This document shows, piece after piece, positions 1-64,000 of a stretch of DNA of 64,000 nucleotides. Location of the stretch: assembly GCF_900167955.1 (NCBI RefSeq), contig NZ_FUYK01000003.1:62001-126000 (forward strand). Reading direction: 5' to 3'. Position 1 is the stretch's first letter. Each line of letters begins with the position of its first letter. Under the pieces are notes generated by a model. That model was not told the origin of the DNA. It saw only the letters and a program-made list of their open reading frames with translations, and did not search any database. A program made the position numbers and the translations under genes. The stretch is from Candidatus Nitrosotalea bavarica (GTDB lineage Archaea; Thermoproteota; Nitrososphaeria; Nitrososphaerales; Nitrosopumilaceae).

Positions 1-35
1 AAATTATTTGGTCATGGCCTAGACATGAAATAAGG

Positions 36-109
36 TGCCGCCGGCAAGACTTGAACATGCGACAGCTCGGTCTTCAGCCGAGTGCTCTCCCGGGCTGAGC
101 TACGGCGGC
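36..109 (-). tRNA. tRNA-Phe (GAA)
   Basis: The minus strand folds into a 74-nt cloverleaf. The acceptor GCCGCCG pairs with CGGCGGC, followed by discriminator A. The anticodon arm CTCGG-CTGAAGA-CCGAG carries anticodon GAA (Phe), and the T loop is TTCAAGT. The T stem has one apparent T-T mismatch. There is no intron, and the sequence after the discriminator reads CC but not a full CCA, so CCA is probably added after transcription. Confidence 0.93.
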
Positions 110-152
110 ACGTTTGATTCTCAAAGTATTCGGGAATTAAAGTGTGTCTCTC

Positions 153-689
153 CTATTTTTTCCAAGCAACGTCAGAAATCTTTTTTCTTTTATTTATTGT
201 TCTGGCTATCACAAAAAGAAGATCTGATAACCTATTCATGTAGACCAAACATTCGTTGTTTATCTTATCTACCTCTGACAGGTTTACGACATTTATCTCA
301 GCTCTTCTACAGATGGCTCTTGCCAGATGGACCTGTGATACAACCAAGTCCCCTCCCGGTAAGATGAAAAAAGTTATTGGTGATAATTTCTCCTCTAACC
401 TGTCAATCGCTTTTTCAAGAAATAATACCATATCAGATGTAACCCTGTTTGATTTGTTACTCAAATTTGGATTTGCAAGATCTGCGCCAACTACAAACAA
501 GTCATTTTGTATTTTTGTCAACAAATCACGAATATCTTTTCCTAATTTTGAAGACAGTATAATTCCAATAGATGCATTAAGTTCATCCACCATACCATAA
601 GTTGCAATTCTAGGGTTTGATTTTTTTACACGCTTGTTTCCAATCAATCCAGTAGTTCCATCATCGCCAGTTTTAGTATAAATTTTCAT
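153..689 (-). CDS. Cob(I)alamin adenosyltransferase, PduO type
   Basis: This 178-residue protein matches the PduO-type ATP:corrinoid adenosyltransferase family in length and motifs. The N-terminal nucleotide-binding stretch is TKTGDDGTTGL (residues 5-15), YGMVDELN lies at 31-38, and an Arg-rich helix ARAICRRAE sits in the C-terminal third. The enzyme transfers adenosyl from ATP to Co(I) corrinoid to make adenosylcobalamin, needed by B12-dependent mutases and ribonucleotide reductase in the cytoplasm. It is a single gene next to tRNA-Phe and divergent from the HD hydrolase. The start is an ATG. The family assignment is firm; the in vivo role is known from the family, not shown here. Confidence 0.9.
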   Translation of the reverse strand: MKIYTKTGDDGTTGLIGNKRVKKSNPRIATYGMVDELNASIGIILSSKLGKDIRDLLTKIQNDLFVVGADLANPNLSNKSNRVTSDMVLFLEKAIDRLEEKLSPITFFILPGGDLVVSQVHLARAICRRAEINVVNLSEVDKINNECLVYMNRLSDLLFVIARTINKRKKISDVAWKK

Positions 690-799
690 AATTACACGTT
701 AGTGATTCTTGTCATTTTAATCTTGTTTGAACATATTGATATTTTAAAACTGCCAAATAGACTCAAAGATTAAAACAGGAATCATGGGAAGAATTACTT

Positions 800-1330
800 G
801 TGTTGTTTGACTTTTTCTACCTAGTATCAGAACTCAAAAAAGTACCACGTAAGGGATGGATGAGCAAAGTTGGCATAGAACACCCAGAATCAGTAGCAGA
901 CCATTCTTACGGAACTGCAGTCATGGCAATGGTTTTGTCCGACTCACAAAAATTGGACACGGAAAAAATTCTCAAAATGGCACTCCTTCATGATTTAGCA
1001 GAATCAATCACTGGAGATTTTATGCCAGAGGAGATCTCAAAAGAGAACAAGAAGATAGCTGAAGATGATGCCATGAAAGAGATCTTCTCCAAGCTGCCAG
1101 ACAATCTTGCAGAGCAATATGACAAAGTATGGCAGGAATATAGTCAAGCAAATACAAAAGAGTCTATTCTCTTACATGAAATTGACAAGCTAGAGATGGC
1201 AATCCAAGCTGTAAAATATTCTTCGGAGGGATTTTCAAATGAAAAATTGAGTTTGTTTGTAGACTCGGCAAAAAAAGAGATAAAATCAAAAGAACTTTTG
1301 GACATACTTGATACACTATCGTATAAATAA
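800..1330 (+). CDS. HD-domain hydrolase (YfbR/HDDC2-like)
   Basis: This is a 176-residue metal-dependent phosphohydrolase of the HD superfamily. The metal ligands are visible: His35 in ESVADHSYG, the His64-Asp65 pair in ALLHDLAES, and a later Asp in LHEIDKLEM. The nearest relatives by pattern are the HDDC2/YfbR nucleoside 5'-monophosphate phosphatases, so a role in nucleotide-pool cleaning is likely. The start is a GTG at 800; the nearby ATG at 784 is out of frame. The next gene follows 20 bp after its stop, suggesting co-transcription. The exact substrate cannot be read from sequence. Confidence 0.82.
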   Translation: MLFDFFYLVSELKKVPRKGWMSKVGIEHPESVADHSYGTAVMAMVLSDSQKLDTEKILKMALLHDLAESITGDFMPEEISKENKKIAEDDAMKEIFSKLPDNLAEQYDKVWQEYSQANTKESILLHEIDKLEMAIQAVKYSSEGFSNEKLSLFVDSAKKEIKSKELLDILDTLSYK

Positions 1331-1350
1331 CTAGAACTAGTTTTTCAATC

Positions 1351-1698
1351 ATGCAATATTTTGTTGCGCTAAAAATTGGTGAGAAGAGAGTCAAAGAGAC
1401 ACGTGAGTACCTCAACAAATTATGCAATGATCAAGCAATGCCTGCTTTAGCACTCAGAGATAACAAGACCAATGTCTGGGAACCAGTAGGCGAGGAAAAT
1501 CTCTATGCGGTTCTAAATAATACAGGAGGATATGTCTTGTCAGATTCTACTGGATTTATGATAGTAATTTGTGATAAAAATGGAATTTCTAAAGCACTTG
1601 TTAGAGGTCTTAACGCTGAGCGCAAAGATGCCATTGTTACAAGAATAAAATCAGATAACATACAAGAGCACACGGGCGATGTTGTTCTTCCCGTTTAA
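1351..1698 (+). CDS. Conserved-looking hypothetical protein, 115 aa
   Basis: I do not recognise a family. The protein is soluble, mixed alpha/beta, with no signal peptide or membrane segment. It starts MQYFVALKIGEKRVKE and alternates short hydrophobic strands with charged helices. Codon use resembles the neighbouring core genes. The ATG lies 20 bp after the HD hydrolase stop, so the two are probably one transcript. No metal-binding or catalytic pattern stands out. Confidence 0.7.
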   Translation: MQYFVALKIGEKRVKETREYLNKLCNDQAMPALALRDNKTNVWEPVGEENLYAVLNNTGGYVLSDSTGFMIVICDKNGISKALVRGLNAERKDAIVTRIKSDNIQEHTGDVVLPV

Positions 1699-1772
1699 TG
1701 ATTTTATTTTCGAGAATGTTGACAAATAATTGACACCAAGATTAAATTAGTACAAATACAGAATCTTAGGAA

Positions 1773-3008
1773 ATGGCCAAGAAATTCACTCATGAGATAG
1801 AAGTAAAAGGCCATCTCATTGATTCCATGATACTAACCAAAATTTTTGATGTCATCATGGACCTCAAGGGTGAGTTTCAAGTACAAGAGTTCAAGGTTGG
1901 CAAGCACAAAAAAGATGCGAGTTATGCAAAACTTACAATTCAGGGTCAATCACAGGCTCACCTTGATAAAATTCTAGAAGCGATATACCGCGAGGGCGCA
2001 ACATCAAAGATTGAGCAATCTATCTCGCTAAAACCTGCACAAAAAGACATGGTAATGCCAGATGATTTTTACAGTACTACTAACAATCATACCGAAATAT
2101 TTCACAAAGGAAAATGGATCAAGGTAGAAAACATGATGATGGACAAATGCATCACCGTTAAAGAAAACAGGGCATTTTGTACTCCAATTCGAGAGGTAAA
2201 AAAAGGGGACAAGATAATTGTAGGAGAAAAAGGAATGCGTGTCACTCCACCTGAAAGACCAAGAGAAGGTGTAAACCTATTTCAATTCATGAGCAGTGGT
2301 AGCTCAAGTGAGAGACCAACACAACACATTGCAAGAAAAGTTGCAGAAGACATTTACAGAATAAAGAAGCAAGGCGGAAAGATTGTTCTTGTAGGAGGAC
2401 CTGCAATTGTACACACTGGGGCATCTGATTCTATTGCAATGTTGATAAGAACAGGATTCATCAATGCAGTTCTTGCAGGCAATGCACTTGCAGTTCATGA
2501 TATCGAATATTCAACTCTTGGTACGTCACTTGGAATGAATGTTCAAGATGGAACGCTTGCAGTAAGAGGGCATAGAAATCATATGCAGGCAATAAATGCA
2601 GTCTTCAAAGCTGGGTCAATTCCAAAAATGGTAGAAAAAAAACTATTGACTAGAGGTATAATGTACGAATGTGTAAAAAATAAAGTTCCTTTTGTACTTG
2701 CAGGGTCTCTAAGAGACGACGGTCCACTACCAGATGTCATTACAGACATGACAGTTGCTCAGCGCAAATACAAGGAGATTGTAAAAAATGCAAAACTTGT
2801 CATCATGGTTTCAACAATGCTCCACTCCATTGCCACAGGCAATATGCTGCCTGCTGACGTCAAAGTAATTGTAGTAGATATCAGTCAGCCAACTGTAACA
2901 AAACTTATGGACAGAGGTACATGGCAGGCACTTGGCATAGTGACTGACGTAGGAGCATTTTTGCCTCTAGTGACACAAGAAATTCAGAAACTATCCAAAC
3001 GTCACTAA
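1773..3008 (+). CDS. Archaeal-type ornithine cyclodeaminase (TIGR00300 / LOR-SDH-like)
   Basis: The 411-residue protein matches the archaeal TIGR00300 family, which has been linked to NAD-dependent ornithine cyclodeaminase activity (ornithine to proline plus ammonia). The N-terminal half starts with a small alpha/beta domain (HEIEVKGHLIDSMIL, residues 6-20). The C-terminal half is Rossmann-like with a glycine-rich segment VLVGGPAIVHTGASDS near residue 210. It shares this region with the C-terminal part of AgrE/ArgZ-type arginine enzymes. The gene is monocistronic, with the ATG at 1773. The older annotation for this family, LOR/SDH bifunctional conserved region, describes homology only. The function is assigned from family knowledge. 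Confidence 0.82.
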   Translation: MAKKFTHEIEVKGHLIDSMILTKIFDVIMDLKGEFQVQEFKVGKHKKDASYAKLTIQGQSQAHLDKILEAIYREGATSKIEQSISLKPAQKDMVMPDDFYSTTNNHTEIFHKGKWIKVENMMMDKCITVKENRAFCTPIREVKKGDKIIVGEKGMRVTPPERPREGVNLFQFMSSGSSSERPTQHIARKVAEDIYRIKKQGGKIVLVGGPAIVHTGASDSIAMLIRTGFINAVLAGNALAVHDIEYSTLGTSLGMNVQDGTLAVRGHRNHMQAINAVFKAGSIPKMVEKKLLTRGIMYECVKNKVPFVLAGSLRDDGPLPDVITDMTVAQRKYKEIVKNAKLVIMVSTMLHSIATGNMLPADVKVIVVDISQPTVTKLMDRGTWQALGIVTDVGAFLPLVTQEIQKLSKRH

Positions 3009-3130
3009 GATCACACCTATAGAATCAAATTTAATTTCTACAAAATCCAATCATTGAAATGACAATTATGGGATTATCACATTTGATAGTAATGGCGTGG
3101 TTTTAATTTTTGAATAAACAAAAATTACAC

Positions 3131-4993
3131 ATGGAACCTAAGAAAGAGGGAATACGCCAATTTGTGTGGTTTGTAAAGCATTATCCAGTTCCAGTTCTTG
3201 CCCTAATCGGATTATTTGTAGGAGGAATATTACAAGTATCCCATGAAGAGCAAGCAGGAAAAATTGCGTGGTTTGTTACTCTAATAGGCGGAGGAATTCC
3301 AGTAGTTTGGCAAACTGCCCGCGAAATTTTACACAAACACTTTGTTGCAGATATAGTTGCAATGCTTGCAATCATTGTCTCCATAATACTCAATGATGCA
3401 TTTCCAGGTGTGATTATTGTCTTGATGCAATCAGGCGGAAAAGCGTTAGAAGATTATGCATACAGACGAGCTTCATCCTCACTTGACAATTTGTTATCAA
3501 GAGCACCAAGGATTGCACATAGAAAAACAGACCACGGCATAGAGGAAATTCAAGTATCGCAAATAAACATAGATGATATTTTGATCATCAAGCCAGGCGA
3601 TTTAATTCCAGTTGATGGGGAGGTATTGAGTTTGCAAGCACGTATTGATGAATCATCATTAACTGGAGAGCCATTACCAAAATCAAAAACTTGTGGAGAT
3701 CAAGTATTTAGTGGAACAATAAACATTGGCGATGCATTTGATATCACAGCTGCAAGAAAAAGTGACGAGAGTCAATATTCAAAAATTGTAAAACTTGTAA
3801 AAAAAGCACAGCAAGAAAAGGCACCAATTCAAAGGCTAGCAGACAAATATGCAGTGTGGTTCACTCCACTTACACTGGTAGTAAGTGCAGCCGGATGGCT
3901 AGTTACCAATAATTTTGAAACAATTTTGTCAGTACTAGTTGTGGCAACTCCATGTTCTCTAATCTTTGCCACACCTGTTGCAATTATCAGTGGAATAAAC
4001 AGGGCGGCAAAAACTGGAATAATAATCAAGACAGGTGCTGCCATCGAACAAGTAGCAAGAACACAAGTTGCAATATTTGATAAAACTGGAACTATAACAT
4101 TTGGGACTCCAGCTGTTGAGAGAATAATCTCCTTTGATGGGAGATCTTGTGATGAGATTTTATTAAAAGCTGCAAGTCTTGAGCAGATGTCATCTCACCC
4201 AATAGCTTCCATGATAGTCCAAAAAGGAAAGGAAAAGTTTGAGAAATTACTAGTACCGGAAAATTTTCGTGAAATATCTGGCGCGGGCGTAGAAGGAAGA
4301 ATAGGTGAAGATCATATTATGATAGGAGCTCCTAGCATATTTGAAAACTTGGGAGCAGATATTTTTGATGGTGTAAACACTGCGGCAGATCAGATAAAAC
4401 AAGATGGTAAAATGTTTGCGTTTGTTGCATTAAATGGAAAACTAGCTGGGGCGATATTATTTGCTGATGAGATACGACCAGATGTGAAAACCATGATTCA
4501 GAGACTAAAAACCATTGGAATAAAGAAAACTGTTTTGCTTACAGGAGATATCAAAAATAATGCAAGAAACATTGCAGAACAGGCAGGTATTACAGATTAT
4601 GAGGCAGAACTTGTCCCTGAAGAAAAGGTAGTTGCAGTAAAAAAACTAAGACAGGAATATGAGAACGTCATCATGGTTGGAGATGGAATTAATGATGCTC
4701 CAGCTTTGGCAGCATCAACTGTTGGAATTGCAATGGGTGCAAGGGGAACTGCCATCTCTGCAGAAGCTGCAGACATAGTATTGTTAGAGGACAGTGTTTC
4801 AAAGGTCGTAGATACAATTGAGATTGGCAAAAGAACAATCTCTGTTGCAAAACAAAGCATCTTTGTTGGTCTAGGGGGTAGCTTTTTCTTTATGGGAATA
4901 GCAATGTTTGGCCACCTTCCACCGGCAATCGGAGCATTACTACAAGAAGTTCTTGATGTCAGTGTAATACTAAATGCATTACGCGCAAGGTAG
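3131..4993 (+). CDS. Heavy-metal-type P1B ATPase with TPC metal motif
   Basis: A P-type ATPase with all core motifs: actuator loop LTGEP (usual form TGES), phosphorylation site DKTGT (Asp317), an HP pair in SSHPIASM, and hinge GDGINDAP (Asp518). The transmembrane metal motif is ATPCSL (Thr273-Pro274-Cys275) rather than CPC or SPC. There is no N-terminal CxxC metal-binding domain. At about 620 residues it is short for the class. The open frame extends to a TTG at 3110, but the ATG at 3131 is the more likely start. It probably exports or loads a transition-metal cation. The substrate is not predictable from the uncommon TPC motif. It is followed by a convergent Nramp-like gene. Confidence 0.85.
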   Translation: MEPKKEGIRQFVWFVKHYPVPVLALIGLFVGGILQVSHEEQAGKIAWFVTLIGGGIPVVWQTAREILHKHFVADIVAMLAIIVSIILNDAFPGVIIVLMQSGGKALEDYAYRRASSSLDNLLSRAPRIAHRKTDHGIEEIQVSQINIDDILIIKPGDLIPVDGEVLSLQARIDESSLTGEPLPKSKTCGDQVFSGTINIGDAFDITAARKSDESQYSKIVKLVKKAQQEKAPIQRLADKYAVWFTPLTLVVSAAGWLVTNNFETILSVLVVATPCSLIFATPVAIISGINRAAKTGIIIKTGAAIEQVARTQVAIFDKTGTITFGTPAVERIISFDGRSCDEILLKAASLEQMSSHPIASMIVQKGKEKFEKLLVPENFREISGAGVEGRIGEDHIMIGAPSIFENLGADIFDGVNTAADQIKQDGKMFAFVALNGKLAGAILFADEIRPDVKTMIQRLKTIGIKKTVLLTGDIKNNARNIAEQAGITDYEAELVPEEKVVAVKKLRQEYENVIMVGDGINDAPALAASTVGIAMGARGTAISAEAADIVLLEDSVSKVVDTIEIGKRTISVAKQSIFVGLGGSFFFMGIAMFGHLPPAIGALLQEVLDVSVILNALRAR

Positions 4994-5042
4994 TATCTTG
5001 GCGATATGACCAGCCATTAGATTTTTTTGTAAATAGATGAAC

Positions 5043-6341
5043 TCATGTCTGCCAAGTTAGAAACATGATTACTGCTGAGAACCCCATAACTAAAACAGTA
5101 ATCCAGCCAATGACATTAGATATTTTTCCAGTGGTCCTACCCTCAAGAATTTTCTTATCATTTCCAATTTTCACAATTAGAACAAGAAGTGGAACGGCAA
5201 TAACACCATTGATAACGGCTGCATATATCAGAGCCTTAATCGGATCAATATTTGCAAAATCTATCCAGAGCCCTACTACAGTGGATGCAGCTATAATCAA
5301 GTAAAATCCCTTGGCTTGTCGGAATTTTTTATTTAATCCCTGCTTCCACCCCAATTGCTCTGATAATGCATATGCGGAAGAACCTGCAAGTACTGGTATT
5401 GCAAGGAGTCCCACACCGATTACCCCAAAAGCAAAGATGATTTTTGCCAATTCTCCTGAATGAGGAAATGTCTTCACTAGAGGCTCAAGTGCCTTTGCGG
5501 CCTGATCTGCTGTAGCTATATCGGTTATACCATTCACATGAAGTGTTCCCGCCGTTGTAATTATGATAAACCACATTACTATTTGGGAAAATGCCATCCC
5601 AACTGCAACATCTTTTCGCATCGTCCTGATTTCTTTATTTTGAATTTTCGGAGGACTTTCTCCGATATTTTTTATTTTATTTTGTAGGACTTTATCCTCA
5701 GCTTCTTCAGACGCTTGCCAAAAAAATAGATATGGTGATATCGTAGTACCAAATATTGCAACAAACAACATTGCAAAAGCTGGAGTAAATTCAATATGAG
5801 GAATTACACTTGCAACTAAAATTTCAGTCCAGTTTTCTCCTACAATAAATGCAGTTATCATATAAGCAAGTAAGCTTAGAGCCAGATACTTGAGTATTGT
5901 AACATATTTCCTATAAGGCACAAAAATTTCTGCACAAATAATAAGTGCAGTAAAAAGTATAGTTACAATAACTATTGGTAAATGTGGGAAAACAAGTTTT
6001 ACTGATGCAGACATTGCACCAATGTCTGCTCCAATGTTTATTGTATTTGCAATCAAAAGAAGACTAATGATTGGGTAGACTATTTTTTTCGAATATCTTT
6101 TTTTTACAATGCCTGCCAATCCACTTCCAGTAACAAGCCCAATACGTGCACATATCTCCTGAATTACAAACATCATTGGAAGCATGAATAATGCCATCCA
6201 CAATGTTGTAAAACCAAATTGTGCACCTGCTTGAGAATAGGTTGCAATTCCAGATGGGTCGTCATCTGCGGCTCCAGATATCCATCCAGGACCCAAGATC
6301 TTGAAGAATGATTTTATTTTCAATAATCGTGAGTCTGACAT
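5043..6341 (-). CDS. Nramp-family metal ion transporter, variant ion site
   Basis: A 432-residue integral membrane protein with about 11 hydrophobic segments and the Nramp fold signature GPGWISGAADDDPSGIAT. The helix-1 ion motif reads Asp28-Pro-Ser-Gly instead of the classical Asp-Pro-Gly-Asn. The helix-6 segment (GMAFSQIVMW) lacks the classical Met-Pro-His. Both ligand sets differ from Mn/Fe Nramps, so the ion could be Mn, Mg or another cation. It is separated by about 57 bp from the phosphoribosyltransferase gene read in the same direction. Family confidence is high and substrate confidence is low. Confidence 0.85.
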   Translation of the reverse strand: MSDSRLLKIKSFFKILGPGWISGAADDDPSGIATYSQAGAQFGFTTLWMALFMLPMMFVIQEICARIGLVTGSGLAGIVKKRYSKKIVYPIISLLLIANTINIGADIGAMSASVKLVFPHLPIVIVTILFTALIICAEIFVPYRKYVTILKYLALSLLAYMITAFIVGENWTEILVASVIPHIEFTPAFAMLFVAIFGTTISPYLFFWQASEEAEDKVLQNKIKNIGESPPKIQNKEIRTMRKDVAVGMAFSQIVMWFIIITTAGTLHVNGITDIATADQAAKALEPLVKTFPHSGELAKIIFAFGVIGVGLLAIPVLAGSSAYALSEQLGWKQGLNKKFRQAKGFYLIIAASTVVGLWIDFANIDPIKALIYAAVINGVIAVPLLVLIVKIGNDKKILEGRTTGKISNVIGWITVLVMGFSAVIMFLTWQT

Positions 6342-6398
6342 CTATTGCATATTTGGTTTAATTGTAATAATATGGTTTGAAAACATGATATAGTCACA

Positions 6399-7046
6399 TT
6401 ATTTGAGACTCTTTGGCCTAAATCCATAACTGCTCATGATTTCAGCCACCTGATAATCTTCAACTTGATCAAAGGATTGGTAAAATTCTCCAACCGCACC
6501 AAAGGCTTCAGGAGCGTCCAATACAACAACTTCTGCCATTTTGGATAACCTCTCAATGGTATCCCTTGGCCCAATAGGAATTGCCACGATGACTCGCTTG
6601 GGGTTTTGTTTTTTTATCCATTCCAATGCAACAAAGACTGTTGCACCAGTGGCAATGCCATCATCAACAAGAACAACAGTTCTATTTTTTATGTCATAGT
6701 CAGTTCTTCCTCTAAATTTTACTAGTCTGTGCTCAATATCTTCCATCTGCTCTGCAATTTTTTCATCTAGATAATTTTTTGGAATGCCCAACGCATTTAT
6801 CAATTCAGAGTTTGGAAAAAAACTACCATCATGTGCTACTGCCCCTATTGCAAGTTCCGGATTATGTGGCGCTCCTACTTTTCGTGAAACAATGATGTCA
6901 AGTGAGAGTCCCAAGATTTTTGCAATCACATCACCTGTCACTACACCTCCACGTGGAATTGCCAAGATTATGGGATTTTCTTTTTTTATCCATTCTAGTT
7001 TCTTTGCAAGTTTTTGAGCCGCATCAACTCGGTCTTTGAATATCAA
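6399..7046 (-). CDS. Phosphoribosyltransferase-fold protein
   Basis: A 215-residue type I phosphoribosyltransferase domain. The PRPP-binding loop is VVLVDDGIATGAT, about residues 123-135, with two acidic residues before the Gly-rich turn. An upstream stretch AIPRGGVV is typical of the stand-alone PRTases found beside dienelactone-hydrolase-like proteins. It overlaps the end of the alpha/beta hydrolase gene by 4 bp, implying translational coupling. The substrate base is unknown. The pair is recurrent in prokaryotes and is sometimes fused, suggesting a joint role, but the reaction is not established from this sequence. Confidence 0.83.
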   Translation of the reverse strand: MIFKDRVDAAQKLAKKLEWIKKENPIILAIPRGGVVTGDVIAKILGLSLDIIVSRKVGAPHNPELAIGAVAHDGSFFPNSELINALGIPKNYLDEKIAEQMEDIEHRLVKFRGRTDYDIKNRTVVLVDDGIATGATVFVALEWIKKQNPKRVIVAIPIGPRDTIERLSKMAEVVVLDAPEAFGAVGEFYQSFDQVEDYQVAEIMSSYGFRPKSLK

Positions 7047-7735
7047 TTAGACTCTCCAATATATCTCATAAACCAATCAGTAGCGTGTTTAGCAACTTGT
7101 TCTAGTTTTCCAGGTTCTTCAAAAAGATGAGTAGCTTCCTGTATGATGATTAATTTCTTTTCTGATTTTAATTTATCCATTGCCTGTTTGTTTAATTCTA
7201 TGACAACATCATCATAACCTCCCACTAGTAGCAACGTAGGACATTTTACAGAGCTAAGATGAGGTCCGGCAAGATCTGGCCTTCCTCCTCGTGATACCAC
7301 TGCCTTGACTATATCTGGTCGTTCAGCTGCTGCCACCAAGGCCGCTGCTGCACCAGTACTTGCACCAAAATATCCGACATTTAGGTTTGATATCTTGGAA
7401 TTTTTCAAAAGCCAGTCAGTAGTTTCGACCAATCTTTGTGAGAGCAGAGATATATCAAATCTCAAATGCGCAGTTTGCATGTCTACTTCCTCCTCTTCTC
7501 GAGTCAACAGGTCAAATAACAATGCGGCAATCCCCTTTTGATTTAATTCTCTTGCAACAAAACGATTTCTTGGACTTGTCCTACTACTACCACTACCATG
7601 TGCAAAAAGTACTATACCAATAGAATTTTTCGGTATTGAAAGATTTCCCTCCAATTTAACCAAATCCAGTTGGATCTCTACAAATGTAGAATCTTTCTCA
7701 TTTTTTGTGAGTAGAACCATACCCAACCATGCCAT
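7043..7735 (-). CDS. Alpha/beta hydrolase (dienelactone hydrolase-like)
   Basis: A 230-residue alpha/beta hydrolase. The nucleophile elbow is GASTG (Ser126), the oxyanion strand is LFAHGSGSS (44-51), an acid lies in VGGYDDVV, and the catalytic His is in EATHLFEEPG near the C-terminus. It is the upstream member of a coupled pair with the phosphoribosyltransferase. The annotated ATG at 7735 lies inside a small Cys-rich gene; the in-frame ATG at 7720 shortens the overlap and is an equally good start. The natural substrate is unknown. Confidence 0.82.
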   Translation of the reverse strand: MAWLGMVLLTKNEKDSTFVEIQLDLVKLEGNLSIPKNSIGIVLFAHGSGSSRTSPRNRFVARELNQKGIAALLFDLLTREEEEVDMQTAHLRFDISLLSQRLVETTDWLLKNSKISNLNVGYFGASTGAAAALVAAAERPDIVKAVVSRGGRPDLAGPHLSSVKCPTLLLVGGYDDVVIELNKQAMDKLKSEKKLIIIQEATHLFEEPGKLEQVAKHATDWFMRYIGESN

Positions 7736-7871
7736 CTAATACCATCATATGATCTTCATCTTTACAACAAACACATTTGAGTTTGATACAGTCTCTAGCT
7801 ATGCCGTGATTACATGTTTTACATGTACACACCACATCTCGCGGCATTTGTTGTATTGTATCTTTATTCAT
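7698..7871 (-). CDS. Small Cys-rich protein, 57 aa
   Basis: A 57-codon frame with an ATG start lies directly upstream of the alpha/beta hydrolase and overlaps its 5' end. It carries a dense cysteine pattern, CTCKTC, then a lone Cys, then CVCCKDEDH (residues 15 to 41). Such spacing suggests a zinc- or metal-binding microprotein. The cysteine clustering is unlikely in random sequence. I know no named family. The likely transcript is Cys-rich protein, hydrolase, phosphoribosyltransferase. Confidence 0.6.
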   Translation of the reverse strand: MNKDTIQQMPRDVVCTCKTCNHGIARDCIKLKCVCCKDEDHMMVLDGMVGYGSTHKK

Positions 7872-7970
7872 ATTTGTAAGAAATTAATATGAAAATTCAA
7901 AGAATCTAAAATCTGTGCATATTCCATGAAATTATAAATCGTATTACAAAATATTTGAAGCCATCCCCAG

Positions 7971-7988
7971 ATTATCAGAAATGATAAT
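7971..7988. promoter_or_regulatory. Palindromic operator candidate ATTATCA-N4-TGATAAT
   Basis: A perfect inverted repeat ATTATCA-GAAA-TGATAAT lies 93 bp upstream of the universal stress protein gene at 8081. The same TTATCA-N4-TGATAA core recurs at 22965 and 46784, again in front of stress or signalling genes, suggesting a shared regulator. Confidence 0.5.
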
Positions 7989-8080
7989 TAATCAGGGATA
8001 CACATGCATAAGAAATATTCATGTTATCATGAATGAAATTGATAAACTGATTTAATTCCAAGCAGTGTCAAAAATGAGTC

Positions 8081-8536
8081 ATGGGCAAATCATATAACAA
8101 TATACTAGTTCCATACGATGGTTCAACATATTCTCAAAAGGCGCTCAAGATGGCATTTAACATGGCAAGAGCGTTTGATTCTGCATTACATCTGGTAAAT
8201 GTAATAGATGTAAGTACAGTTAGCCCTCCTGGGCAGATTCGTTCAAAAGATACTAGAAAGACCTTAGATCAGATCAAGAGTACAGTCAAGACTTCAGTCG
8301 AGTCGTATCTTCAAAAAATACAAAAAGAATATGTGGATTCAGGAGTAATTGTAAAAGGATTTGTTCTAGAAGGAGACATTACAGGAAAACTATTGAAGTT
8401 CATTGAAGACTACAATATTGATCTAGTGATTATAGGAAGCAAGGGTCTTTCAGGAGTTTCTAAAATAATGACTCTTGGCAGTGTGAGTAGAAAAGTTTCA
8501 GAACTTGCAAAATGCCCCGTAGTCATTGTTCGTTAA
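8081..8536 (+). CDS. Universal stress protein, UspA domain
   Basis: A 151-residue single Usp domain. It starts with ILVPYDGSTYSQKAL and ends with the ATP-binding signature G-x2-G-x9-G-S (IGSKGLSG followed by LGSVSRKV) and CPVVIVR. It is predicted to bind ATP and act as a cytoplasmic stress or signalling protein. It is one of five Usp genes within 14 kb, sharing a closely similar C-terminus. The ATG at 8081 follows a 209-bp upstream region that holds a palindromic operator candidate. The specific stress is not deducible. Confidence 0.88.
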   Translation: MGKSYNNILVPYDGSTYSQKALKMAFNMARAFDSALHLVNVIDVSTVSPPGQIRSKDTRKTLDQIKSTVKTSVESYLQKIQKEYVDSGVIVKGFVLEGDITGKLLKFIEDYNIDLVIIGSKGLSGVSKIMTLGSVSRKVSELAKCPVVIVR

Positions 8537-8662
8537 TACAACAAATCAGGGCCCGGATCTATTGCGGTATCACGTGTCTCTTCTCATTAATCAGATAAAT
8601 TCCAAAAATGGATAAAAAACTAAGAACTTAATTATTCATTAGTATAATTCCAAATACAGAAT

Positions 8663-9430
8663 ATGCGACTAGAAAACAAAGTGGCCATAGTTACTGGGGC
8701 CTCAAGTGATATAGGGTTAGAAATTTCCAAGAAATTGGTCCAGGAAGGAGCCAATGTCGTTATGTTAGGAAGAGATATGGTCAAGCTAGAAAAGGCAAGA
8801 GCCACAATCAAAGACTATGCATCAAAAACAGTGGCAATCCCATGCGATATTACAAATGAATCACAGGTCATTCAAACAGTAAATCAGATAACTGACCATT
8901 ATGGGAAAATCGACATTTTGGTCAACAATGCAGGAGCAATTAGCGATCCAATACATTTTCATGAGATGACAGAAGAAGCATGGCATTCTCTTGTCAACAC
9001 CAACTTGTTTGGAACATTTAGGATTACAAAGTCAGCCATAGTAAAGATGCTTGAAAATAAAAACGGAGGTTCAATAATCAACATTGGTTCAATTTCAGCA
9101 GAAAGGGCAATACCAAAAGTTCACTTGACCGTATACTGTACAACTAAAGCTGCAATCAACATGTTCACCAAGGGATTGGCAGTAGAATATGCAAGACGAA
9201 ATATTCGTTGCAATTGTGTCAATCCTGGAATTGTCAATGCAGGAATGATAAAATCATATCTTGATTATCCAGAAGCAAGAAAGGTTCTAGAAAACAGACA
9301 GCCAATAAACAGAATTGGAGAGCCAGAAGATGTTGCAAATGCAGTAGTGTATCTTGCATCAGATGATGCAAAATGGATTTCAGGCATAATCCTTAATGTG
9401 GATGGCGGAAAATCAGCTTCTGAAGGATAA
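8663..9430 (+). CDS. Short-chain dehydrogenase/reductase
   Basis: A 255-residue classical SDR. The cofactor motif TGASSDIG (11-18) has Asp where most SDRs have Gly. The NNAG motif is present. The catalytic triad is Ser145, Tyr158 and Lys162 (VYCTTK), and the C-terminal VDGG is typical of FabG/glucose dehydrogenase relatives. It uses NAD(P)H; after the second strand the sequence reads LGRDMVK, whose Arg favours NADP(H) (inference). It is monocistronic, flanked by a Usp gene and a convergent hypothetical gene. The substrate is unknown. Confidence 0.86.
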   Translation: MRLENKVAIVTGASSDIGLEISKKLVQEGANVVMLGRDMVKLEKARATIKDYASKTVAIPCDITNESQVIQTVNQITDHYGKIDILVNNAGAISDPIHFHEMTEEAWHSLVNTNLFGTFRITKSAIVKMLENKNGGSIINIGSISAERAIPKVHLTVYCTTKAAINMFTKGLAVEYARRNIRCNCVNPGIVNAGMIKSYLDYPEARKVLENRQPINRIGEPEDVANAVVYLASDDAKWISGIILNVDGGKSASEG

Positions 9431-9468
9431 CACCAATAGATATTTCATTTTAAAATAATTTTTTTGAA

Positions 9469-9825
9469 CTATTCTATTCTCTTGTAAATTGCTTTAAAAT
9501 CCTCTGCAATCCTGTATGCAATATTTTCAAGATGCGTAACCTCAGTCATGTTGGACTTGCCAATGCCTATCTGTCTCATCATGGTGTTGCATTTGTGAAC
9601 TTGCATGTGATCTGCATCAATATCTTTACTTGACCACGCCTTGAAGCAATCACTAAAATCAAGACAAAAATTCAAAATTATCAATTCCCAGTCCTTGTTT
9701 GTGGTTGGGTATCCAATGCCATTAGCAATCTCCCGAAATTCATTACTCTTGTCATTTAGCAACATTTTAAGAGATTTGTGGGCTTTTTTTGCATCATAGT
9801 TATCAAGTGCATTTGAGCCTTGCAT
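9469..9825 (-). CDS. Hypothetical helical protein, 118 aa
   Basis: No family is recognised. The protein is predicted to be largely helical and soluble, with scattered Cys and His residues (HMQVHKCNTMM around the middle) but no clear metal motif. The ATG start is well placed and codon use is like the neighbours. It is convergent with the SDR gene and divergent from the deoxyribosyltransferase-like gene at 9938. Confidence 0.6.
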   Translation of the reverse strand: MQGSNALDNYDAKKAHKSLKMLLNDKSNEFREIANGIGYPTTNKDWELIILNFCLDFSDCFKAWSSKDIDADHMQVHKCNTMMRQIGIGKSNMTEVTHLENIAYRIAEDFKAIYKRIE

Positions 9826-9937
9826 GTAAAGCCCTCTAACAATATTCTATTTTAATCTGACTCTACATTCGCATATTTTAGAAAATTTTGTCAAAAGTAA
9901 TATCATTTATAGTAATTTTATCAAACAAATCACAATC

Positions 9938-10330
9938 ATGAAGATAATGGTTTGTGGTCCCATAGGAGGAATAGGAATAGGTAAAATTTTAGAGATGAGA
10001 GAATTTCTAGAAAGCAGTGGCTTTGAGATAGTAAAACAGTTTTCCAAAGGTAAAGATTATTCCAAGATACAGGATTTTAGGAAAAAAACCACGCTTGTAA
10101 AAAAAATAATCAAGCACGATCTTGACTGCATAAAAAAAGCAGATGTGCTAGTAGTTTTGCCAGAGCCAAGTTTTGGTGCATCAATTGAGATGTTTGTAGC
10201 AAAGAATGCAAAAAAGAAAGTCATTTTATTTTCAAGCAAACCTGTTCCCAGTCCGTGGCCTGTCGCATTTTCAGATGTTGTAGTAACAAGCAAAAATGAA
10301 TTGATCAGAGAATTAAACAAGATGATGTAA
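9938..10330 (+). CDS. Nucleoside 2-deoxyribosyltransferase-like protein
   Basis: A 130-residue protein with the nucleoside 2-deoxyribosyltransferase-like fold. It begins with a strand and glycine loop (MVCGPIGGIGIGK). It then has a helix with HDLDCIKKADVLVVL (Asp of the D-x-x-x-I-x-x-A-D pattern), and later SFGASIEMFVA supplying the usual catalytic-region Glu. Related proteins act on nucleosides or nucleotides, for example in salvage. This is a stand-alone gene. The enzymatic role is inferred from fold-level similarity only. Confidence 0.6.
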   Translation: MKIMVCGPIGGIGIGKILEMREFLESSGFEIVKQFSKGKDYSKIQDFRKKTTLVKKIIKHDLDCIKKADVLVVLPEPSFGASIEMFVAKNAKKKVILFSSKPVPSPWPVAFSDVVVTSKNELIRELNKMM

Positions 10331-10400
10331 AGCTTGTTGTTAAAATCGTAATTGACAACTAGGATCAGTTTTAAATAATTTAATCACGTATTAGTAATTG

Positions 10401-10471
10401 GGACGGAAACGCGGGGTAATAACCCGGACGTGACGTACAGTGGTATGACAGGTAAGAACACGTTTCCGTCC
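10401..10471. ncRNA. Candidate structured RNA with 11-bp closing stem
   Basis: Between convergent genes, an 11-bp perfect closing stem (GGACGGAAACG at 10401-10411 with CGTTTCCGTCC at 10461-10471) encloses about 49 nt. Inside is a CGGG-GTAATAA-CCCG hairpin (10412-10426). The stretch is much more G+C-rich than its AT-rich surroundings, as structured RNAs in low-G+C archaea often are. It does not match the tRNA, 5S, SRP, RNase P, fluoride riboswitch or H/ACA pattern as far as I can judge by eye. A bidirectional terminator is the main alternative. Strand is not assigned. Confidence 0.45.
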
Positions 10472-10536
10472 ATTATCATATCAAACAAATAATAGTTTTG
10501 GTTGCAGAGCAATTAATACAAATATCAAATAATGGA

Positions 10537-11184
10537 TTATCTAATTATCATAACAGGACATTTGGCTTCTTCTGATACTCTTCGGCTAACACTTCCAAGT
10601 GCCGCAAGTTTTTTCATTCCACGTAATCCATGACTACCAATTACAATTAGATCAGTCTTTGTTTGAGTTGCAAATTTCAGTATAGAATCAGAAGGTCGTC
10701 CCATAAGAACCTCAACTTGTACCTCAACTCCATATTTTGTACACTCGTCGATTTGGTGTTGTAATTTTGTTGGAATTATAAATTTTTTGGGCAAGCTTAT
10801 CTCGCGTTTTAATTTGTCGAGTTTTTTATTTATCACTTCACTTAAAATTCCAGATGGAATGTCAGAGACAACCTCAATTACAGAAAGTACATATATTTTT
10901 GAATGGAATACTTTTGCCATCTCAAGTGATTCACTTAATGCATTTTTTGAAAAGATAGATCCATCATATGGAACAAGTATTTTTCGGTATTTTTGTATAA
11001 CAGGATATGTTCCTGTTAGTTTTGATTGCATCCTAGAAGATACAGAATCTATCTTCGATAAATCCCTCAAGAGATTCTCATTTGAGCCATATTTTGCATT
11101 TTTGAGTATGATCTTGATTGTTTCTCGTATAGTAGATATTTGATTTGCAACTTCATCATTTTCTGAATTCTTTGACAGCGACAT
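10537..11184 (-). CDS. Universal stress protein with N-terminal helical extension
   Basis: The 215-residue protein has an extra N-terminal helical region of about 65 residues (MSLSKNSENDEVANQ onward) before a canonical Usp domain. That domain starts YRKILVPYDGSIFSK and ends with IGSHGLRG, LGSVSRRV and CPVMIIR, the intact ATP-binding signature. The extension may mediate oligomerisation or partner binding; no named domain is seen. It lies 55 bp downstream of the CBS-domain gene on the same strand, consistent with a CBS-Usp operon responding to adenylate energy charge. Confidence 0.85.
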   Translation of the reverse strand: MSLSKNSENDEVANQISTIRETIKIILKNAKYGSNENLLRDLSKIDSVSSRMQSKLTGTYPVIQKYRKILVPYDGSIFSKNALSESLEMAKVFHSKIYVLSVIEVVSDIPSGILSEVINKKLDKLKREISLPKKFIIPTKLQHQIDECTKYGVEVQVEVLMGRPSDSILKFATQTKTDLIVIGSHGLRGMKKLAALGSVSRRVSEEAKCPVMIIR

Positions 11185-11239
11185 TATTTTCCTTCCTACA
11201 AACCACGATTTTACTTGTTATTAGACCTAACTGATACTA

Positions 11240-12094
11240 TCATGCAAAATGTGGATCCATCTTTGCAAGTCGCTTATGAGTCTCTACTTCAGTGTATGCT
11301 TTCACAATATCAGTTGCACTGATGACACCGTTTAGATTATCAGTTGCATCAATTACAGGAATTCCACTCACTTTGTATTCAACCATCAAATTAGATGCTT
11401 TTGCAAGATCATCTTCAGAGCGTACAGCTATCAACTCAGAACCAATAATATCGCTCACCACCATTCCTTTACCTGAGTCTTCTGGAAGCAAATAGTTCCT
11501 ACTAGGATTTTTGAAATAATTGCTATTTCTAAGAAAAGAGTCGTATGTTATTAGCCCCACTGCTTTTCCATCATTATCAGTTACAACAAGTCTGGAGATT
11601 TTATTTTTATTTAGCATGTCAAGTCCAAAGTAAAGAGAGTCAGTCTTTCTACACGTCATTATTGTTTTTGACATGTAGTCCTTTACTTTGTACATCCTAG
11701 AATATTTAATTGCGAAATTACGTGCAATGTCAGACTTTGTAGTCAATCCAGCCAGTTTTCCATTTCCATTTGTTATTATCACAGAACTGATTTGAAAAGT
11801 ATGCATCCTTATTGCACATTGAGAAAGAATATCAGACTGATCTGAAGATACAGTTACAAGATTTCGACTCATTATTTCTTTTATTGCAATTTGTTCTAAA
11901 TTTCGAGCACTCTTATCAGATTCTAGAAAATTTCCAATGTCCCTTTCCGTGACAATTCCAATTGGAAGATCTTTTTCAACAATTACAATTCTTTTAATAT
12001 TATTTTTTTGCATCAAGTGTAACGCATCGTGTATTATATTTTCTTCTGATAACGTTACAACAGATACAGTGTACGGATTCATCGGAATTTCCAC
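11240..12094 (-). CDS. Four-CBS-domain protein
   Basis: A 284-residue protein built almost entirely from four CBS motifs (two Bateman modules). Repeated motif ends include IGIVTERDIG, LAGLTTKSDIA, VGLITYDSF and NGVISATDIV. CBS pairs bind adenosine nucleotides and regulate partner proteins. Immediately downstream is a Usp gene. Its closest relative in the window is the 285-residue protein at 24051, probably a paralogue. The start is ATG at 12094, and a second in-frame ATG is at codon 5. The regulated partner is unknown. Confidence 0.85.
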   Translation of the reverse strand: MEIPMNPYTVSVVTLSEENIIHDALHLMQKNNIKRIVIVEKDLPIGIVTERDIGNFLESDKSARNLEQIAIKEIMSRNLVTVSSDQSDILSQCAIRMHTFQISSVIITNGNGKLAGLTTKSDIARNFAIKYSRMYKVKDYMSKTIMTCRKTDSLYFGLDMLNKNKISRLVVTDNDGKAVGLITYDSFLRNSNYFKNPSRNYLLPEDSGKGMVVSDIIGSELIAVRSEDDLAKASNLMVEYKVSGIPVIDATDNLNGVISATDIVKAYTEVETHKRLAKMDPHFA

Positions 12095-12181
12095 CCATGT
12101 TCTATATCTAAAAATATATTTAAAATCAAATTATGATTTCCAGTCTTGATTATCAAAGATATAATAAAAATTTCACAGTTC

Positions 12182-12523
12182 CTAATTCTCTAAATCAGAA
12201 TTAGGAACAATTTCGACTTCAAGAGAACCATTTTTGAAGCATGTCATTATGGACTTGACTCTGGATTTGTAGAGAAAGTACTTTTTCCCATCTTGGTTTA
12301 TAGAGCCTGATATTCCCAGTAATTTGTGCCCATGTAACAATTGCACTCTACGGTACGCAGTGCTAATCGGTATTCCACACTCGTTGCTTAGATCGATTGC
12401 GGATTTTGGCATCTCCATTGTGGCTTCCAAAATACCTCGCGAGTACTTGTCTGCCAGGATTTCAAGATATGCATCTTTTGTGGATGGTTCTTGAACTGTT
12501 TTCCCTTGTAGTAAGACTTGCAT
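12182..12523 (-). CDS. Winged-helix transcription regulator
   Basis: A 113-residue ArsR-like winged-helix protein. The recognition-helix region is CGIPISTAYRRVQLLHGHKL, followed by a wing (ISGSINQDGKKYFLYKS). Its C-terminal pattern GKKYFLYKSRVKS is shared with the regulator at 62568 (GKKFKVYKSRISR), so the two are paralogues. No cysteine-rich metal site is visible. It lies upstream of the CBS-Usp pair on the same strand, 87 bp away, and may control it. The target is inferred from position only. Confidence 0.78.
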   Translation of the reverse strand: MQVLLQGKTVQEPSTKDAYLEILADKYSRGILEATMEMPKSAIDLSNECGIPISTAYRRVQLLHGHKLLGISGSINQDGKKYFLYKSRVKSIMTCFKNGSLEVEIVPNSDLEN

Positions 12524-12629
12524 GACGTAGTATTATGCACTTTTTTATATAATGATCATGAATGCATTGCACTACAATGTAATCAGACTATGAGCATCAA
12601 GTCTTAAATATCAAATTAGGAAGGTTAGT

Positions 12630-13157
12630 TTGTTGATAACAAGTTCAAGAATCTACCTTGTAGCAATCACACTCTTGACGGTTTCATTTCTAACAGCAGT
12701 TGCACAGACTTCTGCTCCCATCACAGTAACTACCGACAAGCCAACATATTCAGACGGCAACACGATCATCATATCAGGAACTGTAGCTGAGCAACTCAAC
12801 ATACCAATATCCGTAATCATCAAAGATAGTTCCAATAATATAGTATACATTGCTCAAACAAACCCCAATTCTGATAATACATATTCGACCCAAGCAGTTG
12901 CAGGTGGAGATCTCTGGAAAACTACAGGTACTTATGAAATCGATGTGACGTATGGAGGACAAGACAAAACTTCCAAGACAACATTTGCATTTACACCAAC
13001 CAGTGCACAACCACCAGTGTCTTCCAGTACTGCAAATCAAACAAATCCAAATCAGGCAGTTCCAGAGTTTGGCTCATTATCAGCAGCAATATTTGCCATA
13101 TCCATCCTAACAGTAGTAATTTTGTATACCAGAGTAAGAACGTCTTTCAAGTTCTAA
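12630..13157 (+). CDS. Secreted beta-sandwich protein with PEFG C-terminal sorting signal
   Basis: A 175-residue exported protein. It has an N-terminal signal peptide (hydrophobic residues 8-24, cleavage likely after TAVAQTSA). One Ig-like beta-sandwich domain (VTTDKPTYSDGNTIIISG onward) follows, then a Thr/Pro/Gln-rich linker. The C-terminus has VPEFGSLS, a hydrophobic helix and a basic end, the PEFG-CTERM signal of Nitrososphaerota thought to be processed by an archaeosortase. The start is TTG at 12630 or 12633, with a TATA-like stretch (CTTAAATA, 12603-12610) about 25 bp before. It is probably a surface protein; the ligand is unknown. Confidence 0.78.
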   Translation: MLITSSRIYLVAITLLTVSFLTAVAQTSAPITVTTDKPTYSDGNTIIISGTVAEQLNIPISVIIKDSSNNIVYIAQTNPNSDNTYSTQAVAGGDLWKTTGTYEIDVTYGGQDKTSKTTFAFTPTSAQPPVSSSTANQTNPNQAVPEFGSLSAAIFAISILTVVILYTRVRTSFKF

Positions 13158-13185
13158 ACATAAAGCAAGTTTCTCAATCAAGTCA

Positions 13186-13659
13186 TCAATGTATAATCAT
13201 GACAGGACATTTTGCAAGCTCAGATATTTTTCTGCTCACACTTCCAAGTGCTTTGACTTGACCTACACCGTGTAATCCCTTACTTCCTATTACAATAAGA
13301 TCAGGATGTACACCATGTTCAAATTTCAAAATTGATTCAACCGGATTTCCTGCCACTACATCATAGGATGTATTCAGTGCACCTTTTGATTTGCATATAG
13401 CCACATCTGCAAGAAGTTCTTTTCTTGCAATAGACTTTGCAGCCACAACAAATTCTCCTATTGATTTTTCCAATCGTGTGTCTTTTTTCAACAAGGAAAG
13501 CAGCATTCCAGGAGGAAAATCACTTGTATCTACAGCAGTAACCAAGTATAATTTTGACTTGAATTTCTTGGCAATTTCTATGGCGTGTACTAGTGCCTTT
13601 CTGGAATATTTTGAGCCATCAATTGGTACAAGTATTTTTTTAATTACATATTCTGCCAA
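13186..13659 (-). CDS. Universal stress protein
   Basis: A 157-residue single Usp domain. It starts IKKILVPIDGSKYSRKAL and has the complete ATP-binding signature (IGSKGLHG, LGSVSRKI) and C-terminal CPVMIIH. It is convergent with the PEFG protein and divergent from the Hsp20 gene at 13790, with about 130 bp shared between them for promoters. It is similar in length and sequence to the other Usps in the window, pointing to local duplication. Confidence 0.88.
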   Translation of the reverse strand: MAEYVIKKILVPIDGSKYSRKALVHAIEIAKKFKSKLYLVTAVDTSDFPPGMLLSLLKKDTRLEKSIGEFVVAAKSIARKELLADVAICKSKGALNTSYDVVAGNPVESILKFEHGVHPDLIVIGSKGLHGVGQVKALGSVSRKISELAKCPVMIIH

Positions 13660-13789
13660 TAAATAATATCTAAAAACACCATACTTAAGTTAATTCCAAA
13701 ATTTCATTTGTGATATACACGGTATAATGACAAAAACCAAATTTGAGAATTAGCGAAAACCTGTTAAGTAAACTAGCATATCTCACTAC

Positions 13790-14275
13790 ATGGACAAGCC
13801 AAAGAAATCCGAGAGTTCGGACCAACCAATTGTGCCCTTTTGGAAACAAAATTGGGGAGACTTGGACAGGGTATTTGACAACTTTCGAAGAGACTTTGAA
13901 AGAACCATGACATCATTTCCAGCCATGAATCTTCCGATGCATGTTTCGTCAGTATCATGTGACATATTGGACGAGGGAGATCATTATGTCATAAATGCGG
14001 AATTGCCAGGAGTCATCAAAGAAGACGTCAAACTCAATGTCTCAGACAACAACGTGGAGATATCTGCAGAGCATAAAGAAGAGAAGGAAGAAAAGAAAAA
14101 GAACTATGTAAGAAAGGAGCGAAGGTCATTTTCTTATCACCGAAGTTTGCCACTGCCTGAAAAAGTAGATTCTGCAAAGGCCAAGGCAAAACTAAACAAT
14201 GGAATTCTATCAATAGAAATTCCAAAAATAAATCCTACACCAAAGCCTAAAAGCAAAGATATTCCCGTTCAATAA
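13790..14275 (+). CDS. Hsp20/alpha-crystallin small heat-shock protein
   Basis: A 161-residue small heat-shock protein. A Trp/Phe-rich N-terminal arm (PFWKQNWGDLDRVFDNF) is followed by the alpha-crystallin beta-sandwich, including INAELPGVIKEDVKLNV and LNNGILSIEIPKI. The A-x-x-x-N-G-I-L motif is intact. The C-terminus holds an I-P-V style tail (DIPVQ) that would mediate oligomer assembly. It acts as an ATP-independent holdase in the cytoplasm. It is a single gene in the Usp-rich region. Confidence 0.9.
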   Translation: MDKPKKSESSDQPIVPFWKQNWGDLDRVFDNFRRDFERTMTSFPAMNLPMHVSSVSCDILDEGDHYVINAELPGVIKEDVKLNVSDNNVEISAEHKEEKEEKKKNYVRKERRSFSYHRSLPLPEKVDSAKAKAKLNNGILSIEIPKINPTPKPKSKDIPVQ

Positions 14276-14324
14276 TTATTTTGCATGTTATTACAAAAAT
14301 ACGATAAAATAAAAAATCTTGAAT

Positions 14325-15233
14325 TTATTTCATAAATACCGATAATTTGTCAATATCATCAGAGATTTTTTTGGCAGATAGTTTCAAGAGTTCAGATTCT
14401 TTTTCGTCAATATTTAGTTGTAATATTTCTTTTACTCCATTCTTCCCAAAAACAACTGGGACTCCCATGGAAAATCCACCAAGGCCATACTCGCCGTCCA
14501 GATATACTGATGCGGATGCGAGAAAATCTTTCCCCTCAACTATTGATTTTGTTATATCAAACGTATTTTTTGCAGCTCCAAATACGGATGCCTCTTTATA
14601 CGCAACGAGATATTTCCAATAATTTCTCAATTCATAAGTTATCTCATCAGTTTTTTTTTCTGAAATGTTTATTTTCTGACCTTGTGATTGTACGTTTGAG
14701 AAAAGTGGAACCATTGTAGAGCCGTGTTCACCAATAACCAATCCGTCTATTTGTCCTTGTTTCACACCCAGTTCTTTAGCAACAAGATAGCGAAATCTGC
14801 TGGAATCCAAGCTAGAACCCATTCCAATAACTCGCTCTCTTGGAAACTTGGTTTGTCGTAGTACGTGATATGCCATAACATCTACAGGATTAGTTACAAC
14901 TATCACCTTTGCCTCATCTGCATATTTTACAAGATTTTTGCATATGTCTGATACAATTGGAATATTAAATGGCAAAAGTTCAGCCCTGTCTTCCTGGATG
15001 ACTCCACCGCTTACTGTAATTATTACAACATCAGAATTTTTCATCTTGGAGTAATCATCAGTTCCCACAACAGAGATGAGTGATTTTTCAGGTAGAGCGT
15101 TACTAATATCCAAGGCTTCACCAAGAGCCTTGTTCTTTGATCTATTGACAATGACCAAGTCATCTAGTCCAGATTGTCCAACTAAAAATGCGACTGCAGA
15201 TCCTACACGACCTGCACCAATTATAGAAATCAT
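14325..15233 (-). CDS. Malate/lactate dehydrogenase family oxidoreductase, atypical
   Basis: A 302-residue LDH/MDH-fold enzyme. The Rossmann motif IGAGRVG is at 5-11. The catalytic His170 is in GEHGS, the Asp143/Arg146 pair is in SLDSSRF, and the catalytic-loop Arg is Arg83. Two features are unusual. The mobile loop (SGGVIQED) lacks the Arg that normally selects dicarboxylates. The end of the second strand reads VNRSKNK where an Asp would favour NAD, so NADP(H) use is likely. It ends 6 bp from the upstream Usp gene on the same strand. A malate role is therefore probable but not certain. Confidence 0.8.
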   Translation of the reverse strand: MISIIGAGRVGSAVAFLVGQSGLDDLVIVNRSKNKALGEALDISNALPEKSLISVVGTDDYSKMKNSDVVIITVSGGVIQEDRAELLPFNIPIVSDICKNLVKYADEAKVIVVTNPVDVMAYHVLRQTKFPRERVIGMGSSLDSSRFRYLVAKELGVKQGQIDGLVIGEHGSTMVPLFSNVQSQGQKINISEKKTDEITYELRNYWKYLVAYKEASVFGAAKNTFDITKSIVEGKDFLASASVYLDGEYGLGGFSMGVPVVFGKNGVKEILQLNIDEKESELLKLSAKKISDDIDKLSVFMK

Positions 15234-15239
15234 TAGCAG

Positions 15240-15704
15240 TTACTTTACAACAAGAACTGGTACATGAGATTTGTGTACAATAACATTTGAGACACTTCCC
15301 AAGAATGCTTCTTTCATTCCTCCCATCCCTCTAGATCCTATAACGACAAGATCAAATTTATTTTGTTTTATAAAATCTATAATACCAGATGTTGGATCTC
15401 CATAGATAATTTTATGACGAAATACAATACCATGTTGTGCAGATTGTATTTTGGCTTGTTCCATAAATTTTTCAGCATCTTTGATAAGTTTTGCTTTCAA
15501 TGGAGTTAAGAGAGCACCTAGATGTTGTGGATAAATTGAAACTACGTGAAGACCCGTTATTATCGCCCCACATTGTCTTGCCAGAAAGACTGCAGTATCA
15601 AGTCCATTAAATGACGTCTTGGATCCATCCAGCGGCACTAGAATTTTGGCAATTTTTGTCTTGATCATGTAATCACTTGTAGAGATGTATGATTTATTCA
15701 TCAC
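15240..15704 (-). CDS. Universal stress protein
   Basis: A 154-residue Usp. The domain starts IAKILVPLDGSKTSFNGL and ends with IGSRGMGG, LGSVSNVI and VPVLVVK. It lacks the CPV of the other copies and has HKSHVPV instead. A short N-terminal extension (MMNKSYISTSDYM) precedes it, and an in-frame ATG at codon 13 could be the true start. It is 6 bp upstream of the malate dehydrogenase-like gene, so the two are almost certainly co-transcribed. Confidence 0.86.
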   Translation of the reverse strand: MMNKSYISTSDYMIKTKIAKILVPLDGSKTSFNGLDTAVFLARQCGAIITGLHVVSIYPQHLGALLTPLKAKLIKDAEKFMEQAKIQSAQHGIVFRHKIIYGDPTSGIIDFIKQNKFDLVVIGSRGMGGMKEAFLGSVSNVIVHKSHVPVLVVK

Positions 15705-15787
15705 CTCTGATTATCGGGAACAAAAACCAAGTGGTTTCCTTTTATAGCCCTAGATTATTATTGAGGAAATAAGGAGCAAAAAGAGAA

Positions 15788-16957
15788 ATGAGTTCACCAC
15801 AAGTAATCTATGGACATTTGAAAGAAGTAAGAGATCTTAAGGTAGACAAGATACTAAAGAAAGCAATCACAATCGATTCTTCTGATTCCATATCTAAAAC
15901 AGTCGGAGTTTTGGTAAATTCTGATTCTTATGAGGTATTCTGCATGGACGGCAAGGACGTTCTCACAATAAGCGCACGTGAGCTTTTAGGTATCAAAGAT
16001 ATTGGTGATGTGAAGATAAAATCATTATTACGAAAGATTCAGCCGCTGACTAGAAACGATACTGTGGAAAAGGCAGCTGCAATCCTGTCTCATTACAGAA
16101 TGCGTTCAGTACCAGTAGTAGAAGGAAATGAGATAGTCGGAGTAGTTAATGGAAAAGACATTGTTGAACTGTTACAGAAACAGGATTTAAAATGGATACC
16201 AGCTAGTAACATACTAACTGCAGACCCAATTACTGTAACCAGTACTGATTCTATTGCAACTGCAAGAAAATTAATGATAACAAAAAGAATTGATCATCTT
16301 CCAGTCATCAAAGGCGGTAAAGTTTCCCAAGTGTTGACATCGATGCACTTGTTGCAAGTAATAAAACCTACAGAAAGATTAGGGATGGGATTAAGAGGAC
16401 TAGATTTACAAAAGAAATACAAAGAAAATATAGCAAACATGGGCAGTACACGCATTCCAAATCTTAACACCAATGCGCCACTCAGTTTAGTTATAGAATC
16501 AATGCTAAAGAATGACTCGTCATGTTGTTTGCTTACTCTATGGGATCATGTGCATGGAATAATCACTTACAAAGATATCATCAACTTGCTTGAATCTAAA
16601 GTACCAAGTGATGTTCCACTATACATTGTTGGCCTTCCTGAAGATTACAGTAGTGCAGAAATTGTCAAGACAAAGTTTGACAAAATCATCAGAAACTTGA
16701 CAAAAGTATATCCTGAAGTAGAGCAGGCCAAGGCATCAATCAAGACAATACATAATCCAGATAGTAATAGACCGCATTATGAAGTCAGTGTCAGAGTATT
16801 CAGTCCATACAGAACCTACAACTATACTGAAATGGGTTGGGATCTCTCAAAAGTTTTCGATACTCTAGGTAGCAAATTAATCAGAAACTTGTCTCAACGC
16901 AGCAAGAAACGTTGGAAGACTAGTATTAGAAAAGTAGACAAGCACGATATCTTCTAG
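15788..16957 (+). CDS. CBS-domain protein with C-terminal ribosome-hibernation-factor-like domain
   Basis: A 389-residue protein. Four CBS-type motifs occupy about residues 15-275; motif ends include VGVVNGKDIVELL and VHGIITYKDIINLL. The last 115 residues form a separate alpha/beta domain. It begins PLYIVGLPEDYSSAEI, has a long helix, then strands (ASIKTIHN, HYEVSVRVFSP) and a basic helix with KLIRNLSQRSKKRWK. This order and the basic final helix resemble the HPF/RaiA fold (inference by eye). It may couple adenylate sensing to translation. The gene is divergent from the Usp-MDH pair. The CBS part is certain; the C-terminal assignment is tentative. Confidence 0.8.
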   Translation: MSSPQVIYGHLKEVRDLKVDKILKKAITIDSSDSISKTVGVLVNSDSYEVFCMDGKDVLTISARELLGIKDIGDVKIKSLLRKIQPLTRNDTVEKAAAILSHYRMRSVPVVEGNEIVGVVNGKDIVELLQKQDLKWIPASNILTADPITVTSTDSIATARKLMITKRIDHLPVIKGGKVSQVLTSMHLLQVIKPTERLGMGLRGLDLQKKYKENIANMGSTRIPNLNTNAPLSLVIESMLKNDSSCCLLTLWDHVHGIITYKDIINLLESKVPSDVPLYIVGLPEDYSSAEIVKTKFDKIIRNLTKVYPEVEQAKASIKTIHNPDSNRPHYEVSVRVFSPYRTYNYTEMGWDLSKVFDTLGSKLIRNLSQRSKKRWKTSIRKVDKHDIF

Positions 16958-16999
16958 AAGATAAAATCTCAGGCTAGAATTTTTCTAAAATATAGAATA

Positions 17000-17797
17000 T
17001 CAAATATTGAAGAGATCTTTTGCGTTCTGAAACATCAATTTGTTCCTGTATTCTTTCTTTAATTTCAACTTTGAAACAAAATTAATGTATGAGCCCATGT
17101 CCGAGATCGGCCAATCAGTGCCATACAGCAGATAGCGTGGCTCTCCTGCGTAATTTATCAATTCTACAACTTTTTCTACCATTATTTCTTCAAAAAAGTG
17201 GTCAAATTTACCGACTGCCAGGCCTGACATGTCTGCAAAAACATTATCATTCTTGTAGACAACTTCCTGACAATCTTCAATCCATGGATTTCCAAGATGA
17301 CACATGACAATTTTTAATTCAGGATTATCTACTGCAACCTCATCTAGATTAAGAGGATGTGAAAATTTCAGCTTACCTTTTTCAGAAAATGTGTCACCCG
17401 TATGCACCATCACTGGAACTCCAAATTCTACACAAGTATCATAGACTTTTTGATATCTCTTGTCGTATGGGTAATAGTGTTCATAACCGCAGTAAATCTT
17501 GAGTCCTTTCACAAAACCATTTTTTATCCATTTTCTATATTGTTTCAGATCAGCATCAGTATGATTATCAATACTAAATCCTGCAACTAGACCAATGTTA
17601 TCATGTTTCTTTGTAGCTTCAATCAACTGTCGTGTTGATGGTCGTTGTTCATCTACTTTGTATGATGAAAGAACTATGGAATAATCTATGTCATGATTTG
17701 ACATTTCTAAAAGTAATTTCTCTACCCTGTCTTCAAGGAGTGGAATATTTTCTATAGTGGCATATCGGTTTAGATGAGTATGACAATCAATAATCAA
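17000..17797 (-). CDS. Amidohydrolase family protein (TIM barrel)
   Basis: A 265-residue amidohydrolase-2 type protein. Its HxH motif is DCHTHL (His6, His8). A strand-end His lies in VPVMVHTGDTF, another in IVMCHLGNPW, and the last Asp is in YGTDWPIS, so the metal site looks complete. These enzymes hydrolyse or decarboxylate small metabolites. The start is a TTG directly after the TGA of the GNAT gene (TGATTG), so translation is probably coupled. The substrate is unknown. It ends 43 bp from the convergent CBS protein gene. Confidence 0.82.
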   Translation of the reverse strand: MIIDCHTHLNRYATIENIPLLEDRVEKLLLEMSNHDIDYSIVLSSYKVDEQRPSTRQLIEATKKHDNIGLVAGFSIDNHTDADLKQYRKWIKNGFVKGLKIYCGYEHYYPYDKRYQKVYDTCVEFGVPVMVHTGDTFSEKGKLKFSHPLNLDEVAVDNPELKIVMCHLGNPWIEDCQEVVYKNDNVFADMSGLAVGKFDHFFEEIMVEKVVELINYAGEPRYLLYGTDWPISDMGSYINFVSKLKLKKEYRNKLMFQNAKDLFNI

Positions 17798-18445
17798 TCA
17801 AATCACCTGTTTATAGTCGGGATTTATCCATTCTATGAAAGTGGCATAGTCTGCTGATCTGCTATCCTTAAGATAATTTTTCAAGACCTTGATAAACTTG
17901 AATCCATTTTTTAGCTGGAAACCAAGCACTGGTTCGTCAATTTCACCTTTGATCACTTTTTGGACATACTCCTCAGGAGACATTTTATCTGCAAATTCAC
18001 AATAGTTGAACAATCTTCCACCTGCAATTATTCTCCTTAGATTTAATGTAATGCAAAGTGTCTTTCTTGCATCATAGAGTAGTGTTGCAATTCCAAGTCT
18101 ACGATAATCCGGATGTGTTGATACATCAGCACCATAAAGGCTATCACCTTTAGGATCATGGTTTCTAAATTCTGGTCCACCGCAAACCTCCCCCCAAGTG
18201 TGTTCCTTGTACTCTGGCTCCAGTTTGACTATTATGCTACTTACCGAGCCTACAATTTGTCCATCATATTCTGCAACAAATTGACCCTGAGGAAAGACCC
18301 GTAAATGACTCTCCAAGTGATGTTTCTTGAAGATCATCCCTTCAATTGCCATCTGTGGAAAAGAAACTTCTTGCAATTCTACTATCTTTGGAATATCTTC
18401 ATAGGTAGTCTGTCGTATGTTTATCTGGGAATTCTCATCTGACAA
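17798..18445 (-). CDS. GNAT-family N-acetyltransferase
   Basis: A 215-residue GNAT protein. It has INIRQTTYEDIPKIVELQ at the start, a central strand FVAEYDGQIVGSVSS, and the acetyl-CoA pyrophosphate loop after VSTHPDYRRLGIATLL (R-x-x-G-I-A form). A long insertion between the loop and the C-terminus includes AGGRLFNYCEF. It is translationally coupled to the amidohydrolase, so the two may modify and cleave one metabolite or acyl group. The acceptor is unknown. Confidence 0.84.
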   Translation of the reverse strand: MSDENSQINIRQTTYEDIPKIVELQEVSFPQMAIEGMIFKKHHLESHLRVFPQGQFVAEYDGQIVGSVSSIIVKLEPEYKEHTWGEVCGGPEFRNHDPKGDSLYGADVSTHPDYRRLGIATLLYDARKTLCITLNLRRIIAGGRLFNYCEFADKMSPEEYVQKVIKGEIDEPVLGFQLKNGFKFIKVLKNYLKDSRSADYATFIEWINPDYKQVI

Positions 18446-18554
18446 TTATCATTATTTGCATATATGGTCATATTAACGAGCCAGAGGAAATGCCCATTTG
18501 CGACATAAATATCACAATTATTATGCAACGATGTTCTAAACAGATACGATATAG

Positions 18555-18662
18555 ATGGATGGAGATCATTTCTGGAAACAAAACGTGTGTTCTGACTGCA
18601 GGCGAGTGAAATGCCAAAAAGGATGCAATTGTGATTGCCATTGGAACAAGAATAACCTCTAA
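18555..18662 (+). CDS. Cys-rich microprotein, 35 aa
   Basis: A 35-codon ATG frame with seven cysteines in 17 residues (VCSDCRRVKC, then GCNCDCHW). Such density suggests a metal-binding microprotein. It sits directly upstream of htpX and overlaps the longest possible htpX frame, which is one reason to start htpX at 18763. It resembles the other small Cys-rich frames at 7698 and 21791 in composition, not in alignable sequence. I know no named family. Confidence 0.5.
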   Translation: MDGDHFWKQNVCSDCRRVKCQKGCNCDCHWNKNNL

Positions 18663-18762
18663 TCTCAGGTCTAATCCATTCTCAATACATCATACCAAAT
18701 CATTTCGATCAAAAATTGATTCTCAAGTTTTAAATTATGAAACAAGTCCACAATATGCCAAC

Positions 18763-19650
18763 ATGCAACGAGATTTACAACTAACTATTAGAATGGCAAT
18801 TAGTTTTCTAGTCCTTACTCTGATCTATCTTGTATTTTTGGGCTTTATTGCAACGTATTTTGGACTAGGTATACTTCCCATTGCAATGATTGCAGGATTG
18901 ATGATTGGTGCACAGTGGTTCTTTTCTGATAGAATTGTATTATGGAGTACAGGGACCAAGATTGTATCGAAAGAAGAATTTCCAGTGTTACATCAAATAG
19001 TAGAAAGTTTATGCCAAAAAGCAAACATTCCAAAACCAAAAGTTGGAATAATGAAAAGTGATGTTCCAAATGCATTTGCAACTGGAAAAGGCCCAAAAAG
19101 TTCGGTAGTGGTTGTAAGCCTTGGAATTTTGAAAATATTAGACAAGGACGAGCTTGAGGGCGTTTTATCACATGAACTCACTCACATAAGAAACAGGGAT
19201 GTTACAATCATAACACTTGCAAGTCTGTTCTCTACAATCGCATGGTTTCTCATGCAATCTTCAATGTTTAGTACAATGTGGGGAGGAGGATATGGTGGAA
19301 GACAGCAGCAGGGAGGCAACACAATTTTAGTTCTAATAGTAGCAGGAATAGTGTGGTTCCTAAGTTTTCTAATCATCAGAGCAATATCTCGATACAGAGA
19401 GTTTGCAGCAGATAGAGGTGGGGCATATCTTACAGGCAAGCCAATGAATCTATCCCGTGCACTGATGAAGATAAGCGGAGAGGTCAAGGTTGCGCCAACC
19501 CAGGAACTTAAAAAAATAGAAGGAATGAATGCGTTTTTTATAATACCTGCAATATCAGGTCAGACCATTGCGAGATTCTTTTCCACGCATCCTCCAATCA
19601 TGGAACGGGTAAAACGCTTGATGCAAATAGAACAAGAACTTCGTGACTAG
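18763..19650 (+). CDS. htpX: M48-family membrane zinc metalloprotease HtpX-like
   Basis: A 295-residue protease with two N-terminal membrane helices, a HEXXH zinc site (LSHELTHIRNRDV), a further two-helix hydrophobic region, and the third-ligand region EFAADRGGAYL. HtpX degrades misfolded membrane proteins with its active site in the cytoplasm. The frame stays open back to a GTG at 18631, but that extension overlaps a Cys-rich microprotein and has no HtpX-like sequence. The ATG at 18763 gives a normal N-terminus (MQRDLQLTIRMAISF). The Gly/Gln-rich loop GGGYGGRQQQGG after the protease core is a lineage feature. Confidence 0.88.
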   Translation: MQRDLQLTIRMAISFLVLTLIYLVFLGFIATYFGLGILPIAMIAGLMIGAQWFFSDRIVLWSTGTKIVSKEEFPVLHQIVESLCQKANIPKPKVGIMKSDVPNAFATGKGPKSSVVVVSLGILKILDKDELEGVLSHELTHIRNRDVTIITLASLFSTIAWFLMQSSMFSTMWGGGYGGRQQQGGNTILVLIVAGIVWFLSFLIIRAISRYREFAADRGGAYLTGKPMNLSRALMKISGEVKVAPTQELKKIEGMNAFFIIPAISGQTIARFFSTHPPIMERVKRLMQIEQELRD

Positions 19651-19686
19651 GACCAACTAGGGGCATAATTAAAAAATTATCAAAGT

Positions 19687-20055
19687 CTAATTTTTTTTCT
19701 TTACAGTCAAGTTGAATTCTTTGTGTAGTATTGGCTTTTCCTTGTTATTTCCAAACACTTCGACTTTAATCTTAAAAGACATTGTACTAAGTGGAATATT
19801 ATGCGGAGTTATTGTAATTTCATGCTCACCTGTATTTTTGTCTGGAAAATCCAGCGGGGGGAGTTGAATTACAGTATTACTAATTGTAACATATTGATTA
19901 CTTGCATCATCAGTTATTATCTTTAGGACAAGGTTATCAAATTTTTCCTTAAAGTTTTTAACATTAACTTTAATCATTGCGGATTTATCAGAGTCTATTT
20001 TTGATTTTGATAATTCAATTTTTTCAAATGCCAGTTCTTTTTTAAATAATCCCAA
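19687..20055 (-). CDS. Hypothetical beta-sandwich protein, 122 aa
   Basis: No named family is recognised. The sequence alternates short strands in the manner of an Ig-like or CARDB-like sandwich (SAMIKVNVKNFKEKFDNL, HEITITPHNIPLSTMSF). It has no signal peptide, so it appears cytoplasmic, unlike most such domains. It is convergent with htpX and divergent from the PAC2 gene. Proteins of this shape occur singly in Nitrososphaerota genomes, but I can assign no role. Confidence 0.6.
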   Translation of the reverse strand: MGLFKKELAFEKIELSKSKIDSDKSAMIKVNVKNFKEKFDNLVLKIITDDASNQYVTISNTVIQLPPLDFPDKNTGEHEITITPHNIPLSTMSFKIKVEVFGNNKEKPILHKEFNLTVKKKN

Positions 20056-20193
20056 TGTTTAACCTCCATCTTCCTGCATATTGGTCATAAATAAAGTAAA
20101 TGTAGATTCTAATGATAATGAAGAATATCACCAATGATAATCAACAATGGTAATTTGTGATGATTCTTTTTATAACACAAAATCATTAGAGTA

Positions 20194-20940
20194 ATGTTCA
20201 AGACCATGCAAAAATCAAAAATAAAAAAAGAGTTGCCAAAAAATTCAACTACACTGCTCCTTGGCATTCCAGGACCAGGATTGATAGGAACCATGGCAAT
20301 TACATACATCATTCAATCATTAAAGATGGATCTGATAGGAGAGATAGAAAGCAGCCCTGCATCCATTGTCTTTGTAGACAATGGCCAAATTGTAGGACCT
20401 GTCAGAATTTACAAAAAAGGCAAAACATTTGCAATTTTATCTGACATTCCAGTAGATTACGACAATGTAGTAGACTTTGCAGAATCAGTAATAGACTTTG
20501 CAAAAAGAAACAACATTGGCATGATAATATTTACATCGGGCATTCACGTACCTGATAGAAACGTAACAAGCCTCAAGACATATGGACTAGTAACCAATGA
20601 AAAACTTGAAAAAACTCTATATGATAATGAAATACCCAAGTTTCTTTCAGGAATAATAAGTGGACCTGATGCCACCATCCTTACGCAGTTGAAAAACTCA
20701 TCAATACCCACCATGGCATTACATACGGAATGCAATTATTTTTTCCCCGATCCTGATGCTGCAATGCAGACCATCAAGACAATATCACGTATAATGAAAA
20801 TAGATATCGATTTAACAGAATTTAAGAAGCAAATTGACTACCTAAGACTACAAAACAGGCAACTTATGGAAGAGACACTAAATGTAATGCAAGCACAAAG
20901 AGAACAACCATCATCAACTCCTCCGCAGATATACAAGTGA
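20194..20940 (+). CDS. PAC2-family proteasome-assembly chaperone-like protein
   Basis: The 248-residue protein has the PAC2 signature near its start (LLLGIPGPGLIGTMAITYII) and GQIVGPVRIY. A C-terminal helix (FKKQIDYLRLQNRQLMEETL) is probably a coiled coil. Archaeal PAC2 relatives are linked to proteasome assembly, though some act elsewhere. A TATA-like TTTTTATAAC at about 20167 lies 25 bp before the ATG, fitting a leaderless start. The Hsp20 gene begins within its stop codon (GTGA overlap), so both are one operon devoted to protein quality control. Confidence 0.82.
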   Translation: MFKTMQKSKIKKELPKNSTTLLLGIPGPGLIGTMAITYIIQSLKMDLIGEIESSPASIVFVDNGQIVGPVRIYKKGKTFAILSDIPVDYDNVVDFAESVIDFAKRNNIGMIIFTSGIHVPDRNVTSLKTYGLVTNEKLEKTLYDNEIPKFLSGIISGPDATILTQLKNSSIPTMALHTECNYFFPDPDAAMQTIKTISRIMKIDIDLTEFKKQIDYLRLQNRQLMEETLNVMQAQREQPSSTPPQIYK

Positions 20941-21335
20941 GTGTCATGTCAGATTTTAGTTCCATCATAGAAAAACAGATGAATTACGTTTTTGGAAATA
21001 CACTATTTGATGATTTTATACACAAAGAACTAGTTCCCCTGTCTCATCTAAAAGAGAGGCATGCCAGTTGGACTTTGGAAGTTGACTTGCCACTAGTCGA
21101 CAAGAAGAACTTGGAGGTAACATTAGCAGAGAACCATCTAACTGTAAAGGCCAAACTAACCAAGACATATTGCATTTCAAGAGGCAGTGCAGTTACAGAG
21201 TTTGATTATTTTAAAAAGACAGTAAAACTCCCTGGCGGAATTAATACAAAACAAATTTCGGCAAACTTTAAGAATGGGATTTTGAAAATTACAATGCCAA
21301 AGCCTGCAGACGGTAAAAAGATATCAGTCAAATAA
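20937..21335 (+). CDS. Hsp20/alpha-crystallin-like protein
   Basis: A 132-residue divergent small heat-shock protein. The alpha-crystallin core includes TLEVDLPLVDKKNLEVTL, and the A-x-x-x-N-G-I-L motif reads NFKNGILKITMP. The N-terminal arm is short and there is no C-terminal I-x-I tail, so oligomerisation may differ from the 13790 protein. The start is the GTG at 20937, overlapping the PAC2 stop, or an ATG at 20946. Coupling to PAC2 suggests co-regulated proteostasis. Confidence 0.82.
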   Translation: MSVMSDFSSIIEKQMNYVFGNTLFDDFIHKELVPLSHLKERHASWTLEVDLPLVDKKNLEVTLAENHLTVKAKLTKTYCISRGSAVTEFDYFKKTVKLPGGINTKQISANFKNGILKITMPKPADGKKISVK

Positions 21336-21512
21336 ATCATTTATCACAAGACTGCAACCTATGGATATAATAAATAAAATTTATGAAAATAACTCTAGAT
21401 TCAATATCACAGATATTACAATCTATTACACATTGAAGTGACGCTAGTTATCACATATGAAAATCCCTTTGTGATTTATTAAGTACTAGAATGTAGTACA
21501 TGTGGTACAAAA

Positions 21513-21740
21513 ATGACAGAGCAACACAAAACTGTCCATATTGATGAATCAGACAGAGGCAGTTGTTATTATTGCGGCAGTCCTGCAGCCATCAAGGTTG
21601 GCATGTGGTCTGAACTCTCACCTACAAATGAAGAAGACGAAAAACAGAGCTGGCGAGCTGTTCTGATATGCAAGGAATGCAATAGTAAACATAGCTGGGT
21701 TGACGAACAAGGTTTACCAGACACATATCTTGGATACTAG
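21513..21740 (+). CDS. Small zinc-ribbon protein, 75 aa
   Basis: A 75-residue protein with two Cys pairs, CYYCGSPAAIKVG and LICKECNSKHSW, in a zinc-ribbon arrangement about 35 residues apart. It is soluble and acidic in the middle. It lies downstream of a GTTATCACATATGA site (21447-21460), a half-degenerate form of the recurrent stress palindrome. The function is unknown; binding to RNA, DNA or protein is equally possible. Confidence 0.72.
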   Translation: MTEQHKTVHIDESDRGSCYYCGSPAAIKVGMWSELSPTNEEDEKQSWRAVLICKECNSKHSWVDEQGLPDTYLGY

Positions 21741-21790
21741 ATAAATCCAAGACCTTTCGAGTCTACAGGATTTTCAAGTTTTTAATGGTT

Positions 21791-21904
21791 TTAGGCAAGT
21801 GAGATTTGGTGACCAGCAAGCGTACAAAATATGCACAGTGTATAATATTTATTCCAGATATCTCGCGTACAACCACATTTACAGTCACATTTTTTTAATT
21901 TCAA
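21791..21904 (-). CDS. Cys-rich microprotein, 37 aa
   Basis: A short frame from a TTG at 21904 encodes KKCDCKCGCTRDIW followed by LCIFCTLAGH: six cysteines and a His, typical of a small metal-binding fold. No ATG is available, and an upstream in-frame stop sets the TTG as the earliest start. The region is otherwise intergenic between a zinc-ribbon gene and a Usp gene. The call rests on the cysteine pattern alone. Confidence 0.38.
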   Translation of the reverse strand: MKLKKCDCKCGCTRDIWNKYYTLCIFCTLAGHQISLA

Positions 21905-21975
21905 TTTGTTATCCTATATATCATAAGAATGACGTGGGTATTTGTAAGATTATCTAATTATCAATTTGACAAGAT

Positions 21976-22422
21976 CTAGTGAACAATTGTAACAGGACAG
22001 GCTGCGTGTTCAGAGACATGCCTTGCAGTACTTCCAAGTCTTTTCAGGGATGAAACACCTGTTAGTCTTCTACTTCCCATCATGATTAGATCAATTTTTG
22101 ATCTTTTTACCTCTTTTATGATGGCATTAGATACATCATCATGGACAATTTTATAAAATGCCTTTGCTCCTTCCTCCCTGCATTTTTCTGTAATTTTTTT
22201 TATCTCCTTTTCACCTTGCTCTGTTAGAGATTTTACAACCTGTTGATAATTCATAACGGCAGTTCCTGAAAAAACAGAGTCACTTATTGGATAGTAGACC
22301 GGAATCACCATCAAGAGTTTTAGATCAGCATTAAAATTTCGTGCAATATCTTTTGCCAACTCTAATGCTTTTTTTGAAAGTGGTGAACCGTCATACGGAA
22401 CTAGAATATTTTTTAGCAACAA
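21976..22422 (-). CDS. Universal stress protein
   Basis: A 148-residue Usp. It starts KNILVPYDGSPLSKKALE and ends MGSRRLTG, LGSTARHV and CPVTIVH. The first Gly-rich step is degenerate (GSRRL instead of GSKGL), which may alter ATP binding. It is the last gene of a three-gene set (22694, 22423, 21976) with gaps of 1 and 0 bp, so a tight operon is certain. Confidence 0.87.
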   Translation of the reverse strand: MLLKNILVPYDGSPLSKKALELAKDIARNFNADLKLLMVIPVYYPISDSVFSGTAVMNYQQVVKSLTEQGEKEIKKITEKCREEGAKAFYKIVHDDVSNAIIKEVKRSKIDLIMMGSRRLTGVSSLKRLGSTARHVSEHAACPVTIVH

Positions 22423-22692
22423 CTAGAATAATTCCTTAACTTTACTTCTGTATGCTTCAACGATTTGTCCAAATTCTGCAAAGTCACTTGCAGATGGAGT
22501 TTGCATTCGAAAAGCAAGCTGAGCTACAAAGAGTGTAAACGCGTTTCCCATCATCATGTTAAAAGTCAATTCAGAGAGGTCTCTAACTGCAGGAAACGCC
22601 ACTTTGAGAAATGGCAAGTATGCCTTGGTCTGGTTTAACATAAGTTCCATGTTTTTCTCAATTGCTGCTTTTACCTCAGGCTGGATAGTCAT
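22423..22692 (-). CDS. Hypothetical helical protein, 89 aa
   Basis: I do not recognise a family. It is an all-helical protein with a Met-rich hydrophobic centre (LSELTFNMMMGNAFTLFVAQ) that could be one amphipathic or membrane-associated helix. It sits between a small Cys protein and a Usp with essentially no spacing, so it probably works with them in a stress response. Confidence 0.68.
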   Translation of the reverse strand: MTIQPEVKAAIEKNMELMLNQTKAYLPFLKVAFPAVRDLSELTFNMMMGNAFTLFVAQLAFRMQTPSASDFAEFGQIVEAYRSKVKELF

Positions 22693-22693
22693 G

Positions 22694-22960
22694 CTAATTC
22701 ACCGAGACGACCTGGTACGGCTTTGAGTGATAATGAGTAGAGCATAGAAACACCATTTCTCCATTTAATACCTTGGCTGTAATCGATATTCCATTTAATT
22801 CTTTTTTACATACATGACAGGTAAGCGGCTTAACATCAGATTTTACAAACTTTTTTTCATGTGAAAAATACAAGTCCTGAGATAGGAATCTTTCTACCAT
22901 GTTCATAAAAGACGGATTCAATATTATTAAAGTGATCTTCATTATCAAGACTGGTTCCAA
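22694..22960 (-). CDS. Small CxxC protein, 88 aa
   Basis: An 88-residue protein whose C-terminal half holds a CHVCKKELNG pair and later LCSTHYH, giving a likely C-x2-C plus C/H zinc site. The hydrophobic N-terminus (MEPVLIMKITLIILNPSF) may be translated only if the first ATG is used; an internal ATG at codon 7 or codon 19 could be the real start. It is first in the three-gene operon with the Usp, and a perfect palindrome is just upstream (22965-22980). Confidence 0.65.
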   Translation of the reverse strand: MEPVLIMKITLIILNPSFMNMVERFLSQDLYFSHEKKFVKSDVKPLTCHVCKKELNGISITAKVLNGEMVFLCSTHYHSKPYQVVSVN

Positions 22961-22964
22961 GTGG

Positions 22965-22980
22965 TTATCACATGTGATAA
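22965..22980. promoter_or_regulatory. Perfect 16-bp palindrome TTATCACATGTGATAA
   Basis: It lies in the 61-bp space between the divergent Cys-protein/Usp operon (start 22960) and the CBS gene (start 23022), so it can control both. It matches the TTATCA-N4-TGATAA core at 7972 and 46784. It is a strong candidate operator for a dimeric regulator. Confidence 0.62.
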
Positions 22981-23021
22981 TCCTGCCAGAAATTTTATAC
23001 TAAATTAATGAATTTATTTTC

Positions 23022-23471
23022 ATGACAGTAGCTCGCGATATAATGTCAAGTAAAGTAGTCACAATTGAATCAAATGTATCATCTACTGAAATTGCAAAAA
23101 TCATGGATAAAAACAAGGTAAGCAGTATCATAATAACAAAAGATCAAGTGCCAATTGGCATAGTAACGGAGAGAGATTTAGTATCAAAAATTGTTGCACA
23201 AAACAAGAGGCCATCTGAAGTAAAGACTTCAGATATCACAGCATCACCTCTTGTCATAGTAAGTTCCATTACACCCACAGATGAGGTAGCAAAGAAAATG
23301 GTAGACAAAAAAATTAGGCGAGTTGTGGTAATGGACTCTGACCAGGCGCTAGGAATCATAACAGTGACAGATTTTGTCAAGCACATGCATGAGATGCTTG
23401 CAGATTCTGAAAATTACAACAAGGTTCTCTATCAGCATCTAATAGAAGACTGGGAATACTGGATGTCCTAA
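23022..23471 (+). CDS. Two-CBS-domain protein
   Basis: A 149-residue single Bateman module made of two CBS motifs (VARDIMSSKVVTIES with IGIVTERDLVSKI, and LGIITVTDFVKHM). It has no additional domain apart from a short helical tail. Predicted to bind AMP, ATP or a related adenylate and regulate a partner. TATA-like TTTTATAC lies at 22993-23000, 25-30 bp before the ATG, and a 16-bp palindrome lies upstream of it. A second CBS gene follows 124 bp later. Confidence 0.87.
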   Translation: MTVARDIMSSKVVTIESNVSSTEIAKIMDKNKVSSIIITKDQVPIGIVTERDLVSKIVAQNKRPSEVKTSDITASPLVIVSSITPTDEVAKKMVDKKIRRVVVMDSDQALGIITVTDFVKHMHEMLADSENYNKVLYQHLIEDWEYWMS

Positions 23472-23525
23472 TCAAGACATAAATTCACTACAGTGTAAAA
23501 TTTGAAATTAATGTATCAAACTAGG

Positions 23526-23596
23526 ATGGTTCCAGTATTACCATGTATGATAATAGGATGTCAAGTTTTTATGTATCAATTTCATACTGGAACCAT
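23526..23596. promoter_or_regulatory. 13-bp perfect inverted repeat over a start codon
   Basis: ATGGTTCCAGTAT (23526-23538) and ATACTGGAACCAT (23584-23596) are perfect complements 45 bp apart; the right arm ends in the TTG start of the next CBS gene. ATGTATCAA also occurs twice, 60 bp apart (23511 and 23571). The arrangement could be an RNA hairpin masking the start or a pair of operator sites. Confidence 0.5.
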
Positions 23597-24039
23597 TGGA
23601 TAATTTTTCTGCTAAAGACATAATGAAGAACCAGGTTGTTACAGTTGATGCAGCCATATCAGTTATGGATACAGCAAAGATAATGGATGATGCAGGCATT
23701 GGCTGTGTTGTTGTTATAGAGAACAATATTGCAGTGGGCATAGTAACAGAGCGCGATTTTGTCAAGAGGGTTGTATCTCGCGGAATTCCACTGACAACTC
23801 CAATAAAAAAAATAATGTCCTCTCCGTTGATTGTAGTAAATCCAGAAGAGAACATTTGGGAAGTGGCAGAACTTATGAAACAGAGAAGAATTCACAAGGT
23901 TCCTGTAGTACATCAAGATCTCCTAGTTGGAATAGTAACAGCAACTGACTTGACTAAATTATGCAGTATTGGCTCTGACTCGGAGATGCGAAGGATAACA
24001 GACCAGATACTTTTGAGAATGAAGCCTGCAGACAAGTAA
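23596..24039 (+). CDS. Two-CBS-domain protein
   Basis: A 147-residue Bateman-module protein. CBS1 has FSAKDIMKNQVVTVDA with VGIVTERDFVKRV, and CBS2 has IKKIMSSPLIVVNP with VGIVTATDLTKL. The start must be TTG at 23596 to keep the first CBS strand; no ATG is well placed. That TTG is covered by the right arm of a 13-bp inverted repeat. It is convergent with the four-CBS gene at 24051. The ligand is likely an adenylate, by family. Confidence 0.85.
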   Translation: MDNFSAKDIMKNQVVTVDAAISVMDTAKIMDDAGIGCVVVIENNIAVGIVTERDFVKRVVSRGIPLTTPIKKIMSSPLIVVNPEENIWEVAELMKQRRIHKVPVVHQDLLVGIVTATDLTKLCSIGSDSEMRRITDQILLRMKPADK

Positions 24040-24050
24040 TTTAATTAAAA

Positions 24051-24908
24051 TTAATTTTTAACTATAGCACGTACAATGTCTGTCTTTGTTACAATTCCTA
24101 CCAAGAGATTGCCCTTGACAACTGGCAATCCGCTAATTCCATGCCTTATCATCAAAAGCGAGACATTTGATACATCATCTGCTACATCTACAGTTATTGG
24201 GTTTGATGTCATTATATCAGTGGCAATAAAAGTCAAAAGATAACTTAGTTGGTTTGAGCGATACTCTTTGGGATTTGTAGCCATCCTATAGTTTTCAACT
24301 TCAGTTGGATCTCCGGATTGTTTTAGCCATAGAGGCATCTTGGCAGGTATGAAATCACGGTGAGTGATAATTCCGACAGGCTGTCTGTTTCTTTCTACAA
24401 CTACTCTAGAGATTTTATTGTTGACAAGAACACTTTCAACATATAGAAGCGAATCTGCGGGTTTTACTGTAATTACATCTCTTGTCATGATTTTAGAGAC
24501 TTGTAATGGTTCTGTGGCTTGCGTCAAAAATACGGATGCCAAGTCTGTCTTTGTAATAATTCCAGATAGGGTCTTGTCTTTGTGTAGTACTATAACAGAA
24601 CTGATTTTATTATCAAGCATTAATTTAGCACAGTCATGTAACGTTGCACTTTCTTGGACTGTAACAAGGTCTTTGGACATGACATCAGATACGCGTGTAG
24701 CCTCTAGCGGTTTTGCATCAATTCGATAGATTGCCTTTACCAAGTCTTTTTCTGTTAGCATGCCTACTGGTTTTTCTTTCTCTGATACGATCAGTCGGCT
24801 AATCCCGTGCTTTAGCAAGATCGCTCGTGCGTCCAAGAGGCTAGTTCGGGGGGTTACTACAATTGTTTTTTTAATTACCTGGTTGATGCTGTCATTTTTT
24901 AATTTCAA
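24051..24908 (-). CDS. Four-CBS-domain protein
   Basis: A 285-residue protein with four CBS motifs (VGMLTEKDLVKAI, SGIITKTDLAS, VGIITHRDFI, VGIVTKTDIVRAI), probably paralogous to the gene at 11240. A linker of about 40 residues separates CBS3 and CBS4. The promoter side carries GTTATCACAGATG on the minus strand (24954-24966), a degenerate form of the recurrent palindrome. No effector domain is attached, so it must act on a separate partner. Confidence 0.86.
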   Translation of the reverse strand: MKLKNDSINQVIKKTIVVTPRTSLLDARAILLKHGISRLIVSEKEKPVGMLTEKDLVKAIYRIDAKPLEATRVSDVMSKDLVTVQESATLHDCAKLMLDNKISSVIVLHKDKTLSGIITKTDLASVFLTQATEPLQVSKIMTRDVITVKPADSLLYVESVLVNNKISRVVVERNRQPVGIITHRDFIPAKMPLWLKQSGDPTEVENYRMATNPKEYRSNQLSYLLTFIATDIMTSNPITVDVADDVSNVSLLMIRHGISGLPVVKGNLLVGIVTKTDIVRAIVKN

Positions 24909-25261
24909 TAATTTTCATATAATTTGGGTAGATTATAGGCTTTTTACAAATCTCATCTGTGATAACAATGTATGATGTTAACACTTGATAATTAGAATCC
25001 AGGTAAGTGAATGGTCTTAGAAGATTTGACATCCCATTGGTTCGGGCCCGGGGGTTCTCTTACTGACAGTCGGAACGGGCCCAAGGATTTTTGTGAATAA
25101 AATTTGACATAAAATGTGCAGTAAGCTAATTTGGAGTAGCTACAAAACTCCTTTCCTTAATTTTTTATTTTTCTTTAGTTTGATAGGATTTAGATGAATT
25201 ATTTTCTTCCCTATTGAATATCATTCTTCTTTTAGAATCTATTTTAGATGGAGTAGTAACG
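24909..25261. other. Gene-free border of the accessory island
   Basis: No coding frame is credible here. The region holds the upstream region of the four-CBS gene (with GTTATCACAGATG on the minus strand) and, at 25041-25086, a GGGCCC-containing hairpin related to the repeat family further right. The AT-rich remainder leads into the end of the accessory operon. I see no integrase or tRNA-derived attachment site at this end. Confidence 0.5.
25041..25086. repeat. GGGCCC hairpin, diverged member of the island repeat family
   Basis: TTcGGGCCCG at 25041-25050 pairs with CGGGCCCAA at 25076-25084 with one bulged C, enclosing about 25 nt. The left part (CGGGCCCGGGGG, then TTC and TAC) and the right part (GGGCCCA) resemble the copy at 35901-35951, but the middle is about 9 bp shorter and unalike. 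It could also be a transcription terminator. Confidence 0.4.
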
Positions 25262-25783
25262 CTAACATCGGTAGGGCTTCCCGCGGTCGTCATCCGTACC
25301 GACTTGCACCTTATCGGTTGTAATGGAGAAATCAGCTTGGTAGCTTGTGATCAAACCGCCTGTTGTGTAGTCCCCGACATTATACGCTATGCCGCCTCCA
25401 ACGAGTGCTGTACCTGTACCACCGGCAATCAGAGCAGTCGAAGTTGCTGCAGCCATTCCTATTGCAGGAATTGCAGCACCCGCGGTTCCAACAATTAGAA
25501 CCACTGCGCCCACTGCCAAGAGTGCAACACCTAAACCCTTCCAGAACGACGACCTCCTTACCCACTCATACACATCTACTTGGAAGTGCCCAAATATTTG
25601 TGTCATGAGTTTGAAGTGGTCTACTCTGGTACACTCATCATGTGGATCATCACCCGTTACTGTCTTTGATTCAATGTCATAGCCATTTGGGACCCGATCC
25701 GGGGGTTCGGGCTTGTTGTAAGTAGGAGGAATAAGCGTGTAGTCTACCCAAACTGAGACACCACCACGCACTTCAACAGGCAT
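25262..25783 (-). CDS. Glycine-zipper membrane-active hypothetical protein, 173 aa
   Basis: No family is recognised. The N-terminal half is polar (PPTYNKPEPPDRVPNGYD). Residues about 85-140 form two hydrophobic Gly/Ala-rich helices (VALLAVGAVVLIVGTAGAA, then TALIAGGTGTALVGGG). The tail is polar, rich in Asp and Thr. Glycine-zipper hairpins of this kind occur in pore-forming toxins and membrane-inserting effectors. There is no signal peptide. It is last in an operon with the metallophosphoesterase and the 521-residue protein. A toxin-like role is an inference only. Confidence 0.6.
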   Translation of the reverse strand: MPVEVRGGVSVWVDYTLIPPTYNKPEPPDRVPNGYDIESKTVTGDDPHDECTRVDHFKLMTQIFGHFQVDVYEWVRRSSFWKGLGVALLAVGAVVLIVGTAGAAIPAIGMAAATSTALIAGGTGTALVGGGIAYNVGDYTTGGLITSYQADFSITTDKVQVGTDDDRGKPYRC

Positions 25784-25831
25784 ATCGGTTTCCTATAGAT
25801 TCAAGTCCTTTACGGATTATCTTGCCTACAA

Positions 25832-27055
25832 TCATGGCGGATTTGTGTTTTTAGTCAATGCGTGTTGTTTCAAATCAAGCTCAAAACTATCAATTTTTTG
25901 TGACTTTGTCTGCCACGATTCATTTTGTTTTGGAACGATGTAATATTCACCGCTTATGGTATTTTGTGTGACCCTTAAAATCATGTATCCATTATGATCC
26001 GCATTGTAATTTTCCAAAGTTACATCGTTATTGTTAGTATCTACATATGGAACTTGTAGACTATTACCATCAGGTTGTTTTTGCATGTAATGTAAATTAT
26101 GATAGCCTCCGGCACCTGCAACAATATAGGGTGCTTGACGTCCCTTGATATTTCGTGTAAATCTCTGGTAGTTATGAACATGACCGTTAAATACCATGTC
26201 CGGGATACGTCCAGATTTGCTAAAAGCATTATCTAGTACACCGTCAATTGTTTTGCTGCCTGAATGATGTGCGTCAAGAGAATACGCCGGATGATGAACA
26301 GATACTATCAATGCTTTATTTTTTGGTGCGGTATTTAGTTCATTTACAAACCAATCAATTTGGTCCTGATCAAATTGTCCTCCTTCTGGCACATTAGAAT
26401 ACAGACCAATCATTGTTGCAAATGGTGTGTCAAGTGTCCAGTATACATTTGGCTGTGTCATAGTATGACGTGGACACTCGCCAGCATCAGGCGAGGTTTG
26501 TGGTTCACGAGCACAAAAGTTTGCAACAAATGCTTCAAGTGATGGAGTATTATCTCCCGGAGCTACATCACCATCATGATTGCCAGGAATGGCAACAATT
26601 GGTGCTGGATAGTGGTTATATGGTTCATAAAATTGAGAGATATATTCACTTGCGGCACCGTAGAAATAAACTACATCTCCCAAATGATAAAAAAATGTCG
26701 GAGCATTAGAATTATTATTAACAATGTCATCTTCCATTGCATCTGCAACAGATTGTTGCGGGTATGGATCCTTTATTCCTCCAGTATCCCCGACAATATG
26801 CAATACCATTTCTCCAGATTTTTTAATTGATGAAATCTGGTTTGCAGACAATATGCCATCTAATGACATATGATATGGACTCTGACCTGTAGGATTTGGC
26901 AGTTGTTCAAACTTTTGGTTACCAGTTGAATTCTGTTTAATGCTGGAATTTAATCCGCTTGGACGTTTTTGACCAAATATTCTTTGTTTTGGCGATGTAT
27001 TGATTTTTTTGTGGAGTGCAGAACGTTTGGTAGTAGAACTCTTCTGTCGAACCAT
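25832..27055 (-). CDS. Calcineurin-like metallophosphoesterase
   Basis: A 407-residue phosphoesterase with the full dimetal motif set: VGDTGG, HLGDVVY, PGNHDG, VSVHHPAYS and NGHVHNYQR. The last resembles purple acid phosphatase, which suggests that subfamily. The first 75 residues are basic and low-complexity (KSSTTKRSALHKK) and are probably disordered. No signal peptide is visible, so it may act inside the cell or be carried out by an unusual route. It begins 4 bp after the stop of the 521-residue protein, so both are translationally linked. The substrate is unknown. Confidence 0.85.
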   Translation of the reverse strand: MVRQKSSTTKRSALHKKINTSPKQRIFGQKRPSGLNSSIKQNSTGNQKFEQLPNPTGQSPYHMSLDGILSANQISSIKKSGEMVLHIVGDTGGIKDPYPQQSVADAMEDDIVNNNSNAPTFFYHLGDVVYFYGAASEYISQFYEPYNHYPAPIVAIPGNHDGDVAPGDNTPSLEAFVANFCAREPQTSPDAGECPRHTMTQPNVYWTLDTPFATMIGLYSNVPEGGQFDQDQIDWFVNELNTAPKNKALIVSVHHPAYSLDAHHSGSKTIDGVLDNAFSKSGRIPDMVFNGHVHNYQRFTRNIKGRQAPYIVAGAGGYHNLHYMQKQPDGNSLQVPYVDTNNNDVTLENYNADHNGYMILRVTQNTISGEYYIVPKQNESWQTKSQKIDSFELDLKQHALTKNTNPP

Positions 27056-27059
27056 GTTA

Positions 27060-28625
27060 TCATGCGATTGTTTTTTCCGTATTTGCAGCGACGTATTGAG
27101 CGTGTGTCGATATAGAATTTGCCAATGTGGTAAGACTATCAGTCAGGAAAGGCAATGTGTTGGCATCCATAGTTTGAATGAGTGTCTGTAAGGTGGACAT
27201 GTTTGCGTTTGAAAGCTTTGCAGAAACCATTCCTTGTTCCACATCTGCTGGTATTCCGTTAGCCTGCCATGAACGAAGAGTTGCGCGTAGGTTATCCACA
27301 GTGAGCGAAGGATTAGCAGTCACAGCAGCTTTGATTTCAGCGATTGCAGCTGTTAGAGATTCTGATAAATTGTTTGTGCTTGTTATGAGTTGGCCAGCAA
27401 GTGTCTTGTATGTGGAAGTCTGCAGATTAATGCCGTCAACATTCTTGTCCAATCGAGCTGCTATTAATTTCCCCTCTGTCGCACTTAATGCATCATAAGT
27501 AGATACGCCTTGCAAGGACAAGTTCAAGAATGCTAATGTTTGTGGCAATTTTGTGCTAGCGGGTATCGATGGAATAATTGGCTTGACGATCGCATTGTAG
27601 ATGAAGTCTGGTGCCGGAGGATCCTGTGCCGAGGCAAGTAGTGCTGCTGCGGTAGCTAAAGCGGCTGCAGCACATGCAGCGCCAATTCCAGCACCTATGC
27701 CGAAACTGAATATCCCAGAAATGGCACCACCAACTGCACAGGCTACCGCGGTGGCATCAGCAGCTACGCATCCGTTCGCGTCAGTGATTTTATTAGATGG
27801 AACAGAAACTGTAATACTTAGTTGATTCGAGTTTTGTGGTGGATATCCATTCCCCCATGAATCCTGTAGTGTCATTTGTACTACATAGTTGAAAGTCTTT
27901 GAAGTGGGGGCAACTATTATTCCACTTGGAGACGCCACCCACCCCCAATTCTGGGTTATCGAATTATACTGCATTGGATTAGGGTTTGGCCCTATGTCGG
28001 CAGTAACGGATTGAACTCCTCGCGTAGCTATCTGATTATTATTAGTGTTGGTCTCAATCAGTGAACATGAGGCTTTCATTACACTCCATTTACTTTGGTT
28101 GAAGAAATTGCCGGCAATACCGTAAGCAGTATTCCACTGGACAGTGGATGGGGCACCAGTTGTCGGATTTGTCCAATTCCACCATGATGCGTTTATGTTT
28201 TCTTCGATGACAACCAGTTGGGCAGTTGCAGTAAATGGACCATTACCACCTGTAACTTTTAGAGTGAGGGTGTGAGTTCCTATCATATACAATCCTTGTG
28301 AACCTTGCTGTCCCGGATTAAACTGTAGGGCAATGCCACTCTCTCCGGCAGAGAAAGAAGAGAACGTGAAAATTCCAGGTGCTGTCTTAGGAGTATTCTT
28401 TGTAATTGGAACAGGTTTGCTCGTATATAGAACATTATTGTTATCACTGGTGATAGTAGCTACTACGTTACCAGTACCAATTGAATCAAACATAAGACTG
28501 AAGATATTCCACGATAGTTGAATTGGTTGACCTGGTAGAACTGGGCCGCTTATGGTCAACTCACAGCTAGCGGAAAATAAATTAAACTTAATCTGAGGTA
28601 CTACAGGAGGATGTGGAAGACTCAT
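27060..28625 (-). CDS. Large beta-sandwich and glycine-zipper hypothetical protein
   Basis: No family is recognised for this 521-residue protein. The N-terminal 270 residues look like two Ig-like sandwich domains (TISGPVLPGQPIQLSW, then FNYVVQMTLQDSWGNG). Next comes a striking Gly/Ala-rich hydrophobic stretch (GGAISGIFSFGIGAGIGAA, about 295-330). A helical C-terminal half (LITSTNNLSESLTAAIAEI) follows. It has no signal peptide. G+C is higher than in neighbouring DNA, suggesting transfer. It heads the operon 27060-25832-25262, whose last gene repeats the glycine-zipper feature. Confidence 0.65.
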   Translation of the reverse strand: MSLPHPPVVPQIKFNLFSASCELTISGPVLPGQPIQLSWNIFSLMFDSIGTGNVVATITSDNNNVLYTSKPVPITKNTPKTAPGIFTFSSFSAGESGIALQFNPGQQGSQGLYMIGTHTLTLKVTGGNGPFTATAQLVVIEENINASWWNWTNPTTGAPSTVQWNTAYGIAGNFFNQSKWSVMKASCSLIETNTNNNQIATRGVQSVTADIGPNPNPMQYNSITQNWGWVASPSGIIVAPTSKTFNYVVQMTLQDSWGNGYPPQNSNQLSITVSVPSNKITDANGCVAADATAVACAVGGAISGIFSFGIGAGIGAACAAAALATAAALLASAQDPPAPDFIYNAIVKPIIPSIPASTKLPQTLAFLNLSLQGVSTYDALSATEGKLIAARLDKNVDGINLQTSTYKTLAGQLITSTNNLSESLTAAIAEIKAAVTANPSLTVDNLRATLRSWQANGIPADVEQGMVSAKLSNANMSTLQTLIQTMDANTLPFLTDSLTTLANSISTHAQYVAANTEKTIA

Positions 28626-28667
28626 AATGAGAAAATAGATAGTTTTGTGTTTAAGGCAAACTCACAC

Positions 28668-28681
28668 GTAACACGTGTTAC
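28668..28681. promoter_or_regulatory. Perfect 14-bp palindrome GTAACACGTGTTAC
   Basis: It lies 43 bp upstream of the 521-residue gene start and 107 bp from the divergent winged-helix gene. The half-site GTGTTA also recurs in the tandem repeats at 33802-33886. A dimeric repressor site is likely. Confidence 0.5.
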
Positions 28682-28731
28682 AAACAGGTTAGCATATACC
28701 AGAGAATTTATCTTCACAGTATAATTTCAAG

Positions 28732-28753
28732 GGAAATTTAGATCTAAATTTCC
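28732..28753. promoter_or_regulatory. Perfect 22-bp palindrome upstream of winged-helix gene
   Basis: The half-site is GGAAATTTAGA, mirrored exactly about 28742/28743. It ends just before a TATA-like CTTAAATAG (28754-28762), which lies about 28 bp before the ATG at 28789. Position and perfection argue for an operator, most simply bound by the winged-helix product of that gene. Confidence 0.6.
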
Positions 28754-28788
28754 TTAAATAGGTAATTTGGTTATATCAAAACCTAGCT

Positions 28789-29082
28789 ATGACGCTCGAA
28801 TTTAATCCTGATAATCATGTTCTTATGAGATTTGCAGTTGTCATGGATGGAAAAAATATAAAAAAAACACATTTACATCTTGCGTCAAAATTGAGATGGG
28901 ATTCATTTCAAAAATATCTTGATTGGTTACAAAGTAAGGGGTACATTACACGTAGTAACATTGATGGATCTGACACATACATTGCAACCCAGCAAGGTAG
29001 AGAAATGTTTGATAGACTTTCAAAATTTCTTGAATGTATAAAATCTGAGAAATACAGTACATTGAATTCTCGTCTGGATTGA
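28789..29082 (+). CDS. Winged-helix DNA-binding protein, 97 aa
   Basis: A 97-residue winged-helix protein of the small archaeal type. The helix-turn-helix is at KTHLHLASKLRWDSFQKYLD, the wing at YITRSNIDGSDTYIATQQG, and a C-terminal dimerisation helix follows (FDRLSKFLECIKS). A perfect 22-bp palindrome and TATA box lie directly upstream, so autoregulation is likely. It is followed by the membrane protein gene with a 3-4 bp overlap if the TTG start is used there. It may control the divergent accessory operon. Confidence 0.75.
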   Translation: MTLEFNPDNHVLMRFAVVMDGKNIKKTHLHLASKLRWDSFQKYLDWLQSKGYITRSNIDGSDTYIATQQGREMFDRLSKFLECIKSEKYSTLNSRLD

Positions 29083-29105
29083 TAAGTTTGAACTCCACAA
29101 GACAT

Positions 29106-30017
29106 ATGCCAAGAAAAATCATGATTATTGTTTCAATATTTCTTTTTGCTCCGTTTATAATTAACACAGGATATTCTTACGGTAACGCCACTTGCAGTTG
29201 TACTGGTAACACAAATAACCAATTAGATATGGTCAATAACGCGATTAGCAACTACAGTCCCATAATATTAGCAATAATAGGTTCTGGCGGATTGGTTGGC
29301 ATATTTGTAACTCAACATCTTACTGAACGCTATAAAATAAGAGAGCAATATTTTAAACCATATGTAGAATGGAGCCTACAATTTTCTGGCACATTGCATG
29401 AATTTGAGGAAATTTGTCGAAACATAATGCTTACGAGTAATGGATGTACTCCAAAAAATTCGCCTACAGACATCATATCACACCTATGTCAGATGCATGA
29501 CCAATTAGAAGAAGGATATCAACATGTAAGTTGGATAAAGAAAAACAATTGGGCAGATATAGAGCCCTTGGATGATTTCATGGATATTGTGGACAGACTA
29601 TGGCATTGGTTGGAAAGTAATTATCCTGACGTGTTTATTACATCAAAAAATAATCCAGATATGCGGCTTAAACAGATCTTATTCAGATGCCATCGTATTG
29701 GAAACACAGATAGTATTGTAAAAGATATAAGAGATTCCATAGATAGAGATACAAGGACGGTTTTTAAAGAGCATAGCAAAAACCTGGAAAATAAAGTATT
29801 CAAAATATACTACGATGAATGGGAGAAAGATTCCATCAACAAGGAAAAACTCGATCAAGTGTTTTTCCATTATTTCGATCCAATTTATTACATATTGGCA
29901 GCAAAGGCACCAAATGTTGGTCTCACAACTCTGGACGGCATATTAGGTAGGCTCACGTTAAAAGCCAAAATATTTTTTGGGCAGAAAATCACATACAGAT
30001 ATTCCATTCAAGACTAA
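29106..30017 (+). CDS. Membrane-anchored hypothetical protein
   Basis: About 303 residues; no family recognised. It has an N-terminal signal or first helix (MPRKIMIIVSIFLFAPFII), a short extracytoplasmic loop with CSCTG, and a second helix (IILAIIGSGGLVGIFV). A long cytoplasmic helical domain follows, rich in Trp and His (LCQMHDQLEEGYQHVSW). The frame begins with a TTG at 29079 that overlaps the winged-helix gene, but the ATG at 29106 gives a normal signal sequence. It is probably one operon with the regulator. It may be a membrane sensor or effector of the island. Confidence 0.62.
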   Translation: MPRKIMIIVSIFLFAPFIINTGYSYGNATCSCTGNTNNQLDMVNNAISNYSPIILAIIGSGGLVGIFVTQHLTERYKIREQYFKPYVEWSLQFSGTLHEFEEICRNIMLTSNGCTPKNSPTDIISHLCQMHDQLEEGYQHVSWIKKNNWADIEPLDDFMDIVDRLWHWLESNYPDVFITSKNNPDMRLKQILFRCHRIGNTDSIVKDIRDSIDRDTRTVFKEHSKNLENKVFKIYYDEWEKDSINKEKLDQVFFHYFDPIYYILAAKAPNVGLTTLDGILGRLTLKAKIFFGQKITYRYSIQD

Positions 30018-30037
30018 AACCAATAAATTTGAATCAG

Positions 30038-30067
30038 ATGTGGATAAGCAAATTCGTTGATCCACAT
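30038..30067. terminator. Hairpin between convergent genes
   Basis: ATGTGGAT (30038-30045) pairs perfectly with ATCCACAT (30060-30067) around a 14-nt loop, between the ends of two convergent genes. A termination or mRNA-end hairpin is the simplest reading. Archaeal termination usually depends on T-tracts, which are weak here. Confidence 0.3.
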
Positions 30068-30151
30068 TCTTTCCTTCTTAGAGATATTTCATATATCATG
30101 AATTATCATATTCGTTCAAGTCTAAACCTGTAAGACTCGCTACAAAACTCC

Positions 30152-31897
30152 TTACACAATCGAGAATATTCGGTTTAGCAGGTCTACATTTCTTATTATT
30201 TCATCATGGATTTTATCTAATTCCGGTTTTTTAACATCAAAAGTTATACTGTGAGCACTCTTGTTTCCTTCATCGCGAAGTTTCGATATCCAATCTAGTG
30301 TTTCTTTGAAATCACGCTTGACATTATCAAAATCCCCCTGTTCAATTCTTTCTTTAGCGTTAGTGATTATTATGTGAAATTGATGATAACGATCTTTGGA
30401 GTTCAAATAAGAACTAGTATCATTTTTGTATTTTTTTCGTAATATGTCTATAACTAGATTTTCAAATAATTTTCTAATCAGCATTTGTGCAGAGGAATAT
30501 AATTCGTAATGGTAGGTAAGATTAATTTCTCTAATTAATTTGGTGTAAAATGCATCTGTAGTATTTGTTATGTCTAAGAATCTAGCATTTTCAGAATATG
30601 GTTTTCCATTACTTGAAGTCTGTTCAATTGCTTCAATATGTCTTAGTTCAGTCATTACTTCTTTTATTTTTGCTTTTAACCAATTTTTTCTTAATTTAAA
30701 ATTAGATTCATCTATTCTAGTAATTTCAGTAAGATCGCTAGTCTGAGAAGAGGATGGTAGACGCTTCTCTATATTTTTTCTTGATTGAACGTACTCATCT
30801 AATCTTTCTTTTCCATCCGTAAAACCGGCTTTAAGCAATGTGCGAAATCCCATAGCAATATCAGGTAACTGATTTGGTTTATCAATATCCTGTAACCTTT
30901 TCAAATATTCTTCTAATTTTTTAATAAGATATGGAACATTCGGACGTGACGAGTTTATTTCTACATGAGGAGGAGTAGGTTCTAATTTTTCATTAATAGG
31001 TACTACGTCTTGAATTTGAATTGTTTCAGGGGTTTTGTCTACATAGCTACCTACTGTACCACATAATGTTCCTATCAGAACACTTTTTTTATAAACATCT
31101 ATTCTAAATTCATCCAATACATCAAATGAATCAAGAGGAATTTCGACTTCAAAATCGTGCTTGATTGATGAATCACCTGTAATTTTATGTGAAAGAGTTT
31201 GCTTATCCTTTGGAATTGGGGTCGTGTTACCTAGTCTTTTATACAAATTGACTACAAAATCCAATTGTACAGTAGGATATACGACACACCTTAAACTTAG
31301 AAATTTATCATGAAATGTCGCTTTAGATAGTTTAAAGAAAACAGGAGCACATATTATGTTTCTGGCATTAAATGAAATGTCATCCTTATTGATCTGAAAG
31401 ATCATGCCGAGATACTCAATAATATCTCTAAAGAATTTTTCTTGAGCTCTCTTATCATACACACGAATTTTATTGTATACATCATGAGCACTGACATATG
31501 AATAGCCAAGGTAAGAATCCCATTCCGTATCTACATAATTAGTTGTTCCAACAAATAGTGGAGCAGATAATTCGTGGCATAATTCATTACGATTTTCTAC
31601 ACTGACTCTAAAATTAGAATTAATTAAAAGGAAATTTTGACCCCAATTATCACATATCTTTCCCCATTCCTTCACGGATAATACTGACAGATCTACACGA
31701 AAGTCTCTTTCATTTATCATTCCATGCTTATGTGTTAATTCTTTATACTCCTTTTCAATTTGATCCATTTTTTCTCTACGAAATCTAATGACAACAAGAA
31801 AAGCATGCCAAGAATTGTTTTGTAAAAGAGATGCCGTTCGTATATCTATACAATTGTAAGTATCAAGCAGAGAATTGGCTATCTCAGCAAATTGCAT
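30152..31897 (-). CDS. Hypothetical protein with C-terminal HEPN/DUF4145-like region
   Basis: A 581-residue soluble protein. The first 280 residues are mixed alpha/beta with no known pattern. The C-terminal third is helical and ends with LRDEGNKSAHSITFDV. This GN-x-x-AH motif is typical of DUF4145 and related HEPN-like domains in defence and RNA-cleaving proteins. AT-rich codon use differs from the flanking genes. The next gene upstream (32015) is unrelated in sequence but also ends with a His-containing motif. A defence function is an inference. Confidence 0.55.
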   Translation of the reverse strand: MQFAEIANSLLDTYNCIDIRTASLLQNNSWHAFLVVIRFRREKMDQIEKEYKELTHKHGMINERDFRVDLSVLSVKEWGKICDNWGQNFLLINSNFRVSVENRNELCHELSAPLFVGTTNYVDTEWDSYLGYSYVSAHDVYNKIRVYDKRAQEKFFRDIIEYLGMIFQINKDDISFNARNIICAPVFFKLSKATFHDKFLSLRCVVYPTVQLDFVVNLYKRLGNTTPIPKDKQTLSHKITGDSSIKHDFEVEIPLDSFDVLDEFRIDVYKKSVLIGTLCGTVGSYVDKTPETIQIQDVVPINEKLEPTPPHVEINSSRPNVPYLIKKLEEYLKRLQDIDKPNQLPDIAMGFRTLLKAGFTDGKERLDEYVQSRKNIEKRLPSSSQTSDLTEITRIDESNFKLRKNWLKAKIKEVMTELRHIEAIEQTSSNGKPYSENARFLDITNTTDAFYTKLIREINLTYHYELYSSAQMLIRKLFENLVIDILRKKYKNDTSSYLNSKDRYHQFHIIITNAKERIEQGDFDNVKRDFKETLDWISKLRDEGNKSAHSITFDVKKPELDKIHDEIIRNVDLLNRIFSIV

Positions 31898-32014
31898 TTC
31901 TAAAATAATGTTAAAGCACTATGTAAATGGTTAGCAATGTATTTGATTTCACGATTTACGATGTAAGCATGATGAAAAAGTCATCTTGATTTTTGACTAA
32001 GTTAGTCATTAAAT

Positions 32015-33295
32015 TTATTTAAAACTATCAACAAATTCTTGTGGATTAGCAAGAAAGGTGTGCCAAAGATCCAATGAAAGATCAGGAAGATAATTAGGAA
32101 TTTCTCCAGTATGATCTAAAAATTTGATTCGTTTCTTTTTGTCATTAAGAAGATATCCGTGATGACTATTTCTATAAACTCTAAGATATTCTGCGACCTC
32201 ATTTTCGTGTGATTTTATGTTGATCCTAGTATTATGTTTTGAATATAGAACATGTCGTACTGTGTGTTTCAATGTAAATCTCATTCCTTGAAGAATCTGC
32301 ATTGATCTTGGTGTTTTTTTAACAATTGGTTTCAATTTGTGTTCAAAAAAAGTTAAAGACAACAGATTCTTCCAAATGTCTGTTTCCGATTTTGTTGAGC
32401 AAAAATCATGAACAAAATTAGCATATTTATCCAACAGTGTTAGAAATAGTATTTTACGTAAATATGGCTGTTCGATTATTTGTATTAGATAAGTATCAAG
32501 ACATATCCTAGCTAATGAGAAAGAAACAAGACGTTTAGTTTCCAAGTCAGATAAATTAAGAACAAAATCATAAAGTCGGTTTAGAGAATCTACATACCAC
32601 TTAAAATATTTAGAAAATATTTTTGAAGACAATGGATTAAAAATTGATCTAGTATTTTTGAACGGTTGCCAGTTAGAATCAGTATAGTATCCTTTTGTCT
32701 TATCCATCAAAAATCCATGTAAATTCCAATTGTCATCATACATGCTCATTGGTGAATTTATAACAAAACAAACAATTCCACTCATGGAGCCTGTGATTGA
32801 TCCTTGAAAATATGGAAATCTTACAAACATTGGAATTTCTAAACCAATAGAAATCAATGTGTCGTGAAAATCAATGCCATATGATTGAGAAAATCCTAGA
32901 GAGTGAAGATCAGGTTTGTATTTTTTTGTCAGCTTATTTCCTTCTATTAAAAAATGATGCATTCCAGCAATACTGAAGGGGATAAACCAAATTTTCCCAT
33001 CTGGATATTTTTTGAAAAATAGAGGAGCGTATAATTTAAGTAAATAGTCGGGGAATAAATTCCCATAAGATCCCGCATTGATCCCATTAGCAATTCCAGT
33101 TAATAAACGCCACTTATTTTGTTTTTGAATTTTCTTTATGATGGATTCATGTCGTTTTTTTTCTTTACTCCATGTTTTATTACGATTGGTCAATTGATCA
33201 GTAAAATGTAATTTTTCAAGTTTTTCCTTGATATTTTTTTGTTTGTAGTTTAACTTATCCATGATAATGGGTTTTTCAAAAATTCGAAAGCTCAA
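32015..33295 (-). CDS. Hypothetical protein, 426 aa, HEPN-like C-terminus suspected
   Basis: I recognise no family. The protein has a long basic helical N-terminus (KTWSKEKKRHESIIKKIQKQ), a central region rich in aromatic residues and Gly, and a helical C-terminus containing VYRNSHHGYLL. RN-x-x-HG of this form appears in several HEPN-type proteins. It is very AT-rich, like the 581-residue gene 117 bp downstream on the same strand, suggesting joint acquisition. No membrane segments are confident. Confidence 0.5.
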   Translation of the reverse strand: MSFRIFEKPIIMDKLNYKQKNIKEKLEKLHFTDQLTNRNKTWSKEKKRHESIIKKIQKQNKWRLLTGIANGINAGSYGNLFPDYLLKLYAPLFFKKYPDGKIWFIPFSIAGMHHFLIEGNKLTKKYKPDLHSLGFSQSYGIDFHDTLISIGLEIPMFVRFPYFQGSITGSMSGIVCFVINSPMSMYDDNWNLHGFLMDKTKGYYTDSNWQPFKNTRSIFNPLSSKIFSKYFKWYVDSLNRLYDFVLNLSDLETKRLVSFSLARICLDTYLIQIIEQPYLRKILFLTLLDKYANFVHDFCSTKSETDIWKNLLSLTFFEHKLKPIVKKTPRSMQILQGMRFTLKHTVRHVLYSKHNTRINIKSHENEVAEYLRVYRNSHHGYLLNDKKKRIKFLDHTGEIPNYLPDLSLDLWHTFLANPQEFVDSFK

Positions 33296-33461
33296 CTCAC
33301 ATATTCTTTATTGATATCATATTTATGGTTAAATAAAGAAAAATGTAAAGAGCTAGAAAAACAGAAAAAACTAGTTGATTTTGAAAGATCTATACTTGGT
33401 AGACGCATTTTGAATTACCGAATTTTTATTCCATATGAAATCCTTCAAAATGGTTATTTTC

Positions 33462-33719
33462 CTATAGATTCACCAAACCTCCACTACATTGAATTTCATG
33501 CTTTTTGGAGCATTTGAAATAGTCTCGGCTTGATGATGTTCTGCATATCTTTTGCTTTGGGATGTAACATGTCTTGATCTTTCCATATTGATCTGGCGGA
33601 TGCCTAAATCTTGAATAAAGATATTTGAAGAAAACAGAATTCTTGGTAATACCGTCAGCAATCTTCCACGCTGGTTTTTCACATTTTGGGCATGTTATCA
33701 ATTCAAACTGAATGTGCAA
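33462..33719 (-). CDS. Possible small zinc-binding protein, 85 aa
   Basis: A short frame with CPKCEKPAWKIADG near the start, then basic and aromatic residues, then two more Cys. The first 50 residues look protein-like; the last 30 are Ser/Arg-rich and could follow a frameshift. It lies just downstream of the phased GTGTTAA repeats, which would form its upstream region. An opposing 68-residue frame (33311-33517) overlaps its end, and only one of the two is likely real. Confidence 0.35.
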   Translation of the reverse strand: MHIQFELITCPKCEKPAWKIADGITKNSVFFKYLYSRFRHPPDQYGKIKTCYIPKQKICRTSSSRDYFKCSKKHEIQCSGGLVNL

Positions 33720-33801
33720 ATTATAGTATTAGTCTTTTCTTGGAAAAAAGAGAGTAAAACTGGTTCAGTAAATATTCAGTTTCGTGTTGCATTTGTGGTA
33801 G

Positions 33802-33886
33802 AGGTGTTACTTCAGTGTTAAATCAGTGTTAACCAGTGTTAAATCAGTGTTAACCAGTGTTAAATCAGTGTTAAACTAGTGTTAAC
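33802..33886 (+). repeat. Helically phased tandem repeats (iteron-like)
   Basis: Eight units of 10-11 bp run head to tail: a degenerate AGGTGTTACTT, then alternating CAGTGTTAAAT and CAGTGTTAAC, with a last CTAGTGTTAAC. Together they form a 21-bp dimeric unit repeated almost exactly three times from 33813. The units fall on one DNA face (about 10.5 bp spacing). This suggests cooperative binding of a regulator or an iteron origin of an integrated element. They lie between two leftward genes, 33 bp beyond the end of the 192-residue regulator gene. Confidence 0.7.
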
Positions 33887-33918
33887 TACAAACTTGTGAC
33901 CAGTTAATTATATTGTCC

Positions 33919-34497
33919 TTATGAAAATTCAGGAAGAAGACAGCTATATTCTGTACCCATATGCTCACGTTTTATCGCATAGTCTACTGAAGTGTAGAGA
34001 TTTGGTAATTTTTCTTCTCCCTTTCTTTCTGTCAACGCAAATGCTTGTGCTATCACCTTATCTATTGCATCCATGATGCTCTCTATTTTTTCTGCATCCT
34101 CTTTCTCAAAGTGCTTTCTGATTAGCAATCTCTGATGCGACTTTGAGAGATTCTTGATTGTAGAATCTGTAAAGTCGAGGATCTCAGAAATATTCTTGTC
34201 TTCAATCTTTTTTAGTTCTGCACTAACCTTCTTGAGATGCCCCTCTATTTTGTCAAGGTTTTTTTCATTTCTTTGTGGGGCTAGACGATAAATAGAATGT
34301 CTGCCGGCTTGTTTGGTTTTGTAGACTGACTTGTTCATCAGTCCCAACAGGGCTTCATCGAATACACTGTAGTGCAGATCATACTTGGGTTCTTTGTCAC
34401 GTAGACGCTCTTCCGCCTTTTTGAGAAGCTGAGTATATCCCAAATCTTCTGGCATCAAGGCCCAAATTATCGCATCCTGTACATCTTCTTTTTTCAT
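33919..34497 (-). CDS. Putative winged-helix/coiled-coil regulator
   Basis: A 192-residue protein. The first 75 residues suit a winged helix (EDLGYTQLLKKAEERLRDKE, then KTKQAGRHSIYRLAP as the wing). A helical coiled-coil part follows (LKKVSAELKKIEDKNISEI). The gene is divergent from the tyrosine recombinase with only 58 bp between their starts, so it probably shares and may control that promoter. The GTGTTAA tandem repeats lie just past its end. The DNA-binding assignment rests on secondary-structure reading. Confidence 0.55.
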   Translation of the reverse strand: MKKEDVQDAIIWALMPEDLGYTQLLKKAEERLRDKEPKYDLHYSVFDEALLGLMNKSVYKTKQAGRHSIYRLAPQRNEKNLDKIEGHLKKVSAELKKIEDKNISEILDFTDSTIKNLSKSHQRLLIRKHFEKEDAEKIESIMDAIDKVIAQAFALTERKGEEKLPNLYTSVDYAIKREHMGTEYSCLLPEFS

Positions 34498-34555
34498 GAA
34501 TTTACTCTCTTTTTTCCTAGTATGTCTTATTTATTAATTAAGATTATTTTGAATC

Positions 34556-35887
34556 ATGACAGCTCTAAAGCAAATAGTCGATGATAATGATTACAAAAAC
34601 AACAAAGAGGTAAATACAACAAAGCGTCTCGTACTCACAGATGAGGACTGCATTGTGCAGTCTGATGTGGGAAAAAAATTGACATATGAAAAAATCCAAA
34701 CAACAACTGCAAAACAACACAAAATCACAAAAAAAGATAGCCTTCTTTCAAACCAAGATATACGACGATGGTATGACAACCTTGCAAGAAGCAGTGGTGT
34801 AACAGCTGAGGTCAGACTGCGAAAACTAAACCGGTTCTGCGAGAACAACAAGATAACTCCAATGGAGCTAGTCGAGTTGGGACAAAAGGACTCGCGTGCA
34901 GTAGCAGACCTGATTGAAGACACCATCACAACAATGGAAAAACAGCACAGTGCACCTCAATACATCAAGGCAATGGTAACCGCGGTAAAATCGTGGCTAC
35001 ATCACCATGATATCGAGGTCAGGCGAAAGATAAGAATCGCAAATTCAGACTCGACACCTTCGCTTGTAAATGAGCGCGTGCCAGATGACATTGAACTCAA
35101 GGAACTGTTCAACAGGGCAAATCTGAGAGCAGGTGCAATAATGGCAATGATAGGAAAGGCAGGACTCAGACCTGAAGTGCTAGGAAAGCATGATGCCTCA
35201 GACGGTTTGATGATAAGAGATCTGCCAGAGCTAGACATTGTCCTTGGAATCGCAAGGTTTCAAGTGGTGCCACCCAGAGTTATAGTCCGAAAGACTCTAT
35301 CAAAAGCAGGACACACCTACTTTACTTTCATATCAGAATCAGGTGCTGAAAAAGTGCTTGCATATCTTAATGAAAGAATGGCATCCGGTGAAATGCTAAA
35401 CTCTGAAAGTCCAGTGATTGCACCGTCGTCAAAACTTGTAACGTACCGCGGAAAACATCAAGGAAAAAAATTCATGACAACATCAGTGATCTGCCAACAA
35501 GTAAGAAGAACAATGAGGCCAAGATTTCCGTGGAGACCATATGTGTTGCGGGCATTTTTTGACACACAACTATTGATTGCAGAATCAAGAGGAAAGATTG
35601 CTCATGACTTTCGCGTCTTCTTTATGGGACACACTGGATCAATTGAAGCAAAGTATACTACAAACAAGAGCATACTTCCAAAACTGTTGACAGATGAAAT
35701 GAGAGAATCATTTCGAAAGAGTCAGGAATTTCTAGACCTTGAAGTCAATGCAAAAAAAGAAGAAAACATCAGTCCAGAAAAAATCGTAACTGTCGAAGAG
35801 TTTGAAAAATTAATTTCAGAAGGCTGGCAGTATGTCGCAACCCTACCAAATGACAAAATTTTGGTCAAAAATAGCAGGGGCTCGTAG
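34556..35887 (+). CDS. Tyrosine recombinase/integrase
   Basis: A 443-residue archaeal tyrosine recombinase. An N-terminal SAM-like core-binding domain spans about 65-170 (SNQDIRRWYDNLARSS). Catalytic residues visible are Arg205 (GKAGLRPEVLG), Arg332 in YVLRAFFDTQ with Tyr329 at the usual His, His359 (MGHTGS) and nucleophile Tyr367 (EAKYTTNK). A basic linker and a C-terminal extension follow. The site set is intact, so it is probably active. A 46-bp repeat begins 19 bp after its stop and recurs at the edges of the next modules. The ATG start lies 58 bp from a divergent regulator. Confidence 0.88.
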   Translation: MTALKQIVDDNDYKNNKEVNTTKRLVLTDEDCIVQSDVGKKLTYEKIQTTTAKQHKITKKDSLLSNQDIRRWYDNLARSSGVTAEVRLRKLNRFCENNKITPMELVELGQKDSRAVADLIEDTITTMEKQHSAPQYIKAMVTAVKSWLHHHDIEVRRKIRIANSDSTPSLVNERVPDDIELKELFNRANLRAGAIMAMIGKAGLRPEVLGKHDASDGLMIRDLPELDIVLGIARFQVVPPRVIVRKTLSKAGHTYFTFISESGAEKVLAYLNERMASGEMLNSESPVIAPSSKLVTYRGKHQGKKFMTTSVICQQVRRTMRPRFPWRPYVLRAFFDTQLLIAESRGKIAHDFRVFFMGHTGSIEAKYTTNKSILPKLLTDEMRESFRKSQEFLDLEVNAKKEENISPEKIVTVEEFEKLISEGWQYVATLPNDKILVKNSRGS

Positions 35888-35905
35888 TCACATGTAATAC
35901 GGGCC

Positions 35906-35951
35906 CGGGGGGATTCGGGTACCATTGTGGTCGTTATTTTGGGCCCACTTT
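35906..35951. repeat. GGGCCC repeat copy 1 (recombinase-adjacent)
   Basis: A 46-bp block, starting CGGGGGGATTC and ending TTATTTTGGGCCCACTTT, is identical to 37541-37586. This copy is preceded by GGGCCC (35901-35906), absent from the other copies. Its immediate position after the recombinase gene suggests an attachment or recombination site. Confidence 0.8.
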
Positions 35952-36029
35952 TATAGAAAAATCAATTTCATGCTACATTTTATAGAATAATTACAACATG
36001 AAAAAGATATAATTTCAGTTTTATTTTGG

Positions 36030-36470
36030 TTACATCTTCAGAATTTCTTTTGTTTTATCAACAAATGCTTCTGCATTTTCTACCAGATTTTTTGCCTGAG
36101 TTGGAGATATCAGATTTGCATTGTCATATGTGCGACCATGCCTGAGTTTTCTTGCCCTATCAAAGGAATCCAATATATCCTTGTTTGAGAATTTTGCCGA
36201 AAATACCGCCTGCACAAATAACACCACTGTAGCATGATGTTCGATTCCTTTTGTCCTGTAGTCTTTAGAAAACATCAATGCCCTACCAGCATGTAACATT
36301 GCCTCATATGCAGCAGTGTGTGCCAATCCCCACTCATTTATGCGTAGAACATTCTTTGCCGATGTCAGTTTTGCACTAGCATTTTCAAGTTCATTTTTGA
36401 TCTGATCTTTGTCAGATTCAAATTCTTCAACTCTATCTTGCTTCAATAAGTCGCTTAAATTCATACTCAT
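36030..36470 (-). CDS. HEPN-domain protein (UPF0332 type), partner of nucleotidyltransferase
   Basis: A 146-residue HEPN protein. It has helices with NEWGLAHTAAYEAMLHAGRAL, the conserved R-x-K...H segment (DYRTKGIEHHATVVLF) and RKLRHGRTYDN. In HEPN-MNT systems this partner is the RNase toxin or a ribonucleotide-binding subunit. It overlaps the upstream nucleotidyltransferase gene by 38 bp, so the two are made together. The Tyr of the R-x4-H-x-Y AMPylation motif known in HepT is not present in that form, so regulation may differ. Confidence 0.83.
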   Translation of the reverse strand: MSMNLSDLLKQDRVEEFESDKDQIKNELENASAKLTSAKNVLRINEWGLAHTAAYEAMLHAGRALMFSKDYRTKGIEHHATVVLFVQAVFSAKFSNKDILDSFDRARKLRHGRTYDNANLISPTQAKNLVENAEAFVDKTKEILKM

Positions 36471-37467
36471 CGCCTACTATCATCAGTATTCGAGTCTTTG
36501 AGATTTCCTTCATCAAAGGTATTTTCTTTTCCACTCTTTCCATAAACTCCTTCTCTTTCCATAACAAGTAATTTATTTCACGTCCTATTGTTCTTTCTGT
36601 TTTAGATATAGATCTGAGAAGAGCATCCTCGTTTACATCACCAATTACCAACAAATCAATATCACTTGACTGTGATTCAGTTCCCTTTGCAAATGATCCG
36701 AAGATTAATGCATACTTGATCTTTTCTTTTGGTAAATCTTTGGCAATAATTTCATCTAGCATCTCAAATTTTAGAAATATTCTTTTCAATTCATTGAAGA
36801 TGATACTCTGATTATTTATCTTGTAGAATACTAGATTACCTTGAGTTCTTCTTGTAACTAGACCAATATTTTGGATCAGCGGTGTTTCTTTTGCTATTGT
36901 GGAAGGTGCTAATCCAGTTTTTCTTGCAATATCATTTGCATGGAATTCACTTGAAGAATTCAAGAATAAGAGTTTTAGAATCAAGATCTGAGCCCTAGAT
37001 TTGAAGAGGTTTTCAAGTGAGCTTTTAATAGATACGACTTTCTGTGTTTTTTTCTTTTCTTTGAAAACTATATTCTTTACAGAAGGAAGTACATTACTAA
37101 TAATTGGTTTTACAACCTCTTCTACTCCATCATTTACCAGTAGTAATCCAATTCCAAGGTTTTGACAAGAGTTGAAAATTATCTTAGAAGATCGGTTTTT
37201 TGGAATTGCAAGGTATGAAAAATTGGCGGTATTCTTTTGATGTAGTGCTTGTTCTATTCCTCGCGATATATCCCCAGAACCTCCTTTGACTTCTATGGCT
37301 GTGATTTTGTCATCCTTTGTAGCTATTATGTCCACAATTCGACCTCTTAGTTTTACTTCGTGGAAGGTCTTCCATCCTTTCTTTTCGAAATACTTTTCTG
37401 CTTTTTGTGAGATAGTAATCTCTGTATTTATAAAAGTACCATTTCTATTGATCGAATGATCATTCAC
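36433..37467 (-). CDS. Fusion: PD-(D/E)xK nuclease-like, winged helix, MNT nucleotidyltransferase
   Basis: A 344-residue three-domain protein. Residues 20-110 resemble a restriction-endonuclease-like core with Asp46 (GRIVDIIA) and Glu59-Val-Lys61 (AIEVKGG). Residues about 160-225 are a winged helix (HANDIARKTGLAPSTIAKE). Residues about 250-344 are an MNT nucleotidyltransferase with the GS...SDIDL signature (GSFAKGTESQSSDIDLLV). MNT-HEPN pairs act as toxin-antitoxin or abortive-infection modules; the added nuclease-like and DNA-binding parts are unusual. The start is a GTG, with a 21-bp palindrome and TATA box just upstream suggesting autoregulation. Confidence 0.82.
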   Translation of the reverse strand: MNDHSINRNGTFINTEITISQKAEKYFEKKGWKTFHEVKLRGRIVDIIATKDDKITAIEVKGGSGDISRGIEQALHQKNTANFSYLAIPKNRSSKIIFNSCQNLGIGLLLVNDGVEEVVKPIISNVLPSVKNIVFKEKKKTQKVVSIKSSLENLFKSRAQILILKLLFLNSSSEFHANDIARKTGLAPSTIAKETPLIQNIGLVTRRTQGNLVFYKINNQSIIFNELKRIFLKFEMLDEIIAKDLPKEKIKYALIFGSFAKGTESQSSDIDLLVIGDVNEDALLRSISKTERTIGREINYLLWKEKEFMERVEKKIPLMKEISKTRILMIVGDEYEFKRLIEAR

Positions 37468-37469
37468 TA

Positions 37470-37490
37470 AATAGAAATAGTATTTCTATT
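37470..37490. promoter_or_regulatory. 21-bp palindrome in front of the MNT-HEPN operon
   Basis: AATAGAAATA and TATTTCTATT mirror exactly around one central base. A TATA-like stretch (37489-37497) on the far side places the operator between TATA box and the GTG start at 37467, ideal for repression. A further ATTTCTATT half-site sits at 37441-37449 inside the coding region. Confidence 0.62.
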
Positions 37491-37530
37491 ATATATAGTT
37501 AGTAACTAGTTAGCACATTAGCAACTGGAC

Positions 37531-37586
37531 GCATCTACATCGGGGGGATTCGGGTACCATTGTGGTCGTTATTTTGGGCCCACTTT
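37531..37586. repeat. GGGCCC repeat copy 2
   Basis: It contains the 46-bp block identical to copy 1 (37541-37586), preceded by GCATCTACAT, which it shares with copy 3 only. It separates the MNT-HEPN module from the giant protease gene. Confidence 0.8.
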
Positions 37587-37613
37587 GTACCTAAATGGTG
37601 TTATCTGGAGTTT

Positions 37614-40600
37614 TTATTTTTTAAATTTCATTCTAGAAGATGCAATTACTGAAACTATTCCAATCAACATGACTGGAATTGCAAATGGAAATTCTGATAT
37701 GACGGATAAATTCGACATGGTAGAATTTGAAGCATATGAACTTGGAAGAATAGTAGGAGATAATGCCAGAGTATCATTAAAAATTGAACCATTGGTAGCT
37801 AATACAGAAGTTATTGCTCCACTGGAATTAACAGATAGATTTGGTAGTGTTGTTGGAGTTATGTCAATCGGATTAAAATTAAGTTCTGCTACCGTGCCTT
37901 TGTCAACATGTACGGAAGGATATGAAAATAACTGGGTTTCGTTTCCATCAGATACACTAATTGTTAATGTAAATTCTCCAGTGTTTGTTCCATTTACCAA
38001 AACCCTATACGATTCAGGCATATCTTTTATTGATGCATACTCTACACCGTCTATCGAGAGAAATGTTCCAGTTGGAATATTTTCATCGATTGTATCATTA
38101 CCATCATAGCCTAATTTTCCACCATCATTGTTACTAATTATGGTCATATGGGCATCAGAGTGTAGAGTGAAATCAGTATCAAAGATTATTCCTTCTTTAA
38201 TGTGACGAAGTGGTGGTTGATAATAATTATCAGATGACCAATCAGGATTTCCAGATGGTGTAAATCCTTTGCTTTCGGCGTTTATTACCAATCCTACTAT
38301 GTCTTGAACAGCCTTGTTCTTTAGTAAATCTACATGCGCTGCAGAATATTCTACCGTATCAGGAACATACCATACTTTTGTCGCATTCCTAGTATAGGCA
38401 GACCATGCAGGAACTGTCCCATCCCCATCACCGAAACTTGGTTTCATTACACCATTGAAAACCTTACCATTAGGAAGAGCAAATTGAATGGAGCTCTTGT
38501 CTATAGTTACATTATATGGCCTTAGATAGTAATGGTGCAGAGTTTCTACTCCGGTTCCCACTATGACAAAATTTTTGATTCCAAATGGCAAGACAGCAGG
38601 GTTGTAAAAATTTCCAAACTTACTGTAGTAATTATTTGCATTTTGTAGTAGGTATTGATTCAATGACTGCGGACAAGGGATGGTTGGAGAACATGGTGTA
38701 GCTCCACTATAACGAATAGTATTATACGTAACATCTCTGTTTAGCGTTACATTTGCACTGCCGTTGTAAAATTGAACAAAAGGTACTCTTGGAAGAAGTT
38801 GATATGCAGCAGCAGCATTTTGTGCAAGTGTTTTCATTTTTGAGACAGACACTAGTGGATTTCCAAACTGATATCCGTTGACTAGAGCGTAAAATGCCTT
38901 AGGTGCGCCCCAATATGGAGTACCCATCGTAATTAAAGAATCAATATTTGATACATGTGATGAGCCACTCATTATGTAACCTTTAGCTAAAATGCCGCCC
39001 ATACTATGCGCTAAAATTATGACCGCATTCTTTCCAGATTTTTGCATAGCTTCACTAATTTTGTTATCAAGATCACCAAAATGTTGTGCGTTGTCTAGTC
39101 TCCAATCATATGGAAATACAAAAAGATCTTTATCTAGTACATAACCTTGATCTTTTACAAGATATTTTATCATTGGACCATAAACATTTGTAAGTGGCCC
39201 TCCAGTTCTTAATTTTCCATCCAGTATGCCACCAAGATCTACATTATTTATTGATGAGCCATCTGGATTTAATTTCAAATCATTAATACTTGTATAGAGC
39301 GGATTTGGTATAGGCCATGCTTGATGGTCATTTATTCTTAATTCAGTTCCAGCTATTCCTGGAATCAGAATTATTGGCAAGTGATCTTTTGGACCTGCAA
39401 GAACAAAATTTTGGTCAGATACATTACCAAATGCACAATCTCCATTTGCATCCTCGTTACATGTACTGTTAATTTCATTACCGTATTCTTCAGCCCCATT
39501 TGTTGCTGAAGAGGAAGGTGAAAATGTGCCCCACAGTTCCCAAAGAGGAAGTAGTTCGAATAAGTCTGAGCTTTTTTCAGGTTTGATTAATTTTTGACCA
39601 TCTGGCGTCTCTGCTGACAATATTCCTATTCCTACAGGTGCGTTATCTATTGAATAACTCCCATCTGGAAGAGTAGTAGCATTTATTGTCTTAGTGTCAC
39701 TGTCATTGTCAATATTTTCAAATGTTTTTAGAGAGACTTTAACATTAGAAATTTGTTGGTCTGATGGATCGTATTGAGTAGTATTTTTGTCATCTACAAA
39801 TACATGACCTGTTACTTTCATATGAAAATTAGTTTGATATGGAAACTGTAGATCGGTCAAGCCAACTAAATTGGTAGGACTAAGTGGATATTCACAATAT
39901 GTATCTCCAATAACTCTGCCTGGAATAAAGGGTGAAAATACTGGACCGATTTTACAGTTTGGGTTCGTAGTGGTTGGAGTGTAACCTAACACATGAGCAT
40001 GCCAGTCACCTGTCTGGGTTCCATTGGTATCTATCAGAATTCCTATTTTCAGTGCAGGGATAGGATTACTGCCATAAGCATAGTGCATAATTCGTGTTAT
40101 ATTATCTTGCGACCAAAGAGTGAAAACACCATCTTCCGTAGTCCAACTGTTGAGATACTCCATCTCTGCAAGTACTGATATTTGATTTCCTGAATCAGCT
40201 ATGCATAACGGTGTTGAGGTGCTACTGATTGATTGCTCACAAATAGTTGCATAGATACTAGCTCGTGCAATTCCGGGTTTGTCATTTTGAAAAACACCAT
40301 TTCCATTTGTATCAAGGAATAGTCTTCCATTGATAACGTTATTTGGGATTGCTTGGTAAACATAATTTAGTCCCGTAATATTCTGGCCTGGCTCTAAGAA
40401 CCAATCAATATTAATTGAATGGCCCGGATATGCCGATCCTGGATTTGATGAGTTTGTGCCCGGCGGTATTAGTTGCAATCCTGTAATAGTTGGTATTGAT
40501 ACACTCACATATCCTGGCATTATGTTATCAAATGTAAAATTCTCATTAGAACGTGTTTTGTTATGAAATGTTCCATAATCTTTACCCCAAATTGCATCTG

Positions 40601-42146
40601 AATAATTTGTAAAATGGGTAAGATCACCAACAGCTAGTATACTCACAGGAGAATCTTTTATTGGCGTATCACCTGAATCAAAACGTCCATCTTTATTGTT
40701 GTCTATGAATATTGAACCACTTATCGAACCTTTTTCCAGTGCTCCAAATACATCAAGTATTCTACCTCCTTCTATTGAACCCTTTAATCCCTCTTCAATA
40801 TCTGCACCACTAAGAATTGCGTTCTTGATTTGTGCATAATTCCAATCCGGATGATGTGCAGCGACTAGTGCCGCAGTGCCTGAAACCATTGGAGATGCCA
40901 ACGAAGTCCCAGAGCTATAAACATACCCATATTGGGAATTGCTTCCTTTGTCAACATCATTCCATGTATAGTCAAACACATTGAGATTATTGGACTTGCT
41001 GGGTACTACTGTGAGATGGAATTGTCGAACAGGATTGGCCCCATTAAGATATGTTCCTTCTACTCCTTGTTTGTTTGCATCCATTTTTAGTTGAAATAAT
41101 TCATTTGGTCTGAAGGTAGATGAAATATCCATCTCTTGCATGTTCGAAGTGTATGTGATATTAGCTTTAACAGGCTCTATGATTTGAGTACCCACAAGAT
41201 AATGCAGATATGAAAGTAATTCAGAATTATTTAATTGAGAATTGTCCCCCCATGTGAAAATAAATCCATTACTCATACTTGTGCTGAGTATGTCAATTGC
41301 AGGCGCAGCAATATTCACAACAGCATTTCCAGACGCTGAACGAGTCCAAAGATTTCCACTTTTATCAGTACCTCCAACAGTTATTACATTATCAGACTGT
41401 GCTGAATAACATGCTGGATATGCACGCATTTTGTCAAAATTTTCTTTGTCATTTCCTGCTGCTACAACCACCAAGACATTGTTATCTTTGAGTTGTTGTA
41501 ATAAATTTGATATTCCATTTATACATTCAACACTGTCAAGTCCCCTAAGTGAAATATTTACTACTTTTATATTTTCACCAGCTAGTTTTTCTTTAAGAAC
41601 ATATGCTAATGCTTTTGTTACACTATCTTCAAAATTATTCTGAAAATTAGGATCATTTGGAACATAGTTGTCAGGAAATACTTTCAATGCCATTAGTTTG
41701 ACATGCCAACATATTCCAGTTACTCCTATCCCATTATTTCCCTCTGCTCCTATAACTCCTGCCACTTCAGTACCATGGTCTGGATCAGTAGGTTGATTTG
41801 AAAGATTTGGTGTAGGATCATTAGTATTATCCGGAAAGTCAAATCCATGACTTCCGTCAACAGGGTTAGTCCAAACATTATTTTGTAAATCAGGATGTGA
41901 AAAATCAATACCGGTGTCTATTACAGCGACAACAACCTTGGAGCAGTCATTTTGAATTGCCCATCCTTCTGGAGCAGAAATATGATAGTCTTCAGTGGCA
42001 TTCAGATGCCATTGTTTATCAAACAACGGATCGTTTGGTATGACACGATTAGGCGATTCATCGGATGAATTGATATTTCCAAACAATATAATTGAAGAAA
42101 CTAGGATCAGAAACAATATCCAGGTAGCAGAGCCAACACCACCCAT
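37614..42146 (-). CDS. Giant secreted subtilase with LCAT-like lipase domain and C-terminal sorting signal
   Basis: About 1510 residues. After a signal peptide, an S8 subtilase domain has Asp77 (VIDTGI), His124 (DHGTEVAG) and Ser415 (GTSLASP). SdrD-like B repeats follow (GSISGSIFIDNNKDGRFDSG, GRLFLDTNGNGVFQND). An alpha/beta hydrolase of the LCAT/lipase type comes next, with PIILIPGIAGTELRI and the Ser1048 elbow AHSMGG. The end carries ISEFPFAIPVM, a hydrophobic helix and a basic tail, a PEFG-like sorting signal. It would cleave proteins and perhaps lipids at the cell surface. The longest frame starts at a TTG at 42164; the ATG at 42146 is preferred, with a TATA-like element about 28 bp upstream. 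Confidence 0.85.
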   Translation of the reverse strand: MGGVGSATWILFLILVSSIILFGNINSSDESPNRVIPNDPLFDKQWHLNATEDYHISAPEGWAIQNDCSKVVVAVIDTGIDFSHPDLQNNVWTNPVDGSHGFDFPDNTNDPTPNLSNQPTDPDHGTEVAGVIGAEGNNGIGVTGICWHVKLMALKVFPDNYVPNDPNFQNNFEDSVTKALAYVLKEKLAGENIKVVNISLRGLDSVECINGISNLLQQLKDNNVLVVVAAGNDKENFDKMRAYPACYSAQSDNVITVGGTDKSGNLWTRSASGNAVVNIAAPAIDILSTSMSNGFIFTWGDNSQLNNSELLSYLHYLVGTQIIEPVKANITYTSNMQEMDISSTFRPNELFQLKMDANKQGVEGTYLNGANPVRQFHLTVVPSKSNNLNVFDYTWNDVDKGSNSQYGYVYSSGTSLASPMVSGTAALVAAHHPDWNYAQIKNAILSGADIEEGLKGSIEGGRILDVFGALEKGSISGSIFIDNNKDGRFDSGDTPIKDSPVSILAVGDLTHFTNYSDAIWGKDYGTFHNKTRSNENFTFDNIMPGYVSVSIPTITGLQLIPPGTNSSNPGSAYPGHSINIDWFLEPGQNITGLNYVYQAIPNNVINGRLFLDTNGNGVFQNDKPGIARASIYATICEQSISSTSTPLCIADSGNQISVLAEMEYLNSWTTEDGVFTLWSQDNITRIMHYAYGSNPIPALKIGILIDTNGTQTGDWHAHVLGYTPTTTNPNCKIGPVFSPFIPGRVIGDTYCEYPLSPTNLVGLTDLQFPYQTNFHMKVTGHVFVDDKNTTQYDPSDQQISNVKVSLKTFENIDNDSDTKTINATTLPDGSYSIDNAPVGIGILSAETPDGQKLIKPEKSSDLFELLPLWELWGTFSPSSSATNGAEEYGNEINSTCNEDANGDCAFGNVSDQNFVLAGPKDHLPIILIPGIAGTELRINDHQAWPIPNPLYTSINDLKLNPDGSSINNVDLGGILDGKLRTGGPLTNVYGPMIKYLVKDQGYVLDKDLFVFPYDWRLDNAQHFGDLDNKISEAMQKSGKNAVIILAHSMGGILAKGYIMSGSSHVSNIDSLITMGTPYWGAPKAFYALVNGYQFGNPLVSVSKMKTLAQNAAAAYQLLPRVPFVQFYNGSANVTLNRDVTYNTIRYSGATPCSPTIPCPQSLNQYLLQNANNYYSKFGNFYNPAVLPFGIKNFVIVGTGVETLHHYYLRPYNVTIDKSSIQFALPNGKVFNGVMKPSFGDGDGTVPAWSAYTRNATKVWYVPDTVEYSAAHVDLLKNKAVQDIVGLVINAESKGFTPSGNPDWSSDNYYQPPLRHIKEGIIFDTDFTLHSDAHMTIISNNDGGKLGYDGNDTIDENIPTGTFLSIDGVEYASIKDMPESYRVLVNGTNTGEFTLTISVSDGNETQLFSYPSVHVDKGTVAELNFNPIDITPTTLPNLSVNSSGAITSVLATNGSIFNDTLALSPTILPSSYASNSTMSNLSVISEFPFAIPVMLIGIVSVIASSRMKFKK

Positions 42147-42286
42147 AATTGCTATCCTAATCAAACATAGTATTTAATCATCCTGTAGGTTGTGATTTCT
42201 TGGATATTTCTTGCTTGAACTTTACAATATAGAGCCTGTAACTATAACGAACATATCATCATAATGAAAGAATAGTTTGTCCCGTA

Positions 42287-42325
42287 GGATCCAACTACTA
42301 ACGTGGAATAATTTTAGTTCCACTT
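42287..42325. repeat. Degenerate GGGCCC repeat copy 4
   Basis: GGATCCAACTACTAACGTGG followed by AATAATTTTAGTTCCACTTG aligns with the central and right parts of copy 3 at roughly three positions in four. It stands directly in tandem before copy 3. Confidence 0.45.
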
Positions 42326-42380
42326 GCATCTACATCGGGGGGATTCAGCTACTAACATGGGCTTATTTTGGGCCCACTTT
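42326..42380. repeat. GGGCCC repeat copy 3
   Basis: It shares GCATCTACATCGGGGGG plus ATTC on the left and TTATTTTGGGCCCACTTTGT on the right with copy 2; the 16-bp centre is diverged (AGCTACTAACATGGGC). Copies 2 and 3 lie in the same orientation on both sides of the giant protease gene. Confidence 0.75.
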
Positions 42381-42417
42381 GTGCGTAAAATTACGAGTAC
42401 GAACAGCTAAAAGACGG

Positions 42418-42591
42418 TTATAATTTTGAAACGTCTCTTTCTATTTTTTTGCCTTCTTTATCGACAAAGTAGTAGGTATCATGGCCATCATTTTCAAAAT
42501 GTAATGTGAAACTCTCATCTAAATCGTCTAATGTATCGCCCCTAACTTCAAATCCACATTCGATACAAATTCCCCTCATGTCTCTAGTCAT
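42418..42591 (-). CDS. Small CxxC protein, 57 aa
   Basis: A 57-codon frame from an ATG at 42591. It begins MTRDMRGICIECGFEVRG (one C-x2-C pair), then an acidic stretch (DTLDDLDESFTLHF) and a charged C-terminus. It looks like a one-knuckle zinc protein or half-ribbon. It lies between repeat copy 3 and the aldo-keto reductase gene. The composition looks coding; no family is recognised. Confidence 0.58.
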   Translation of the reverse strand: MTRDMRGICIECGFEVRGDTLDDLDESFTLHFENDGHDTYYFVDKEGKKIERDVSKL

Positions 42592-42902
42592 ATTGTAAAC
42601 TTTTTTTGTTATTTCTTACTATTAAATAAGATCTTTGTTTTCTTCATAAGGATATTCAAATATACAAAAAATAAACAACTGAAGAATTAATTAAAAAATG
42701 ATTTTACTTTAGAGATAAAACTAGTTTTTTCTACCCATTCATAAATTTCAATATCCATTCCTTCATCCTCAGGTTTGTTGACAAATTGTTTAGTCGAATG
42801 AACTTTGAAAACCACGCGGTCTGCCTTTTTTCTAGTTCATCACCATTTTCTGTTTCAACGTATGGGTTAATTGCTCTGTGTCGGCAATTCTAGATTGATA
42901 AA
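42592..42902. other. Intergenic stretch with decayed coding fragments
   Basis: No full gene is seen. On the minus strand, a GTG-started 42-codon frame (42687-42815) encodes a plausible peptide containing KQFVNKPEDEGMDIEIYEWV. An overlapping frame without a start gives Arg/Asn-rich sequence. Both could be remains of a small gene. The rest is AT-rich upstream sequence. Confidence 0.35.
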
Positions 42903-43916
42903 TTACCTATATTCATCCCCACAGTCACCAATAGAAGAAAACAAATCATTTGATCTTGAGGTTACTGATCTTATCTTTTCATTATCTTCTTTATCTAAAT
43001 TTAATGAAAACACTCTAGCATTGTCTGACTTGTGCTCTGCTATGCCAAGTCTTACACCAATTATCACACCTGCAACAACGGGTTTATCCAAGACATATTT
43101 TGCAGCAACATTTGCAATGCTGACATGATGCTTTTTTGCTATATGATTTAGTACCGCAAGTAGCTCTTGAAATAGAGCCCATCCACCCCAGACATCAATC
43201 ATGGTCTTGTATTTCTGCAAACTTGATGTATATAGCTCAGACCTCGTTGGCTCTGGTTTTTCTCGATAATTTTCAGACAAGAATCCTCCGAGAAGAGTTC
43301 CATAAGCTAGTAGTTTGATGTCATGTTTTTGGCAAAATGGAGTCATCTTGACTTCAGGTCTAGAGTCTATGATAGAATATTGCACTTGATTTGATACTAG
43401 TTTGAATCCATTTTCTACCATAGTCTCAATTCTTTCCGTATCAAAATTTGTCAGTCCAACATGTCGTATCTTTCCATCATCTTGAAGCTTGAAGAGATGA
43501 TGTAATGCATCAATGTAGCTTGGATCGTTATAATCCCACCAGTGAAACTGGACAAGATCGATTGCTTTTACATTCATTCTTCTAATGGACTTGTCAATGT
43601 AATGCTCCACAATTGATCTAGTCATGGGACCTGGATTGGGGACAAATTTTGTTAGAGCCTGTATTTTGTCAAGTTCGTCTTTACCCTTTTTCTTTTCAAG
43701 TCTTCTTCGAAATTCACCGATGTATTCTTCGGCAGGTCCATAAATGTCTGCCATGTCCCATGTAGTAAAACCAGAATCATGGTATGAAAGCATCTCAGAA
43801 ATGGCAGATTCTGGGTCAATTTTACCATGACCTCCCGCTACCTGCCACATACCGTTTAGGATTTTGCAGATTTGCAAGTCAGATGTTAACTGGTAGGTTT
43901 TTTGTGATTGTGACAT
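42903..43916 (-). CDS. Aldo/keto reductase
   Basis: A 337-residue AKR TIM-barrel oxidoreductase. The catalytic Asp/Tyr are in TWDMADIYGPAE, Lys in ALTKFVPN and His in VQFHWWDYND, giving the Asp-Tyr-Lys-His tetrad. The phosphate-binding part lies in the C-terminal third (VIIGVRLG). It reduces aldehydes or ketones with NADPH. The relatives it recalls are the AKRs that act on sugar-like or quinone substrates; the true substrate is unknown. It is a single gene, divergent from the CBS/zinc-finger gene. Confidence 0.86.
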   Translation of the reverse strand: MSQSQKTYQLTSDLQICKILNGMWQVAGGHGKIDPESAISEMLSYHDSGFTTWDMADIYGPAEEYIGEFRRRLEKKKGKDELDKIQALTKFVPNPGPMTRSIVEHYIDKSIRRMNVKAIDLVQFHWWDYNDPSYIDALHHLFKLQDDGKIRHVGLTNFDTERIETMVENGFKLVSNQVQYSIIDSRPEVKMTPFCQKHDIKLLAYGTLLGGFLSENYREKPEPTRSELYTSSLQKYKTMIDVWGGWALFQELLAVLNHIAKKHHVSIANVAAKYVLDKPVVAGVIIGVRLGIAEHKSDNARVFSLNLDKEDNEKIRSVTSRSNDLFSSIGDCGDEYR

Positions 43917-44047
43917 GCTTGTGATTTTCTGAAAACTTTACCTTATTTCTCTTTTTAATCTTCTTATACTTTTACCAATTACATCATACAATACCACATA
44001 TGAAAACTACCCATTAGGTTAAATCTCAAACCTCGCCATTACAATTC

Positions 44048-44131
44048 ATGATATCGGACATTCTAAACGAGCCTGTCTCCAAGTTTACAAATAAAAAAAT
44101 GAAACGAGCCTGTCTCCAAGTTTACAAATAA
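44048..44131 (+). pseudogene. Displaced 5' end of the CBS/zinc-finger gene
   Basis: An ATG at 44048 opens a frame MISDILNEPVSKFTNKKM that is the natural first strand of the CBS domain encoded downstream. A 37-bp tandem duplication shifts it by +1, so it runs into KRACLQVYK and stops at 44129-44131. Removing one 37-bp copy would join it in frame to the gene that now starts at 44136. Confidence 0.7.
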
Positions 44132-44138
44132 AAAAATG
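44065..44138 (+). repeat. Perfect 37-bp tandem duplication
   Basis: The unit runs from AAACGAGCCTGTCTCC to AATAAAAAAATG and occurs at 44065-44101 and 44102-44138 without mismatch. The length is not a multiple of three and each copy ends with an ATG, so the duplication breaks the upstream frame and supplies a new start. Confidence 0.92.
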
Positions 44139-44594
44139 ACTACAATATCAAGCGATCTTACCATTCAAGACGCAGCAAAGGCAATGGCAGAATCTAAAGT
44201 AGACAGTATCCTAGTCTTTGAAAAGGGAAAAATAATAGGAATGGTTACAGAAAAGGACATTTTACAGGATATAGTAGCAAAGGGACTAGACCCATCAAGT
44301 ACAATCCTCAAACAAATAGCAAAGAGTCCATTAATTACCATAAACAAAACCGCTCCAGTAAAAGAGGCACTAGAAATAATGAAAAAGCATGATATCAGAA
44401 GGCTAGTAGTAATGGACAAGCGTCCAATTGGACTTGTAACCCAAAAGATGGTCTGCGGAAATCTCACTGACAGAGATATTGTACTGCCAGAACTAGAGTT
44501 CCCAGATAAAACAACATGTCCCTACTGCACTCTACATTTCAAAGACAATGCAAGTCTTGGCAAGCATATTGATAGGATTCACATCAAACTATAA
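44136..44594 (+). CDS. CBS pair fused to C2H2-type zinc finger, truncated N-terminus
   Basis: A 152-residue protein. CBS1 (TIQDAAKAMAESKV, IGMVTEKDILQDI) lacks its first strand because of the upstream duplication. CBS2 ends IGLVTQKMV. The C-terminal 30 residues carry CPYC-x(13)-H-x4-H (residues about 128-148), a C2H2 zinc finger. Such a tail could bind nucleic acid or a protein partner in response to adenylate binding. In the intact form the gene would start at 44048, adding about 17 residues. Currently only the short form, from the ATG at 44136, can be made without frameshifting. Confidence 0.82.
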   Translation: MTTISSDLTIQDAAKAMAESKVDSILVFEKGKIIGMVTEKDILQDIVAKGLDPSSTILKQIAKSPLITINKTAPVKEALEIMKKHDIRRLVVMDKRPIGLVTQKMVCGNLTDRDIVLPELEFPDKTTCPYCTLHFKDNASLGKHIDRIHIKL

Positions 44595-44657
44595 TTTACC
44601 AAAATTGGGAAATTTTGCATAATTTTATAACAATCCTGAAACAGCCATTGATTACAC

Positions 44658-45239
44658 ATGGTAGTAAAACGACAGCCCCACCCTACAAAACATGAACAGA
44701 CCCGAAGCATAAGTTATCGTTTACCAGAGCATATCATAGAAGAGTTGGAGACAGAGGCTCAGCAAAAGGAGATATCTCAGAATGTTTTGGTAAAACAAAT
44801 TTTAGAAAAATATGTCGGTTGGGAGAGATTTGCAAAAAATATTGGCATGATTCCAGTTCCAAAAGAGATTCTCATGGTACTAGGTGAAAAAATGGACGGA
44901 GGGGTAATGAATGAGATAATACAAAAAATGACTCCAATGATTAAAGACTGGGTCATGTTTATGAAAGGCAGTTATGATTTGAAACGAGTAATAGAATCAC
45001 TTGAGGAGTACATGCGAGCATCTGGCATGACATCAGACCATAGAATTGAGGGAGACATTCATCATTTTATCATACAGCACAATCTTGGAATACGCTGGTC
45101 TTTATTTACAGAACTTTTCTTAAAACAAGTCTTTCACGAGTTTCTACCAGGTCTTGTCATGAAATCTCGCACTACACCAAATACAGTCATATCAAGTATT
45201 GCGCTAGGTTCTGACTTTAGCGAACACGACCATAGTTGA
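44658..45239 (+). CDS. Ribbon-helix-helix-like regulator with conserved C-terminal domain
   Basis: A 193-residue protein. Residues 15-50 fit a ribbon-helix-helix DNA-binding unit (RSISYRLPEHIIEELETEAQ, then SQNVLVKQILEKYVGW). The remaining 140 residues are helical and hold a His-rich patch (DIHHFIIQHNLGIRWS) of unknown role. It lies 63 bp after the CBS/zinc-finger gene. Similar two-part proteins are frequent in Nitrososphaerota, but I cannot name the family. DNA binding is an inference from the N-terminus. Confidence 0.68.
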   Translation: MVVKRQPHPTKHEQTRSISYRLPEHIIEELETEAQQKEISQNVLVKQILEKYVGWERFAKNIGMIPVPKEILMVLGEKMDGGVMNEIIQKMTPMIKDWVMFMKGSYDLKRVIESLEEYMRASGMTSDHRIEGDIHHFIIQHNLGIRWSLFTELFLKQVFHEFLPGLVMKSRTTPNTVISSIALGSDFSEHDHS

Positions 45240-45325
45240 TATAATTTTTAAAAAATTTAAACCTATGAAAAATCAGATTAAACTACAAAAACCCTTAAGT
45301 AATTACAGTCCACACCAGCAACAAT

Positions 45326-45610
45326 TTGTCATTACAAATCAAATGGACAAGGCATGCAAAGCAAAGGGCGTTGGAAAGAGACATCAATGAAAAAGATGTT
45401 GCGTTTGTTATCAACAATTCTGTCGAAACAATTTATGATGATAGAAGAGAAAATTACAAAAGCTTTGCACTAGTCAATCATTCACTTACAAACCAGCAAA
45501 CATACTTGATGGTTGTTCCTAGCAAGTTTAATACACAAGTTTCAATCATATCAGTCATGTGGCAGACAGCAGGAGGATTACAAAGAAATGGCTTCAGTAA
45601 AGTACGATAA
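45326..45610 (+). CDS. DUF4258-type protein (possible RelE/BrnT-like toxin)
   Basis: A 94-residue protein beginning IKWTRHAKQRALERDINEKD, the hallmark of DUF4258: H-A-x-x-R-x-x-E-R after a strand. DUF4258 has been compared with RelE/BrnT-like folds. The start is a TTG at 45326. Its 3' end overlaps the DUF2283 gene by 23 bp, the arrangement expected of a toxin-antitoxin pair. A toxin activity is inferred and not demonstrated here. Confidence 0.75.
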   Translation: MSLQIKWTRHAKQRALERDINEKDVAFVINNSVETIYDDRRENYKSFALVNHSLTNQQTYLMVVPSKFNTQVSIISVMWQTAGGLQRNGFSKVR

Positions 45611-45818
45611 GGAAGCAAATGCACTATACGTGAGAGTAGCTCCAAGCAAAAAACACATCAAGGAAACAATATCCTTGGGAGAAGACAGGTTTGTTGATTT
45701 GGATGACAAGGGTCACGTCGTAGGCTTTGAGATTTTGTTTCCAAAGTCCATGCCAAAAGAAGCTGTAAAAGCTATCAGTCGTTCTAAAGACATGATAGAA
45801 TTGACACAGTCAAATTAA
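45588..45818 (+). CDS. DUF2283 protein
   Basis: A 76-residue protein matching DUF2283: VKYDKEANALYVRVA, FVDLDDKGHVVGFEIL. The frame remains open to 45513, but the ATG at 45588 is preceded by AGGAGGA at 45571-45577, an unusually clear Shine-Dalgarno in this window, which decides the start. It overlaps the DUF4258 gene, and DUF2283 would be the antitoxin-like partner. The translation signal suggests reinitiation within the overlapping gene. Confidence 0.8.
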   Translation: MASVKYDKEANALYVRVAPSKKHIKETISLGEDRFVDLDDKGHVVGFEILFPKSMPKEAVKAISRSKDMIELTQSN

Positions 45819-45986
45819 TTGCGGACTTTGAACTTGTTCCATCCCGTTCCACGGGCATCTACCTTTCAATCCAGATCCCACCAAGTTGCCCCATAGACTT
45901 TATTTCACTGGTCTTAAGATAGATGCCAACACAGGAATAACTTAGCATATCCTTAGCTATTTAGAATCATGAATTATAATAAAATT

Positions 45987-46739
45987 CTAGCTTACAGTTA
46001 CAGTTCCAATTCGCCATGGATGGATTGTACAATAGTAATGATACACGCCAGGACTGTCAAACTTGTAAGAAAACGTGTCTCCAGTATTTAGCAAACCGCT
46101 GTTAAATAATGGAACTATATTTCCATGTGAGTCTATACTTTGAATATCATGTTGAATGTTGTCTTGATTTTGCCAAGTAACAGTCGTTCCAGGAATTATC
46201 TCCAAGTTAAGTGGCAAATAGAAACCAGTACTTGCTGTTGCAAAGTTTCCATTTGGAATCAATATCTTGGCATTGTTTGATACACTGACAGATGGGATAG
46301 GATCGCTTCCAAGTAAAAGATAACTTAGAACATATTTCTGGACACTGTCTTGCATGTTGGCTGATACCTTCCACATTGAACCACTTGTTGTTGCGTATAG
46401 TCGTGTTCCATCAAGAGAAACAGTAAAGGTATCCGAAGATCCAGTTTGCGCAGGACCTTGGGCATGAAATGAACCATCGTTGTTATACGTAAAATTCCAC
46501 GAGTCTCCAGTAAATCTGGCTACAAAAATCCCATTACTTCCCTCTACTAGAATTGCACCCTTGTCTATAGTTGAGGGATTTACAATAGAAAGCCTCATGC
46601 TTGAAGTATACAGAGTTGGAGTATCGCCATTTATCATGGCAGCTCCACTGCCTTTCATGGAATAGGTAGAATCTGCAAAAGCAAAACCAGATGAGACTGC
46701 CACTATACTGAGTATGATTCCCAAAACAAGGGCTCTCAT
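45987..46739 (-). CDS. Secreted cupredoxin-domain protein
   Basis: A 250-residue exported protein with signal peptide MRALVLGIILSIVAVSSGFAFA. An unassigned 130-residue beta-rich domain follows, then a C-terminal cupredoxin. Copper ligands are His in NIQHDIQS, Cys and His in YYCTIHPW. The usual axial Met after HPW is replaced (HPWRIG). Nitrososphaerota use many plastocyanin-like proteins as extracellular electron carriers for ammonia oxidation; a structural or sensor role is possible for this modified site. It is divergent from the cyclase gene and shares a TTATCA-type palindrome with it. Confidence 0.82.
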   Translation of the reverse strand: MRALVLGIILSIVAVSSGFAFADSTYSMKGSGAAMINGDTPTLYTSSMRLSIVNPSTIDKGAILVEGSNGIFVARFTGDSWNFTYNNDGSFHAQGPAQTGSSDTFTVSLDGTRLYATTSGSMWKVSANMQDSVQKYVLSYLLLGSDPIPSVSVSNNAKILIPNGNFATASTGFYLPLNLEIIPGTTVTWQNQDNIQHDIQSIDSHGNIVPLFNSGLLNTGDTFSYKFDSPGVYHYYCTIHPWRIGTVTVS

Positions 46740-46782
46740 GTCCAGTTTATACTACTAAATATACTATATAATTAACATATAC

Positions 46783-46800
46783 ATTATCAGGTTTGATAAT
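46783..46800. promoter_or_regulatory. Palindrome ATTATCA-GGTT-TGATAAT
   Basis: A perfect 7-bp inverted repeat with a 4-bp spacer lies between the divergent cupredoxin (start 46739) and cyclase (start 46844) genes. It has the same core as 7971-7988 and 22965-22980. Confidence 0.55.
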
Positions 46801-46843
46801 CATTCCCAGATAATAATACACAATTCTAAAAAAGAACAGGCAG

Positions 46844-47737
46844 ATGATAGTAAATACAATGATATCATTTCCCTACGATGTAACAGAGGACAGGACACGA
46901 TTTCAAAAATCTGTAATAGATGGAGATCTTGGATATTATGATACAATAGCAAGAAAGTTCATACCGCAAGAAACTTTGGATTCACTTCTTGAGAATATAA
47001 TTCCTGAAAAAGAGCACCTTCTGGTTTCTGAGAACGACCCAAGATTATCACAATCAGTAAATAGAATTAGAAGAAATTTGTCAATATATCAGAGAAATCC
47101 AAGTGATTCATACGCCCAGATCTTTTTAAAATATTTATCAAATAGATATTTGAGTTCAATACGAGAACAAAAGCTGGACGCTGCAATACTCTATGTGGAT
47201 GTAGTAGGCTCTACAAAACTTGCCACGCAACTTTCTGCATCAGAGTTGTCATCCCTAATTCGAGTATTTTCTCAAGAGATGTCAATTATAATTTCAAGAC
47301 ACGGGGGTTTTGTATTAAAATATGCAGGTGATGCAGTAATTGCATATTTTCCATCATCTAGTGAATTTGGAAATGCAACTGAAAATGCAGTAAGATGTGG
47401 AAATATCATGAATGCAATAATAGATCAATCACTCAACTTTGCTTTTCAAGATTTTGCATTGCCACCAATTCAAGTCAGGATCTCAATTGATTTTGGTACA
47501 AACGAAGTTGTATTTTTAGGTCCAGAGCCGGATTTAATTGGGCATACCATTACCATCGCATCAAAAATGATTCGATTTGCAAAGCCTGGACATGTTGCAA
47601 TAGGAGAAAATGCTCATAAACAATTGACTGAACCACATACTAGATTTATTCCTGCAGGTCAAGATATACAATGGGAGTATAACGATCCAGTGACAGGAAA
47701 GATATATCCCATATACTTTTCAGCAGACAGGAAATAG
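46844..47737 (+). CDS. Class III adenylate/guanylate cyclase-domain protein
   Basis: A 297-residue soluble protein. A helical N-terminal region of about 110 residues precedes a class III nucleotide cyclase domain. Metal-binding Asp residues are in AILYVDVVGSTKL and KYAGDAVIAYFP, and the core continues VRISIDFGTNEVVFLG. It has no membrane anchor. It could make cAMP or cGMP, or be a degenerate effector; the substrate-specificity residues were not resolved by eye. A shared operator with the secreted cupredoxin gene suggests common control. Confidence 0.82.
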   Translation: MIVNTMISFPYDVTEDRTRFQKSVIDGDLGYYDTIARKFIPQETLDSLLENIIPEKEHLLVSENDPRLSQSVNRIRRNLSIYQRNPSDSYAQIFLKYLSNRYLSSIREQKLDAAILYVDVVGSTKLATQLSASELSSLIRVFSQEMSIIISRHGGFVLKYAGDAVIAYFPSSSEFGNATENAVRCGNIMNAIIDQSLNFAFQDFALPPIQVRISIDFGTNEVVFLGPEPDLIGHTITIASKMIRFAKPGHVAIGENAHKQLTEPHTRFIPAGQDIQWEYNDPVTGKIYPIYFSADRK

Positions 47738-47996
47738 TTTTCATTTACTTGTCCGATTGAAACTGCAATATTTTTTTCCTAGAATTTCAGGTTTTTTCTT
47801 TCAAAATTAGATAAATCCATCAAGATAACTCCAAATGAATACATCAACAGTAAATAAAAATGGTTTACCCCCTTTCATGCGTGAAAAATCCGAGATTCTC
47901 ATAATTTTGCAAGTTATGATTTGTTAGAAAGAATAAGATCTAAGAAAAATTTAGAATGAATCATACACAGCAAATAAAAGCAATTAGTTGTGACGT

Positions 47997-48218
47997 ATGA
48001 CGAGTATGAGAAAATCGCTTTTTCTATTTGTGTTAGTATCATTGCTACTAGTTTCTTGTACCATTACAGATGCATCTGCCAAAGGCTGGGCAAAATCTGA
48101 AAAACCGTCAACTATACAACATACCGCAATTCATCCCGGTAGCGTCAAGATATGTGGAGATCATAAATGTGGTCCTTTTGAGGATATGACAAAATTACTT
48201 AAGAACAAATTGAAGTAG
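47997..48218 (+). CDS. Small secreted protein, 73 aa
   Basis: A 73-residue protein with an N-terminal signal (KSLFLFVLVSLLLVSCTIT) and a mature part of about 48 residues with ICGDHKCGPFEDM, two Cys likely disulphide-linked or metal-binding. The first ATG at 47997 or the ATG at 48006 may be used. Small secreted proteins with a GDHxCxPxE motif are common in ammonia-oxidising archaea, but I do not know a function. The 258-bp region before it is AT-rich and holds nothing recognisable. Confidence 0.66.
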   Translation: MTSMRKSLFLFVLVSLLLVSCTITDASAKGWAKSEKPSTIQHTAIHPGSVKICGDHKCGPFEDMTKLLKNKLK

Positions 48219-48255
48219 AATCAATTGATTCAAGTTAAACAACACTGAAAATTAT

Positions 48256-49014
48256 CTATTTACAAACAGAATTTTGGCTAGGATAAAATTCCCAATAACC
48301 ATTATCGTTTTTCTTAAATTCTATCATTTGTTCACCCATTTTATCATCAGTGTATTTTGTAATCATTTTTCCAGCAGATTCAGAATATGGAGCAAAATTA
48401 TACTCTGTGCGTATGAACAGATATGGATTAGGTGAATTTTCAGTTTGGTTCAATATGGTCGACAGTTGTAATACGTGTGTTTTTTCTTCAACTGGATCAA
48501 CTACTTCTGAATTTGAATCATTCATCAAACTTCCAAATTGTCCGCTTGATAGAGTTCCATTATCATTTGGAAAAGTATATGATCTAAATAATGTTGATGA
48601 CATGAATTTCAGAGTTGTAGGATCGCCATTTTTATCTAAAATAATTGTAGTATAAACAAGATCAGTGCCATTTTCTACATAGTAACAATATGGGATAATA
48701 TCTTTGAATGGTGCCTGTGCGTGATATTCCGTCATCAGGGTTTGCTGTGAGATGTTCGAAGATGTTCTGTTTTGTATTTGTATTAATTGATCTGTTCTGT
48801 TTACCAACGTATCCAAACCCGCTGTAGACTTTTGCGTCTCTGTTAACAAACTGTCAGTTTTATTGAGTAGTAAGGTCAAACTCGTAGTTGTCTTTTGTGT
48901 CTCATCAACAAGCTCGCCAAAATGATATACTTCGATTAGTGCTATAACTACTAACAAAATTGCAATTAAAGTGCCACCAATTGTGAAACTATGTGCTAGT
49001 TTTTCCAGATGCAT
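48256..49014 (-). CDS. Membrane-anchored coiled-coil protein
   Basis: A 252-residue protein. An N-terminal transmembrane helix (TIGGTLIAILLVVIALIEVY) is followed by about 70 residues of heptad-patterned coiled coil (TTSLTLLLNKTDSLLTETQK) and a compact extracytoplasmic domain with a single Cys pair (IPYCYYVENG...NSVCK end). Topology suggests a surface stalk with a globular head. No enzyme motif is visible. It is convergent with the small secreted protein at 47997. Confidence 0.65.
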   Translation of the reverse strand: MHLEKLAHSFTIGGTLIAILLVVIALIEVYHFGELVDETQKTTTSLTLLLNKTDSLLTETQKSTAGLDTLVNRTDQLIQIQNRTSSNISQQTLMTEYHAQAPFKDIIPYCYYVENGTDLVYTTIILDKNGDPTTLKFMSSTLFRSYTFPNDNGTLSSGQFGSLMNDSNSEVVDPVEEKTHVLQLSTILNQTENSPNPYLFIRTEYNFAPYSESAGKMITKYTDDKMGEQMIEFKKNDNGYWEFYPSQNSVCK

Positions 49015-49336
49015 GTCAAGTTATGAATTTCGCATCAATATTAAATACACTAAGAACAAGATGACATATTCTATAAATCATAATCATCGTTCAACTCAAA
49101 CGCTTTAGGAAATTTCTGAGGGTTTAACGGATAGATTATGTTCCTTGTCTTTGACATTTCTCAAAGATTCAATCCAAAATCTTTTCTGATCTGCATCAAG
49201 ATCGACATTCTTTTTAAATATCTTATTTTATCAACATATTATCGAAATAACAGATTGTTCAGAGCCAAAAATGATTATCAGGATAAATGTGATAAGTAAG
49301 CATATTTGTATTGTTATCAGGAGATAAGAAATAGCA
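49015..49336. other. Intergenic region with TTATC inverted elements
   Basis: No reliable gene is seen. The minus strand has a 35-codon protein-like stretch (NVDLDADQKRFWIESL) with no usable start, possibly a remnant. Near the KaiC-like gene, TTATCAGGATAAATGTGATAA (49275-49295, in two parts) and TTATC-AGGA-GATAA (49315-49328) are inverted elements related to the recurrent stress palindrome. Confidence 0.4.
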
Positions 49337-50746
49337 ATGGAACAAAAACCCAAAAGATATGGCCTTTCAGACCTGGAAAGATTCGTAGAAATTGGAAACA
49401 GGTCACTGCTAGTAAAGGGAAGATCTGGAACTGGCAAAGAGACACTCTGTTTTGAGCTTGCAGGGGGCAAAGTAAAAGAGTATAATGTTATATTTATTAC
49501 AAGAAATCAAACAGATAAAATACTGTATAGGCGATTCCCGTGGATTACAGACTTTATCTCGCCTTCAAATATTGTTGAAATATCTCCAGAAGATGCAGTA
49601 TTGACTGACCCTTCCTTTGTAATATCTGCCATAGTAAATGCAATAGCAAATTCTTCGAAAAAAGTCAAAGATCCTTTTCTTGCCCTAGAGAGTGTTAGAA
49701 AACCATTCATCATACTTGATGTCTGGGATTCAGTTTCAAGAGAGATGAATGCATTAGATAGAATGCGGGCTGAGAAACTTTTGACATCGCTTGCCGAAAA
49801 ATATGACGGATTTATAATTTTCCTAAGCGAGCAGCAAGATACTGCATCACTTGAATATCTCGTAGATGGTGTGATAGAGACATCGCAGCGTTACTTTAAG
49901 ACATATAGAATAAGAGAGGTAAGCCTTGAAAAATTAAAAGGTGTACCCATCAAGAGGCCAAAGATTCCATTTACGCTTCAAAATGGAAGATTCCAGTCAT
50001 TTTCAAATTTGCGTAGCAACATGAAAAGTATCTCAATGTTTACTCCCTTGCCAGATTCAGATGCACGATACTCTACAGGTAGCAAGGATTTTGATTCAAA
50101 GTTAAACGGAGGTTTTAGGAGAGGTTCTGTAATTGGAATTGAAATTGACAGCGATGTAGACCGTTTTGCTTTTGTGCCACTCCTCTCACCTATTGCACTA
50201 AACTTTATGGTTCAAAATAATTCGGTTCTAATATCATCCTCATCAGACCAAGATGTAAGTGCAGTAGTAAATTACCTTACACCATATGTAGATAAAGACG
50301 CATTAAAGAATTTCAGGATATTTGGACACACTTTTGGCACAAAATCAGATTACATCATAGAAAGAGAGGGTTTGGATTTTGAGTCAACAAATACAGAATG
50401 GCAAAAAACATACAGCAGCCTAAAAGAAAATGGCAAACCACTCTTGATGTCAGTAGATTATAGTTTCTTAGAGCTAGCCTACCAGTCAGAAGAAAAATTA
50501 ATCTTAAAATCCCTAATTGATAATTCACGCATGATAAGACACAACAAGGATCTCTTTTTGATTATTTCAAGACCCGGATACAAGTCATTAGAGATTATGA
50601 AGAGCGTATGCGACTTGCACTTGAGATTGTTTGATCATGAAGGGACAGTTTTCCTATCGGCCTTGAAACCACAGCTATTTTTGTGCAACATGCAATCAAG
50701 TTTTGAAAGTGGATACCCTCAATTAATTCTAGAAGATTCAGTATGA
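49337..50746 (+). CDS. KaiC/GvpD-like tandem RecA-fold ATPase
   Basis: A 469-residue protein with two RecA-like halves. The first has an intact Walker A (GRSGTGKET) and Walker B-like FIILDVWDS. The second keeps the KaiC entry pattern STGSKDFDSKLNGGF but has lost the P-loop (EIDSDVDRF). Such proteins act as ATP-dependent signalling or regulatory hubs. The start ATG follows a TTATC/GATAA element. The degenerate second half suggests a sensor domain partner for the active first half. The biological target is unknown. Confidence 0.75.
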   Translation: MEQKPKRYGLSDLERFVEIGNRSLLVKGRSGTGKETLCFELAGGKVKEYNVIFITRNQTDKILYRRFPWITDFISPSNIVEISPEDAVLTDPSFVISAIVNAIANSSKKVKDPFLALESVRKPFIILDVWDSVSREMNALDRMRAEKLLTSLAEKYDGFIIFLSEQQDTASLEYLVDGVIETSQRYFKTYRIREVSLEKLKGVPIKRPKIPFTLQNGRFQSFSNLRSNMKSISMFTPLPDSDARYSTGSKDFDSKLNGGFRRGSVIGIEIDSDVDRFAFVPLLSPIALNFMVQNNSVLISSSSDQDVSAVVNYLTPYVDKDALKNFRIFGHTFGTKSDYIIEREGLDFESTNTEWQKTYSSLKENGKPLLMSVDYSFLELAYQSEEKLILKSLIDNSRMIRHNKDLFLIISRPGYKSLEIMKSVCDLHLRLFDHEGTVFLSALKPQLFLCNMQSSFESGYPQLILEDSV

Positions 50747-50835
50747 GATAATTTGCATAAATTAACACCAGGATCGTATTTTCAAGATAGATAATTGACA
50801 TTTTACTTTAATACATCATATACCAATGCTACTTT

Positions 50836-51312
50836 ATGATTAAAATTCCAGCCAAAGTCCAAGAAATGCTCAAGAGTCAAAAAGTCATAGTAGTTGGCTC
50901 TGTTGATGTCAATGGTCTTGCAAATCTATCTCCAAGAACCTCGTTTTATTTTACAGATGCTACGGTATATTGGCTAGACTTTTTCAAGCACAAATCACAG
51001 GGAAATTTCAAGAGTATTCCATGGGTAAGTGTCGGAGTATTTGATAAAAAAGAGCTCAAAGGATATCAAATGAAAGGCAAGGTCACATTTGTAACAGAAT
51101 CTAAAGAAAAAGCAAGAATTACAGATGTCATTACAAGGTCTGCAACTGGAAAGACATCAAGCAAAATATTTGAAAGAATGAGTCAGAACAAGACTCCGGA
51201 TGTAATCATGTTTACACCAAAGGCAGTTTACTCACTTAGTCCAAAAGAAGAATCAGGTTTAGCCATGGTGATGGACAAAGATGGTGAGACAATCTCGCTT
51301 CTAGGAAGATAG
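50836..51312 (+). CDS. Pyridoxamine 5'-phosphate oxidase-like flavin protein
   Basis: A 158-residue split-barrel protein of the PNPOx-like superfamily. VGSVDVNGLANLSPRTSF is the FMN-contact region, followed by YWLDFFKHKSQGNFKS and KGYQMKGKVTFV. It probably binds FMN or F420 and acts as a small redox or detoxification enzyme; true PNPO motifs are incomplete. Its last codons overlap the convergent gatB end by 12 bp. Confidence 0.78.
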   Translation: MIKIPAKVQEMLKSQKVIVVGSVDVNGLANLSPRTSFYFTDATVYWLDFFKHKSQGNFKSIPWVSVGVFDKKELKGYQMKGKVTFVTESKEKARITDVITRSATGKTSSKIFERMSQNKTPDVIMFTPKAVYSLSPKEESGLAMVMDKDGETISLLGR

Positions 51313-52698
51313 TTTTTTTCTTAGAATATCAAGTGTGGTTGCAGGATCTGCCTTTCCTTTTGTTTTCCTCATAACTTTTCCTACAAGGTAGTTAATGGTA
51401 TCAGGATTCCGTCTTGCTTCTGTTACTGCCTTTTCTTCTTCTTTGAATACTTCATCAATTATTTTTTCAATTGAATTTACATCACTTACGTGTCCCAAGT
51501 CAAGGCTTGCCATTACATCCAAAAGAGATTTTCCAGTCTTGACCATTTCTTGCAATGCCTGTTTACCTGAATTTCTTGTCAGTTTGTTATCCATTATGGA
51601 ATCAGCAAGAGAAGAGATGTGCTGTGCTGTAATTTTTAATTCAAGTTTCTTTTCTCGGGTATCTGCATAGCTTAGCAAATCTGTTGTTATAATATTTGCA
51701 ACTTCTTTGGCATTTTTCTCGTTGTGTGATTTTTCAAACAAGTCAGAGTAAAATCGGTCTGAAGATAAAACATCTGCCACTTGGGCTGGAATCCCATATT
51801 TTTTGACATATCGTTCTCTTTTTGCAACAATGCTTTCAGGCATTTGTTTTTTTATCGTTTCAATTGATTCATTTCTAATCAAAACTATAGGAATGTCCGC
51901 TTCAGGAATATACCTATAATCCTGTTCTTCTTCTTTTGACCTTGATGATACTGTAATTCGTCTTGCGTCATCCCAATGTCTTGTCTCTGCAACAACTGGA
52001 ATCCCCCTTTCAAGAAGGCTTTGCTGTCTTGTCATTTCAAAATGGAGTGCTTTTTCTATATCCCTAAACGAGCCTACATTTTTTATCTCAACTCTGTTTC
52101 CATCTCCTTCAGAGATATTTCCATCAACTCTCATTGCACCTTCAAGGTATGGGTCAGATACGCCAATATTTTCAACCAAGTCTGCCAATACGTTTAGAAA
52201 TACACGGACCTGTTTTGGAGTTTCAAAGTCTGGCTCTGTTACAATTTCAACAAGTGGAGTTCCTGCCCTGTTATAGTCGACCAGAGTCAACATGGATTTT
52301 CCCTCATAGACCAGCCTTCCAGGGTCTTCCTCTAGCTGTATTCTTCGAATGTTGATCTCTTTTCCTTGAATTGTTATCTTACCATCTGAGCCTATACTTG
52401 TCGGACCATATGCATTGTATTGAGTAATTTGGAAATTTTTTGGCAGATCAGGATAAAAGTAATTTTTCCTAAAAAAGCCAATTTTTTGCGGAATGGTACA
52501 TCCAAGTGCAAGTGATATCATGGCAGCTTTTTCAACTGCTTTTTTGTTCAATATAGGAAGTGAGCCGGGAAGACCTGCGCATACTGGACATATGTTAGAG
52601 TTTGGTGCAAGGTTTCTATATTCTGCCTTGCATGAACAAAATAGTTTACTTTCAAGCTTTGTAAGCTGACAGTGAATCTCTAGTCCTATTCTTGTCAA
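51301..52698 (-). CDS. gatB: Asp/Glu-tRNA amidotransferase subunit B
   Basis: A 465-residue GatB. Signatures are RIGLEIHCQLTKLESKLFCS at the N-terminus, a zinc site with Cys residues (FCSCKAEY and NICPVCAG), RIQLEEDPGRLVY and DYNRAGTPLVEIVTEPDF, plus the C-terminal YqeY-like tail domain (NYLVGKVMRKTKGKADP). GatB binds the mischarged tRNA and forms GatCAB. The start overlaps the gatA end by 4 bp. The order aspS-gatC-gatA-gatB in one strand indicates one transcript for the tRNA-dependent Asn/Gln pathway. Confidence 0.95.
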   Translation of the reverse strand: MTRIGLEIHCQLTKLESKLFCSCKAEYRNLAPNSNICPVCAGLPGSLPILNKKAVEKAAMISLALGCTIPQKIGFFRKNYFYPDLPKNFQITQYNAYGPTSIGSDGKITIQGKEINIRRIQLEEDPGRLVYEGKSMLTLVDYNRAGTPLVEIVTEPDFETPKQVRVFLNVLADLVENIGVSDPYLEGAMRVDGNISEGDGNRVEIKNVGSFRDIEKALHFEMTRQQSLLERGIPVVAETRHWDDARRITVSSRSKEEEQDYRYIPEADIPIVLIRNESIETIKKQMPESIVAKRERYVKKYGIPAQVADVLSSDRFYSDLFEKSHNEKNAKEVANIITTDLLSYADTREKKLELKITAQHISSLADSIMDNKLTRNSGKQALQEMVKTGKSLLDVMASLDLGHVSDVNSIEKIIDEVFKEEEKAVTEARRNPDTINYLVGKVMRKTKGKADPATTLDILRKKLSS

Positions 52699-54146
52699 AG
52701 CGGTACCTCTGGAAGATGTGTAGTCTTGTGTAACGCATATGCAGCTTGAAGCAATTTTTTCTCTTCAAATGAATTTGCAAATAGTTGTATGCCGATTGGT
52801 AATCCAGAACTTGATATCTCAAATGGGATAGATATTGCAGGAATCCCAGAAAGATTTGCTGTGATTGTGTTAATATCAGTAAGATATAGCTTTAATGGAT
52901 CGTCAATTTTTTCGCCCACCTTAAAGGGCAAGATAGGCATTGTTGGAGATATCAAAAAGTCTACTTTCTTAAATGCCTCGTCAAGCTGAGCCTTTATCAT
53001 TGCCCTGACTTTTTGAGCCTTGAGATAATATTTTCCATAATATCCTGCTGATAACACAAATGCACCAAGCAACATCCTTCTTGTCACTTCAGGTCCAAAA
53101 TTACTTCGTGCTTTTGAGATAAATGCCTTGAACTCGTATCCTTCCGTTCCAAAGTCAAATCCATATCTTAGATTATCATATCGTGAAAGATTGCTACTTG
53201 CTTCTGCTGATGCTATTGTATAATACGCTGCAACAGAGTGTTCTACTGCATCAAGGGAGATAGGAATGCATTCAGCTCCGAGTTCTTGTAGTTTTGATAT
53301 TGCCCTGTTTGTTGCAGATACAACTTCCTGGTCTACACCTTGGCCAATCATTTGGGTTATGATTCCAATCTTCTTTCCAGAGATTCCTAAAGAGATATCT
53401 TTGGTATAATCAACGCTGTCATTTTTTATTGTTGTATCATCATGCGAGTCATATCCTGAGATAATATTTAGTAGAAACGCCACATCTTCAACGGTTCTTG
53501 CCATAGGGCCCACCTGCTCTATACTGTTAGCATACGAGACAAGACCATATCTGCTGACTAGGCCATAAGTTGGTTTTAGGCCAACAACTGAACAAAAACT
53601 TGCAGGACTTCGAACAGAACCACCAGTATCAGAACCTAGCGAGGCAAGACATTCTAGTGCACTGACTGAGACGCCGCTGCCTCCAGATGAGCCACCTGGC
53701 ACATAATCAACATTCCATGGATTTCTACTGGGACCAAAATAACTAAATTCAGTTGTAGAACCCATTGCAAATTCATCAAGATTTACTTTACCAATAATTA
53801 TGGCATCTTCAGATTTTAGTCGTGAAACAACGGTTGCATCATATGGCGCAATAAAATTCTCTAGCATTTTAGATGCGCATGTTGTTTTCATTCCAGCAGT
53901 ACAGAGGTTGTCTTTGATAGAGACAGGCATTCCAAAACAGATGCCAACTTTATCTTTTGACTTTATTTTTTTATCAATCTCTTTGGCTTTTGCAAGTGCG
54001 TTTTGGTTATCTACAGTAATAAAAGCATGAACTTTTTCTTCGACTAGTTTTATTCTGTCTAATGTTTTTGCAACAAACTCTTCTACAGATATGGTACCGA
54101 CTTTTGCCTGGGATACAAATTCAGTGGCCGAGATTCCAAGATTCAT
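52695..54146 (-). CDS. gatA: Asp/Glu-tRNA amidotransferase subunit A
   Basis: A 483-residue amidase-signature protein. The Lys of the Ser-cisSer-Lys triad is in VSIKDNLC, and GSDTGGSVRSPAS supplies the two Ser residues. A Gly/Ser loop PGGSSGGSG is present. GatA releases ammonia from glutamine for transfer to Asp-tRNA(Asn) or Glu-tRNA(Gln). It is coupled to gatB by a 4-bp overlap and directly abuts gatC, so the ratio of subunits is probably balanced by translation coupling. Confidence 0.95.
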   Translation of the reverse strand: MNLGISATEFVSQAKVGTISVEEFVAKTLDRIKLVEEKVHAFITVDNQNALAKAKEIDKKIKSKDKVGICFGMPVSIKDNLCTAGMKTTCASKMLENFIAPYDATVVSRLKSEDAIIIGKVNLDEFAMGSTTEFSYFGPSRNPWNVDYVPGGSSGGSGVSVSALECLASLGSDTGGSVRSPASFCSVVGLKPTYGLVSRYGLVSYANSIEQVGPMARTVEDVAFLLNIISGYDSHDDTTIKNDSVDYTKDISLGISGKKIGIITQMIGQGVDQEVVSATNRAISKLQELGAECIPISLDAVEHSVAAYYTIASAEASSNLSRYDNLRYGFDFGTEGYEFKAFISKARSNFGPEVTRRMLLGAFVLSAGYYGKYYLKAQKVRAMIKAQLDEAFKKVDFLISPTMPILPFKVGEKIDDPLKLYLTDINTITANLSGIPAISIPFEISSSGLPIGIQLFANSFEEKKLLQAAYALHKTTHLPEVPL

Positions 54147-54413
54147 TTAAACCATTTTTGGTGCACGGATAAAGTTGTCTTGGTCTTTTTTTAGGTGATC
54201 AATTAACGATATATCATATGGTTCATGTTTGTCATCTCTGAGATTTTCAGAATCAACTTCGTTTCTTAGAGTATCATCGGAATTGAATTCAACAGTATCA
54301 AGTCTATCAAAATATTTTATTATCTGCTCTACCTGCTTGATGTATTTTTCGGGCTCTTTGAGATCAACTTTGACCAAATCCCCCAGATGCTCAATCTCTT
54401 TTCTTTCTACCAT
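54147..54413 (-). CDS. gatC: Asp/Glu-tRNA amidotransferase subunit C
   Basis: An 88-residue GatC with typical helical start (KEIEHLGDLVKVDLKEPE) and the signature LDTVEFNSDDTLRNEVDSENLRDD split across its centre. GatC stabilises the GatA-GatB complex. It lies 10 bp after aspS and adjoins gatA without spacing, confirming the operon. Confidence 0.9.
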   Translation of the reverse strand: MVERKEIEHLGDLVKVDLKEPEKYIKQVEQIIKYFDRLDTVEFNSDDTLRNEVDSENLRDDKHEPYDISLIDHLKKDQDNFIRAPKMV

Positions 54414-54423
54414 ATAGTTTCAC

Positions 54424-55734
54424 TTACGGTGTAAGTCTATCGACATCACGTGGATAAAAGGTAGCATCTCGGATATTTTCAGTGCCAGTAAGAGCCATCA
54501 TGAGCCTCTCAAGACCTATACCACATCCTGCGTGGGGAGGAACTCCGTAATCAAATACACGCAAGTGATAATCAAATGCTTCCAGTTTGAAGCCCTTGTT
54601 CTTCATCCTCTCTTCTAGTTCCAGTCTTTTTTCAATTCTTGTACTGCCTGAAGATAATTCAAGATCTCCGAACATTAAATCAAATGATTCAGATGTCTTT
54701 TGATTATCATTTTTGGCTTTAACATAGAATGGTTTTGGAGCAAGTGGCCAGTCTTTGATAAAATAAAATCCGTCAAGATCAATCTTCTTTAATTGCGAAG
54801 GATACAAGTCATCTCCCCATTTTGTAGTGGCTCCTGCATTTTGCATCTTTTCTACCAATTCAGTATAGGCATACTGGGGAATTTTTTCAGGAATTTCTGG
54901 AACTTTGTAATCTGTTGTTTTTATCAGATTACAATAGTCTCTTACTACACCAATTGATCTTTTAATTATATTTTCAGTGTGTAGCATTATATCATTATAA
55001 TCTGCAAACGCCTCCTCAAGGTCTATTGAGATGGCCTCTGAAAGGTGTCGGTTAGTTCTAGATGCTTCAGCTCTGAATATTGGTGCAATCTCAAATATTT
55101 TTTCAAAGGATAATGTTAGTTGCTCTTTGTAAAGCTGAGGACTCTGTGCTAAAAACGCCTCCTTGTTATAGTAAAAAATAGGAAACAATGCAGCACCACC
55201 TTCTGTTGCAGTTGCAATCATCTTTGGAGTATTTACTTCGATGAATTCTTTTTCATATAGATAATTGCGAATTGATTTTAAAACTAGACTTCGCATCTTA
55301 AAGATATGTTGTAAGATATTTCGCCTAAGATCTATTGCCCTAAGTTCAAGTCTTGTGTCTATGTTTGGAACCACTTTGGTCTGCCATGTAAAGGGGGCAA
55401 TTTTTTCGACGACTGAAAATACACGTAGTTCAGTTGGAGTTATCTCAACTCCTCTAGGAGCCTTGGGGGATGGTTTTATGATTCCCTTTATTGCTATAGT
55501 TGATTGCTCTTTGAGATTTACCAGGCTATCTTTAATCTCGTCTGGACAGACACCTGCTTTTGCAGTAATCTGCATCTGTCCCTCTTTGTCATTTAGCATG
55601 ACAAATACTAGATTTCCATGATCTCTTACACTTGAGATCCAGCCCATTACGATGACTTCTTTTCCATCCATAGTTGGTTCAAGTTGACTAGAATAGATAG
55701 TCCTGCGCCAGTCTCCAAGTTCTGTACCTATCAT
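54424..55734 (-). CDS. aspS: Aspartyl-tRNA synthetase, archaeal type
   Basis: A 436-residue class II synthetase. An N-terminal OB anticodon-binding domain (VIVMGWISSVRDHGNLVF) is followed by the catalytic core, with motif 2 around APIFRAEASRTNRHLSE and motif 3 GCGIGLERLMMALTG. Genomic coupling to gatCAB suggests a non-discriminating enzyme that also charges tRNA(Asn) with Asp; this is inferred from context, as residue-level discrimination was not resolved. It is the first gene of the aspS-gatC-gatA-gatB operon. Confidence 0.94.
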   Translation of the reverse strand: MIGTELGDWRRTIYSSQLEPTMDGKEVIVMGWISSVRDHGNLVFVMLNDKEGQMQITAKAGVCPDEIKDSLVNLKEQSTIAIKGIIKPSPKAPRGVEITPTELRVFSVVEKIAPFTWQTKVVPNIDTRLELRAIDLRRNILQHIFKMRSLVLKSIRNYLYEKEFIEVNTPKMIATATEGGAALFPIFYYNKEAFLAQSPQLYKEQLTLSFEKIFEIAPIFRAEASRTNRHLSEAISIDLEEAFADYNDIMLHTENIIKRSIGVVRDYCNLIKTTDYKVPEIPEKIPQYAYTELVEKMQNAGATTKWGDDLYPSQLKKIDLDGFYFIKDWPLAPKPFYVKAKNDNQKTSESFDLMFGDLELSSGSTRIEKRLELEERMKNKGFKLEAFDYHLRVFDYGVPPHAGCGIGLERLMMALTGTENIRDATFYPRDVDRLTP

Positions 55735-55809
55735 GTTTTCATCAAATGTCTTTTTGTTAGTGTTAATTTGTGTTACTAAAATCGACTAGAATGCAGATGA
55801 TATGATATC

Positions 55810-56631
55810 TTAGGGGGTCGTTCCAGTCTTTGATTTTTTTATGATAATCGAATTGCCTTCCAAAATGGATCTATTTGCAACCATAATCTCCGTGTCACCA
55901 TCCAGAATGGTTGTAAATCTTGAAGTTATCTTGGTAACAGTACCTGAAAATTTTTCTGAACCGTTTGATAATTCTATCTTGTCACCTTCTGCATATGGCA
56001 AGTGGGTTGTCAAAGGCTCTTCTTTTAAGATGCGAATATTTCCCTGGATTATGGCAGAATTTGGAACAAGGTATTCATTTCCATCATTCGTATTTATCTT
56101 CGTATACAATGCGCTTATCTCTGCAATCGTTCCATGCACGTTATCATTTACTATGAAAATTGAATCACCAATCTTTGCAGGAAACGTAGTGAGCATGATG
56201 GCTCCGGAAAGTATGTTTCCCACTATAGTTGAAACTCCTAAACCTACAACTATAGCAGCAACTCCACCTCCCACGAGAATCGTCTGGAGTTGTACCCCCC
56301 ACAGGTACAGCAGTATCAATGATGCAATTAGTGATATTATTATGATTGAAAAAAATGAAATGCTTGCAACAAGGTGAGCTGGTATCTTAGTTGGAATTCT
56401 TTTCAAAGCACGTCTAATCGAAGTAATTACTACAAACGATACAACAACTGTGATCATTGTATCTCCAATCAGAATGTGACTATGCCCTAATCCCAAGTTT
56501 TGTGCAAAGAAGGTCTCAAATAATGCGATGCTTATTCTTATTGTCACTATCAAAATTGCCAACTTTATTACTAAGGTTTTGAATTCCCCCATGGTTGATT
56601 TTTTAATTGATTTTATTTTAGGGTCTTGCAA
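55810..56631 (-). CDS. MscS-family mechanosensitive channel
   Basis: A 273-residue small MscS. It has about four hydrophobic helices, a pore-lining Gly/Ala-rich helix (ILVGGGVAAIVVGLGVSTIV) and a cytoplasmic beta domain (GDSIFIVNDNVHGTIAEISA, then ALYTKINTNDGNEYLVPNS). It releases osmolytes on hypo-osmotic shock. Length fits the archaeal short forms. It is divergent from the Cys-rich protein gene at 56726. Confidence 0.88.
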   Translation of the reverse strand: MQDPKIKSIKKSTMGEFKTLVIKLAILIVTIRISIALFETFFAQNLGLGHSHILIGDTMITVVVSFVVITSIRRALKRIPTKIPAHLVASISFFSIIIISLIASLILLYLWGVQLQTILVGGGVAAIVVGLGVSTIVGNILSGAIMLTTFPAKIGDSIFIVNDNVHGTIAEISALYTKINTNDGNEYLVPNSAIIQGNIRILKEEPLTTHLPYAEGDKIELSNGSEKFSGTVTKITSRFTTILDGDTEIMVANRSILEGNSIIIKKSKTGTTP

Positions 56632-56692
56632 TATCTATTCAATCCTGATGTGATTTACTTCAAAATAATGGTTTGCCAAGATATTTAGTATT

Positions 56693-56706
56693 GTTATCAC
56701 ACATGA
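56693..56706. promoter_or_regulatory. GTTATCACACATGA half-palindrome
   Basis: This site, 19 bp before the GTG of the Cys-rich gene at 56726, repeats the left half of the palindrome at 22965 and part of the right half (TGA). Comparable GTTATCACAACATG is at 58945-58958, 3 bp upstream of the sensor-like gene starting at 58942. Confidence 0.4.
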
Positions 56707-56725
56707 AGGACTTTTTTAAAAATTA

Positions 56726-56956
56726 GTGAAAAATAGTACAAACAATTACGGCTATGTAGAAATACAGGTTAGAATCATACAACACATGGTTGGACCAAAA
56801 GATGGAGGATTCGGTTTTGATGGCGCTCCAAAATATACCAAGCTAGAAGGCAAAAATACCATATGTGTTCAATGTCAAGCAGGTCAACATAGCAAATGTC
56901 ACGCTAAAGACAATCCAGAGATACTTTGTGATTGCGAGTTGTGTTTAATTTCTTAG
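56726..56956 (+). CDS. Small Cys-rich protein, 76 aa
   Basis: A 76-residue protein whose C-terminal 30 residues contain ICVQCQAGQHSKCHAK and LCDCELC, six Cys and two His in a zinc-binding pattern similar in spacing to the protein at 7698 (C-x2-C, C, C-x-C). The N-terminal half is Gly-rich (GPKDGGFGFDG). The GTG start is directly downstream of a GTTATCACA site. No family name is known. Confidence 0.66.
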   Translation: MKNSTNNYGYVEIQVRIIQHMVGPKDGGFGFDGAPKYTKLEGKNTICVQCQAGQHSKCHAKDNPEILCDCELCLIS

Positions 56957-57022
56957 TTGATAGAATTCCAAATCAGGCTTTATTCAAAATTACTTGATTA
57001 ATTTTTGGCCATAGGCAATATC

Positions 57023-57928
57023 TTACTGAGTTGCATTTACGTTAAATTGTATCGTTGCTTGAAGGCCGCTAATAGTTCCATCCTCAAGATTCATTCTAAG
57101 AATTACATCTAGTTTGCCAGCAGTTGTAATCTGATATGACGCATTATCTGTTCCAGTTCCACTTGCAAGAGAGATTTCATTTGATTTGACATCTTTTATC
57201 AGTGGCGCACATGTCAGCCCATTATCTTGAACAAGTTGTCTTTGTACACTAGATGATGGATAAACTTCCCAATGTAAAGACGGAACAGTTCCACATCCAA
57301 CTAGGTTTTGAAAAATCTCTTTATCTGAGATATTCTGATATGTCACGGTAAATTGTGGGGCATCTCCAACTTTTAATGGATTGGGAGACATTGCTATAGA
57401 CAGTATTTTTATTTCAGGTTTGGTTATAGAAGTTGTCTGATTCACTAGAAACGGAAGTTGATTTGTAACATTAGTTTTATTTTGTATTACCATTGGAATT
57501 GAAGCTGTATTAACAGATTTTTGAATTGACGTTGTATTGACATACATGGAAGATGGCTGAGACATTTTATCTTCAAGTGATGCAAGTCTTTCGCTAAGTG
57601 ATTTAATTTCGCCATTTAGATGCATTGTGCTCTGTTGAAGTTGAGTCATTGTGACATTATTTTCTTCCTCAATCTGTTTACTAGCACTTAGTTCATTTGA
57701 AAGAGATTGTATCAATATTTCTTGTTCGGCTGTTTTGTTTTTTAGATCGTTCATTTGTAAAGTTTCATTCAGTCCAATGGTGAGATGTTGTATTGCAACA
57801 TCCTGTTCTGTGGTCTTGAAGTTCACATTTTTTATATCAGATTGTAATTTGGTATTGCTTGCAACCTGTAATCCCAGGCTAATTGCAGCTATAATTACAG
57901 CAATAATCACAATATGTTGTATTTTCAT
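57023..57928 (-). CDS. Membrane-anchored coiled-coil surface protein
   Basis: A 301-residue protein. An N-terminal helix (IVIIAVIIAAISLGLQV) is followed by a long coiled coil to about residue 125 (TEQEILIQSLSNELSASK) and a Thr/Asn-rich linker. A C-terminal Ig-like domain ends the protein (KILSIAMSPNPLKVGDAPQF). It is topologically similar to the 48256 protein but not obviously related in sequence. It is predicted to project outside the cell. No enzymatic motif is visible. Confidence 0.65.
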   Translation of the reverse strand: MKIQHIVIIAVIIAAISLGLQVASNTKLQSDIKNVNFKTTEQDVAIQHLTIGLNETLQMNDLKNKTAEQEILIQSLSNELSASKQIEEENNVTMTQLQQSTMHLNGEIKSLSERLASLEDKMSQPSSMYVNTTSIQKSVNTASIPMVIQNKTNVTNQLPFLVNQTTSITKPEIKILSIAMSPNPLKVGDAPQFTVTYQNISDKEIFQNLVGCGTVPSLHWEVYPSSSVQRQLVQDNGLTCAPLIKDVKSNEISLASGTGTDNASYQITTAGKLDVILRMNLEDGTISGLQATIQFNVNATQ

Positions 57929-58105
57929 TTCCTACAACACTGATTTTGAGACTTTTTGCTATAAACATCTTCTAACTAAAAATGTGTTAACACTATCAAA
58001 AACATTTGATCAATTCATGTTATGAAAAATCGATCATAATGAAAATATGATCATACCGTATTACAATGACAAATCATGCATATTTACAGCAGTTTTGTAT
58101 CCTGG

Positions 58106-58942
58106 TCAGTTTTTCACAGGAGCGCGGTATAATACAATAGAGTCATTTTGCAAAATTACATAACTGTGACTTTTTATCAAGGATTCAAGATCATCAGGTG
58201 AAATTTTTGAAATATTATAGGCACACAAGATGATCATTTTTTGATATGGTTTTGCACCCACGGAAGATTCCAGCTTCAAATGTTCAGCGCCAAGATTGTT
58301 GCGGATATACCAAGTACAATCTTCACTTGCGACTTTGGTAGGGAAGGCAGATGTGTTACACGAGTGCATGTCTGTAACCCATGCAAGCAGTTTTTTGACA
58401 GCCCCGTTTTTGTCCTTTTCAGCTAGTTTATCATAAGTTATGTTCCTGATATCTTTGATTTTTGTAGGATGTTCTGAGATAAGGCCAAATGGTGCCTGGG
58501 TTTTTTTACTAAAAAAATCAGACAAGATGAGGTTGATAGTTTCCCGGTCTTTGTAAAGTACAAGTATGTGCTCAAATGAAGACGTGTTAATTATGAAATC
58601 GTATACGCCATACTCCTCCACTTTCTTTATAATTTCTTCAATTTTATGATTAATTGTTTTTAGATGAGTGTGTTTTATTACCTCTTCTTTTATCATGTCT
58701 ATCATAATCTTTGCAGAAACGGTTCCGGTTGATTGTTTCAATGCATCTTCAAACAGATGAAAGTTTTTTATTAATTCATTTTCGGACATGCCAGTTTTTG
58801 CATGAAGTTTATCTATCAAATCCCTGTATGATGATTGACCAAATGTTTTGAGAACTTTTTGAGTGGATTCAAGAAGAACCTTGTCTGATTTTGATGCAAT
58901 GGGAGAATAACCTAACGTTAGTAAGACATGTGAAGAGTGCAT
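58106..58942 (-). CDS. Sensor-like protein with MEDS/DcmR-type domain
   Basis: A 278-residue soluble protein. The N-terminal 80 residues are helical (LLESTQKVLKTFGQSSYRDL, then GMSENELIKNFHLFEDAL) and resemble the helical output domains described for Nitrososphaerota signalling proteins. The remainder resembles the MEDS sensory domain (DFIINTSSFEHILVLYKDRE, and the C-terminal MIILCAYNISKISPDDLESL). It probably binds a ligand or cofactor to control gene expression. A GTTATCACA site lies just upstream of the start. The assignment is by pattern and moderate only. Confidence 0.55.
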   Translation of the reverse strand: MHSSHVLLTLGYSPIASKSDKVLLESTQKVLKTFGQSSYRDLIDKLHAKTGMSENELIKNFHLFEDALKQSTGTVSAKIMIDMIKEEVIKHTHLKTINHKIEEIIKKVEEYGVYDFIINTSSFEHILVLYKDRETINLILSDFFSKKTQAPFGLISEHPTKIKDIRNITYDKLAEKDKNGAVKKLLAWVTDMHSCNTSAFPTKVASEDCTWYIRNNLGAEHLKLESSVGAKPYQKMIILCAYNISKISPDDLESLIKSHSYVILQNDSIVLYRAPVKN

Positions 58943-59112
58943 TTGTTATCACAACATGTCCAGTACAAAACTAATAAGACTTTTGTTCAAAAAAATACAC
59001 GTCTTGTAACAATTTTATGAATTTGATCATAATTTGTAATAAATTAATTTTGATATCATAAATTTTGTTTATTTTAGATTAAAATAGAGTACCATTGAAT
59101 ATATGCTCACAG

Positions 59113-60180
59113 ATGACTGACCTTTATCGAGTATTACCGGAGGAGATGGACGCTCTTGTCATAAAACTTGGCCAGCCGCGATATAGGGCAGACCAGTTAC
59201 TTCATGCATTATATCAGGAATCACCTAAAAAAATCTCAGACTTGCACCAGATCCCATCTGCGATGCAAGATGCCCTAGTTGCGGCAGGATATACAATAGG
59301 TCCCAAAAGTGAAGTTCATCGAGTTACAAGCGAGGACGGACATACGACAAAATTACTACTCAAGTTTGATGAGGAAACTCTTATCGAGATGGTCCTTATG
59401 CAATACCGCTCATCAAAAGAAGACGGTCATCCACGGTCAACAGTTTGTGTCTCTACCCAAGTTGGGTGTCCAATGGGTTGTGTGTTCTGTGCTACAGGTC
59501 AAATGGGTTTTGAAAAAAATCTAAAGGCTGAGGAGATTGTTGCCCAAGTACTCTATTTTACTCAGATTTTACGTCAAAGAGGAGAACATGTAACTAATCT
59601 TGTTTTCATGGGAATGGGAGAACCGCTTGCAAATTATGATGAAACAGTCAGAGCTGTCAGACTGCTAACACATCCTCGTGCATTTGGTTTAGGGCAGCGA
59701 AGTATTACAATTTCAACAGTTGGTGTCATTTCAGGAATTGACAAACTTGCAGATGAAGATATTCAAGTCAAGCTTGCAATCTCACTGCATGCACCAAATG
59801 ACGTGTTACGAAAAAAGCTAGTTCCAACTGCAGGTCCCAATTCTGTTGAAGATTTAATATTGGCAGCAAAACGTTATTTCAAAAAGACTGGACGACGTGT
59901 CACTTTTGAATATGCATTAATTGACGGGATGAATGATTCAAATAAAGTCGCTACAGAATTGGCGCAACTTTTGAAAGGTAATGGTGCACATGTAAACCTG
60001 ATTCCCATGAATCCAACAGCAGGCGGATTTTCCCGCCCTGCCAGGAAAAGAGTACTTGCATTCCAACAGATACTTCGTGACGGTGGCGTGAATTGTACTA
60101 TCAGAGTAGAAAAAGGCTCTGAGATATCAGCAGCTTGCGGCCAGCTTAGAACAGATGTTATAAAAAATATCACTCGTTGA
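59113..60180 (+). CDS. rlmN: RlmN-type radical SAM rRNA (adenine-C2) methyltransferase
   Basis: About 355 residues with the full RlmN/Cfr set: iron-sulfur Cys119/Cys123/Cys126 (GCPMGCVFC), conserved Cys112 upstream (TVCVSTQ), GMGEPLANYD for SAM binding, and the second catalytic Cys342 in EISAACGQL. RlmN methylates A2503 of 23S rRNA and A37 of some tRNAs in bacteria, and it is uncommon in archaea. The longest frame starts at a TTG at 59095; the ATG at 59113 fits the family N-terminus. The sequence looks closer to bacterial homologues, so lateral gain is likely. Confidence 0.9.
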   Translation: MTDLYRVLPEEMDALVIKLGQPRYRADQLLHALYQESPKKISDLHQIPSAMQDALVAAGYTIGPKSEVHRVTSEDGHTTKLLLKFDEETLIEMVLMQYRSSKEDGHPRSTVCVSTQVGCPMGCVFCATGQMGFEKNLKAEEIVAQVLYFTQILRQRGEHVTNLVFMGMGEPLANYDETVRAVRLLTHPRAFGLGQRSITISTVGVISGIDKLADEDIQVKLAISLHAPNDVLRKKLVPTAGPNSVEDLILAAKRYFKKTGRRVTFEYALIDGMNDSNKVATELAQLLKGNGAHVNLIPMNPTAGGFSRPARKRVLAFQQILRDGGVNCTIRVEKGSEISAACGQLRTDVIKNITR

Positions 60181-60271
60181 GATATTTTAAAAAATCAATG
60201 ACTCGTGGTGAACTTGTCAAATATAGATAACCGGACAAACCTCTAAATTAAAAAGAAAACTAACTATACAC

Positions 60272-60487
60272 ATGGTTCTTACAGGCAGGGAAAAGACAGC
60301 CATAATTGTATCACACCTAGTTTCACTATATTCAGAAAAAATGGAAGAGGGAAAAATATCAGATGGTCAATCAGTTATTGATTTTATTATGAAAAATATT
60401 CCTCAAGAATACAAATCTGAGATATCCATGGACCTAATTGATGACGTGTTTAACTTCATTGCAAGTAGACCCATGGAACTTTCATAA
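60272..60487 (+). CDS. Conserved-looking small protein, 71 aa
   Basis: A 71-residue helical, soluble protein with no recognised family. It starts MVLTGREKTAIIVSHLVSLY and has an acidic middle (EEGKISDGQSVIDFIM). It ends 29 bp before the purP start and probably shares its transcript. No catalytic pattern is visible. Confidence 0.65.
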   Translation: MVLTGREKTAIIVSHLVSLYSEKMEEGKISDGQSVIDFIMKNIPQEYKSEISMDLIDDVFNFIASRPMELS

Positions 60488-60515
60488 ACCCCCAAGATTA
60501 GGAAATGATTGTACC

Positions 60516-61541
60516 ATGTCTTCAATAGCAACTCTAGGTTCTCACTGCGCTCTTCAAGTCCTCAAGGGCGCAAAAGATGAAGGATTCAAAACCATTCTAG
60601 TGTGTGAGAAAAAACGTGAAAAACTGTACAGAAGATTTCATTTCATAGACGAATTCATAGTTGTTGATTCATTTGCCGAAGTAATGGATCAAAGATGCTC
60701 AAACATTCTAAAAGAAAATAATGCAATAATTGTACCACATGGAACTCTAATAGCTCAGATGAGTTCAGCAGAGATAGAATCAATCAAGACACCAATATTT
60801 GGAAACAAGTGGATTCTCAGATGGGAGTCTGACAGAAACATGAAAGAAAAACTCATGGTAGAGTCGAAATTAAAAATTCCAAGATCACTATCTAGCCCAA
60901 GTGAAATAAATGGTCTAGTAATTGCAAAAAGACATGGCGCTGCAGGAGGAAAAGGATACTTTCTTGCAACAAACGAAGAAGAGTACATGAAAAAACGTGA
61001 CAAGCTAATCGAAGATGGAATAATCAAAGGAGACTCTGACTTGTATCTGCAAGAATATGCATTGGGAGTCTCAGCATATTTACAATATTTTTATTCCGAG
61101 CTAAGCGGAGAACTAGAATTTTTTGGAGTAGACCGAAGATACGAGTCAGACATTGATGGTCTTGGCAGAATTCCAGCTCAAGAGCAAATCGATATTGAAT
61201 TAATTCCATCGTTTAATGTAATAGGCAACAGCCCTCTAGTATTACGAGAATCTCTACTTGAAGAAGTCTATGCAATGGGTGAGAGATTTGTCGAAGCTGC
61301 AAAAAGACTAGTTCCTCCAGGTATGACCGGACCTTTCTGTCTAGAGGGAGTCTATGATGAAAATGCCAAATTTACTACGTTTGAGTTTTCGGCAAGAATT
61401 GTAGCAGGAACAAATCTCTATGTAAGTGGTTCCCCATATTCGTCACTTATCTATGATGAACCCATGAGCATGGGACGAAGAATTGCCCGAGAGGTAAAGA
61501 ATGCAAATAGTAAGAATAGCCTATCAAAAATAGTCACGTGA
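60516..61541 (+). CDS. purP: FAICAR synthetase PurP (archaeal purine pathway)
   Basis: A 341-residue ATP-grasp-fold protein matching PurP: ATLGSHCALQVLKGAKDEGF at the N-terminus, AKRHGAAGGKGYFLA as the phosphate-binding loop, GPFCLEGVYDENAKFTTFEF for the metal-binding Glu residues, and SARIVAGTNLY. PurP uses formate and ATP to formylate AICAR in the archaeal variant of purine synthesis. The frame is open back to 60438, but the ATG at 60516 begins the conserved sequence. Confidence 0.93.
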   Translation: MSSIATLGSHCALQVLKGAKDEGFKTILVCEKKREKLYRRFHFIDEFIVVDSFAEVMDQRCSNILKENNAIIVPHGTLIAQMSSAEIESIKTPIFGNKWILRWESDRNMKEKLMVESKLKIPRSLSSPSEINGLVIAKRHGAAGGKGYFLATNEEEYMKKRDKLIEDGIIKGDSDLYLQEYALGVSAYLQYFYSELSGELEFFGVDRRYESDIDGLGRIPAQEQIDIELIPSFNVIGNSPLVLRESLLEEVYAMGERFVEAAKRLVPPGMTGPFCLEGVYDENAKFTTFEFSARIVAGTNLYVSGSPYSSLIYDEPMSMGRRIAREVKNANSKNSLSKIVT

Positions 61542-61609
61542 TGGCATCCAATTATACCATATGATAAAACCGCACTTGTAATAGATTAAAAAATCCTAAA
61601 AGTTAAGTT

Positions 61610-62458
61610 TTATGCGCCGCCAAGTGTAACAATAAGATCTGTGACAAAACCAGCACAGAGGCCAAAGAAAAGCCCAATCATCAAAACATTATTGGATGTC
61701 TGTTTTCGCCCGGAATTATACATCAACATTGAGACATAGATTAGCGCACCTCCAGCCATTGATAGAAACAAAATATATGCAACATTTGATACCCATAGAC
61801 TTCCAAGCATTGTACCCACAAATGTTGGACCACCTCCGATTAATCCCACTTTGGCAAGAAATTTCGCACTTGGTTTTTTCAATATTCCAGTAAGCGGACC
61901 GGCTATACCAAAGCCTTCCGTAGTATTATGCGCTCCAAATCCTATTATCAATATGATTGCAAGTCCTATCTGTCCTGCCACATAAGACTGGCCAATCGCC
62001 AACCCTTCACTAAAGTTATGTGCGCCAATTCCTATTGCTATCATCATTGCAAGTTTGTATGCACTTGCATCATGGAAAAGTCGGTGAAGATGATCATCAC
62101 CTTCTTTGAGGTTATCAACAGAGAGTATCTGAGGAAATTGTTTTGTCATAAATTTTGTTTCATACAATACCAGACCTAACAGACCTATTGCTATACCACC
62201 AAACATTGCGGCAAGATCAATTACTGCATCACCAATTGGACCTTTTCCAGAAAATGCATCTGTCGCTGCGCTTGATGCAGTCTCATATCCATGACTAAAA
62301 ACATCAATAATTAAAAATACTAAAATTCCAAGTGCAAATGCATTCAAGAAACCTTTCTTTTTTGAACTAAGGTGTTGTAATACAGCTATAGGAAGACCAA
62401 GAAAAATTGTAAAACCTGCTATTGCACCAAGTAACAAAAGTTGCCAATAATTAATCAT
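61610..62458 (-). CDS. ZIP-family metal transporter
   Basis: A 282-residue, eight-helix ZIP transporter. The metal-binding motifs are HNFSEGLAIGQSY (helix 4) and HNTTEGFGIAGPL (helix 5), each with His and Glu in the binuclear site. It imports or moves divalent cations such as Zn, Mn or Fe. The short cytoplasmic loop with DDHLHRLFHD may sense metal. TATTTAAAT lies about 28 bp upstream of the ATG (leaderless), with an operator-like site between them. It is divergent from a winged-helix regulator. Confidence 0.88.
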   Translation of the reverse strand: MINYWQLLLLGAIAGFTIFLGLPIAVLQHLSSKKKGFLNAFALGILVFLIIDVFSHGYETASSAATDAFSGKGPIGDAVIDLAAMFGGIAIGLLGLVLYETKFMTKQFPQILSVDNLKEGDDHLHRLFHDASAYKLAMMIAIGIGAHNFSEGLAIGQSYVAGQIGLAIILIIGFGAHNTTEGFGIAGPLTGILKKPSAKFLAKVGLIGGGPTFVGTMLGSLWVSNVAYILFLSMAGGALIYVSMLMYNSGRKQTSNNVLMIGLFFGLCAGFVTDLIVTLGGA

Positions 62459-62468
62459 GATAATTTAA

Positions 62469-62482
62469 TTAGGATAAGCTAA
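62469..62482. promoter_or_regulatory. Operator-like site TTAGGATAAGCTAA
   Basis: One mismatch separates its arms (TTAGG and GCTAA) from those of the palindrome at 62543. It lies between the TATA box and ATG of the ZIP gene on the minus strand, a repression position. Confidence 0.5.
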
Positions 62483-62542
62483 CTTATTTAAATCACTGAC
62501 TAGTTCTATGATTGTAGAATTACTCCCGCGTCGTTTAAATAG

Positions 62543-62556
62543 TTAGGCATGCCTAA
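62543..62556. promoter_or_regulatory. Perfect palindrome TTAGGCATGCCTAA
   Basis: A 14-bp palindrome of the type bound by DtxR/MntR-like metal repressors. It sits 12 bp before the regulator start at 62568 and overlaps the promoter downstream of TTTAAATA (62533-62540). Together with 62469 it can control both divergent genes. Confidence 0.6.
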
Positions 62557-62567
62557 TTCAAAAAATA

Positions 62568-62897
62568 TTGAAAAAGAAAGTTCCATTATCGCAACTTAAA
62601 AAATATGACATAAATCAAAAAATTCTAGAAGCGTTAGCAGATCTTCAATCAAGGTCAATATTATTTTCAATCATCAAGGAAGGAAAGACAGCACTAGAAT
62701 TATCAGAAAAATACAGAATTCCCCTTAGTTCTGTTTACAAAAAGATTTCTGATTTAGAGCAACTTGCTCTAATAAGAGTAGACAAATGGGTCTTATCAGA
62801 TAATGGAAAAAAATTCAAGGTGTACAAGAGCAGAATAAGTCGGGCAGAAATTAGTATTAAAAAACCAGAACCAATTATAATTTTGAGTCCAAATTAA
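62568..62897 (+). CDS. Winged-helix regulator next to ZIP transporter
   Basis: A 109-residue winged-helix protein (recognition helix YRIPLSSVYKKISDLEQLAL), related to the regulator at 12182 through the common end GKKFKVYKSRISRAEIS. It starts with a TTG at 62568, placed about 28 bp from the TATA box. It is divergent from the ZIP gene with operators between, so control of the transporter is likely, although no metal-binding cysteine or histidine cluster is seen in the protein. The operator may instead belong to a separate DtxR protein. Confidence 0.76.
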   Translation: MKKKVPLSQLKKYDINQKILEALADLQSRSILFSIIKEGKTALELSEKYRIPLSSVYKKISDLEQLALIRVDKWVLSDNGKKFKVYKSRISRAEISIKKPEPIIILSPN

Positions 62898-62944
62898 AGC
62901 CGATGTTCAAATAGTTAATATTCAAAGAAAACCCACTCAAAAAA

Positions 62945-63592
62945 GTGAAGAAATACTATTACTTTGCAATACCCGTAATCATAACAATAGCAGCAGTCTA
63001 TTACATGACAACTCCACATGAAAACAAACAGGATGAATTAACACCTCAAATGCTAGTACAAAATGGATCACCAATACTTGGAGATCCTAATGCAAAGATA
63101 ACCATCGTAGAGTTTGGGGATTATCAGTGTACATATTGTCATTTATTTCATGAAAACACCAAAGACGCATTACTCCAACAATACGTCGATACCGGAAAGG
63201 TCAACTTTGTATTTCGAGACTTCCCACTAAATGGCCCAGATTCAGTATTGGCTGCAGAGGGATCATATTGTGCAGATGACCAAGGCAAGTATTGGCAGTA
63301 TCATGATGAATTGTACAAAAACTGGGGAGGCGAGAAAACCGGGTGGGTAAATCAAAATTCATTAGACAAATTTGCCACAACAGTGGGCCTTGATTTAGAT
63401 AAGTTTGATAAATGCATGTCAGATAAGAAATACGAACAAAAAGTGCTAGACAATCAAAAATTCGGTGAGAAAATAGGAATAGATGCAACGCCGTCATTTA
63501 TCATATTTAGCAGTAAGAATGCGACCAAATTAGTAGGCGCACAACCAATATCAGTATTCCAGCAAGTTCTGGACAAATTCCAAAATAGTTAG
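62945..63592 (+). CDS. DsbA-like thiol oxidoreductase, membrane-anchored
   Basis: A 215-residue protein with an N-terminal anchor (YYYFAIPVIITIAAVYYM) and a thioredoxin-fold DsbA domain. The active site is CTYC in VEFGDYQCTYCHLF, and the cis-Pro is in IDATPSFIIF. It forms or isomerises disulphides outside the cytoplasm, which matters for the Cys-containing secreted proteins of this organism. The GTG start (62945) lies 47 bp after the regulator, so it may belong to the same transcript. Confidence 0.86.
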   Translation: MKKYYYFAIPVIITIAAVYYMTTPHENKQDELTPQMLVQNGSPILGDPNAKITIVEFGDYQCTYCHLFHENTKDALLQQYVDTGKVNFVFRDFPLNGPDSVLAAEGSYCADDQGKYWQYHDELYKNWGGEKTGWVNQNSLDKFATTVGLDLDKFDKCMSDKKYEQKVLDNQKFGEKIGIDATPSFIIFSSKNATKLVGAQPISVFQQVLDKFQNS

Positions 63593-63602
63593 GTAATAGT
63601 TC

Positions 63603-64000
63603 ATGGTCAAACCCAAGATAGAAAAACAAGATTCTGTAAAATTATACAAGCTACGAAATATGTTAGAAGAATTATCAGATAAAGAAGGACGTGGTACGGA
63701 ATTAATCTCACTTTATGTCCCTCCAAAAAAGGCATTGCATGAAGTCATAAACAATCTTCGCGAAGAGCAAGGAACTGCAGACAACATCAAGTCAGACCTT
63801 ACAAGAACGCATGTAGTAGATGCATTATCCAGAGTAATCCAGAGACTAAAACTGTACAAAACATCTCCCGATAAGGGACTAGTCATGTTTTGCGGTGCCT
63901 TACCACCAGAAGGCGGAGGACCAATTGGAAGTGAGGTCATAAAATTATACGAGATTGAACCTCCAAAAGAACTGCAGACATTTCTATACAGATGTGATGA
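63603..64000 (+). CDS. prf1: Peptide chain release factor aRF1, partial
   Basis: The first 132 residues of an archaeal/eukaryal class 1 release factor are present; the gene runs off the window. The NIKS stop-codon recognition motif is at residues 61-64 (TADNIKSDLTRTH). The following VIQRLKLYKTSPDKGLVMF and FCGALPPEGGGPIGSEV are typical of the family. The catalytic GGQ lies beyond the window. It starts with an ATG at 63603, 10 bp after the DsbA-like stop, suggesting co-transcription. Confidence 0.94.
   Translation, partial: MVKPKIEKQDSVKLYKLRNMLEELSDKEGRGTELISLYVPPKKALHEVINNLREEQGTADNIKSDLTRTHVVDALSRVIQRLKLYKTSPDKGLVMFCGALPPEGGGPIGSEVIKLYEIEPPKELQTFLYRCD

Follow-up and report, generated by a model that had tools for sequence, protein, structure and literature searches.

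A 37-bp tandem doubling that splits a CBS-domain gene in a draft Nitrosotalea-type genome is probably an assembly artefact

Locus, reading frames and orthologues

The window analysed here is a 64-kb stretch of DNA, positions 62001-126000 of contig 11 in the draft genome (1.55 Mb, 19 contigs) of a Ca. Nitrosotalea-type ammonia-oxidising archaeon, whose closest relatives are MAGs labelled Nitrosopumilales, Thaumarchaeota or Candidatus Nitrosotalea. It carries a gene for a protein with two CBS domains and a C2H2-like finger, split near its 5' end by two directly adjacent, 100% identical copies of the 37-bp unit AAACGAGCCTGTCTCCAAGTTTACAAATAAAAAAATG. The features, in window coordinates, are as follows:

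44019..44024, + strand: TATA-like TTAAAT, 29 nt before ATG 44048; likewise in orthologues
44048..44131, + strand: short ORF of 27 codons plus TAA, cut short by the doubling; its start and leader are conserved across 11 orthologues
44065..44101, + strand: 37-bp unit, copy 1, from the sequence and TRF
44102..44138, + strand: 37-bp unit, copy 2, identical to copy 1; in excess of the single copy in the orthologues L032-L042
44136..44594, + strand: 152-aa remainder with two CBS domains and a C2H2-like finger; its ATG is Met18, conserved in same-genus orthologues

Both copies, first noticed in a sequence-only reading, were recovered from the sequence and by TRF (period 37, 2.0 copies, score 150). 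Chance falls far short of explaining such a perfect tandem repeat of a 37-mer in unique sequence. Copy 2 is listed as the excess copy, but either could be the extra one. The frame from ATG 44048 reads MISDILNEPVSKFTNKKMKRACLQVYK and ends at TAA 44129-44131. ATG 44136, 4 nt from this stop, lies in another frame and opens the 152-aa ORF that ends at 44594. Translation thus bears out the earlier claim that the second copy shifts the frame into a stop at 44129 and offers a new ATG at 44136.

The unit itself, as examined, lacks internal repeats, flanking repeats and recombinase-site features, and microhomology at the junction is at most 1 nt. The rest of the genome holds no further occurrence of the unit, and a mobile or CRISPR-like repeat was rejected on this ground. 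No N marks the junction as a join, and none is present anywhere in the 64-kb window. An Rfam search of 43800-44800 gave no match, and a scan for promoters and terminators stayed at chance level with bacterial models, which are uninformative for an archaeon.

Comparison with relatives, using one genome per species, showed a single copy of the unit and an uninterrupted gene of ~168 aa in 11 of 11 same-genus orthologues. The expectation that one copy would give one continuous protein therefore holds in all of these relatives. The first 18 residues of the orthologues are conserved (LLNEPV.KFTN.KM). In all 11 and in the window, TTAAAT or a near variant precedes the start codon by 28-29 nt, and this TATA-like box suggests a putative leaderless transcript starting at or near ATG 44048.

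Against PF00571 (CBS), the remainder scores 83 bits in two stretches, with a cut-off of 24, and is thus assigned to the CBS-domain proteins. The C2H2 profile PF00096 gives 18.9 bits, below its cut-off of 25.2, while the Cys-Cys-His-His residues of the tail are invariant in 14 homologues; we therefore call the tail finger-like only. Codon comparison indicates that the gene is under purifying selection, with dN 0.07 and dS 0.75 (dN/dS about 0.09) against the orthologue L033 over 150 codons. Many genomes of the genus have genes of this two-CBS, C2H2-like-finger type, as do other families of the order. The neighbouring gene in the window (44658-45239) encodes a ribbon-helix-helix-like protein, which scores 24.8 bits against the CopG antitoxin profile, below the cut-off of 28.

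In L033, the first Pfam CBS match begins at residue 10, so a protein begun at Met18 lacks the leader together with ~8 positions at the front of the CBS match. The 5' end had been read as encoding the first CBS strand; what is lost, however, falls short of a whole strand. The AlphaFold model of L033 (mean pLDDT 79.6) places short helix and strand elements within the stretch lost by the Met18 start. The model hints at an impaired short form, which it does not prove.

Doublings, gaps and contig ends elsewhere in the draft

In 1.17 of the 1.55 Mb of the draft we searched for perfect tandem repeats with a unit length of 20-400 bp; the control was 1.28 Mb of sequence from relatives, of which two single-contig genomes supplied 1.2 Mb. 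In the control, all exact tandem repeats found had periods divisible by three. The draft, in contrast, holds two two-copy doublings in unique sequence with periods not divisible by three, 37 bp and 38 bp. Its other such periods, 23 and 47 bp in L113, fall inside a low-complexity coding array. More doublings are possible in the draft, given the share of it that the scan covered.

The second perfect doubling, 38 bp at C11:163821-163896 (L050:17821-17896), lies outside the window. It shifts the frame of an OppF-like ABC ATPase and splits the gene just before Walker A. Alignment with four relatives gives one copy at the site, and in the relatives that hold the gene at full length it is one frame of 321-350 aa. 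No N and no visible microhomology are present at the 38-bp junction. Slippage between flanking repeats was rejected for both doublings, which have no flanking repeat and a microhomology of 1 nt (37 bp) or none visible (38 bp). With microhomology near zero, neither site offers a sequence reason for slippage, and both look like blunt joins.

At a third doubling, C15:397499 (L128:17499), a 29-bp stretch comes directly after an NN gap and is repeated at an offset of 34 bp. A single copy is present here in three relatives, among them one with 98% identity over the 299 bp that precede the site, so the draft has 31 extra bases, NN included. Here a short doubling coincides with a marked join. The assembly thus contains doublings at places unrelated to the CBS gene, the 38-bp one and that at C15:397499.

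Arrays with units of uneven length were also observed. In L117:583-680 (contig 15 near 140583), a coding array of 33-bp units includes one of 31 bp; in L113:10212-10328, a coding array of 24-bp units includes one of 23 bp. The frame may be broken in either. These odd-length units are possibly more assembly errors at repeats. Within the window, an intergenic array at 33813-33885 holds ~3.4 copies of the 21-bp unit CAGTGTTAAATCAGTGTTAAC near the 3' end of a minus-strand ORF (33919-34497).

Contig ends of the draft show unmerged overlaps of 29-109 bp in 11 end pairs. Five pairs (contigs 5/9, 16/19, 10/19, 9/16 and 9/18) overlap by exactly 63 bp, which points to k-mer graph assembly of short reads; the remaining overlaps are 29, 47, 49, 56, 101 and 109 bp. 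That the doubling simply equals the contig-end overlap in length is unsupported, since the commonest overlap is 63 bp and not 37. Contigs 7 and 11 share the 101-bp overlap and look adjacent. Scaffold gaps remain in the draft as short N runs, and their sizes are wrong against relatives, with 2 N in place of 14 bases and 8 N in place of 161. For the gap at L105:18586, four relatives were searched and gave no match.

Origin of the doubling

The most probable explanation, which we hold with good confidence, is that the 37-bp doubling is a draft-assembly artefact, an uncollapsed contig-end overlap. Two neighbouring contigs would end in the same 37 bases; joined end to end with the overlap left uncollapsed, they would present these bases twice, and a gene that is otherwise intact would have its frame broken. 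On the actual chromosome there would be a single copy, and the product would be an ordinary two-CBS/C2H2-finger protein of ~169 aa, as in the sister genomes. Similar doublings elsewhere in the draft, including one beside a marked scaffold gap, make an assembly error likelier than a genetic switch. We infer an origin at such a join at a site that no N marks; where a join was made gapless, an N is not a defining requirement of an artefact. Several observations nevertheless stand against an artefact. Neither blunt junction carries an N, the lengths 37 and 38 differ by one and neither equals the 63-bp overlap, the blunt cases number only two in the 1.17 Mb scanned, and assembly with a k-mer of 63 would have no difficulty with a genuine 2 x 37 array.

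A real and recent tandem duplication in the sequenced cells, which would end translation from ATG 44048 at 27 codons, appears unlikely. It matches the sequence as deposited, and the undecayed remainder (dN/dS as above) is consistent with a very recent event. The remainder would then likely be either lost, giving a null allele, or made at a low level by termination-reinitiation at ATG 44136, in a form that would lack the first 17 residues; the 4-nt spacing of stop and ATG and the conservation of this Met agree with such an outcome. However, the 17 lost residues are conserved, and this account would require that two conserved genes in the same genome had each undergone an independent blunt, frame-breaking duplication, the two being of nearly equal length. 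Nothing comparable was found in the 1.28 Mb of relatives, and the same assembly produces such doublings at scaffold gaps.

The sequence-only reading had also proposed a reversible on/off or long/short switch, in which slippage or recombination shifts the copy number of the unit and toggles the form of the protein. In principle, loss of a copy from a perfect tandem repeat is possible, and a single copy does give a continuous frame in relatives. Yet two copies were seen in no relative, all other species having one (one genome per species), and a search for archaeal phase variation by tandem duplication turned up nothing relevant in the literature collection covered. The site is not of a kind prone to slippage or recombination: it has just two copies of a unique 37-bp unit that recurs nowhere in the genome and is free of internal or flanking repeats and recombinase-site features, with 1 nt of microhomology. 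We therefore consider a switch, for which there is no positive evidence, very improbable. The same holds for its specific version, in which a real, reversible duplication toggles a leaderless archaeal CBS/zinc-finger gene between a form of 169 aa and a short one of 152 aa made by reinitiation. What stands of the earlier reading is the frameshift by copy 2, the continuity of the single-copy gene and its aside that an assembly artefact was possible, which the 38-bp and C15:397499 doublings make a better explanation than the switch.

An assembly artefact at this locus carries a caution, in that short perfect doublings in draft genomes can mimic recent frameshifts or switches. Annotation of this draft would record no fewer than two conserved genes as truncated or split; automatic tools would probably choose ATG 44136 as the start, and the error would go unseen. 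Were the doubling genuine, this ammonia-oxidising archaeon would carry a natural null or short allele of a rare kind.

Comparison with known systems

The gene is the same as that of the two-CBS proteins with a C-terminal C2H2-like finger of ammonia-oxidising archaea, with two CBS domains and a CPYC...H...H tail, and differs from them only in the doubling and the resulting split frame.

In phase-variable genes switched by tandem-repeat copy number, a repeat in the 5' coding region sets the reading frame. The 37-bp repeat likewise lies inside the 5' coding region, where its copy number sets the frame. Unlike those genes, it consists of one duplication of a long unique unit, with no copy-number variation among relatives.

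Uncollapsed contig-end overlaps, or negative gaps, are known from short-read assemblers (SOAPdenovo2, PMC5368935; Meraculous, PMC3158087), and one short-read assembly had 985 negative against 515 positive gaps (PMC3158087). The present case differs from negative-gap scaffolds on two counts: the 37-bp junction has no N left, and the doubling does not match the 63-bp contig-end overlap in length. It resembles them in being a short, perfect, direct doubling in unique sequence that breaks a frame, in occurring as one of several doublings in the assembly, one of these at an NN gap, and in the overlapping ends left in the same draft.
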